Below are positions 1 through 42,399 of a DNA stretch of 42,399 nt, piece by piece. The number at the start of each line of letters is the position of its first letter. Position 1 is the stretch's first letter. The DNA comes from Gammaproteobacteria bacterium (GTDB taxonomy: Bacteria > Pseudomonadota > Gammaproteobacteria > PS1 > Pseudothioglobaceae). Under the pieces are notes generated by a model. It had not been told where the DNA came from, ran no database searches, and saw nothing but the letters and a program-made list of their open reading frames with translations. Location: the NCBI GenBank assembly GCA_030611725.1, contig JAUWPG010000003.1:1-42399 (forward strand), read 5' to 3'. Position numbers and translations under genes: made by a program.

Positions 1-447
1 GGCAACAACTTGCGGCCATACGCCCGGGGCAATACCGCGGGTACAAGGGCAGGGGGCAACAACGGGGGTCCAATGTCAGGTGGCAACAACATGGGTCCAT
101 TCAACGGTGGTTCTAACATGGGTCCTTTCCAGAGTGGCAACAATTGGATGAACAACACTGACTTAGGTTTAAAATTCGATACTAAGAACACAACTGACAC
201 TAACGCTTCTGGCGCTGCTGATGGTAACGCTTCTGGTGTTGCAGATGCTAACGCTAAAGGTGCTGCCGATGCTTTTGCTAAAGGCCAAGCTGATGGTTAC
301 GCTAAAGGTACTGCCGATGCTTTTGCTAAAGGCCAAGCCGATGGTTACGCCAAAGGTCAAGCCGATGGTTACTCTAAAGGTCAAGCTGATGCTTACGCTA
401 AAGGCTATGCAGATGGCAAGGCGAAAGACATTACTTCTAGCAAGTAA
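1..447 (+). CDS. Secreted low-complexity repeat protein, copy 1 (sulfur globule protein-like), 5' partial
   Basis: The reading frame is open at the left edge, so the signal peptide and true start lie outside the window; the TTG at 10 is only the first in-frame start-like codon. The visible part has two repeat blocks. Nonapeptides of the type GPFxGGxNM occupy 13-147; the first two (13-66) are degenerate, the last three good. A bridge of about 20 residues containing GLKFDTKN follows. Nine octapeptides of the type KGQADAYA then run from 208 to 423. There is no cysteine. It is a clear paralogue of the gene at 931. Gly/Asn/aromatic-rich exported proteins of this size coat sulfur globules in purple sulfur bacteria and relatives. 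I infer a similar structural role from composition only; no enzymatic motif is visible. Confidence 0.75.
   Translation, partial: GNNLRPYARGNTAGTRAGGNNGGPMSGGNNMGPFNGGSNMGPFQSGNNWMNNTDLGLKFDTKNTTDTNASGAADGNASGVADANAKGAADAFAKGQADGYAKGTADAFAKGQADGYAKGQADGYSKGQADAYAKGYADGKAKDITSSK
13..147 (+). repeat. Five 27-bp tandem units encoding GPF nonapeptides (copy 1)
   Basis: In-frame 9-codon units start at 13, 40, 67, 94 and 121. The last three read GPMSGGNNM, GPFNGGSNM and GPFQSGNNW. The first two (RPYARGNTA, GTRAGGNNG) keep the register but have lost the GPF core. Confidence 0.75.
208..423 (+). repeat. Nine 24-bp tandem units encoding KGQADAYA-type octapeptides (copy 1)
   Basis: Nine consecutive in-frame octads. 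Position 5 is always Asp, and positions 2, 4, 6 and 8 are Gly or Ala with one Ser exception. Lys occupies position 1 in the last seven units. Confidence 0.85.
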
Positions 448-464
448 GCTTATCTAGCGATATA

Positions 465-496
465 TAAAAAAGAGCGCATAGGCGCTCTTTTTTTTA
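465..496 (+). terminator. Rho-independent terminator after copy 1
   Basis: The stem AGAGCGC (471-477) pairs with GCGCTCT (482-488) across a 4-base loop. It is flanked by an A-run and followed by a T-run, and lies 24 bases past the stop codon. Confidence 0.88.
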
Positions 497-802
497 CCTT
501 CTACAAATTAAAATACCTATATAAGAATATATTGCCATTTTAAAAATAACCTAAATTTTCTATTGGGGTTATTTAATCTCTCTATCCTTCTAACATTTTA
601 ACCATTATCCAGCTAAAAACCTTATTTAGCTCCCCCAATACAATCCATAAAATTAAATAGAATCTATCGATTTTGGTCTAATTTTTTATGATATTTCAGG
701 CATTATCGTTGATAATTTAATATTTTTTTAATCATTGTTTCCTTTATTGGCAGGCTCTATAATGTTTTTATTTTAATTATTATTAAATATATTATAATAT
801 TA
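497..802. other. AT-rich intergenic stretch, no gene seen
   Basis: About 300 bases of very AT-rich DNA between the terminator of copy 1 and the promoter of copy 2. I see no plausible ORF, tRNA or strong hairpin. It separates the two paralogues into independent transcription units. Confidence 0.6.
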
Positions 803-830
803 TTGACTTCTAATATTCTTACTGTATAAT
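803..830 (+). promoter_or_regulatory. Sigma-70 type promoter for the copy 2 repeat protein
   Basis: The -35 box TTGACT (803-808) and a consensus -10 box TATAAT (825-830) are 16 bases apart. The predicted start near 837 gives a leader of about 94 nt before the AUG. The leader ends with a strong AGGAG (920-924). This suggests high expression. Confidence 0.7.
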
Positions 831-930
831 GCATCCCATCAGAGCAAATAAGTCTGGTGCTTGTAAAACTTAAAATGCCTCAATAATGTTGGTGTTAAGT
901 AAAAAAATATAATTAATCTAGGAGATTAAC

Positions 931-1392
931 ATGAAAAAAATTATCGCTATCGCTACTTTAGTAGCTGCTACATCAGCTTCAGCTGGTTTCTTTGGTAACA
1001 ACGGTTCTAACGACTTCGGTCCTTTTAACGGTTCTAACAACTGGGGCCCTTTCGGCTCAGGTTCTATCATGGGTCCATTCAACGGTGGTTCTAACATGGG
1101 TCCTTTTAATGGCGCTCAAAACTGGGGTCCTTTCCAGGGTGGCAACAAGTGGTTAAACAACACTGACTTCGGTTTAAAATTTGACACTAAGAACTCTACA
1201 GACACTAACGCTTCTGGCGCTGCTGACGGTAAAGCTACTGGTGTTGCTGATGCTAACGCTAAAGGTACTGCTGATGCATACGCTAAAGGTCAAGCTGATG
1301 CATTTGCTAAGGCACAAGCTGATGCTTACGCTAAAGGTTATGCAGACGCACAAGCTACAGGTATTGCAACTTCAACTGAAGTAGCTAAGTAA
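931..1392 (+). CDS. Secreted low-complexity repeat protein, copy 2 (sulfur globule protein-like)
   Basis: A 153-residue protein with AGGAG six bases before ATG. Residues 1-18 form a Sec signal peptide ending SASA, so the mature product has about 135 residues. Residues 30-74 are five nonapeptides with core GPFxGxxxW or GPFxGxxxM. Residues 75-94 are a bridge (GLKFDTKN). Residues 95-142 are six octapeptides of the type KGQADAYA, followed by a short polar tail. There is no cysteine and no known catalytic motif. The promoter and terminator are its own. Composition and export resemble sulfur globule envelope proteins; that is a family-level inference, and another surface or matrix protein is possible. 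Confidence 0.85.
   Translation: MKKIIAIATLVAATSASAGFFGNNGSNDFGPFNGSNNWGPFGSGSIMGPFNGGSNMGPFNGAQNWGPFQGGNKWLNNTDFGLKFDTKNSTDTNASGAADGKATGVADANAKGTADAYAKGQADAFAKAQADAYAKGYADAQATGIATSTEVAK
1018..1152 (+). repeat. Five 27-bp tandem units encoding GPF nonapeptides (copy 2)
   Basis: Five consecutive 9-residue units: GPFNGSNNW, GPFGSGSIM, GPFNGGSNM, GPFNGAQNW, GPFQGGNKW. The register is perfect, with G-P-F fixed and W or M at position 9 in all five. Confidence 0.85.
1213..1356 (+). repeat. Six 24-bp tandem units encoding KGQADAYA-type octapeptides (copy 2)
   Basis: The six units are SGAADGKA, TGVADANA, KGTADAYA, KGQADAFA, KAQADAYA and KGYADAQA. Asp at position 5 is invariant, and every even position is Gly or Ala. 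Confidence 0.85.
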
Positions 1393-1460
1393 TTTATTAC
1401 TTAACCTTGCTAGCATTGTTAGTGATCTAAGCCTAGCTTAAGCCTCTAACAAACCAAGCT

Positions 1461-1489
1461 AAAAACCACCTGAGAGGGTGGTTTTTTTT
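1461..1489 (+). terminator. Rho-independent terminator after copy 2
   Basis: The stem AACCACC pairs with GGTGGTT across the loop TGAGAG and is followed by eight T residues. It lies about 70 bases downstream of the stop codon at 1392. Confidence 0.88.
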
Positions 1490-1510
1490 CGTACAATAAA
1501 AATACAGAGT

Positions 1511-1747
1511 TTATTCATGCATTGATAGCAACTGATGTAAATGGCCATATTGATTTTTTTGAGTTAGGGCTAATAAAGCGCTATACTTGCTTTTACTGAG
1601 ATGCTTGAGGTCTTTAACCTCTATTAATAGTTCGGGAGACCCTTGTAGGATAAGCAAATGATTTTTATCCTTCCAGTGTTAATACAAATCCTCATTTTTT
1701 AAGGCAAAAGGCGATTCCATTATAGGGGTTTGTTTGGTAAATTGCAT
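1511..1747 (-). pseudogene. Remnant of a TauD-like dioxygenase, N-terminal part only
   Basis: Reading the - strand from the ATG at 1747 gives 78 codons interrupted by one TAA (1679-1681). The translation has the signature Y-stop-HWKDK, then a LLIEV strand and a KHLSKSKYSALL helix. It parallels the N-terminus of the TauD-like protein at 31693-32550 (YRYWRDEK, then YIVEI, then FKLTSIEKNEI). Nothing of the catalytic double-stranded beta-helix follows; the frame ends at 1511, near the terminator of the repeat gene. I read it as a decayed, truncated paralogue. The similarity is by eye and the fragment is short, so the assignment is moderate. Confidence 0.5.
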
Positions 1748-1804
1748 GACGCTCATTAATCATAAAAAATATTAGTCTATATTTTACGAAGACGAGAGTC
1801 ATTG

Positions 1805-2390
1805 ATCAAGATTAAGTTAAATCAAACCCATGTTTGTATTGAGTCTGCGCCAGTTGCTGGTAGTTTGTGTAACTGCCGATATTGGAGAGGAAGTAGTGGG
1901 CTTAAAGATCATGACACAGCTTGAATAGTTTGCCTGGTATAAAGTGCTTGATTTTGTTAAAGCTAGACAAGGTTTGCTGGACGCAGTTGTGTTTAGTGGC
2001 GGAGAACCCTGTTTACAAGGCGGGTTGTTTCAAGCGATGGCACAGGTTAAAGCGCTTGGATTTAAGATTGGTTTGCTGCATACCTACAACGATTGAAGCA
2101 GTGCCTGGAGTTGGTTGGTTGGGTGGGTTTTTGACATCAAACACTTGCCTTTGTATTATAACCTTGTGACCCAAGCACCGAAGTCAGCAGAAAAAATTTG
2201 GCAATCTTTAGAGTTGTTATTGGATTCTGGGGTTGATCATTAATTGCGCATAACCAGACACCCAAGCTTGATGAGTGATGAGCAGTTAGCACAATTAGAG
2301 CGATTGATAAAGGGACGATATCATCAAGAATTAATCGTGTAAGCATGTAACACCAGCCAATGTTTAGATGAAGAGTTACGTATTATTTAA
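1805..2390 (+). pseudogene. nrdG: Degenerate NrdG-type radical SAM activating protein (anaerobic ribonucleotide reductase activase)
   Basis: One frame from 1911 to 2390 reads as a radical SAM activase but carries internal stops at 1926, 2094, 2241 and 2340. Recognisable parts are LLDAVVFSGGEPCLQ (GGEP near 1998-2009), the ALGFKIG strand, VFDIK, KSAEKIWQSLELLLDSGVDH and HPSLMSDEQLAQLE. These match the NrdG2/PflA-like family, usually about 230 residues. Upstream, in another frame, CNCRYW (1868-1885) looks like the eroded cluster motif, with Trp where the last Cys should be. At least one frameshift and four stops mean it is dead. No nrdD partner is in the window. Confidence 0.75.
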
Positions 2391-2396
2391 GGTAAT

Positions 2397-2422
2397 AAAA
2401 AAGACGCCAAAGACGCCTTTTT
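2397..2422 (-). terminator. Rho-independent terminator of rpsB-tsf
   Basis: Read on the - strand, AAAAAGGCG pairs with CGUCUUUUU (nine pairs including one G-U wobble) across a 7-base loop. A U-run forms the 3' arm. It lies about 20 bases past the tsf stop codon. Confidence 0.7.
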
Positions 2423-2441
2423 AGTAACTTAGTGCGAAGCA

Positions 2442-3320
2442 TTAACCCTTTATTTGGGCTGCAACTTCATCTGCAAAGTTTTCTTCTTTTTTCTCGATAC
2501 CTTCACCAACCTCGTATCGGATAAAAGAGATAACTTCTGCATTGTTTGCTCTCGCAAGTGCACCAACCGTTGTGTCAGGGTCCTTAACGAATGCTTGTCC
2601 GTAAAGAGTGACATCATTAACAAACTTCTTCATGCGTCCGCCAATCATTTTTTCAATGATGTTATCTGGCTTGCCAGATTCCCGCGCCTGCTCAACAAAA
2701 ATTGCCTTTTCTCTTTCCAGTAGAGCAGCATCTAGCTGATCTTCAGTTACACACTCAGGGCGTGTTGCAGCGATGTGCATTGCAATGTCTTTGGCCAGTG
2801 CTTCGTCACCACCCTTAAGTACGACCAGGACCGCAATACGCTCACCATGCTTGTAAGCTCCGATAACGCCATTATCAACAGTGATGGTTTGTACACGCCT
2901 GATAGCTACGTTTTCACCAACTTTTGCAACAATGTCTTCACGTGATTTTTCAAGTGAATTGCCATTGTCGAGATTTTGTGTTAAAAATTCTTCAATATTG
3001 GCAGGGGTTGTTTTGAGTGCTAGTGCGCCTAAAGCTTCAACAAAACTGATAAATGCATCACCTTTGGTGACGAAATCTGTTTCAGAGTTGACCTCTAAGA
3101 TGGTTGCGGTTTTTTTATCATTACTGGTATTAATAACTACCAGCCCTTCAGCAGCGACACGACCTGATTTTTTTGCTGCTTTTGCAGCGCCTGAGGTACG
3201 CATCAAGTCGATTGCTTCCTCCATGTCGCCATTGGTTTCTGTTAAGGCTTTTTTGCAGTCCATCATGCCTGCGCCTGTTCTTTCTCTTAATTCTTTAACT
3301 GATGCGGCCGTTATTGCCAT
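2442..3320 (-). CDS. tsf: Elongation factor Ts
   Basis: EF-Ts is the cytoplasmic nucleotide exchange factor that releases GDP from EF-Tu. The 292-residue length is normal. The N-terminal UBA-like domain covers about residues 1-55, with the family pattern of VKELRERTGAGMMDCKKAL. The TDFV motif that contacts the EF-Tu nucleotide site is at residues 81-84. Dimerisation-type repeats follow, including GKPDNIIEKMIGGRMKKF. It sits 71 bases downstream of rpsB on the same strand, the usual rpsB-tsf pair, and ends at a terminator. Confidence 0.97.
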   Translation of the reverse strand: MAITAASVKELRERTGAGMMDCKKALTETNGDMEEAIDLMRTSGAAKAAKKSGRVAAEGLVVINTSNDKKTATILEVNSETDFVTKGDAFISFVEALGALALKTTPANIEEFLTQNLDNGNSLEKSREDIVAKVGENVAIRRVQTITVDNGVIGAYKHGERIAVLVVLKGGDEALAKDIAMHIAATRPECVTEDQLDAALLEREKAIFVEQARESGKPDNIIEKMIGGRMKKFVNDVTLYGQAFVKDPDTTVGALARANNAEVISFIRYEVGEGIEKKEENFADEVAAQIKG

Positions 3321-3391
3321 AATAATCCCCTATTTGTACAACACCACTTTTGTATATTGACACACAATTGTGGGCATTAATTAGTTTTGAT

Positions 3392-4291
3392 TTATGCGAG
3401 CTTCTCAATCATTTGAGCCTTTGTATCGCTAGCATTAACTTCAACACCTTGCTTTTCAGCGTAAGCGCCTAAATCGGCTTTTTTCATTGCATTAAGCGCT
3501 GTTTTTCCAAGTTTTTCTTCTTCAACGGCTTTTTTAACAGGAGATTCTTTAGCTTCAACGGCTTCAGTCTTAACTTTGGATTTTTTAGCAGGTGCCTTTG
3601 CTTGTGTTGGCGTTGCCGCTTTTGCTTCTAGTATGGCGTTAGCGATTTCTCTTGCGTAAAAACCAATGGCTCTAATTGAATCATCGTTACCTGGGATCAC
3701 ATAATCAATGCCTTCAGGGTTGTGATTAGAGTCAACAATACCAATAAGCTGTAATTTAAGTTTTTGCGCTTCTTTGACAGCATTTTTTTCATGGCCGATA
3801 TCAATCACAAAGACTACATCAGGAATACCGCCCAAATCTTTAATACCGCCTAAGCTACGCTCTAACTTGTTCATTTCACGAGTCATCATTAGCGCTTCTT
3901 TTTTGCCAAACTGAGCAAAGTTTTCTTCCGCCAAGAACTCTAAATCTTTTAAACGCTTGATTGAGGCTTTAATGGTTTTATAGTTAGTCATCATGCCACC
4001 TAACCAGCGGTGGTTAACGTACGGCATGCCACAGCGAATTGCTTCTTCTTTAATAATATCGCTCGCCGCTCTTTTTGTACCAACAAATAAAATTGAACCA
4101 CCTGCAGCGGCAGTTTTTGATGCAAAATTAAGCACATCGTTAAACATTGGCAGTGTTTTTTCTAAGTTGATGATATGAACACCGTTACGAGTGCCATAAA
4201 TATAGCGCTCCATTTTTGGGTGCCAAAAACGGCTACGGTGACCAAAGTGTACACCAGCCTCTAACATTTTTTTCATGGACGTTTTTGCCAT
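3392..4291 (-). CDS. rpsB: 30S ribosomal protein S2 with C-terminal extension
   Basis: Residues 1 to about 222 are a standard S2: [12 protein letters not shown], then [11 protein letters not shown], then [22 protein letters not shown]. The family usually ends near 240 residues, but this protein has 299. The extra part is an Ala/Lys/Glu linker (about 223-260) and a compact C-terminal segment (261-299: [20 protein letters not shown], then [10 protein letters not shown]). That segment resembles a SAP/HeH/LEM-type helix-extended-loop-helix nucleic acid-binding fold. S2 assembles late on the 30S body and represses its own operon in enterobacteria. The promoter lies about 210 bases upstream, leaving a structured leader. 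Confidence 0.96.
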
Positions 4292-4429
4292 AATATTTTC
4301 TCCGGGGTTAATAAAGAATGCCAGCTATTACTGACCTCTTTCTTCCACAGCTCCTACTAGCCAACCCTTTATTTTGCAAAAGAGCACCCTGACTAATATG
4401 CCAAGCTGTGTGATACATTAAAATAAGCT

Positions 4430-4457
4430 GGGCGTCCATTGTCTAAACTGGACGCCC
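4430..4457 (-). promoter_or_regulatory. Hairpin in the rpsB leader, candidate S2 autoregulatory element
   Basis: A perfect 9-bp inverted repeat, GGGCGTCCA (4430-4438) and TGGACGCCC (4449-4457), with a 10-base loop. It lies about 40 nt after the predicted rpsB transcription start and 138 nt before the ATG. The rpsB leader of E. coli is structured and bound by S2, so an equivalent role is plausible. It is not followed by a clean U-run, so a terminator for the preceding rpe is less likely. Confidence 0.45.
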
Positions 4458-4502
4458 AACTCAACTTTTTTGATTTTTTAACTAAAAATCGTAAAACGCG
4501 TT

Positions 4503-4531
4503 ATTATACCGAAGCAATGCTATTGCAACAA
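4503..4531 (-). promoter_or_regulatory. Sigma-70 type promoter of rpsB-tsf
   Basis: On the - strand, TTGTTG (4526-4531) and a consensus TATAAT (4503-4508) are separated by exactly 17 bases. The promoter begins about 20 bases after the rpe stop codon and gives a leader of about 205 nt. Confidence 0.65.
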
Positions 4532-4550
4532 GCGCTTACGCGAGTAATTG

Positions 4551-5222
4551 TTATGCTTTAGCGAGTTCTGCACGCATTGCATCAATGGTTGCTTTGTAGT
4601 CATCTGTGTTAAAAATTGCAGAGCCTGAAACAAAGGTATCGGCACCAGCTTCGGCAACTTCACGAATGTTGTCAATCTTAACGCCACCATCAATCTCTAA
4701 ACGAATATCCCTACCACTTGCGTCAATAAGTTTGCGTACTTGGCGACATTTTTCTAGTGTGTGTGGAATAAAAGACTGACCACCAAAACCGGGGTTAACC
4801 GACATAAGTAAAATCATATCTAGCTTGTCCATCACATTGTCTAGCACATGTAAGGGCGTTGCTGGGTTAAACACAAGACCTGCTTTACAGCCACTTTCTT
4901 GGATCATGCCAAGGGTTCTATCGATGTGCTCAGAAGCTTCTGGATGAAAGGTGATGTAAGAGGCTCCAGCCGAAACAAAATCAGGAATAATTCTATCAAC
5001 AGGTTTGACCATTAGGTGTACATCGATCGGCGCGGTAACGCCATGGTTTCTCAAGGCCTCACAAACCAACGGACCAATGGTTAAATTGGGCACATAATGG
5101 TTGTCCATTACATCAAAGTGTACGATGTCTGCTCCATCACGTAATACGTTATCAACTTCTTCGCCTAGTCTGGCAAAGTCAGCAGCCAAGATTGAAGGCG
5201 CGATAAAATTAGATTGTTTCAT
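4551..5222 (-). CDS. rpe: Ribulose-phosphate 3-epimerase
   Basis: Interconverts ribulose 5-phosphate and xylulose 5-phosphate in the pentose phosphate and Calvin cycles. The 223-residue TIM barrel is full length. Visible are the N-terminal APSILAADF strand, the metal and catalytic site [12 protein letters not shown] (Asp37), the HLMV strand, the NPGFGGQSF loop (about 143-151) and the second catalytic Asp178 in EIDGGV. It lies 36 bases downstream of gpmI on the same strand and is probably cotranscribed with it. No clear terminator separates it from the rpsB promoter. Confidence 0.97.
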
Positions 5223-5258
5223 TTTTGTCTCCTATTTTTAAATTCAATTATATAAAGG

Positions 5259-6800
5259 TTATTGGTTAAATGTTAATAAGCTGGCTCCAGTCATTTCACT
5301 GGGCTGTTCGATAGACATTATTGCTAAAAGTGTTGGTGCAATGTCAGATAACGATCCTGTGCCAGGTTCGGCAATGTTAGCGCTGCGATCACTAACAAAT
5401 AACAATGGCACTAAGTTATTGGTGTGTGCAGTATGCACTTCACCTGTTTCAGGGTTGACCATTTGTTCCACATTGCCGTGGTCGGCGGTGATTAGCATTT
5501 CACCACCAATTTCACGCATCGCTTGATAAACAATACCCAAACAAGCATCCACAGCCTCTACTGATTTAATGGCTGCACTTAATATGCCAGAATGGCCGAC
5601 CATATCAGTGTTGGCGAAGTTGCAAATAATCAGGTCATATTTTTGACTTTCAATATGTTCAACTAGCTCATCTGTGAGTTCAAAAGCACTCATTTCTGGC
5701 TTCAGGTCGTATGTGGCAACATCGGGTGATGGAATCAGAACTCGGTCTTCTCCGTAAAAAGGGCGCTCAACCCCACCATTCAGGAAAAAAGTCACGTGAG
5801 CGTATTTTTCGGTTTCGGCAATTCTGAGTTGTGTCATGCCCAGGTTGGACAGGTATTTGCCTAAAACATTGTTGAGCTTAGCAGAAGGGTAAGCCACAGG
5901 CAGATTAAAATCTTTTTTGTACTCTGTCAGACAAATAAATTGTGTTGGGACGAATGTTCCACGTGAAAAACCCTGGAAATTCTCATCAAAAAATGCTTGC
6001 GTAATTTGCCTGGCACGATCGGCACGATAGTTCATAAAAATGAGTACATCGCCCTTTTTAATCTTGGTTGGTGCTTTAATTACTGTGGACTGAACAAATT
6101 CATCAGTTTCGCCACGCTCGTAAGCCATATCAATAGCATCAATGGCAGATTTAGCCAAAAACTTGCCCTTACCTTTGGCAATTAATTCATAGGCACAACG
6201 TACACGCGCCCAACGATTATCACGGTCCATTGAGAAATAACGGCCAATGACACTGGCAATTTCGCCAACCGCCAGCTCACTAATTTTATCTTCTAGTTTT
6301 TGAATGTATTTTTTTGCGCTCTTTTGTGCACAATCTCTGCCATCAACAAAGATGTGTAGATATACTTCTTTGCAGCCTTGTTTTTTGGTCATCTCTAGCA
6401 TTGCATGAAGCTGCTCTTCATGCGAGTGAACGCCGCCATCAGAGAGTAACCCCATGATATGAACAGCTTTATTATTGTCGTTGGCGTATTCAAGTGAATT
6501 TCTTATGATTGAGTTTCTAAAGAAGTCACCATTTGCGATTTCGTTGTGGATACGGGTAAAGTCTTGTTTGACGATACGCCCAGCACCCAGGTTTAAGTGG
6601 CCCACTTCCGAGTTGCCCATTTGCTCACCGGGCAATCCAACCTTCTTGCCGCTGGTGCTAATTAGAGAATGTGGAAACTGTTCGTTAAACTTGTCCCATA
6701 TAGGGGTTTCTGCTTGGGCAATTGCATTGTTTTCTACAATGTCGGAATGACCCCAGCCATCAAGAATAATTAATAATTTTGTTTGTTTTTTAGAGATCAT
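5259..6800 (-). CDS. gpmI: 2,3-bisphosphoglycerate-independent phosphoglycerate mutase
   Basis: Converts 3-phosphoglycerate to 2-phosphoglycerate with two Mn ions and a phosphoserine intermediate. The 513-residue length is typical. The metal-binding LDGWG (Asp14) and the nucleophile Ser64 in MGNSEVGHL are present. The transferase domain includes GLLSDGGVHSH and DGRD. The C-terminal phosphatase domain carries NFANTDMVGHSG and TADHGN metal ligands. It lies 21 bases after ychF on the same strand. Confidence 0.97.
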   Translation of the reverse strand: MISKKQTKLLIILDGWGHSDIVENNAIAQAETPIWDKFNEQFPHSLISTSGKKVGLPGEQMGNSEVGHLNLGAGRIVKQDFTRIHNEIANGDFFRNSIIRNSLEYANDNNKAVHIMGLLSDGGVHSHEEQLHAMLEMTKKQGCKEVYLHIFVDGRDCAQKSAKKYIQKLEDKISELAVGEIASVIGRYFSMDRDNRWARVRCAYELIAKGKGKFLAKSAIDAIDMAYERGETDEFVQSTVIKAPTKIKKGDVLIFMNYRADRARQITQAFFDENFQGFSRGTFVPTQFICLTEYKKDFNLPVAYPSAKLNNVLGKYLSNLGMTQLRIAETEKYAHVTFFLNGGVERPFYGEDRVLIPSPDVATYDLKPEMSAFELTDELVEHIESQKYDLIICNFANTDMVGHSGILSAAIKSVEAVDACLGIVYQAMREIGGEMLITADHGNVEQMVNPETGEVHTAHTNNLVPLLFVSDRSANIAEPGTGSLSDIAPTLLAIMSIEQPSEMTGASLLTFNQ

Positions 6801-6821
6801 TTAATCTAAATTTATTAAGTG

Positions 6822-7913
6822 TTAAACGTTAAACAAGAAGTGTACCACATCGCCGTCTTGGACAATGTATTCCCTGCCTTCTGAGCGTAATTTTCCAGCC
6901 TCTTTGGCGCCTTTCTCGCCGCCATACTTGATAAAATCGTCAAAGGCAATGGTTTCGGCTCGAATAAAACCCTTTTCAAAATCACCATGAATTTTACCTG
7001 CTGCTTGCGGCGCACTGTCGCCAACGTTGATGGTCCAAGCACGAACTTCTTGAACACCCGCGGTAAAGTAAGTCTGCAAACCTAGTAATGCATAGCCAGA
7101 TTTAATTAAGCGATCAAGGCCAGACTCAGTTTGGCCCATCTCTGACAAGAACTCTTGTTTTTCTTCAAGGTCAAGTTCAGAGATTTCAGCCTCAATATCG
7201 GCACAAATTGCCACAACCTGTGCGCCTTCAGATTCAACAAATTTGGCAACAACATCAAGATGCGGGTTATTATTAAAACCCTCTTCGCTGACATTGGCTA
7301 CGTAAAGTACAGGCTTGATGGTTAATAACTGAAAGCCTTTAAGTAGTTTAAGCTCTTCATCGTCGTAAGACAAGGTTCTTGCGCCTTCACCCGCCTCAAG
7401 CGTTGGTAATATTTTTTCTAATAAGGCCTTAAGCGGTAAGCCGTCTTTTTGGCCAGACTTGGTGTTTTTAATGGCTTTTTGATAAAGCTTTTCAACCGCA
7501 GTTAAATCAGCTAACACAAGCTCAGTGTTGATGATTTCAATATCGTCTAGGGGTGATACTTTTCCGGCAACGTGCACAATGTCTTCGTTTTCAAAACAAC
7601 GAACCACATGTACAATGGCATCAGTTTCACGAATGTTGGTTAAAAATTGATTACCCAGCCCCTCGCCTTTTGAGGCGCCCTCAACCAAACCGGCAATATC
7701 AACAAATTCCATGGTGGTGGACAGGATCTTTTTCGGATTAACAATGTCAGACAGCTGTTCTAGACGCTTATCGTTAATAGGCACAATACCAACGTTAGGC
7801 TCAATGGTGCAAAATGGATAGTTGGCCGACTCAATGCCTGCTTGAGTGAGCGCATTAAAGAGTGTTGATTTTCCAACATTGGGCAGGCCGACAATGCCAC
7901 ATTTAAATCCCAT
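6822..7913 (-). CDS. ychF: Redox-regulated ATPase YchF (Obg-family P-loop protein)
   Basis: A 363-residue Obg-like ATPase. The P-loop GLPNVGKST is at residues 9-17, and switch II reads [21 protein letters not shown]. The G4 position reads NVSE rather than NKxD, which in this family goes with ATP preference. A coiled-coil insertion spans the middle, and the C-terminal TGS domain ends with [12 protein letters not shown]. The family binds ribosomes and affects translation and oxidative stress responses. It follows pth by 3 bases, a very common pairing. Confidence 0.97.
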
Positions 7914-7916
7914 TTT

Positions 7917-8492
7917 TTACTCCTGTGTATGTAGTGTTTTCATGGCGGGCTCAATCTCACCCTTAACGACTTGTTCAATGACGTTGAGTGAATTAACCAG
8001 CGTATTTTGAATCGGTTCAATTTCTGACTTGTTAGGCGCATGCAATACAAAATCAGCTACCCTAGATTTGTCACCTGGGTGACCAATGCCAATTCTTAAT
8101 CGATAAAAATCCTTATTGCCAAGCGCACTAATGGTATCTCTGAGGCCGTTGTGTCCGCCGTGCCCACCACCAAACTTAATTCTAGCCGTGCCCGGATTAA
8201 GGTCTAAATCATCGTGCACAACTAAAATTTCATCAGTGTTAATTTGATAGAATTTGGCAACGCTTTGAATAGATTGGCCTGAACGATTCATATAAGTATT
8301 TGGCTTTAGTAAGCGTAGGTTCAATCCTGCAATATTAACCTGCGTCACTTCGCCCAAAAACTTGGTTTCTTTTTTGAAAGTGGCTGAATATAAATGCGCA
8401 AGCGCACCACAAAACCAAAAGCCAACATTGTGGCGATGAGACTGATAGTCCTTGCCTGGGTTGCCCAAGCCAACAATCAGTTTAATCGCCAC
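7917..8492 (-). CDS. pth: Peptidyl-tRNA hydrolase
   Basis: Cleaves peptidyl-tRNA released from stalled ribosomes. The 191-residue length is normal. Signature blocks are the N-terminal IVGLGNPGKDY, the catalytic His21 in RHNVGFW, NTYMNRSG, the catalytic Asp in VVHDDLDLNPG, and GGGHGGHNGLRD. It lies 19 bases after rplY and directly before ychF on the same strand, the standard rplY-pth-ychF order. Confidence 0.97.
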   Translation of the reverse strand: MAIKLIVGLGNPGKDYQSHRHNVGFWFCGALAHLYSATFKKETKFLGEVTQVNIAGLNLRLLKPNTYMNRSGQSIQSVAKFYQINTDEILVVHDDLDLNPGTARIKFGGGHGGHNGLRDTISALGNKDFYRLRIGIGHPGDKSRVADFVLHAPNKSEIEPIQNTLVNSLNVIEQVVKGEIEPAMKTLHTQE

Positions 8493-8511
8493 AGCGGTCT
8501 ACTGGTTCAAA

Positions 8512-9186
8512 TTAAGACTTTTCAACTGAATCGTCTTCAGCCGTTTCATCACCTTCATCACCTTCATCACCTTCATCAACAATATCCTCTTCGACTTCTT
8601 CAGCCATAAGTTTCGGCTCCTGAACGGCAACAACACTTTGGTCGTGTGCTTCGATATCACCATGTGTGAGGGCAGTAATGGTAACGCCTTCAGGCATATT
8701 CAGACCAGTTAAACTGATATGGTCGCCAATAGCAAGGTCGCTGATATTAACTTCGATACCATTTGGCATGTCTGCTGGTAGACAAGAAACTTCAACGCTG
8801 GTAATAAATTGATTAAGGATGGCGCCAAGACGCATGGCCTCATTGTCTTTTTCACCAAGAAAGTTAAGTGGAATATTGGTGACAATAGCTTGTTTCATGT
8901 TAATACGTAATAGGTCGATGTGAGAAATCGTTTTTTTAGCTGGGTGACGCTGCAAGTCTTTAATAATGACAGGCTCAATTTTTTTATCAATCGCTAAATC
9001 TATAACGGAAGTAAAGGATACTTCGTTTTCTAGTAGATGCGTGATCTCATGTATGTTTAGTGAAATTGCACTAGGCTCTTTGCCTGCACCGTAAACGATA
9101 CCAGGTACTTTTTCTTCGCGACGCAGGCGGCGGCTCGCACCTTTGCCCTGGTCATTTCTTACTGTTGCATTAATTGTTATGCTCAT
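8512..9186 (-). CDS. rplY: 50S ribosomal protein L25, general stress (Ctc) form
   Basis: Binds 5S rRNA. I chose the ATG at 9186 (protein starts MSITINATVRND) because GGAGAG lies just upstream. An in-frame longer start at 9240 would add 18 unusual residues and run through a terminator-like hairpin. The resulting 224-residue protein is the two-domain form: an L25 domain (about 1-90, KGASRRLRREEKVPGIVYG) and a TL5-type C-terminal beta domain. The last 30 or so residues are very acidic and contain GDE repeats from a 9-bp DNA repeat. Confidence 0.94.
   Translation of the reverse strand: MSITINATVRNDQGKGASRRLRREEKVPGIVYGAGKEPSAISLNIHEITHLLENEVSFTSVIDLAIDKKIEPVIIKDLQRHPAKKTISHIDLLRINMKQAIVTNIPLNFLGEKDNEAMRLGAILNQFITSVEVSCLPADMPNGIEVNISDLAIGDHISLTGLNMPEGVTITALTHGDIEAHDQSVVAVQEPKLMAEEVEEDIVDEGDEGDEGDETAEDDSVEKS
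8546..8579 (-). repeat. 9-bp tandem repeat in the 3' end of rplY
   Basis: Three full copies and a partial fourth copy of TCATCACCT on the + strand. They encode the GDE GDE GDE acidic run on the - strand. The length is a multiple of three, so copy change would keep the frame. Confidence 0.85.
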
Positions 9187-9202
9187 TTTGACTCTCCAAA
9201 AA

Positions 9203-9229
9203 ATAAAAAAACACCCACCAATTGAGTGC
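9203..9229 (-). terminator. Terminator-like hairpin at the end of the ubi operon, just upstream of rplY
   Basis: On the - strand CACTC pairs with GGGTG (one wobble) across a 7-base loop, followed by seven T, one A and more T. It lies between ubiB and the rplY ribosome binding site. A possible rplY -10 (TATACA, 9230-9235, with TTGGTC 15 bases upstream) directly precedes it, so the two signals overlap. The stem is short. Confidence 0.45.
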
Positions 9230-9303
9230 TGTATAAACAATATGCCTTGCGACCAAACATATCGAGGTGATAATTTTACCCGAAAACAGGACTAAAGAAA
9301 ATA

Positions 9304-10908
9304 TTATCTAGACTTGAGCCAGAACACCAGACCAGCCATAACGCTAATGCCACTGGGCAACCACAGAGCATTGGTGGCCAAAACACCCGAAAGAATAATT
9401 AAAGCACCAGCAAAAATGGCAGATGTTTGTTTGTTGGCATTGTCTTTTAGTTGATCAACAATGGCGTCTGTTTGTTTGCTATACAGGCTGCCCACATTCT
9501 TAATTTGATCCATTTGTTTTAACGCACTGACGACCAATCTCGGCAATTCAGGGATTTCTTTTAGTAGTTCAGGCGCTTGTTTTTTGAGTTTTTCAAATGT
9601 ATTTTTCATGCTATATTTCTCTTTGACCAAATCCTCTAAAAAAGGCTTGGCGGTTGCCCATAAATCAAGCTTAGGGTAGAGTTGTCTACCCAGCCCTTCA
9701 ATGTTTAATAATGTCTTGTCTAATAATAACAGTTGTGGCTGAATAGTGATGTCAAAATTTTTGGCTTCTTGAATCAGCTCAAGCAGCACCTGGCCAAAAG
9801 AAATTTCGCCCAATGGTTTTTTGAACATTGGCTCGCAAATTCTGCCGATAGCTTGTTCAAAGGCCACAACATCAGTGCTTGCACTTGCCCAACCAGACTC
9901 GATATAAGTACGAGCAACAGCGTGATAATCTTGATTAAAAAAAGCCAGAAAAATATCGGCAATGAAATCTTTATCGGCTTCTGTAAGTGTGCCCATGATG
10001 CCAAAATCAACACCAATATAGTTGTCATCTGGACCAACAAAAATATTACCAGGGTGCATATCTGCATGAAAGAAGTTGTGTTTAAACACCTGGGTGAAGA
10101 AGATAATCACCCCATCTTCTGCTAATTTTTTAAGGTTGACCCCGTCGGCTTTGAGTTGTGCAATATTGCCTACTGGTGTGCCATAAATGCGCTCAGTGGT
10201 TAAAACGTTTTTACTGCATAAATCCCAATGCACTTTTGGTACGTAAAGTAAATTAGAGTTTTTAAAGTTTTCTCGTAGCTTTGAAGCGTTTTCAGCCTCA
10301 TTGAGCATATTGAGTTCATTCAGGATAATGCTTTCAAATTCTGCCACAATCTCAGTTGGGCGCACCTTCTTGCTAATTGGGTGTTTGCCAATTAGTTTTG
10401 CCAAGGCGTACATCAAGGCAATATCGCGTTTAATGATTTGATCAATATCAGGGCGCACAACCTTAATCACCACCGCATCCCCCTCATGAGTAATGGCGGT
10501 GTGCACTTGTGCAATAGAGGCAGAGGCCAATGGTTGTTGGTCAAACGACCGAAAGAGCTTGTCAGTACTATTGCCTAGTGACTTTTCAATGGCGTGTTTG
10601 GCTTCAGTTGAATCAAATGCTGGGCAGCTGTCTTGCAATTTAGCCAGCTCGTCACCAATATCGTCTGGCAACAAGTCTCGGCGCGTGGACAAAGTTTGCC
10701 CAAATTTGATAAAAATAGGGCCCAGTTCTTCGAGCGCTAGACGAATACGCTCACCGCGCGTAAACTTCTTAACTGGAAAATAATGCCAAGGAATTAAATA
10801 TAGAAGTGGCTTAAAACCTTTGAGAAGTGGTGTGGATAACACTAAGCTGTCTAGACGGTAGCGCATTAAAATGCGTGAAATTTCGACAAATCGAACCAGA
10901 CTACTCAT
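9304..10908 (-). CDS. ubiB: Ubiquinone biosynthesis protein UbiB (ABC1/ADCK atypical kinase family)
   Basis: A 534-residue ABC1-family protein needed for aerobic ubiquinone synthesis. The KxGQ motif of the family is at residues 68-71 (KFGQTLSTRRDLLPDD). The Ala-rich nucleotide loop is SASIAQVHTA, the catalytic region HNFFHADMHPGN, and the metal site VDFGIMG. Two hydrophobic segments near the C-terminus (about 495-531) fit the known membrane anchors. It is the last gene of the aroQ-to-ubiB run and starts 4 bases after ubiJ. Confidence 0.96.
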   Translation of the reverse strand: MSSLVRFVEISRILMRYRLDSLVLSTPLLKGFKPLLYLIPWHYFPVKKFTRGERIRLALEELGPIFIKFGQTLSTRRDLLPDDIGDELAKLQDSCPAFDSTEAKHAIEKSLGNSTDKLFRSFDQQPLASASIAQVHTAITHEGDAVVIKVVRPDIDQIIKRDIALMYALAKLIGKHPISKKVRPTEIVAEFESIILNELNMLNEAENASKLRENFKNSNLLYVPKVHWDLCSKNVLTTERIYGTPVGNIAQLKADGVNLKKLAEDGVIIFFTQVFKHNFFHADMHPGNIFVGPDDNYIGVDFGIMGTLTEADKDFIADIFLAFFNQDYHAVARTYIESGWASASTDVVAFEQAIGRICEPMFKKPLGEISFGQVLLELIQEAKNFDITIQPQLLLLDKTLLNIEGLGRQLYPKLDLWATAKPFLEDLVKEKYSMKNTFEKLKKQAPELLKEIPELPRLVVSALKQMDQIKNVGSLYSKQTDAIVDQLKDNANKQTSAIFAGALIILSGVLATNALWLPSGISVMAGLVFWLKSR

Positions 10909-10912
10909 TTAA

Positions 10913-11413
10913 TTAAATCCCTTTATCTTTAAACAGGTTAGATTTTGAAGGCGCCACCAATAAGGTAGTGAGCTCATCTTTTAGGGCCTCTATTGAATTT
11001 TTAGATTTTTTAAAGGTTTTTCCCAGTTTGCCAGCTTGGTGAGCAAAGATATCACCGATATATTTGGATAACACCTCTTCAAGATCAATATCGATTTGTT
11101 GCAATAAGTCGACCAATAGTTGTGCTGTTTTAACATCGCCATGAATAATGATTTTATCTTGTCTGAGTAGTTCGGTTAAGTCCTCGCCCTGGAGCAAGGC
11201 CAGAAAAACACTGGACTTGAGCTTAATGTCGACATCGATAGCTGTTGTTGCATCTGTGGTGACAAAAATGCGATTGTTGGTACAAATAAAATTAACGTCT
11301 AGTGCTAAATCCTCGAGTGCAAAGTGCAATACTTTACCATTCAGTGCGCCCAGGTTAACACCCCCTTGATCTATCAAATAGTTTAAAGCTTGTTCAAGCA
11401 CAAAGTGTTGCAT
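10913..11413 (-). CDS. ubiJ: Ubiquinone biosynthesis accessory factor UbiJ (SCP2 domain)
   Basis: A 166-residue protein between ubiE and ubiB, the classic position of ubiJ. The N-terminal half fits an SCP2 lipid-binding domain: GKVLHFALEDLALDVNFIC, then an SSVFLALLQGEDLTELLRQDKI stretch. The C-terminal part is helical (IDLEEVLSKYIGDIFAHQAGKL). In E. coli UbiJ (201 residues) binds isoprenoid intermediates and organises the Ubi complex. This copy is shorter, and the assignment rests on domain type plus position. Confidence 0.85.
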   Translation of the reverse strand: MQHFVLEQALNYLIDQGGVNLGALNGKVLHFALEDLALDVNFICTNNRIFVTTDATTAIDVDIKLKSSVFLALLQGEDLTELLRQDKIIIHGDVKTAQLLVDLLQQIDIDLEEVLSKYIGDIFAHQAGKLGKTFKKSKNSIEALKDELTTLLVAPSKSNLFKDKGI

Positions 11414-11418
11414 GAGGC

Positions 11419-12159
11419 TTAAACTTTAATGCCTTTGTGTAAAGCGACAATACCACCTGAAAGGTTGTGATACTCACAAAAACTAAAACCCGCATCAAGC
11501 ACCATGGTTTTTAGGGTTTCTTGGTCAGGGTGTTTTCGAATTGATTCGGCCAGGTATTGATAAGAGTCTTCGTCATTGGCAATAATACCGCCGAGTTTTG
11601 GCATAACACTAAAAGAATAAAAGTCGTAAAACTTTTTCAAAAGCTCAGAATCAGTTTTTGAAAATTCTAAGATTAATAAGCAACCACCAGGCTTTAAGAT
11701 ACGGTGCATTTCTGCAAGCGCCTGGTCTTTATCGGTAATATTTCGTAATCCAAAGGCAATACTGACACAGTCAAAGGTGTTATCTGCAAAAGGAATGTTT
11801 TGAGCGTTTAGCTGGATAAACTCTACGCCAAAAACACCATTATTAATTAGGTTTTTTCTTCCTTCGCCTAGCATTGCAGCATTAATATCGCTAAGAATAA
11901 CTTGTCCGCTATCGCCGACTTTTTTTCTAAACTTAATGGCTAAGTCTCCTGTGCCACCAGCAAGGTCTAGTACTTTGTCGCCCACTTTAACATTGCTTGA
12001 AGCGATCGTATAACGTTTCCATAAACGGTGTGCACCAAAAGACAGTACATCGTTCATTAGGTCGTATTTACTGGCTACTGAATCGAAAACACCCCTAACT
12101 AGGCTTTGTTTGTCATCGGTCACAACGTCTTTAAAGCCAAAATGTGTGGTTTTATCCAT
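11419..12159 (-). CDS. ubiE: Ubiquinone/menaquinone biosynthesis C-methyltransferase UbiE
   Basis: A SAM-dependent C-methyltransferase of 246 residues acting on the quinone ring. Family signatures are [19 protein letters not shown] (about 24-42), the SAM-binding motif [13 protein letters not shown] (about 63-74), [10 protein letters not shown] and RILKPGG. It lies 12 bases after gltA and 5 bases before ubiJ on the same strand. Confidence 0.96.
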
Positions 12160-12171
12160 GATTGATTCTAA

Positions 12172-13308
12172 TTATTTGTTTGGGTATTTTCTGAAATCAG
12201 CGCCTATATAAATTTGCGTTGGCCTGAAAATACGATTATGGCTCACCTGCTCTCTCCAGTGTGCCAGCCAGCCAGCAGAACGCGCTACCGCAAAAATAGG
12301 GGTGAATTGGTCGGTTGGCAGTTTTAAAATTTCAGCATATAAAATGCCAGAATAGAAATCAACATTTGGGTACACGCCTTTGTCAGACAGGAGTTCTTCA
12401 CAGATGCGCTCAACCTCTAATGCAGTTTCAAAACGTTTTGATAAAGCGACACCAGTTTTGTTGATGTATTTTTCGATCATTTTTTGTAAGATAGTTGCGC
12501 GAGGGTCTTTCACGCTATATTCTCGATGCCCCATGCCCCAAATAACTTGCTTGTTTTTTAGGCGGTTTTCGATATAGGCGCGTGCATTTTTGGCATCGCC
12601 AATTTCGTCTAGCATGTGAAGCACGTCTTCGTTAGCACCGCCGTGAAGCGGGCCTGCTAAGGTGCCGACTGCAGCTGACATGGCGGCAAAAGGGTTGGTG
12701 AGTGTTGAGGCGGTTACCATGGCTGAAAAAGTTGATGCGTTAATAGTGTGTTCGGCATGCAAAATTAAGCACGCATCAAATAACTTTACAGCTTCATCGC
12801 TTGGATCCTTGACACATAACATGTGCAGGAAATTTTGCGCATAACCCATGCTTGGATCAGGCGGTACCGGATCATAACCGTTACGTATATTTTCCCACAT
12901 AGAGACCAGCGTTGCAGTTGTAGAAAGAATATGAATCAGTGCATTTTGGGTGACTGTAGAATCTGGTGTTGCCGCTTTGGCCTCTGGATAGAAGGTTGCC
13001 ATTGATGCAATTGCCATCTGTAATACATTCATTGGGTGGCCATTTGGCGGTAGTGACCACATCATGGTGCGAATGTTGGACTTTACCCGGTAATGACTTT
13101 GCAATAAACGCTGGAACTCTTCAAGTTCTTGCTGGTTTGGTAATTCACCATGTAATAGCAGCATCGAAGCCTCTTCAAAAGAGGAGTATTCAACTAGCTC
13201 TTCAATGGAATAGCCACGATATGCCAAGATGCCATTTTTCCCATCAATCGAGGAAACAGAAGATTCTGTTGCTGGAACGCCAGCCAAACCCGGACTGTAT
13301 TCAGTCAT
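12172..13308 (-). CDS. gltA: Citrate synthase, short form
   Basis: Condenses oxaloacetate and acetyl-CoA at the entry to the TCA cycle. The 378-residue length fits the short, dimer-type group that also contains 2-methylcitrate synthases, rather than the 427-residue E. coli type. Signature blocks are GILAYRGYSIEEL, the His-containing ILHAEHTINAS, GPLHGGANEDV, MGHREYSVKDPR and the catalytic-Asp block NVDFYSGI. No prp genes are nearby, which favours true citrate synthase. It lies 3 bases downstream of erpA. Confidence 0.92.
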   Translation of the reverse strand: MTEYSPGLAGVPATESSVSSIDGKNGILAYRGYSIEELVEYSSFEEASMLLLHGELPNQQELEEFQRLLQSHYRVKSNIRTMMWSLPPNGHPMNVLQMAIASMATFYPEAKAATPDSTVTQNALIHILSTTATLVSMWENIRNGYDPVPPDPSMGYAQNFLHMLCVKDPSDEAVKLFDACLILHAEHTINASTFSAMVTASTLTNPFAAMSAAVGTLAGPLHGGANEDVLHMLDEIGDAKNARAYIENRLKNKQVIWGMGHREYSVKDPRATILQKMIEKYINKTGVALSKRFETALEVERICEELLSDKGVYPNVDFYSGILYAEILKLPTDQFTPIFAVARSAGWLAHWREQVSHNRIFRPTQIYIGADFRKYPNK

Positions 13309-13311
13309 AAT

Positions 13312-13665
13312 TTATACCGAAAAAGAAGAACCACAACCACAGGTGGTTTTGGCATTTGGATTGTGAATAATAAAACGCGAGCCTTGCAAGTCTTCAAGAT
13401 AATCAACTGTTGAGCCAGTTAGATACTGATAGCTCATTGGATCAACCACTAAACGTACGCCATCGTTATCAACTGAACTGTCACCTTCTTTGTAATTTTC
13501 GTCAAAGGTAAAGCCATAAGAAAAGCCTGAACAGCCACCGCCAGTAATATAAACACGAAGCTTAAGCGCCTCGTTTTTCTCTTCTTTAATTAAGTCAGCG
13601 ACTTTCTTTGCAGCAGAATCGCTAAATATAATGTCCGCATTTTCCAGAACTTGTGCTGTATCCAT
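13312..13665 (-). CDS. erpA: Iron-sulfur cluster insertion protein ErpA (A-type carrier)
   Basis: A 117-residue A-type carrier. It holds the three conserved cysteines: Cys45 in GGGCSGFSY, and Cys109 and Cys111 in CGCGSSFSV at the C-terminus. It delivers Fe-S clusters to apoproteins. ErpA rather than IscA is preferred because no isc genes are adjacent and the extended N-terminus matches ErpA; IscA cannot be fully excluded. It lies 25 bases after argC and 3 before gltA. Confidence 0.87.
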
Positions 13666-13690
13666 ATTTATCTCCTTTAGGGGCTTAAAG

Positions 13691-14722
13691 TTAAGGCAAT
13701 AAGCCGATTTGTTCTAAGCCTAACCCTTCGTCCATATTAAACATGATGTTCATGTTTTGTATTGCTTGTCCAGACGCGCCTTTCACTAAGTTATCAATCA
13801 CCGACATAATCACCAGTTTATTACTATTCGGTATTTTTTGAACAGAAATCTGACAAAAATTAGACGACTTAACGCTGCGTGTTTCAGGGTAAATACCATC
13901 AGCCAGTATTGTAACAAATTGCTCATCTGAATAGGCGTGTACAAAAAACGGCATTACATCAGTGTCTGCATCTAGTAAATCAACATAAATGGTTGCCTGC
14001 ATACCGCGAATCATTGGCACTAAGTGCGGTACAAAGACTAGCTTAACTTCTTTCCCTGCTAACAATGCAAGCTCTTGTTTTATTTCAGGCAAATGGCGGT
14101 GGCCACCAACGCCATATGGTTTGAGACTTTCGCTAGTTTCACAAAGTAACATGGCTTGATTGGCTGTACGACCAGCACCACTCACGCCTGATTTGCAATC
14201 AGCAACAATGTTTGATAGGTCAATTAACTGATTGTCAATTAATGGTTTTAGTGCCAGTTGAATAGCTGTTGGATAGCAGCCCGGATTGGCAATCAGCATG
14301 GCATCTTTAATTTTTTTACGGTTGGTTTCGGGCAATCCATAAATTGCGGACTTGAGTAATGATGGCTGAGTGTGTTCTAGACCATACCATTTTGACCATT
14401 CATCACTGTCGGTAATCCTAAAGTCGGCACCCAAGTCAATGACTTTAATGCCTTTTTCAATAAAAGCGCCCGCACCTTTCATAGCAACACCGTGAGGTGT
14501 AGCAAAGAAAATAATGTCGCAGGTATTTAGAGTCTCGTCGCTCGGCAATGAGAATATTAAATCGGACTGACCGGCCAACGATGGGAAAATGCTGTCAACA
14601 CGCTTGCCGTTGAGCGAGCGCGAGCTAATCGCCACCACGTTCACTTTAGGGTGGTTGTGTAACAAACGAAGCAACTCAACACCAGTATAGCCCGTGCCAC
14701 CAATAATGCCGGCCTTAATCAT
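13691..14722 (-). CDS. argC: N-acetyl-gamma-glutamyl-phosphate reductase
   Basis: Third step of arginine synthesis, NADPH-dependent reduction of N-acetylglutamyl phosphate. The 343-residue length is typical. The N-terminal Rossmann motif is [17 protein letters not shown]. The active Cys149 lies in ANPGCYPTA, and the GGHRHLPEI block is present. Its start codon overlaps the end of accC by 8 bases, so it is probably translated from the same mRNA as the acetyl-CoA carboxylase genes. Confidence 0.97.
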
Positions 14723-16073
14723 TAGTGCAATCCCCTAGCATTTTTTCAAGGTAGTGAATGTTCATGCCGCCTTTTCGGAATGTTTTATCTCCCATGATGC
14801 GAGCCTGCAATGGAATGTTGGTTTTAATACCATCAATCACCATTTCGTCTAATGCATTTTGCATTTTGATAATGGCGCCGATGCGTGTATCGGCAAAAGT
14901 AATTAGCTTGCCAATCATCGAGTCATAGTGTGGTGGCACGGTATAGCCATTATAGATGTGTGAGTCAACACGCACACCTAAACCCCCAGCTACATGGTAT
15001 TGAGTAATTTTTCCAGGTGACGGCATAAAAGTAACAGGGTCTTCTGCATTGATGCGACATTCGATTGCATGGCCTTTAATTTCCACATCGTCTTGTGTGA
15101 AGGATAACGTTTGTCCATCGGCAATCATGATTTGTTCGCGTACAATGTCAACGCTAGTAATCATTTCAGTGGCAGGGTGCTCCACCTGAACACGTGTGTT
15201 CATTTCAATAAAATAAAATTCATTGTTTTCAAACAAAAACTCAAACGTTCCCGCACCACGGTAGTTAATCGCCTTACAAGCATCAACACAAACCGCGCCA
15301 ATTTTATTACGTAACTCAGGTGTGATGCCTGGTGCTGGTGCCTCCTCTACTACTTTTTGGTGGCGACGCTGCATCGAGCAGTCGCGCTCACCTAAGTGCA
15401 CAGCATTGCCGTGTTCATCCGCCAGTATTTGAATCTCAACATGTCGAGGCGTGGTGAGAAACTTTTCCATATACACCTCTGGATTACCAAAGAAGCTTTG
15501 AGCCTCGGTTTTAGTAAGTTCAATTGAACCAAGTAAATCTTCTTCTTTATCAACCACGCGCATACCGCGACCACCACCACCACCAGAAGCTTTAATAATG
15601 ATTGGAAAGCCAATCTTACGAGCAGTTTCGATATTTTCAATTGAATTTTTGCCTAAACCGCCGTCAGATCCAGGCACACAAGGTACACCAGACCTTTGCA
15701 TAGCTTCAATTGCTGCTACTTTATCACCCATAATGCGGATATTTTCAGCCCTAGGGCCAATAAAAATAAAACCACTTTCTTCAACACGCTGTGCAAAATC
15801 TGCATTTTCTGATAAGAAACCATAGCCTGGGTGAATCGCGTCTGCATGAGTCACTTCTGCCGCTGCAATTAGTGCTGGAATGTTTAAATAACTGTCAGCA
15901 GAAGGGTGTGGGCCAATACATACGGCCTCATCTGCTAAACGCACATGCTTTAGGCTTTTGTCTGCGGTTGAATAGACGGCAACAGTTTTGATGCCAAGAT
16001 CCTTGCAGGCCCGCAAAATTCGTAGTGCGATTTCACCACGATTGGCGATTAAAACTTTTTGGATTTTATTCAT
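14715..16073 (-). CDS. accC: Acetyl-CoA carboxylase, biotin carboxylase subunit
   Basis: ATP-dependent carboxylation of the biotin on AccB, first step of fatty acid synthesis. The 452-residue length is typical. The N-terminal domain begins [16 protein letters not shown]. The ATP-grasp Gly-rich loop GGGGGRGM is at about 164-171. Further blocks are the [13 protein letters not shown] strand, [21 protein letters not shown], and the active site [12 protein letters not shown]. It overlaps accB by 4 bases (ATGA) and argC by 8. Confidence 0.98.
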
Positions 16074-16510
16074 TGGATGACAAACAATGTTTGTCCAAAC
16101 TCAATGGCATCACCATTATTGCACAAGATTTCAGTGACTGTACCTGATTGGTCGGCTTCGATTTGGTTCATGATTTTCATTGCTTCAACGATACAAATGG
16201 TGTCGCCTTGATTGACGTGTTGGCCGATTTTTACAAAAGCTTCAGAAGTTGGTGAACCGGAGTCATAAAAAGTACCCACCATTGGTGAAGTGATTGGATG
16301 TCCGTCAATAACTTTGATCGGGTCAACAGGCGCCTTATTTTCTACTATAGCAGCTGGCATAGCTGCCGGCATTGCTATAGGCGCAGCAGCCACTGGCGCA
16401 TCTCCGTAGCGCGAGATGCGAACCGACTCTTCACCTTCATGAATTTCAATTTCTGCCATGCCAGACTTCTCTAACAATTCCATTAATTTTTTTACTTTAC
16501 GAATGTCCAT
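16070..16510 (-). CDS. accB: Acetyl-CoA carboxylase, biotin carboxyl carrier protein
   Basis: A 146-residue BCCP. The N-terminal helix-rich part ends near residue 37. A Pro/Ala-rich flexible linker (about 38-60) follows, then the C-terminal biotinyl domain with the thumb region and the biotin-accepting Lys112 in EAMKIMNQ. It starts 3 bases after aroQ and overlaps accC by 4 bases, the standard aroQ-accB-accC arrangement. Confidence 0.98.
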
Positions 16511-16512
16511 TT

Positions 16513-16956
16513 TTACCCTTTTTCTTTAATGTGTTTGATTGCTGCACTCATTGCAAATTCATAGCCTTGTACGCCAAAGCCAGAAATTACCCCTTGTGCA
16601 ATATCTGAAAAATAAGATTTTTTACGAAAGTCTTCACGTTTATAAACGTTAGACAAGTGGATTTCAGTGAATTTAATGCCCACAGCTAGCATTGCATCAC
16701 GCAGTGCAACAGATGTATGTGTAAATGCAGCTGGATTAATAATAATGTATTTTGTTCCGTTGTTACTGGCTGCATGAATCTTATCAATCAATCCCGCTTC
16801 AGAATTATCCTGATGATGATCCAGGCTGAGTTTGGCGTCGGTTGCTAGTTGGGTTAAATGCTCGACAATATCGTCAAGTGTTTGTGCGCCATAATGATCT
16901 GGCTCGCGAGTGCCAAGCATGTTTAGATTTGGGCCACTTAATAATAATATGTCCAT
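16513..16956 (-). CDS. aroQ: 3-dehydroquinate dehydratase, type II
   Basis: Dehydrates 3-dehydroquinate in the shikimate pathway. I chose the ATG at 16956 ([15 protein letters not shown]), which matches the family start. An upstream in-frame TTG at 16977 would add seven residues with no support. The 147-residue length is normal. The catalytic Tyr22 is in [38 protein letters not shown] and [10 protein letters not shown] are family blocks. It heads the run of nine close-packed genes that ends at ubiB. Confidence 0.95.
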
Positions 16957-17046
16957 AATACCAACCACAAGTTTCAAATAAAGCTGATTTTACCACCAAC
17001 ATCATGCATGTTAGTCAGATTTGGACGACTTTTAGCGACTAAGTTA

Positions 17047-17466
17047 TTACTTAACCTTATTTAAGTGCTCAAGAAATTCCTGGGCATTGATTTCACCAAC
17101 AATACGTTGAGAACGGTGCTCAATACCCGCCTTGAAAAACAAGATTCCGGGTGGGCCGATGATATTAAATTTGGCCATGAGTGCTTTGTCAGTCGCATCA
17201 TTTTTTGTCACATCAGCTTGTACAGCAATCACATTTTTCATGCGGTTTATAACGTCGTTGTTGCCAAATACGATGCGCTCTATTACCTTGCAAGAAACAC
17301 ACCAGTCTGCATAGAAATCTAGCATAACCACTTGATTATCTTTTTGAGCTTTCGCTAAGACTTGGTCAAGATCATCGATGCTTTTGATTTTCTTAAACTG
17401 CACATGAGCTTGTGCTTGTGCTGTTTGAGTAGTAGAAGCGCCCCAGCCTGATAGTGGTGCCAACAT
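17047..17466 (-). pseudogene. dsbD: DsbD C-terminal thioredoxin domain, out of frame with the rest
   Basis: This segment encodes the periplasmic gamma domain of DsbD: MLAPLSGWGAS, a linker, then a thioredoxin fold with DFYADWCVSCKVIE (CxxC) and the cis-Pro loop IIGPPGILFF. It has no signal peptide or convincing ribosome site of its own. It joins the membrane part (17464-19283) if two bases are removed from the ATAT tract at 17465-17470. It could be a real disruption, a sequencing error, or a translated second ORF from the ATG at 17466. Confidence 0.8.
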
Positions 17467-19283
17467 ATATCGCCACCACCGCGAGCAACCAAACCCCAAA
17501 GTAAAATACCGTAGAACATAACCAACAAGCCAATTGCTTTAAAGATACGATCCCAAGCACTTGGCGTGTCAGCTAGTTTGTTTAATACACCCATGGCAAT
17601 TGGTGAAATACTAAAGATTGCCGCCCAAAGTGCTAATGAAGCAATAGACGGAACAATGCGCTCAATCAGCCAAATAGCAACCGCCAACATAAGAATACCA
17701 AAGACATGTTTAACATTATCCATCCAGCCGCCAGCTTTAGGTAGTTTAGTCACGCCAGCACCTACTGCTAATAATGGCACACCCATGCCGAGACTCATCA
17801 CAAATAAAGATAGGCCGCCAAGTGTTGCATCGCCTGTTTGACCAATATAAATTAATGCACCAGCCAGCGGCGGCGCCACACAAGGGCCAACAATGAGTGC
17901 TGATAAGGAGCCCATTATTGCCACACTAATAAGACGACCACCTTCTTGCTTATTGCTGATATGGGCAATCTTTTCTTGTATACCAGCAGGCAGTTGAATT
18001 TCATAATAACCAAACATTGAAAATGCTAAGGCCACAAAAACTAAACTAAAGACTGCTAATATCCATGGTGTTTGGAATAACACTTGTAGATTTTCACCAA
18101 AATAACCCGCCAGCACGCCAGCGATTGAATAAGTTAGGCTCATTGCAAGTACAAATACAATTGACATAATCAATGCTTGTCGAGTGGTCGCCTCTTCTTT
18201 TTGGCCGATAATAATACCGGATAAAATTGGAATCATTGGGAACACGCAAGGTGTGAGCGAAAGCAATAAGCCAAAACCAAAGAAACTGGCCAACACCCAC
18301 AAAATGTTATCCTGTTTTAGTAGTGCGGCAACTTTGTCGGTTTCATTGAGCTCAATATTGTTTGCATTTTGAGTCTGAGTATTGCTTGCTTGATATGTTG
18401 TTGGGTCGGTGCTAGCGGGAGTGTCACCACCCTGAATTGGTAAAGTGATTGTGTTGGATTTTTCTATTGGCGGGTAACAAACACCGCCTAGCCAACAACC
18501 CTGGAATTTAGCAATAAAAGTGACTTGTTGCGCCTGAATGTTATTCAGCGGTATTTCAATATTAAGCTCGCCTTTGTGAATTTGCACCTGCCCAAATAAT
18601 GGATCGTCTTTGGTTTTTCCCTTAGGCAAAATAATATTGCCAATTTTAGCGCCTTTGACATCAAAGGAAAACTTGTCATGATATAAGTAATATTCCGGAT
18701 GGGTTTTCCAGGTGGCTAACAAAGTGTTGGCATCAGTTGCTTCTACAGAAAATGCAAACGCTTCATCAGTTGGTAGAGGTTCGTCAGAAATTGGCGTCAC
18801 CTTATCAATCATTGATTGAACACCAATTTTAGCTTCAGAAAGAATACTACCGACTAGCGATGGTGTATAAATGCTACTAATATCCAATGTCACTGATTTG
18901 GTGATTGGCGGGTAACACACGCCCAAATCAGCACAACCTTGAAAAGTAACATTTAATTGAATTGACTGGGCATCACCCTTAAGCACCGGAATAGCAACAA
19001 CTACATTATTACGGTAAATACCAACTTTTCCGAAAAATTCGTCATCTTTAATTTTAGCTTTCGGAAACTTTGCCGTGCCCAGTTGACTGGGAAAGTCCGA
19101 AGAGATTTTGATTTTTTCTTTATAAAGATAATAACCCTGTGCAATGTCCCAGTTGAGCAATATCTCGTCATTAACCACACTGGCCTTAAAGCTAAATGCT
19201 TCATCTGCAGGTAACAAGTCGCTTTCTGCTTGTGAAAATGTAGAAAACAACAATAAAAATAATGGCAATAATAAACGCTTCAT
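17355..19283 (-). CDS. dsbD: Thiol:disulfide interchange protein DsbD, signal, two N-terminal domains and membrane part (frameshifted before the thioredoxin domain)
   Basis: DsbD carries electrons from cytoplasmic thioredoxin to periplasmic thiols. Residues 1-19 are a signal peptide. Two copies of the alpha domain follow, each with the active block: FQGCADLGVCYPP and FQGCWLGGVCYPP. Known DsbD proteins usually have one. The eight-helix CcdA-like core has both conserved cysteines (SLTPCVFPMIP and VGPCVAPPLAG). True homology ends at ARGGGD; the remaining codons to the stop at 17355 are a shifted reading of the thioredoxin domain. The repaired protein would have about 744 residues. A TATAAT box lies at 19313-19318. 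Confidence 0.9.
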   Translation of the reverse strand: MKRLLLPLFLLLFSTFSQAESDLLPADEAFSFKASVVNDEILLNWDIAQGYYLYKEKIKISSDFPSQLGTAKFPKAKIKDDEFFGKVGIYRNNVVVAIPVLKGDAQSIQLNVTFQGCADLGVCYPPITKSVTLDISSIYTPSLVGSILSEAKIGVQSMIDKVTPISDEPLPTDEAFAFSVEATDANTLLATWKTHPEYYLYHDKFSFDVKGAKIGNIILPKGKTKDDPLFGQVQIHKGELNIEIPLNNIQAQQVTFIAKFQGCWLGGVCYPPIEKSNTITLPIQGGDTPASTDPTTYQASNTQTQNANNIELNETDKVAALLKQDNILWVLASFFGFGLLLSLTPCVFPMIPILSGIIIGQKEEATTRQALIMSIVFVLAMSLTYSIAGVLAGYFGENLQVLFQTPWILAVFSLVFVALAFSMFGYYEIQLPAGIQEKIAHISNKQEGGRLISVAIMGSLSALIVGPCVAPPLAGALIYIGQTGDATLGGLSLFVMSLGMGVPLLAVGAGVTKLPKAGGWMDNVKHVFGILMLAVAIWLIERIVPSIASLALWAAIFSISPIAMGVLNKLADTPSAWDRIFKAIGLLVMFYGILLWGLVARGGGDICWHHYQAGALLLLKQHKHKLMCSLRKSKASMILTKS

Positions 19284-19360
19284 TAAACTTTACCAAGTGT
19301 TATAAAACGTTTATTATAAGTCATAAAAGCACCCCTAAGATAAATACCTGTCTCTAAATG

Positions 19361-19398
19361 AAAAAAACCCTAAGTGTTTTAACACTTAAGGTTTTTTT
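19361..19398 (-). terminator. Rho-independent terminator after adk (usable in both directions)
   Basis: TAAGTGTT and AACACTTA form an 8-bp stem with a TT loop. It is extended by CC/GG after one mismatch and flanked by seven A on one side and seven T on the other. It separates adk from dsbD. Confidence 0.88.
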
Positions 19399-19410
19399 GA
19401 TTGTTACGAC

Positions 19411-19437
19411 TAGTCTGTTTAGTTACTAAACAGACTA
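19411..19437 (-). terminator. Second perfect hairpin directly after adk
   Basis: TAGTCTGTTTAG and CTAAACAGACTA form a perfect 12-bp inverted repeat with a 3-base loop, 8 bases past the adk stop. It has no T-run of its own. It probably acts with the next hairpin as a tandem terminator or as a 3' end stabiliser. Confidence 0.6.
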
Positions 19438-19444
19438 AAGGGTT

Positions 19445-20083
19445 TTAGCCAATCTTAGCCTTGATCGCATCAATAACAGCGTCAGACGAAGTTGCGTCAA
19501 CAGAAAGTAACAAACCTTCAGTTTTGTAAAAACCAACCAGAGGTGCAGTTTGGTCGTTGTATACGTTCAAACGGTTGCTAATTGCTTCTTCAGTTTCATC
19601 TTCACGCTGAACTGCAGCACCGCCACATTTGTCACAAACGCCTTCAACTTTAGTAGGGTTAGACTTGGTGTTGTAGATTGCGCCACAACCCTCACAAGTA
19701 CGACGCGTTGTAAGACGATCAAGGATCACATCACGAGGAACGTCGATTTCAACAGCAGCGTCTAATTTCTCACCCATTTTTTCAAGCAATACTTTTAATG
19801 CTTCAGCTTGTGGAATGGTGCGAGGAAAACCGTCCAATAAGTAGCCAGACTTACAGTCGTCTTCTTTAAGACGCTCTTCCATAATGCCCATGATTAGATC
19901 GTCAGATACCAAGTCACCCGCCTTCATTGCTGCTTGTGCTTGCTTGCCTAGCTCAGTACCTGCTGCTACTGCACCACGTAAAATATCGCCTGTAGAGATT
20001 TGAACCGAACCGTCAATTTTGGTTAGTAATTTTGCAACAGTGCCTTTGCCTGCACCTGGTGCGCCTAAAAGAATTAGTTTCAT
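19445..20083 (-). CDS. adk: Adenylate kinase
   Basis: Interconverts ATP + AMP and 2 ADP. The 212-residue length fits the long-LID bacterial form. The P-loop GAPGAGKGT is at residues 7-15, followed by the ISTGDILR AMP site and LDGFPRT. The LID carries four cysteines (130, 133, 150, 153) in a zinc-finger arrangement. E. coli Adk lacks this cysteine set, but it occurs in many other bacteria. It is a single-gene unit with its own promoter and two downstream hairpins. Confidence 0.97.
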   Translation of the reverse strand: MKLILLGAPGAGKGTVAKLLTKIDGSVQISTGDILRGAVAAGTELGKQAQAAMKAGDLVSDDLIMGIMEERLKEDDCKSGYLLDGFPRTIPQAEALKVLLEKMGEKLDAAVEIDVPRDVILDRLTTRRTCEGCGAIYNTKSNPTKVEGVCDKCGGAAVQREDETEEAISNRLNVYNDQTAPLVGFYKTEGLLLSVDATSSDAVIDAIKAKIG

Positions 20084-20160
20084 AATGTTTCCTTAAGAAT
20101 GGTTAATAAAAAATTTAGCCTCATATTTTTTAAATTCTTTGAGGTCAAAATCGAGCAAAA

Positions 20161-20189
20161 ATTATATCATATAGATATGATATTTACAA
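20161..20189 (-). promoter_or_regulatory. adk promoter with a palindrome in its spacer
   Basis: On the - strand, TTGTAA (20184-20189) and TATAAT (20161-20166) are 17 bases apart. A perfect 9-bp inverted repeat with a 2-base centre, ATATCATAT-AG-ATATGATAT (20164-20183), fills the spacer and part of the -10 box. Its position fits an operator, although AT-rich palindromes also arise by chance. Confidence 0.55.
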
Positions 20190-20252
20190 TCCAAGATTTC
20201 CCAAAGAGTGTTTACTTGCTTTGCTCGGGAAGAGGTGTTTAAAAGAAGGGCG

Positions 20253-20798
20253 CTACTGAACCACAACCACCATTGCCGGACGCACCAAGCGACCATTAAG
20301 GGTAAAACCAATTTGTACGACTTCAAGTACTGAATTAGATTCTTTGTCTGGCATTGGTATCATTGTAACTGCCTCATGAAATTCCGGACTAAAAATTTCT
20401 CCTTCTGGATTTATAGCCTCTACGCCAAATTTTTCCATGGTGGACAAAAAGACCTTGTCGGTCATTTCTAGTCCTTCAATAATGTGTTTGATGCTGGCTT
20501 TTTCTTCATTGGCAGATTTAAGCCCCATTGTTAGTGAATCCTTGACTTCAAGCAGCGCTTTAACAAAGCCATCGAGTGCAAATTTATGTGCGTTTTCAAG
20601 ATCTTTAGCATTACGACGCTTGAGATTTTCCATTTCGGCTTGAGCGCGAAGTACTTTGTCCCAATTGTCTTTAGCAGATTGCTGTGCCGCCTCTAATTGT
20701 GTTTTTAAATCGTCTTCTGTAGCATCCTTAACAACGTTTTCGACTGTGTCATCATCAGTATTTTCAGGAGTGCTAGTCTGTGCTTGTTTTTTTGTCAT
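20253..20798 (-). CDS. grpE: Nucleotide exchange factor GrpE
   Basis: Releases ADP from DnaK. I chose the ATG at 20798 (MTKKQAQ); an in-frame TTG at 20810 is less likely. The 181-residue protein has a disordered acidic N-terminus, a long coiled coil (about 30-90, with [19 protein letters not shown]) and the C-terminal beta domain ending [20 protein letters not shown]. dnaK and dnaJ are not adjacent. The 77-base gap to divergent nadK contains TTGATT and TATATA-like boxes reading toward grpE, but no good heat-shock sigma-32 match. Confidence 0.95.
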
Positions 20799-20875
20799 TT
20801 TATTGTTCAACTCATGTATATTTGTATTTGTTATATAAGGGCTATTTTAAATTAATCAACAGCAAGAAATTAATT

Positions 20876-21694
20876 ATGTTTAATACCATTGGCATTATTA
20901 CCAAACCGAACGATCTGGTCAGCGAAGGCAAGGCTGAAGAGCTTAGCGTGTTCCTTGAAGGACAAGGCGTGGGCGTGGTGTTTGAATCGGAACAAATTGC
21001 CAATCAAGCCGATTTAATTATTGTGGTGGGCGGTGACGGCTCTTTGTTGAACACCGCACGCTCTTTTGTTGATAATAACATCCCAATTTTAGGTATTAAC
21101 TTAGGTCGCCTTGGTTTTTTAGCAGATGTTTCAGTTACTAATATGTTGGATCTTGTTGCTGAAGTGCTAAATGGCGACTTCACCAAAGAAGAGCGCTGTT
21201 TGTTGTCATGTCAAATTGAGCAAGCCGGTAATGTGTTAGGCCAGCATTTGGCTTTAAACGACGTGGTTGTTCACCGAAAAGAAACGCTAAAAATGATCGA
21301 GTTCGATGTATTTATTGACGACAAGTTTGTTAATAATCAACGCGCTGACGGCTTGATCGTAACAACACCTACAGGCTCAACGGCTTATGCGTTATCAAGT
21401 GGCGGCCCAATTATGCATCCAGGTGTAAATGCGATTGGTTTGGTGTCGATTTGTCCGCATACCATGAGCCATCGTCCGTTGTTAGTACCCGGCGATAGCG
21501 AGGTAGTGATACGCATAAAAGAATCGGAAGAAGGGGTAATGGTGAGTTTTGACGGGCAAACCTCAGTGTCAATTACCTCCAGACAAGATATTCGTGTTCG
21601 CCAACATAGTAGCTTTATTCATTTGTTGCATCCAAAGAATTATGATTATTTTGAGATTATTCGCTCCAAGCTGCATTGGAGCGCTAAGCTCTAA
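20876..21694 (+). CDS. nadK: NAD kinase
   Basis: Phosphorylates NAD to NADP. I chose the ATG at 20876, where the protein begins MFNTIGIITKP. The longer in-frame start at 20780 would run into grpE and add 32 unrelated residues. The 272-residue product has the GGDG motif at 52-55 with the key Asp, the LNDVVVHR block, and the TPTGSTAYALSSGGPI signature. It is divergent from grpE and lies 19 bases upstream of recN, a common nadK-recN order. Confidence 0.96.
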   Translation: MFNTIGIITKPNDLVSEGKAEELSVFLEGQGVGVVFESEQIANQADLIIVVGGDGSLLNTARSFVDNNIPILGINLGRLGFLADVSVTNMLDLVAEVLNGDFTKEERCLLSCQIEQAGNVLGQHLALNDVVVHRKETLKMIEFDVFIDDKFVNNQRADGLIVTTPTGSTAYALSSGGPIMHPGVNAIGLVSICPHTMSHRPLLVPGDSEVVIRIKESEEGVMVSFDGQTSVSITSRQDIRVRQHSSFIHLLHPKNYDYFEIIRSKLHWSAKL

Positions 21695-21713
21695 GTATTG
21701 CGCATCGTAGGCT

Positions 21714-23375
21714 ATGTTATCCCAACTATCGGTTAAAAATCTTGCAGTTGTTGAGCGTTTAGACATATCGTTCGATTCTGGCATGAGCACGGTAACCGGT
21801 GAAACCGGCGCAGGAAAATCCATCCTTTTGCAAGCACTAAATTTAGTGCTCGGCGGACGCGGAGACTCTGCCTTGGTGCGTCATGGCAAAGACAAAGCTG
21901 AAGTCAGCGCTGCGTTTGATGTGGAAAACCATCAAAAAATACAAGATTATCTTCAAGATCAATCGTTAGACGATGAAGGCGAGTGTGTTTTGCGCCGTAT
22001 TATTGGCAATGATGGCCGTTCTAAAGCCTTTGTTAACGGCGTTAATGTGCCATTATCAGTTATAAAAGGTGTGGGTGAACTGCTGATTGATATGCACGGC
22101 CAAAACGAACATCAATTATTATTACGCCCAGACCAACAGCGAGAGCTGCTTGATGCTTATGCACAAATTACTGAAGAGTGTAGTGCGTTAAACCAGGTGG
22201 TTTCAGAGTATAAAGACACCAGTCGTCAGATTGATGGGCTGAGCAATAATCAAGATTTACAACATCAGCAACAAGCATTGTTGCAACACCAACTTATAGA
22301 GCTAGAAGACGCAATGCTTACTCAAGATGAACTTAACAGCATTGAGTCTGATTTCAAAACCAGCGCAAATGCTGCAAGTTTAATAGAGAAAACTTCCAAC
22401 ATACTCAATAAACTAGAGCAGGAGTCAGGTATTAACGCGCAACTAAATAGTCTAAGTTATGAATTAGACTTGGTAGCAGAGACTGATGTAAAGCTCTTGC
22501 CTATAGCACAGATGCTTTCCGGTGCACAAGTACAGGCTCAAGAAAGTGTTTATGAGTTGAATAATTATTTGAGCAGTTTGTCAGTCGACGAGCAAACAAC
22601 CGCAGACCTAGAAGCGCGTTTGGGAGAATTGCATGATTTAACACGCAAGCACCATTGCCAAATTACAGAATTAATCAGAGCTAAAGATAAGGTGGTTATT
22701 GAACTGGACAGAATTGGAGGTACCAGCGAATCGCTTGATGATTTGAAACAACAAAAACAAATTTTGACACAGAGGTATCAAAAACAAACCAAAATTTTAA
22801 GTAAAGTGAGAATGGAAAAAGCTCAACAACTGTCGGATTCAGTAACTCAGTCTATGCAAGTATTAGGTATGCCAGGCAGCGAGGTTAAAGTTGATTTGCC
22901 AAAGAAAGAGCAGGGCGTGCATTACAATGGCGATGAGAATGTTGTCTTCTTGGTGAAGACCAATATGGGCAGTGATTTTAAAGCACTTAAAAAAGTGGCT
23001 TCTGGTGGTGAGCTTTCTCGCGTATCTTTGGCAATATCTGTGGCGAGTAGCGATAGTGAATACACACCAACATTGATTTTTGATGAGGTTGATGTGGGTA
23101 TTAGTGGTGCGGTTGCCGAAGTGGTAGGGCAAAAATTAAAGCAGTTGAGTAAACACTATCAGATTATTTGTATCACTCATTTAGCGCAAGTGGCTGCTTT
23201 TGGCCATCAGCACTTACGAGTGAGAAAAACCCAGCACAACGATGGGGCGCAAACAACAGTTGAGCAACTTACCAGTGATGATCGCGTAAGTGAGGTGGCG
23301 CGTATTTTGGGTGGTGCAACAATTACCGACAAGGCACGTAAAGCCGCCGAAGAAATGATTAAACAAAGCGCATAA
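21714..23375 (+). CDS. recN: DNA repair protein RecN
   Basis: An SMC-like ATPase for double-strand break repair, 553 residues. Walker A GETGAGKS is at 29-36. The central part is coiled coil (about 150-370). The C-terminal ABC signature is ASGGELSRVSLAI, and Walker B is TLIFDEVDVGISG followed by CITHLAQVAAFG. It follows nadK by 19 bases; a short wobble-containing hairpin with a T4 run (about 23374-23405) may end the unit. Confidence 0.97.
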   Translation: MLSQLSVKNLAVVERLDISFDSGMSTVTGETGAGKSILLQALNLVLGGRGDSALVRHGKDKAEVSAAFDVENHQKIQDYLQDQSLDDEGECVLRRIIGNDGRSKAFVNGVNVPLSVIKGVGELLIDMHGQNEHQLLLRPDQQRELLDAYAQITEECSALNQVVSEYKDTSRQIDGLSNNQDLQHQQQALLQHQLIELEDAMLTQDELNSIESDFKTSANAASLIEKTSNILNKLEQESGINAQLNSLSYELDLVAETDVKLLPIAQMLSGAQVQAQESVYELNNYLSSLSVDEQTTADLEARLGELHDLTRKHHCQITELIRAKDKVVIELDRIGGTSESLDDLKQQKQILTQRYQKQTKILSKVRMEKAQQLSDSVTQSMQVLGMPGSEVKVDLPKKEQGVHYNGDENVVFLVKTNMGSDFKALKKVASGGELSRVSLAISVASSDSEYTPTLIFDEVDVGISGAVAEVVGQKLKQLSKHYQIICITHLAQVAAFGHQHLRVRKTQHNDGAQTTVEQLTSDDRVSEVARILGGATITDKARKAAEEMIKQSA

Positions 23376-23406
23376 AAACCCACATTAAGTGACCTTAGTG
23401 TTTTCA
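23374..23406 (+). terminator. Weak terminator candidate after recN
   Basis: CATTAAG and CTTAGTG can pair over seven positions with one wobble across the loop TGAC, and TTTT follows soon after. It is weaker than the other terminators in the window. Confidence 0.35.
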
Positions 23407-23497
23407 AATTTATAAATACTGCTATTTACCGACATAACCAGACCCTGACCAAAAACAGTTTTTAGTAAAACGGTGTCAACTTATTGAACCTAGACTG

Positions 23498-23503
23498 TAT
23501 AAT
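23498..23503 (+). promoter_or_regulatory. Probable -10 box of the ATP synthase operon
   Basis: A consensus TATAAT lies 39 bases before the atpI ATG, in the 167-base gap after recN. No strong -35 is seen 16-18 bases upstream, so only the -10 element is claimed. Confidence 0.45.
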
Positions 23504-23542
23504 TTATATTTTTTGTGAGTTTGTAATGCTGAAGTTTTGGTG

Positions 23543-24744
<1,202 letters not shown>

Positions 24745-24765
24745 TTTTTTAAAAAAAAGGAGTAA

Positions 24766-25008
<243 letters not shown>

Positions 25009-25041
25009 ATACTTTTTACTTAAAAGCACAAGGTTTAAGCT

Positions 25042-25512
25042 ATGAATATTAATTTGACGATGATTGGCCAGTTAATCATGTTCACCATGTTTACATGGTT
25101 CTGCATGAAGTTTATTTGGCCACCAATTGTTGCTGCCATGGATGAGCGTAAAAAGCGCATTGAAAGTGGTTTGATTGCAGCAGAACGCGGCTTATCAGAG
25201 CATAGAGAAGCGCAACAAAAAGCACAAGAGATGCTTAATCAGTCTAAAGATCAAGCGGCTGAAATCATTGCGAATGCGGGCAGACAAGCTTCAATAATGG
25301 TTGAAGATGCTAAAGACGCTGCCTCTCAAGAAGCAGATCGTATTAAGGCACACGCACAAGTGGAGATTGAGCAAGAAGCTAATCGTGCACGCAATGATCT
25401 AAAAGACCAGGTGTCTGGCTTAGTGATGCAAGGCGTTAATTCGGTGCTGGCTAAAGAGGTGGATGCAAAAGCACACCAAGACATGCTAAGCAAGTTATCA
25501 CAAACACTCTAG
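25042..25512 (+). CDS. atpF: ATP synthase Fo subunit b
   Basis: The peripheral stalk, 156 residues. One N-terminal membrane helix (about 5-26, containing MFTWFCMKFIWPP) is followed by a long charged coiled coil rich in Ala, Glu and Gln. It has the usual b-subunit length and lies between atpE and atpH. Confidence 0.97.
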   Translation: MNINLTMIGQLIMFTMFTWFCMKFIWPPIVAAMDERKKRIESGLIAAERGLSEHREAQQKAQEMLNQSKDQAAEIIANAGRQASIMVEDAKDAASQEADRIKAHAQVEIEQEANRARNDLKDQVSGLVMQGVNSVLAKEVDAKAHQDMLSKLSQTL

Positions 25513-25521
25513 GATTAATCA

Positions 25522-26070
25522 GTGGAATTAACAACAATCGCCAAGCCTTATGCTAATGCAATCTTTGACATTGCTGAGCAAAACAAGTCACATTCAGACT
25601 GGAAAGGTGTTTTAGAAGCGGGCGCTCAGTTAGTAGGTGATGCTACCATGCAAGCATTTATTACTTCGCCAGGCGCGACAAGGGCTAACAAATCTGAAGC
25701 CATGACAACATTGTTTAAATCTATTTTAGGCAGAGCATTAAACACAAATGAAATAAACTTTGTTGTTTTGTTGTTAGATAATGGACGTGTTAACGCATTG
25801 CCAAGCATTTTAGCGTTGTTTGATGCAATGACAAATTTAAGCAGTGACGCCAAAGCGTTTCATGTGACTAGCGCTTATAAATTAAGCGCAAAAGAAGTAA
25901 AACAAATTGTGAGCGATTTATCTGATAAATACAACACAACAGTAAGTATCGACACCGAAATAGACGATAGTTTAATCGGTGGTGTGGTGATTAAAGAAGG
26001 TGACAAAGTAATTGACTTGTCGACCAAAGCTCGAGTAGATGAGCTGGGTTCATGCTTGTCAATTAATTAA
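25522..26070 (+). CDS. atpH: ATP synthase F1 subunit delta
   Basis: Connects the stalk to F1. A 182-residue protein with a GTG start at 25522 preceded by AGGA. The N-terminal helical domain (AKPYANAIFDIAEQN) and the C-terminal DSLIGGVVIKEGDKVIDLS block are both typical. It lies 9 bases after atpF. Confidence 0.96.
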   Translation: MELTTIAKPYANAIFDIAEQNKSHSDWKGVLEAGAQLVGDATMQAFITSPGATRANKSEAMTTLFKSILGRALNTNEINFVVLLLDNGRVNALPSILALFDAMTNLSSDAKAFHVTSAYKLSAKEVKQIVSDLSDKYNTTVSIDTEIDDSLIGGVVIKEGDKVIDLSTKARVDELGSCLSIN

Positions 26071-26094
26071 TTAATTTTATTAAGAGGAAGGGTT

Positions 26095-27636
26095 ATGCAA
26101 TTAAACGCAAGCGAGATTAGTGATTTAATTAAAAAGCAAATAGAAGGCTTTGATTTCGCAGCTGAAGCACGTACAGAAGGTACGGTGATCAGTGTAAGTG
26201 ATGGCATTGTTCGTATTCATGGTTTGGCTGATGTTCAATTTGGCGAAATGCTTGAATTTACAGACAATACTTTTGGCATGGCGCTAAACTTAGAGCAAGA
26301 TTCAGTGGGCGCGGTAATCTTAGGTGATTATTTGCATATTTCTGAAGGCGATACGGTTAAGTGTACCAATCGTTTGATGGAGGTTCCTGTCGGTGAGGCA
26401 ATGTTAGGCCGTGTGGTTAACCCACTAGGTAAACCGATTGATGGCAAGGGTGATATTGATGTCCAAGGCACCAGACCATTAGAAGTGATGGCACCCGGTG
26501 TTATTGAACGTAAGTCAGTTGACCAGCCAATTCAAACAGGTATTAAAGCAATTGATGCAATGGTTCCAGTTGGCCGTGGTCAGCGTGAGCTTATCATCGG
26601 TGATCGTCAAACTGGTAAAACAGCCGTTGCCATTGATGCAATTATTAATCAAAAAGACACAGGCATTCGTTGTGTTTATGTCGCAATTGGTCAGAAAGAT
26701 TCTTCGGTAGCAGCCGTTGTACGTAAATTAGAAGAGCACGGCGCATTGGAGAATACAATTATTGTAAACGCTAGCGCTGCTTCATCTCCATCACTACAAT
26801 ACATTGCGCCTTATGCAGGCTGTTCAATGGCGGAATATTTCCGTGACCGTGGTGAAGATGCACTAATTGTTTACGATGATTTAACAAAACAAGCGTGGGC
26901 TTACCGTGAAGTGTCATTATTACTTAAGCGCCCACCAGGGCGTGAAGCCTATCCGGGTGATGTTTTCTACTTACACTCTCGTTTATTAGAGCGTGCATCG
27001 CGTGTGAATGCAGAGTACGTTGAGCAAATGACAAATGGTGAAGTTAAGGGCAAAACAGGCTCATTAACTGCACTACCAATTATTGAAACACAAGGTGGTG
27101 ACGTATCAGCATTCGTGCCAACTAACGTAATTTCAATTACAGACGGTCAGATTTTCTTAGAAACAGATTTGTTTAATGCAGGTATTCGTCCGGCAATTAA
27201 CGCGGGCTTGTCAGTATCACGAGTAGGTGGTGCAGCACAAACTAATATTATTAAGAAGCTCGGCGGCGGTATTCGTCTTGACTTAGCACAGTACCGTGAA
27301 TTAGCGGCATTTGCGCAGTTTGCCTCAGATCTTGATGCAGAAACCAAAGCACAAATTGATCGTGGTCAGCGTGTAACTGAACTAATGAAGCAAGATCAAT
27401 ATACACCAATGTCAGTTGCTGAAATGGCAACTTCATTGTTTGCAGCTAACTCGGGCTCATTAGATGATATAAACGTTAACAAAGTGGTTGATTTTGAAAT
27501 AGCATTGATTGCTTACATGAACGCGAATCAAGCGCCATTAATTGAGAAAATTAATGATGCAGGCGATTATAGCGACGAGATTGTAGCAGAGTTACAAGCC
27601 GCAATTGATGACTTTAAAGCGAACCACACTTGGTAA
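26095..27636 (+). CDS. atpA: ATP synthase F1 subunit alpha
   Basis: The non-catalytic nucleotide-binding subunit, 513 residues, full length. The P-loop GDRQTGKT is at 169-176. The downstream blocks [20 protein letters not shown] (reported here only as the alpha signature region), the Arg-finger context [10 protein letters not shown], and the C-terminal helical domain are intact. RBS AGAGGAAGG precedes the ATG. Confidence 0.98.
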
Positions 27637-27645
27637 ATAGATAAT

Positions 27646-29912
<2,267 letters not shown>

Positions 29913-30329
29913 ATGCCAACCATTCAAGTTGATGTAGTTAGCGCAACTGAGTCGCTTTACTCAGGCGAAGCAAACTGTGTGTTTGCACCAGCATCTACTG
30001 GTGAGTTGGGCATCTATCCAAAACATGTAGCTTTGTTATCGACATTAAAGCCGGGTGAAGTTCGAGTAGAAACTGAAAAAGGTGTTGAATCTATTTATGT
30101 TTCTGGTGGTATTGTTGAAGTGCAACCTGATGTAGTTACTATTTTTTCTGATACAGCAATCCGAGCACATGATTTAGATGAGTCTAAGGCGTTAGAAGCT
30201 AAGCAACGCGCTGAAGAGGCTATGGCTAATTCAGACAATGGTCATGATGTTGTTACAACACAAGCCGCATTGGCGGAAGCAATGGCGCAATTACAGATGA
30301 TTTCTAAGATGAGAGGTAAAAAGATTTAA
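29913..30329 (+). CDS. atpC: ATP synthase F1 subunit epsilon
   Basis: Rotor subunit that couples and inhibits F1, 138 residues. The N-terminal beta sandwich has SGEANCVFAPASTGELGIYPKHV, and a C-terminal helical hairpin follows. Its stop codon overlaps, tail to tail, the stop of the - strand gene at 30326. No terminator lies between them. Confidence 0.97.
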   Translation: MPTIQVDVVSATESLYSGEANCVFAPASTGELGIYPKHVALLSTLKPGEVRVETEKGVESIYVSGGIVEVQPDVVTIFSDTAIRAHDLDESKALEAKQRAEEAMANSDNGHDVVTTQAALAEAMAQLQMISKMRGKKI

Positions 30330-30625
30330 AGACAGATGTCTTTGAAATTGACAACCTTATTGTTAACGATTTTAATGCCTTCTTCTTGAAGGCGTTTTTG
30401 TTTTAAGTTTGAACCAAAAGCATAGTCACCCAGTTCACCAGTAGATTTAACCACCCGATGGCAAGGCACTTCAGGCGCGTCAGGATTTTTATTCATAGCT
30501 GATCCGACTGCTCTATAAGCCTTTGGGCGTTTAATTAGTTTGGCCAGATTGCCATAAGTAATAACCGATCCTGCAGGGACGTAGCGTTTGAGCGTGTCAT
30601 AGCAGAGTTTTTGAAAGTCGGTCAT
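30326..30625 (-). CDS. MGMT-like DNA methyltransferase, C-terminal domain only
   Basis: A 99-residue protein equal to the DNA-binding and active-site domain of O6-alkylguanine-DNA alkyltransferases: VPAGSVITYGNLAKLI, the AVGSAMNKNP helix, then PCHRVV. The reactive Cys55 is present, unlike alkyltransferase-like proteins of the Atl type, which have Trp there. The N-terminal RNase H-like domain of Ogt/Ada is absent. It may repair alkylated bases or flag them for excision repair. It overlaps kdsC by 4 bases. Confidence 0.88.
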   Translation of the reverse strand: MTDFQKLCYDTLKRYVPAGSVITYGNLAKLIKRPKAYRAVGSAMNKNPDAPEVPCHRVVKSTGELGDYAFGSNLKQKRLQEEGIKIVNNKVVNFKDICL

Positions 30626-31155
30626 ACCAAATAAACACTCATGGCTGAATCATAATTGTTTTGTGCTTTTAAAATAAAATCACAAACTTCTCTGACTGCG
30701 CCATGTCCACCTCGTTTTTCAGTGACCAAGCAAGCATTGTCTTTAACTAAGTCGTGGGCATTGGCAACTGCAATGGGTAAGCCAACCTTAGTCATCACTG
30801 GCAAATCAATCACATCATCCCCTACATAAGCAACTTGATCAGCCTTTAGATTGAGCTTTTCTAATAAGTCGTTGAAGGCAATTACTTTGTCCTCTTGCCC
30901 TTGGTAAAAATGCTTAATGCCTAGGTTTTTCATCCGATGCTCAACCGTTGTAGAGGTACGAGCAGTAATAACAGCGGGTTCGACGCCATTGTCTTTTAGA
31001 ATCTTGATGCCTAGCCCATCAAGTGAATTAAAGCGTTTGAATTCTTGCCCATCATCAGAAAAATATAATCCGCCATCGGTTAATACCCCATCAACATCAA
31101 AAATAATCAGTTGAATTTGCTTGGCTCGTAAGTAAGATTTATTGAGTAGCTTCAT
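30622..31155 (-). CDS. kdsC: 3-deoxy-D-manno-octulosonate 8-phosphate phosphatase
   Basis: A HAD phosphatase of 177 residues giving free KDO for lipopolysaccharide. The nucleophile pair Asp20/Asp22 is in FDVDGVLTDGGLYF. The Thr motif is AVITARTS, and the metal-binding motif is YVGDDVIDLPVM, typical of the tetrameric KdsC type. The C-terminal KRGGHGAVREVCDFIL is a KdsC hallmark. kdsD, often adjacent, is not in the window. It lies 3 bases after ampD. Confidence 0.94.
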   Translation of the reverse strand: MKLLNKSYLRAKQIQLIIFDVDGVLTDGGLYFSDDGQEFKRFNSLDGLGIKILKDNGVEPAVITARTSTTVEHRMKNLGIKHFYQGQEDKVIAFNDLLEKLNLKADQVAYVGDDVIDLPVMTKVGLPIAVANAHDLVKDNACLVTEKRGGHGAVREVCDFILKAQNNYDSAMSVYLV

Positions 31156-31158
31156 GAA

Positions 31159-31677
31159 TTAATCCTTTATTTCACCCCAATTAAACGCCTCTCCTGGGTC
31201 AGTTTTTCTGCCTGGGGCGATATCACTATGCCCAACGATATTTTGGACTGGATAATAGTTTTTTAATTGTTTTAATGTTGTTTTTAATGATTGGTATTGT
31301 ACCGCTTCATAGTTAAGATTGTCAGTTCCTTCTAGTTCGATGCCAATGGAAAAATCGTTGCAGTTGTCTTGACCATTAAAGCTAGACTCGCCCGCATGCC
31401 AAGCGCGCTTATCAAAGGGAACAAACTGAATGATTGAGCCGTCACGCTTAATTAGCAGGTGGGCAGACACTTGTAATTCTCGAATAGTTTTGAAATAGGG
31501 GTGTGCATTAAAATCGAGCTGGTTGGTAAAAAACTGCTCAATATATGGGTTGTTGAATTCACCCGGTGGCAAGGAGATATTGTGAATTACGATTAGAGAA
31601 ATTTCCCCATCAGGGCGATCGTTATTATTAATCGAGGGAGATTGTGTTGCTGATGCTAGTCGGTGATTGCTAATCAT
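31159..31677 (-). CDS. ampD: 1,6-anhydro-N-acetylmuramyl-L-alanine amidase AmpD
   Basis: Cytoplasmic amidase of peptidoglycan recycling, 172 residues with no signal peptide. Zinc ligands fit His32 (LIVIHNISLPPGEF), His150 and Asp160 (VGHSDIAPGRKTDPG). The SAHLLIKRDGSIIQFVPF and WHAGESSFNG strands are typical of the Amidase_2 fold. The AmpD rather than AmiD identity is supported by the PPGEF segment and lack of a lipobox. It lies 15 bases after the TauD-like gene. Confidence 0.94.
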   Translation of the reverse strand: MISNHRLASATQSPSINNNDRPDGEISLIVIHNISLPPGEFNNPYIEQFFTNQLDFNAHPYFKTIRELQVSAHLLIKRDGSIIQFVPFDKRAWHAGESSFNGQDNCNDFSIGIELEGTDNLNYEAVQYQSLKTTLKQLKNYYPVQNIVGHSDIAPGRKTDPGEAFNWGEIKD

Positions 31678-31692
31678 GAGCTTATTATATCC

Positions 31693-32550
31693 CTATTCGA
31701 TTCGGTTAAAGTAGCGCCCTCTTAGTAGTAGTCTTGGATTGTCTTCATCATCAGTAAAAGCATTGCGCTTGTGTAAAATATTGTTACACACTATCCCTTG
31801 CCCAGTTTTCATCAGGTGTTTGAAGTGATAGTCGGTTGTTGTATTTAACAGGGCGTCTAAATACATTACAGCTTGTTGAATCTCAAACGAATCAAAGAAC
31901 TCAATATTTTTCTTACGCTGTGTGTAGCGCATAGACAATTGCTTGCTTAATTCATCAATAAAAAAGATGGGCCCAGTTGATGTTGCTCGCCTAACTTTAC
32001 CATCAACCTTGTGCTCAGGAATGCTCATGGCCTTTGGATGAATCAATGCTTTGACAACATCAGGGTTGTCTTCACGCAACAATAAATAAATCATTTGCGG
32101 GTCAACCCACTCGTTGACCCCGCCTTGGACGGCAGGTTTAACACAGAACAATGAAAACGCACGAATACGCTGCTCTATTGCATTGTAGTAGCCATCCGTA
32201 TGCCAGCCTAGGTTTTTGTCGGTATATGGGATGAATTCGCCCTGGTCTTTTTTGTCGCTTTGAGTGATATGTGCTAAGCCACCCGTTTTAACAAACAGGT
32301 GTTGATCAAAATCTTTTAAGCCTAGTTGTGTATTGATACTGATAATCGCTTTGTCATATTGCTCAATAGGCTGAATTTGAAATAGCGAAAAATTACCTTT
32401 CTGACAAAGCCTCTGGATTTCGTTTTTTTCTATAGACGTGAGCTTAAACGGATTTTGTATCTCGACAATATACGCGTCTAGTGTGGTTGGTATATTGGCA
32501 AGTTTTTCATCTCGCCAATATCGGTAATCATCTAAATTATTTAATAACAT
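31693..32550 (-). CDS. TauD/TfdA-family Fe(II)/2-oxoglutarate-dependent dioxygenase
   Basis: A 285-residue enzyme of the clavaminate synthase-like superfamily. The iron triad can be placed: His117 and Asp119 in LGWHTDGYY, and distal His260 in NNILHKRNAF. Arg277 in LLLRGRYF probably binds 2-oxoglutarate. The N-terminal extension with YRYWRDEKL is shared with the broken copy at 1511-1747. The substrate is unknown; no sulfonate or taurine transport genes are nearby. It is first in a unit with ampD, kdsC and the MGMT-like gene. Confidence 0.85.
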   Translation of the reverse strand: MLLNNLDDYRYWRDEKLANIPTTLDAYIVEIQNPFKLTSIEKNEIQRLCQKGNFSLFQIQPIEQYDKAIISINTQLGLKDFDQHLFVKTGGLAHITQSDKKDQGEFIPYTDKNLGWHTDGYYNAIEQRIRAFSLFCVKPAVQGGVNEWVDPQMIYLLLREDNPDVVKALIHPKAMSIPEHKVDGKVRRATSTGPIFFIDELSKQLSMRYTQRKKNIEFFDSFEIQQAVMYLDALLNTTTDYHFKHLMKTGQGIVCNNILHKRNAFTDDEDNPRLLLRGRYFNRIE

Positions 32551-32590
32551 GTTTAAAAATTAAAGACACAAAGTTATTTTGTCTAAAGAC

Positions 32591-32618
32591 AGTATAACTT
32601 GAATGCGTTAAAAGACAA
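32591..32618 (-). promoter_or_regulatory. Sigma-70 type promoter for the TauD-like-ampD-kdsC-MGMT unit
   Basis: On the - strand TTGTCT (32613-32618) and TATACT (32591-32596) are 16 bases apart, about 35 nt before the predicted leader reaches the ATG at 32550. It sits in the 89-base gap after yidC. Confidence 0.6.
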
Positions 32619-32639
32619 ACAGCGCAGTACCTTTATTTT

Positions 32640-34253
32640 TTAAGTGTTTAGGCGCTTATTAATCGACCATTGCTGTGCAATCGACAGAATGTTATTAAAC
32701 ACCCAGTAAAGTACCAAGCCTGACGGGAACCATAAGAAGAAAATGGTAAATACAAAAGGCAATGACATCATGATTTTTGCTTGCATCGGGTCAGGTGGTG
32801 GCGGGTTGAGCTTTTGTTGTATAAACATTGAAGCACCCATAATGATTGGCAAGATATAGTAAGGGTCTTCTTTAGAAAGGTCGCCCATCCACCAGAATGC
32901 TGTTTGACGTAACTCAACCGTATCAAGTAACATCCAGTAAAAGGCGATAAATACTGGTATTTGTACCATTATTGGTAAACAGCCAGAAGCCGGATTGACC
33001 TTTTCTTTTTTATAGAGCTCCATAGTTTTTTGCCCCATTTTTTGCTTGTCATCACCAAGTGTCTCTTTGAGCTTGGCAAGCCTCGGTGCAAGCACCCTCA
33101 TTTTGGCCATTGAACGATATGATTTTTCACTTAGTGGGTAAAAAGCCAGTTTGATTAAGATGGTGATAATGATGATCGACCAACCCCAGCTGCCGATAAA
33201 ATCATTGATTTTGTGGATACCCCAAGATAATGGATCTGCCAAAATATCTAACCAGCCGTAGTCCAGCGTATAGTTTAGTCCAGTCGCTATCTTTTCAATT
33301 GTCCCGTATTCTTTAGGGCCGAGATAAAGTCGATTGGCGTCTAATGTTGTGCTATTGCCGGCACCAATGCTAATCTGTTGATTAGCATTGGTTAGCTTGT
33401 GTAGGTTGTTACTGGTACTTGCTGAAAACTCCTGATCCTTGTTTTGGTTTGGAATCCAGGCTGCAATAAAGTATTGCTGGACCATGGCGATCCAACCACC
33501 AAGTGATTGCTGTGTGTCAAAATCATCCCAATCGTCAAAATCATTTTTCTGTACAGTATGCGATGGCTTATCGTATACGACACCACCAGTGAAAGTTGGC
33601 ATCATCATGTTGGACTGATCAATCGCACTACGACTCAGACGAACATAGCTTTTGGCTGGAATGGCTTGATTGGAGTTATTGGTAATCTGATAATCAATAC
33701 TAACAACATAACTGTCTTTTTTAAAGTGAAAGTTTTTAGTAACTTTAACACCATTTTCACCCTGCCAAGTCATTGGAACAACAAGCTCATCAGTAGTTAG
33801 CTGATAGTTTGTATTGTCCGAGTTAAAATTAGACAAATGTGTTGGTAGTAAATTATCGCGTGATGCTAAGCCGCTTTGTGCTTGGAATATTGATCCAGCG
33901 TTATTGCTTAATAATTGAAACTTTTCCTTGCCACCTTTTTCAATAGGAAAAGTATTTAGGTAGGCATTTTGAATGGTGCCACCTTTGTGGCTAATCTCTA
34001 CTGTGAGTAAGTCGGTTGTAACCGTAGTAAACCCATGCTGCTCAGTAATCGCTGGTGTTGGCAGGTCGACCTTTGTTATTTCAGTGTTGATCATCGGCAC
34101 ATCGTCTTTTTTCGATGGGGTGTCTAAGGTAATTTGAGTTGTTCGTACAACATTACCATTGGCATCAGTTGTGTGTGTGATTTGCCACTTGTCCCAAAGC
34201 AAGAAAACAGTTAAGAAAATTGCAATACTTAAAAAGAATTTTTGGTTATTCAT
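32640..34253 (-). CDS. yidC: Membrane protein insertase YidC
   Basis: Inserts membrane proteins alone or with SecYEG. The 537-residue length is typical of Gram-negative YidC. An N-terminal membrane anchor (about 5-21) is followed by a large periplasmic beta domain (about 60-340). The conserved five-helix core then begins at [20 protein letters not shown] and includes [14 protein letters not shown]-type and [16 protein letters not shown] segments (the first reads [11 protein letters not shown] here). It overlaps yidD by 4 bases. Confidence 0.97.
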
Positions 34254-34498
34254 AGGGTGTGTTGTTTTTGTTTAGTATAAGTGTTTTTTTTTGGTACTGG
34301 ATCAAAACCACCATCATGCCACGGATGACATTTGCCAATACGTTTTGCACTGAGAGAAAATCCTTTAAAAAATCCGTACTCTTTAATTGCGTCATAAGAA
34401 TATTGTGAACAAGTCGGGTTAAACCGACAATTAGCACCCAAGAAAGGACTAATGAATAGTTGATAGAATTTAATAGGAATAAGCAATAAATAGCGCAT
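34250..34498 (-). CDS. yidD: Membrane protein insertion efficiency factor YidD
   Basis: An 82-residue protein with an amphipathic N-terminal helix ([19 protein letters not shown]) and the three conserved cysteines 24, 30 and 57 ([15 protein letters not shown] and [10 protein letters not shown]). It lies between rnpA and yidC, its standard position. The short Lys-rich tail is variable in the family. Confidence 0.96.
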
Positions 34499-34506
34499 AA
34501 TTCAGA

Positions 34507-34848
34507 TTATATTTTTGTCACCTTTTTAAATAAGTCGAGTAATTCTGCAGATAAAACAGGATTTCTAGTTGGCTTAGATTTTCTTGCCATGACTACAAAG
34601 CCCCAATTGTCTAACCCTTGTTGTTCCAATCGAAAAGTTTCTCTGGCAATGCGCTTAAATCGATTTCTATCAACAGCCAAACGAGTTACTTTTTTCGAAA
34701 TCGCTAACCCTAGGCGTGGCCTGGGATTTTTGATGGGTTTTGCAATAACTTGCCAATATTTACCTTGTGCCCGTTTACCGCCTTTAAAAATGTAAGCGTA
34801 TTCACTGGGTTTAAGTATTTTGGCTTCACGCGTCAGCCTTAAAGACAT
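34507..34848 (-). CDS. rnpA: Ribonuclease P protein component
   Basis: The basic protein subunit that helps RNase P RNA mature tRNA 5' ends, 113 residues. The RNR signature reads AVDRNRFKRIARETFR. The flanking strand GLAISKKVTRLAV is also typical. Its ATG overlaps the rpmH stop (TAATG), the usual tight rpmH-rnpA link. Confidence 0.97.
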   Translation of the reverse strand: MSLRLTREAKILKPSEYAYIFKGGKRAQGKYWQVIAKPIKNPRPRLGLAISKKVTRLAVDRNRFKRIARETFRLEQQGLDNWGFVVMARKSKPTRNPVLSAELLDLFKKVTKI

Positions 34849-34988
34849 TAGGCAGCTAAGCGTTTACGTCCTTTTCTTCTGCGAGCATTAATTACTGCAC
34901 GGCCAGACTTGGTGCTCATTCTTGATCTAAAACCATGAGTGCGTTTGCGTTTTAAAACACTGGGTTGGAAGGTTCTTTTCTGTTTCAT
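34848..34988 (-). CDS. rpmH: 50S ribosomal protein L34
   Basis: A 46-residue, highly basic protein starting at the ATG at 34988: [20 protein letters not shown], then SRMSTKSGR and a Lys/Arg-rich end. Longer in-frame starts upstream are excluded because they add hydrophobic residues not found in L34. It is first in the rpmH-rnpA-yidD-yidC unit. Confidence 0.97.
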
Positions 34989-35041
34989 AATGAATATTAG
35001 CCGATAAAATCTTACAATTTTACCATAAATCACAATAGGCC

Positions 35042-35076
35042 TTGTAAATAAGTACAATAATTTATAATAATGTCAA
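35042..35076. promoter_or_regulatory. Overlapping divergent promoter elements between rpmH and dprA
   Basis: On the + strand TTGTAA (35042-35047) and TATAAT (35063-35068) are 15 bases apart and read toward dprA. On the - strand a perfect TTGACA (35071-35076) has a weak ACTTAT 17 bases on (35048-35053) and reads toward rpmH. The two footprints overlap in the 109-base gap. Confidence 0.45.
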
Positions 35077-35097
35077 CATCCCAACAACATATTTAAG

Positions 35098-36186
35098 ATG
35101 GATTTAATTTATTGGTTAATGCTGCTCAAAGCCCCACATTTAGGCGTTCGTACTTTTTATAAGGCGCTTGAAGTGTTTGAGACACCAGAACAAGTTTTTC
35201 TAGCATCAAAACCTATGCGTAAGGAAAGTGGCTTGTTTAAGCAAGCAACGCTTGACTTTATTGAAAAACACGACTTGTCGGTAATACAAGCTGATTTGGA
35301 CTGGGTCAAGGCTCAGAATTGCCATATTCTCACATTAATTGATGATGCTTATCCTGAACAGCTTAAAACCATTGCGGATCCGCCACCAATATTATATGTG
35401 CGTGGTAATGTTGAGTGTTTGTCAATGTCACAACTTGCCATTGTTGGCAGTCGAAACCCAACTCCAGCAGGTAAGCAAAATGCACATCAATTTGCAGGTG
35501 CGCTGTCTAAACTGGGTTTAGTAATCACTTCAGGCATGGCCAGCGGCATTGATGCCAGTGCTCACATTGGTGCTTTGGAAGCTGATCGGCCTACTATTGC
35601 TGTGTGTGGTACAGGCTTGGATCGGATCTATCCTGCCAAACACAAATCACTCGCTCATCAAATATCAACCAAAGGCGCGTTGGTTTCTGAGTTTTCAATT
35701 GGCACCTCGCCGATTGCCAATAACTTTCCAAGGCGAAACCGTATTATTAGCGGGTTGAGTTTAGGTACTTTGGTGGTGGAGGCCAGCATTAAAAGCGGCA
35801 CCATGATTACTGCTAAATTAGCAGCTGAACAAGGCAGAGAAGTGTTTTCGATTCCAAGTTCAATTCACAACCCTTTATCTCAAGGCTGCCATCAATTGAT
35901 TAAGCAAGGCGCAAAATTAGTTGAGAATATTGATGACGTTATTGATGAGTTGACACTGGGCTTCACCCCCTTGATACAAGTTGATAAAACACTTATTTCT
36001 ACAAAATATGTAGACAACACCCCTACTGTGCTATTAAAATACATGAGTTATGAGACCATGACGGTTGACGAAATGGTTGAAAAAAGTGGTTTAAGTCCCC
36101 AAATAGTCATACAAGAGTTACTTTTATTAGAGCTTGCGAACAGGGTGACAAAGGTCAGTGGCTCTGGTTATTTATTAACTAAGTGA
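35098..36186 (+). CDS. dprA: DNA-processing protein DprA
   Basis: Loads RecA on incoming single-stranded DNA during natural transformation. The 362-residue length is typical. A SAM-like N-terminal part (about 1-75) precedes the Rossmann fold with LAIVGSRNPTPAG, SGMASGIDASAH and VCGTGLDRIYP, then FPRRNRIISGLS. A C-terminal winged-helix-like segment (about 300-362) is present. It is followed after 7 bases by smg, as in many gammaproteobacteria. Confidence 0.97.
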   Translation: MDLIYWLMLLKAPHLGVRTFYKALEVFETPEQVFLASKPMRKESGLFKQATLDFIEKHDLSVIQADLDWVKAQNCHILTLIDDAYPEQLKTIADPPPILYVRGNVECLSMSQLAIVGSRNPTPAGKQNAHQFAGALSKLGLVITSGMASGIDASAHIGALEADRPTIAVCGTGLDRIYPAKHKSLAHQISTKGALVSEFSIGTSPIANNFPRRNRIISGLSLGTLVVEASIKSGTMITAKLAAEQGREVFSIPSSIHNPLSQGCHQLIKQGAKLVENIDDVIDELTLGFTPLIQVDKTLISTKYVDNTPTVLLKYMSYETMTVDEMVEKSGLSPQIVIQELLLLELANRVTKVSGSGYLLTK

Positions 36187-36193
36187 GGTTTTT

Positions 36194-36682
36194 ATGACAA
36201 ATAATATTCTAGATGTTCTAACTTATATGTTTGATTACTTGTTTGAAGAAGCAGAACATGACTCGTCTCACGAAATTGATGACACTACTTTAAAGGCGCA
36301 TCTTTCAGATGCTGGTTTCGAAACCGCACGCATTGATAGGGCACTTAGCTGGTTAGAGAATATTGCCACTTTACAAGACGGTAGTATTAAGCCGTTTGCT
36401 AACACACGTGGTGGCATGCGTATTTATAGTGCGGCAGAAAAATTAAAACTAGACACTAAGTCTCGTGGTTTTTTATTGTTTATGGAAAATATGGGACAGG
36501 TAGATGCCAATCAGCGTGAACTGATTATTGATCAAATTATGTCATTGGGCGATTCAGCTGTTTCTTTAGATGATTTAAAGTGGGTGGTGATGATGATACT
36601 GGGCAATAGCAACGATGAAGAAATTTCAGCGCAATGGTTAGAGTCTATTGTATTTCTTGATGATAACCACACCACTCAATAA
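36194..36682 (+). CDS. smg: Smg family protein (DUF494)
   Basis: A 162-residue acidic helical protein of the Smg/DUF494 family, recognised by the start NNILDVLTYMFDYLFEE, the RIDRALSWLE helix, MRIYSAAEKLKLDTKSRGFL and LKWVVMMILGN. The molecular function is unknown. It lies between dprA and topA, its usual place, and its last base is the first base of topA. Confidence 0.95.
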   Translation: MTNNILDVLTYMFDYLFEEAEHDSSHEIDDTTLKAHLSDAGFETARIDRALSWLENIATLQDGSIKPFANTRGGMRIYSAAEKLKLDTKSRGFLLFMENMGQVDANQRELIIDQIMSLGDSAVSLDDLKWVVMMILGNSNDEEISAQWLESIVFLDDNHTTQ

Positions 36683-39042
36683 TGTCAAAAAACCTTGTCA
36701 TTGTTGAGTCCCCCGCTAAAGCCAAAACTATTGAAAAATTCCTAGGCAAAGACTATGTCGTTAAGTCAAGCATTGGCCATATTCGTGATATGCCAAAAAA
36801 GAACATGGGTATCGACATTGAGAATAACTTTGAGCCCATATATGAAGTAACGGCAGATAAAAAGAAAGTCGTTGCTGAATTACGCAAGGCGGTTAAGTTG
36901 GCAGAAAAAGTATATCTTGCAACAGATGAGGATCGAGAAGGTGAAGCCATCGCTTGGCATTTGTTAGAAGCGCTTAAACTCCCAAGAGACACCCCTAGAA
37001 TTGTATTTCATGAAATTACCAAAGGCGCTATTACTGACGCTATTACTGCGCCAAGAACAGTAGACTACCATTTGGTAGATGCACAACAAGCACGCCGAAT
37101 TATTGACCGATTAGTGGGTTTTGAAATTTCGCCAGTACTCTGGCGTAAAATCTCTGGCGCGCGTTCAGCTGGACGTGTTCAATCTCCGGTCATGCGTCTT
37201 GTGGTTGAAAGAGAAAGAGAGATTACTCAGCACACCTCTATATCCACTTACAAGGTTAAGGCTGAGTTAGTCAATGATAGTGGCGAAGTGGTAGATGTTA
37301 AGCTGAGCAAAGATTTTAACTCTAAAGAAGAGGCGCTGGCATTTGCAACTAAGCTTTTAGCCGCTGATTTGACAGTTGCTTCTATTGAGAAAAAACCTTC
37401 AAAGCGCTCACCAAAAGCACCTTTTATTACTTCAACATTACAGCAAGAAGCCTCGCAAAAACTGGGTTTCTCGGTTAAGCAAACCATGACCATTGCTCAG
37501 AATTTGTATCGTGAAGGTTCGATTACTTACATGAGAACAGATTCATTCACCCTATCAGAGACTGCGATTGAAGCGGCTGGGAAGGTAATCGAACAAGAGT
37601 TTGGTGTTGAATATCACAACGTCAGACGTTTTAAAACCAAAGACTCGGGTGCACAAGAGGCGCACGAAGCAATTCGTCCAACAGATCTGACTAAGTCAAG
37701 TATTTACGGTGTGGATGAGCAGACAGCCAAACTCTATAGTCTGATCTATAAGCGCACACTAGCATCGCAAATGAGCGATGCTCAATTGCAAAAAACACAA
37801 ATTAAAGTGACTGTATCAAATGCGGATGAGCAGTTCTTAGCAAATGGTGAGATTTTAACTTTTCCAGGTTTTTTAAAAGTTTATGATTACCTTTCTTCTG
37901 ATGATAAATTACTACCTGATTTGAACAAGGGTGATTCTTTAACATTAGCCAGCTTCTCCGCAAGAGAGAGTTTTTCTCGTGCCAAGCCACGTTATACCGA
38001 AGCCTCGTTGGTTAAAAAAGTTGAAGAAATGGGTATTGGCAGACCATCTACATTTGCCACTATGGTCTCTACTGTTCAAGATCGTAATTACGTTACCAAA
38101 GAAACTCGAGAGGGTTATGAGCGTGAATACGAGTTGATTGAAATACAAAATAATAATGTGGTTGAATCGAGAGCCAGTGAGACTACAGGCGCTGAGAAAA
38201 ATAAACTTTTCCCCACCAATGTTGCGTACCTGTTAAATGATTTCTTGGTGAAAAATTTCAGTAATATTATTGATTACGAATTTACAGCCAAATTAGAAAG
38301 TGATTTTGACACAATTGCTACGCAAAACGTTCCTTGGAAAGAGGTTGTGAAAAACTTCTATGATCCGTTTCATGCACAAATTGAAGCGGCAGCAGATATT
38401 TCTAGAGAAGAAACACACGGCATGCGTGAATTGGGTGAGGACCCTAAAAGCGGCAAGCCGGTCAGCGTGCGTTTTGGGCGCTATGGTGCCTTTGCACAAA
38501 TCGGCCATAAAGATGACGAAGACAAGCCAACTTTTGCTTCACTTAGAGGCTCACTAGATATTGAAAACATTACCCTTGATGAAGCGTTAGAGTTATTCAA
38601 CATGCCGCGTACTGTGGGCGAAACGGACGACTTTGGTGTTATTAAAGCCAACTATGGTCGCTTTGGCCCCTACATTCAATATGGCAAGAAATATGTTTCT
38701 TTAAAAGAAGACACTCCTGAGGAAGTTACGCTTGAAAAAGCATTGGAGTTGATTGCTGATAAAGAAAAATTTGATGCTGAGCGTATGATAAAAACCTTTG
38801 ATGACAGTGAGATTCAAGTGCTTAATGGCCGTTTTGGTCCTTATATTTGGAATGGAAAGAAGCGCGGCAAAGGACAAAAAAATATTACCATTAAGAAAGT
38901 GTTTGGTGACAAAGAGCCAGCTGACCTAACCTTGGAAGAATGTAAGAAGGCTATTTCTGGCAAAATAAAATCCAAAACCGCTAAGCATAAAAAGAAATCC
39001 GTCAAGAAGGCAACTAAAAAGACTGTCAAGAAGAAATCATAG
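36682..39042 (+). CDS. topA: DNA topoisomerase I
   Basis: Type IA topoisomerase that relaxes negative supercoils, 786 residues. The TOPRIM domain has LVIVESPAKAKTIEKFLG and the acidic triad Asp82/Asp84/Glu86 in TDEDREGEA. The nucleophile is Tyr283 in SITYMRTDSF. The C-terminal part has several small repeats centred on RFGRYG, RFGPYI and RFGPYIW, with no four-cysteine zinc ribbons, and ends in a Lys-rich tail. E. coli TopA instead has zinc ribbons. Confidence 0.97.
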   Translation: MSKNLVIVESPAKAKTIEKFLGKDYVVKSSIGHIRDMPKKNMGIDIENNFEPIYEVTADKKKVVAELRKAVKLAEKVYLATDEDREGEAIAWHLLEALKLPRDTPRIVFHEITKGAITDAITAPRTVDYHLVDAQQARRIIDRLVGFEISPVLWRKISGARSAGRVQSPVMRLVVEREREITQHTSISTYKVKAELVNDSGEVVDVKLSKDFNSKEEALAFATKLLAADLTVASIEKKPSKRSPKAPFITSTLQQEASQKLGFSVKQTMTIAQNLYREGSITYMRTDSFTLSETAIEAAGKVIEQEFGVEYHNVRRFKTKDSGAQEAHEAIRPTDLTKSSIYGVDEQTAKLYSLIYKRTLASQMSDAQLQKTQIKVTVSNADEQFLANGEILTFPGFLKVYDYLSSDDKLLPDLNKGDSLTLASFSARESFSRAKPRYTEASLVKKVEEMGIGRPSTFATMVSTVQDRNYVTKETREGYEREYELIEIQNNNVVESRASETTGAEKNKLFPTNVAYLLNDFLVKNFSNIIDYEFTAKLESDFDTIATQNVPWKEVVKNFYDPFHAQIEAAADISREETHGMRELGEDPKSGKPVSVRFGRYGAFAQIGHKDDEDKPTFASLRGSLDIENITLDEALELFNMPRTVGETDDFGVIKANYGRFGPYIQYGKKYVSLKEDTPEEVTLEKALELIADKEKFDAERMIKTFDDSEIQVLNGRFGPYIWNGKKRGKGQKNITIKKVFGDKEPADLTLEECKKAISGKIKSKTAKHKKKSVKKATKKTVKKKS

Positions 39043-39074
39043 CCCAACTATCGCAGGGCTATTTGTGGGTTTTG
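39039..39074 (+). terminator. Terminator overlapping the topA stop codon
   Basis: ATAGCCC (39039-39045, containing the TAG stop) pairs with GGGCTAT (39056-39062) across a 10-base loop. A T-rich stretch broken by G residues follows. The stem is good, the U-run imperfect. Confidence 0.55.
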
Positions 39075-39117
39075 CGGTGTAAAATGTAAGGCATTTAATT
39101 AATAAGTATAGATTTTT

Positions 39118-39300
39118 ATGTTACTAATAAGCGAAGTGATTATTGCAAATCCTCAAATTGATGATTTTGAAGAGCTGGTTGTTGTACTTAAAACTATTTC
39201 TAAAACATCGGACGAGCGTTTTTTCCAAATGGATGTCAAGCCTGACTATGGCGATACACCTGAGAATTGGGAAGATCGTTTAGAGGCAGCATTTTATTAA
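39118..39300 (+). CDS. Small hypothetical protein
   Basis: A 60-residue acidic ORF with ATG start, in the 269-base space between topA and the next gene. The sequence looks protein-like: a hydrophobic start LLISEVIIANPQIDDFEELVV and a polar end DYGDTPENWEDRLEAAF. It has no obvious Shine-Dalgarno and no motif I recognise. It ends 11 bases before the next gene, which has a good AAAGGA, so the two are probably cotranscribed. It may be a real small protein, but coding status is not certain. Confidence 0.6.
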   Translation: MLLISEVIIANPQIDDFEELVVVLKTISKTSDERFFQMDVKPDYGDTPENWEDRLEAAFY

Positions 39301-39311
39301 AGGACACACAC

Positions 39312-40028
39312 ATGGGATTTAAATATTTGAACAAAGATCATGACATTTTTGATGGTGATGATGGCGAAGATGCCTATGCTAATGAAGAGCAATTACAATC
39401 AAGACTAGAGTATTTTGAGTCTCAGTTAGCAGGCTTGAGTGAGAGCGCACCAGTCGAAGACCGAATCAAAGCTTTACTAGAGATTGGTCGTATTCAAGTA
39501 GAGCGTTATAAGGGCGCAGACGCCTGGGAAAAAGCTTTTACTGCCTTTAATCTAGCGCAAGAAGATGAATTATGGGAATTGGCGGTTGAAGCTTGTGATG
39601 TAATGTTTTTATCAGAAGGGCCAGATGCCCTAGTAGCGCTTGGACATGCTTTATGGTTAGGCGTTACTTTCCCGATCGATCCAGAAATTACCGTAGCGAT
39701 GTTGCAACACTTAGTTGAAGAATCTCCAGAAGGGGCAGACACTAGAGCGGTAGCAGCGGCGGTAGCCCACTACATTACAACCTTGCGCTGTGGTGAAGAG
39801 GACGACCTGACCTTCTTTGCTTTGCAAATGTTAACCAGTGTCGCTGACAAGCATTCGCATATAACTGACCAATCCACTTTTGATGTATGGCGTAGAACCT
39901 TAGAGCTAGACAAACCAGAAGTGTTTTTAAAGAAGTTATCGGGCGCAGTTGATCAATTAGTAGACGACAAGTGGTGGGTTGATCGCGATACAATTAGAAC
40001 AAAACTAGAAGCCAAGAATACACATTAA
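39312..40028 (+). CDS. Hypothetical helical protein upstream of trpF
   Basis: A 238-residue acidic protein. I chose the ATG at 39312, preceded by AAAGGA; the longer in-frame start at 39267 adds 15 residues read through the upstream ORF. It has a DGDDGED stretch at residues 14-20, then predicted amphipathic helices throughout, such as EEQLQSRLEYFESQLAGL, VEDRIKALLEIGRIQVERY and AWEKAFTAFNLAQE. This suggests a TPR- or HEAT-like solenoid. No signal peptide, membrane segment or catalytic motif is seen. trpF starts on the next base after its stop, so it is translationally linked to trp genes. Confidence 0.85.
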   Translation: MGFKYLNKDHDIFDGDDGEDAYANEEQLQSRLEYFESQLAGLSESAPVEDRIKALLEIGRIQVERYKGADAWEKAFTAFNLAQEDELWELAVEACDVMFLSEGPDALVALGHALWLGVTFPIDPEITVAMLQHLVEESPEGADTRAVAAAVAHYITTLRCGEEDDLTFFALQMLTSVADKHSHITDQSTFDVWRRTLELDKPEVFLKKLSGAVDQLVDDKWWVDRDTIRTKLEAKNTH

Positions 40029-40637
40029 ATGAAAATTAAGATTTGTGGATTGACGAATGCTGACAATGCCCGAGAAGCATCACTTTTCGGTATAGACGCG
40101 ATTGGTCTAGTGTTTTATGACCAGTCACCACGGCATGTGGATGTTGAGACAGCACTGCAGATTGTTAATGCGCTACCACCGTTTATTAATCGTGTGGGTT
40201 TGTTTGTGAATGCAGACTCGAGTTTTATTGACGAAGTGTTGTGCGAAGTGCCACTCGACACTTTGCAATTTCACGGAGATGAGTCTGTCATCGAATGCAC
40301 ACAATACGCCATGCCATTTATCAAAGCATTACGCGTTAATCAAGAGACCAATATTAGCCAAATAGCTGATGATTACCATCAGGCCAGCGGCTTGTTATTA
40401 GATTCTTTCAACAAGGATGCTTATGGCGGAACGGGTGAAGCATTTGACTGGAGTTTAGCCAAGGTCGATATTAATTTACCGATTATTCTAGCAGGCGGGC
40501 TAAATCCTGACACGGTTGCTGAGGCAATTAAGCAGGTTAACCCTTACGCAGTCGATGTTTCTAGCGGAGTGGAAAGTGAGCCAGGCATGAAAGACATCAC
40601 AAAAATAAAACAATTTATACACAAGGCGCGTTCATGA
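40029..40637 (+). CDS. trpF: Phosphoribosylanthranilate isomerase
   Basis: Third step of tryptophan synthesis from anthranilate, 202 residues, one TIM barrel. The N-terminal KIKICGLTN carries the catalytic Cys7. LQFHGDE, LLLDSF with the catalytic Asp, [17 protein letters not shown] and VDVSSGVE follow in order. It overlaps trpB by 4 bases (ATGA). Confidence 0.97.
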
Positions 40638-41836
40638 GTTATTCATTGCCAGATGACAAAGGTCACTTCGAACAATACGGCGGTGTTTTCATTGCAGAGA
40701 CTTTAATGACGGCAGTTACTGAACTTAAAGAGGCTTATGAGAAATATAAAGATGATGCAGATTTCCTTAAAGAATTTGAGCATGATCTGAAACACTACGT
40801 AGGTCGTTCTACGCCGCTTTATCATGCACAAAATTTAAGCCAAAAATTGGGTGGTGCACAAATACATCTCAAACGTGAAGACTTGAACCATACTGGTGCG
40901 CACAAAATAAACAACACCATTGGTCAGGTATTATTGGCAAAACGCCTTGGCAAAACACGCATCATTGCTGAGACGGGCGCAGGCCAACACGGTGTAGCTA
41001 CTGCGACTGTGGCTGCTCGTTTAGGACTAGAATGTGTGGTTTATATGGGCGAGGTGGATGTTGCTCGCCAAGCGTTAAATGTATTTCGCATGAAGCTACT
41101 CGGAGCAACGGTTATCCCTGTAACTTCTGGCTCAAAAACTTTAAAAGACGCACTTAACGAAGCGATGCGCGATTGGGTGACGAATATTGATGATACTTTT
41201 TATATCATTGGCACTGTAGCGGGCCCACATCCTTATCCGATGATGGTGCGTGATTTTCAAAGTGTTATCGGTAAAGAGGCTAAGAGGCAGTTTGCTGATC
41301 AAGTTGGTGGTTTGCCAGATGCACTGGTGGCTTGTGTGGGCGGTGGTTCAAATGCTATTGGACTTTTCCATGAATTTATTGATGATGCATCCGTTGAAAT
41401 ATATGGGGTTGAAGCGGCCGGATACGGCTTAGAAAAAGGCCCTACAGCGCATGCAGCGCCTTTGTGTGCTGGCAGTGTTGGTGTGCTTCATGGTAATCGA
41501 ACTTATCTTATGGAAGATGAAAACGGCCAAATTATTGAAGGCCATTCTATTTCAGCTGGCTTGGATTATCCAGGGGTTGGCCCTGAGCATGCTTATTTAA
41601 AAGATTCGGGCCGTGCAAAATATGTCGCTATTACTGATGAAGAGGCACTTGATGCTTTTCACATGCTCACCAAAGTGGAGGGTATTTTGCCTGCATTAGA
41701 ATCTTCGCACGCAGTGGCTTACGCCATCAAACTTGCTCAAGAATTAACGCAAGATCAACACATCATCGTCAATCTCTCAGGGCGTGGTGATAAAGATATT
41801 CATACGATCGCCGAAATTGAAGGCATCAAGTTTTAG
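40634..41836 (+). CDS. trpB: Tryptophan synthase beta chain
   Basis: Joins indole and serine to make tryptophan using PLP, 400 residues. The PLP Lys91 is in HTGAHKINN. Also present are [12 protein letters not shown], the phosphate loop [10 protein letters not shown] and the C-terminal NLSGRGDKD. This is the main TrpB1 form that works with TrpA. trpA, normally next, is absent here; a 413-base gap follows. Confidence 0.98.
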
Positions 41837-42249
41837 AATAGTACTTTTTCATAATTACTGCGTCAGTTTCCGTACTCAAAGCCTCATGTATTATAGTTAA
41901 TACACTCCGACTTTTGCGTGCGTTACTTTCTTGTACTAATAAAAAATTACTACCCTAAAAAGCTGATATAAGCTAAATTTTTTACTAAAATTTAGCAAAT
42001 TTTACTAATTAATGCTTTAAAACTGTATTATTTTGTAATAAATTTATCGCATAAATAACCATTATTTAATAATAAATAGTCTATTTATATCAATTTAAGG
42101 TAGTTTTTGTGTAATTTTAGCTAAAAATAGCCATATTTTGTGTTTTTAAGTAAAAATACGCCATTTCAATAATTTCCGATATTTTTAATCTTTCAATATG
42201 CAACAAAAAGGTACAATTACGGTTCAATTATTTTTCTTAAGGGGTGAGG
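41837..42249. other. AT-rich intergenic region after trpB
   Basis: 413 bases with no plausible ORF. It contains two inverted repeats: TGTATTA-TAGT-TAATACA (41887-41904) and GCTAAATTTT-TTACT-AAAATTTAGC (41972-41996). A TACAAT box (about 42213-42218) without a clear -35 may serve the downstream gene. I see nothing else. Confidence 0.55.
41972..41996 (+). terminator. Possible terminator hairpin after trpB
   Basis: A perfect 10-bp inverted repeat with a 5-base loop, 136 bases past trpB. The flanking T-tract is only four long, and the stem is AT-rich, so it may be a weak terminator or a protein-binding site. Confidence 0.35.
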
Positions 42250-42399
42250 ATGTATAAAAAATCAACAATTAATTTATTAGTAGCTTTAGTGGTCGGTTTA
42301 GGCGTCGCTTTTTCTTCTGTGGTTTGGGCAAAGAATCCAGAAATGGCTGTTAAGAAAAAAGACAGAAATGGCGATGGAAAGGTAAGCTTAGACGAGTGG
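42250..42399 (+). CDS. Secreted EF-hand protein, 3' partial
   Basis: Fifty codons are visible and the frame is open at the right edge. A GGGGTGAGG segment precedes the ATG. Residues 1-27 are a signal peptide (MYKKSTINLLVALVVG, ending VVWA). The mature part begins KNPEMAVKKKDRNGDG and contains an EF-hand loop with Asp38, Asn40, Asp42, Lys44, Ser46 and Glu49 at the calcium-binding positions. It is probably a small periplasmic calcium-binding protein; the rest is unseen. Confidence 0.8.
   Translation, partial: MYKKSTINLLVALVVGLGVAFSSVVWAKNPEMAVKKKDRNGDGKVSLDEW

Follow-up and report, generated by a model that had tools for sequence, protein, structure and literature searches.

Mature sulfur globule proteins (Sgps) of Allochromatium vinosum contain no cysteine. 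Published Sgps are exported, repetitive proteins that lack marked domains and whose prolines recur at regular intervals (PMC10386293; PMC7356093). SgpA, SgpB and SgpC of A. vinosum are small periplasmic proteins of this kind, encoded as several paralogues per genome in an rDsr-bearing, sulfur-storing host (PMC10386293, PMC3368242), and SgpD has its own promoter and terminator, a Sec signal and repeats that are partly modelled as helices, with very high confidence (PMC10386293). In Beggiatoa leptomitoformis, disruption of ALG67575.1, a sulfur globule envelope protein with no marked domains, regular prolines and a cleavable N-terminal peptide, coincides with the loss of storage (PMC7356093). Candidatus Thioglobus autotrophicus EF1 forms periplasmic sulfur globules, seen by cryo-ET only when sulfur was supplied, and its authors report four putative sgp genes, given in the text without loci, and the detection of three Sgp proteins (PMC6509183; Shah et al. 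2019).

The window (the whole stretch of 42,399 bases that was analysed) is the start of contig C3 (G000:C3:1-42399) of a 1.16-Mb genome in 81 contigs, and opens with two genes of a family that we call sgpL. The family is probably a Thioglobaceae-specific, two-block variant of the sulfur globule coat protein. Its members have the Sgp-type features of a Sec-type leader, regularly spaced prolines, no Pfam or NCBIfam domain and no cysteine. They share with SgpA-C a small size, predicted export to the periplasm, repeats, multiple paralogues and a host that bears rDsr and stores sulfur, but differ in that a repeat of period 9 is linked through a fixed bridge to one of period 8. The likeness to SgpD, drawn from its description, covers promoter, terminator, Sec signal and partly helical repeats, although the modelled helix of sgpL does not approach the confidence of those in SgpD. 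ALG67575.1 was also compared by description; whereas its disruption coincides with a storage phenotype, sgpL is known from sequence.

Gene 2 (931-1392, + strand) is complete and encodes 153 residues. It begins with a Sec-type signal peptide (MKKIIAIATLVAATSASA; 931-984, + strand) for which we place cleavage after ASA, and full-length homologues carry leaders of the same MKK...ASA type, all as judged from sequence. Five degenerate, N/G-rich GPF nonapeptide-like units follow (1015-1153, + strand), with prolines spaced 9, 9, 9 and 9, then the bridge NNTDFGLKFDTKN (1156-1194, + strand), which resembles the motif GDTDFNMSF of canonical-like Sgps, and finally a block of about six DAYAKGQA-type octads (1201-1368, + strand). 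The same order, GPF nonapeptides, a GL(K)FDTKN bridge and KGQADAYA-like octads, occurs in both neighbouring same-strand ORFs, in agreement with a preliminary description of this DNA. That description called the tandem repeats perfect, which they are not: DNA copies are about 71-85% alike and no two of the protein units examined are identical. The periodicity is nonetheless significant, with self-matches of 49% at lag 9 in the N-terminal block and 62% at lag 8 in the C-terminal block; in 10,000 shuffles, no lag between 1 and 15 gave a value as high as either.

Gene 1 (1-447, + strand; GPM/GPF repeats, GLKFDTKN bridge and octads) is 5'-truncated by the contig edge. For this reason the window shows no signal peptide for gene 1, and the earlier assignment of one to both proteins stands, within the window, for gene 2 alone. 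The first bases, from 1 to ~65-72, look like the repeat in a noisy and GC-rich form, likely a corrupted copy produced by an assembly error at the contig edge; we therefore regard 'LRPYARGNTAGTRAGG' as untrustworthy and this region as unfit for sequence analysis. Contig C40 ends, downstream of icd, in the 5' half of an sgpL gene (leader plus GPM units), which overlaps the window at ~65-143 with about 76 of 79 bases identical in an alignment counted by eye. This half is probably the missing part of gene 1, and the overlap makes icd - sgpL1 - sgpL2 - (tsf, rpsB convergent) the likely gene order.

None of the Pfam and NCBIfam models used here covers or names either protein, and a literature search for the repeat sequence found nothing. 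We found sgpL in 28 of 36 Thioglobaceae genomes, the window's own included, and in none of 21 other genomes of the first survey. Across 369 genomes sampled class-wide from Gammaproteobacteria the sgpL profile matched Thioglobaceae members and, weakly, one further genome (G253), where the match is a different protein of canonical-like Sgp type. Related loci occur in records of SUP05, Ca. Thioglobus, the Bathymodiolus thiotrophic symbiont, Ca. Ruthia, Ca. Vesicomyosocius, Ca. Ruthturnera and Ca. Thiodubiliella, and it is from these names that we call the family Thioglobaceae. Carriers include intracellular clam symbionts and mussel symbionts as well as free-living cells. Finished genomes have two to five copies, which frequently stand in tandem next to icd or converge on tsf-rpsB, and a divergent member (MPWDNN type) is often the last of a tandem cluster; clam-symbiont genomes reduced to about 1.0 Mb retain two. 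Members are 140-203 residues long (an estimated 14-20 kDa or so), and cysteine is absent from all 77 of the 77 mature sequences. The GLKFDTKN bridge of the preliminary description is kept in one branch, with the consensus W(L/M)N(D/N)TDFG(L/M)(K/N)F(D/N)TKN, but is replaced by NDSDWGFHYNNKN in others.

The window's own genome also encodes an exported protein whose N-terminus is sgpL-like but whose C-terminus is free of repeats (C68:99865-100440; L082). Its apparent counterpart in EF1 (737928-738491; L205) lies beside an isolated sgpL gene at 737 kb.

The occurrence of sgpL follows that of dsrA, a gene of stored-sulfur oxidation. The two agree in 33 of 36 Thioglobaceae genomes (27 with both, two of which, the window's own and G013, were scored dsrA-positive from contig-edge fragments, and 6 with neither; P = 9e-5 with shared ancestry ignored), and the association may stem from a single gain or loss. 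Thus dsrA is present in 27 of the 28 sgpL carriers, and the dsrA-negative genera g3 and g9 are without sgpL. The three exceptions are a fragmented draft (G008) and two genomes of genus g6, both drafts of 86-87% completeness, which have dsrA and in which neither single-sequence nor profile searches found sgpL; genus g6 has at least one other Sgp-like protein. No sgpL carrier has a soxC match over the cut-off, and soxB is present in the window's own genome. A Sox system without SoxCD, as in the carriers, is the truncated type expected to deposit sulfur. Homologues are not restricted to organisms that store no sulfur, a distribution that the preliminary description had taken as counting against a coat: EF1 (G028), which has globules, carries five sgpL genes.

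Homology to canonical Sgps was judged on canonical-like proxies, in place of the A. vinosum sequences. A search outward from G253 recovered a large set of such proteins, whose profile matches 61 genomes besides the own genome, 53 of them dsrA-positive (P = 4.5e-23); from the character of the proteins and this association, we infer that the set consists of Sgps. When sgpL was aligned to it with hhalign, the signal peptide alone aligned. A motif matrix built from the canonical-like proteins, with a seed chosen after the resemblance had been noticed, picked the bridge in TDFG-type sgpL members (p 0.0025-0.0125 in most) and did not pick it in NDSDWG-type members. A profile of the mature region alone scored above composition-matched shuffles (p <= 0.05) in 73 of 77 sgpL members, which are not independent of one another, at low absolute scores. 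A search of plasmids with a canonical-like Sgp returned nothing. Taken as sequence comparisons, these results are only suggestive of homology, and we therefore propose that sgpL would work in the manner of an Sgp, without assigning it to that family.

Each gene has its own terminator-like structure, in line with the preliminary description: a hairpin with a T-run follows gene 1 at 463-496 (+ strand; inverted repeat 463-477/482-496) and gene 2 at 1461-1494 (+ strand). Upstream of gene 2 lies a promoter, TTGACT-N16-TATAAT (803-830, + strand; 11 of 12 matches), that an upstream alignment shows to be conserved in most of 11 orthologues. In the same alignment its -35 box is overlapped by an operator-like palindrome with the consensus ATATTAGAA-N10-TTCTAATAT, which is degenerate in a Vesicomyosocius copy. 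The window's version, ATATTATAA-N10-TTCTAATAT (789-816), has one mismatch to this consensus; with up to 3 mismatches allowed, the window contains no other site, where 0.03 would be expected. Exact copies in 25 Thioglobaceae genomes number 12. Ten of them precede sgpL by about 90-106 bp, another points off a contig edge and the last precedes an exported-protein gene. A reversed control pattern is rare in the same genomes. A regulator may act at this site. The idea that the palindrome marks a general sulfur regulon is unsupported, given where the exact copies sit. Measured against ribosomal genes, codon adaptation reaches 0.76 in each sgpL gene. Neighbouring housekeeping and metabolic genes score 0.63-0.71, and tsf, rpsB and rplY 0.70-0.75; the ribosomal-like usage of sgpL is consistent with high expression.

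Other occurrences of the palindrome are more varied. In G003 an exact copy precedes the gene for a Met-rich exported protein (L191:1473-1709, - strand). Copies with 1-2 mismatches away from sgpL lie near hemB, within a coding frame of the DUF2797-like/FKBP region and, in one case, close to a gene for flavocytochrome c sulfide dehydrogenase, these gene names having been read by eye from translations. A related AT-rich palindrome, ATATAAGAATATTATTATATTTTAATAT, with near copies, is conserved in seven genomes in the stretch that separates hemB from a gene without assigned function (L186 at G000:C50:6944-6971, L187, L188, L198, L201, L202 and L203).

AlphaFold models of the gene 2 product and a homologue with six octads had a mean pLDDT of 45 and a pTM of 0.16-0.17, and were set aside as evidence of fold. 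Beyond short segments, the octad block alone was helical, at a pLDDT of about 45-57, so that a helical octad block is weakly suggested by the models. Matches to the FliH and TolA models of NCBIfam were rejected as similarity between Ala/Lys/Asp-rich repeats, far under the cut-off, and the sole PDB match, to the Ala/Lys-rich tails of eL29 (E 0.02), was likewise rejected.

A protein that is confined to one family, found nearly always with genes for stored-sulfur oxidation, exported, built of repeats and free of cysteine most likely coats periplasmic sulfur. Sulfur globule coating was already the leading idea of the preliminary description; it is borne out in part, and is the best supported reading of a family that tracks dsrA, has no carrier with soxC over the cut-off and occurs in EF1. 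Sec would export the protein to the periplasm, where it would assemble on elemental sulfur from the Sox pathway without SoxCD; the coat would keep this sulfur as discrete globules, to be consumed later by the Dsr pathway. The N/G-rich GPF block, with its evenly spaced aromatic and proline residues, may be flexible, adsorb to hydrophobic sulfur and self-associate, and the charged, Ala-rich octad block may be helical, packing side by side or turned towards the periplasm. The dose of coat could come from the two to about five gene copies, whether tandem or dispersed. SUP05 bacteria, together with their relatives in bivalves, account for much marine sulfur oxidation, and a sulfur store allows them to operate across oxic-anoxic boundaries. 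If a coat candidate is specific to the family and has a promoter that can be recognised, metagenomes could be screened with it for sulfur storage, and the formation of a protein shell on elemental sulfur could be studied on a defined protein.

More tentatively, sgpL could represent a new architectural class of coat, in which a disordered, sulfur-adsorbing GPF-repeat block is fused to a helical octad block. Such a class would have arisen once in rDsr-bearing Thioglobaceae, would replace or work beside Sgps linked to metH, and would be regulated at the conserved ATATTAGAA-N10-TTCTAATAT operator by a repressor or activator of its own. We consider this bolder proposal possible but doubtful.

It is unlikely that N/P/W-rich proteins encoded beside metH are the true globule coat, with sgpL as an accessory periplasmic scaffold or second layer. 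EF1 does have four tandem genes for exported proteins of this type adjoining metH (13.0-14.8 kb; L206), and relatives occur both in the window's own genome (C10:6732-7112; L207) and in the dsrA-positive, sgpL-negative g6; scored with the canonical-like Sgp profile, however, EF1 sgpL reaches E 1.5e-5 against 0.14 for the metH-linked protein, with much of the score coming from the N-terminal part. The metH-linked cluster may be the published EF1 sgp set, but the four published genes fit either locus, because the metH cluster and the icd-region sgpL cluster of EF1 both have four genes. The cluster of small exported proteins is also present in G029 and G009. Its N/P/W-rich proteins carry a YNPYDYWDPRWYMEEM motif and form another candidate Sgp set.

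An exported, repetitive and probably abundant protein with a composition suited to a matrix could also belong to the extracellular matrix or outer surface, as an S-layer protein or adhesin unrelated to sulfur. We regard this as improbable, since sgpL tracks dsrA across genera and is kept in intracellular clam symbionts as well as in free-living cells. An S-layer role in particular is unlikely because it is assigned to a different protein: the EF1 paper attributes the SUP05 S-layer to a 34-kDa protein, reported as the most highly expressed and as present in all cultured Thioglobus strains, PS1 included (PMC6509183). Members of sgpL, at 140-203 residues, fall far below 34 kDa, and are absent from g9 and from g3, to which we assume PS1 belongs. 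Finally, although contigs break within the repeats and the first ~65-72 bases of the window resemble noise, it is hardly credible that these are artefacts of assembly, or low-complexity ORFs that slippage of the repeats keeps alive, without dedicated function, given orthologues in independent finished genomes, invariant residues, a conserved promoter, recurrent synteny with icd and tsf-rpsB, and ribosomal-like codon usage.

Coating of periplasmic sulfur thus remains our preferred reading of the sgpL genes. Elsewhere in the window, broken ORFs at ~1840-2400, with a radical-SAM-like SGGEPCLQ stretch and no Pfam match for the pieces, are probably the remains of a decayed gene. At 8545-8578 a perfect 9-base repeat, TTCATCACC, present in 3.8 copies, encodes the acidic tail (EGDEGDEGDE) of ribosomal protein L25 (rplY).
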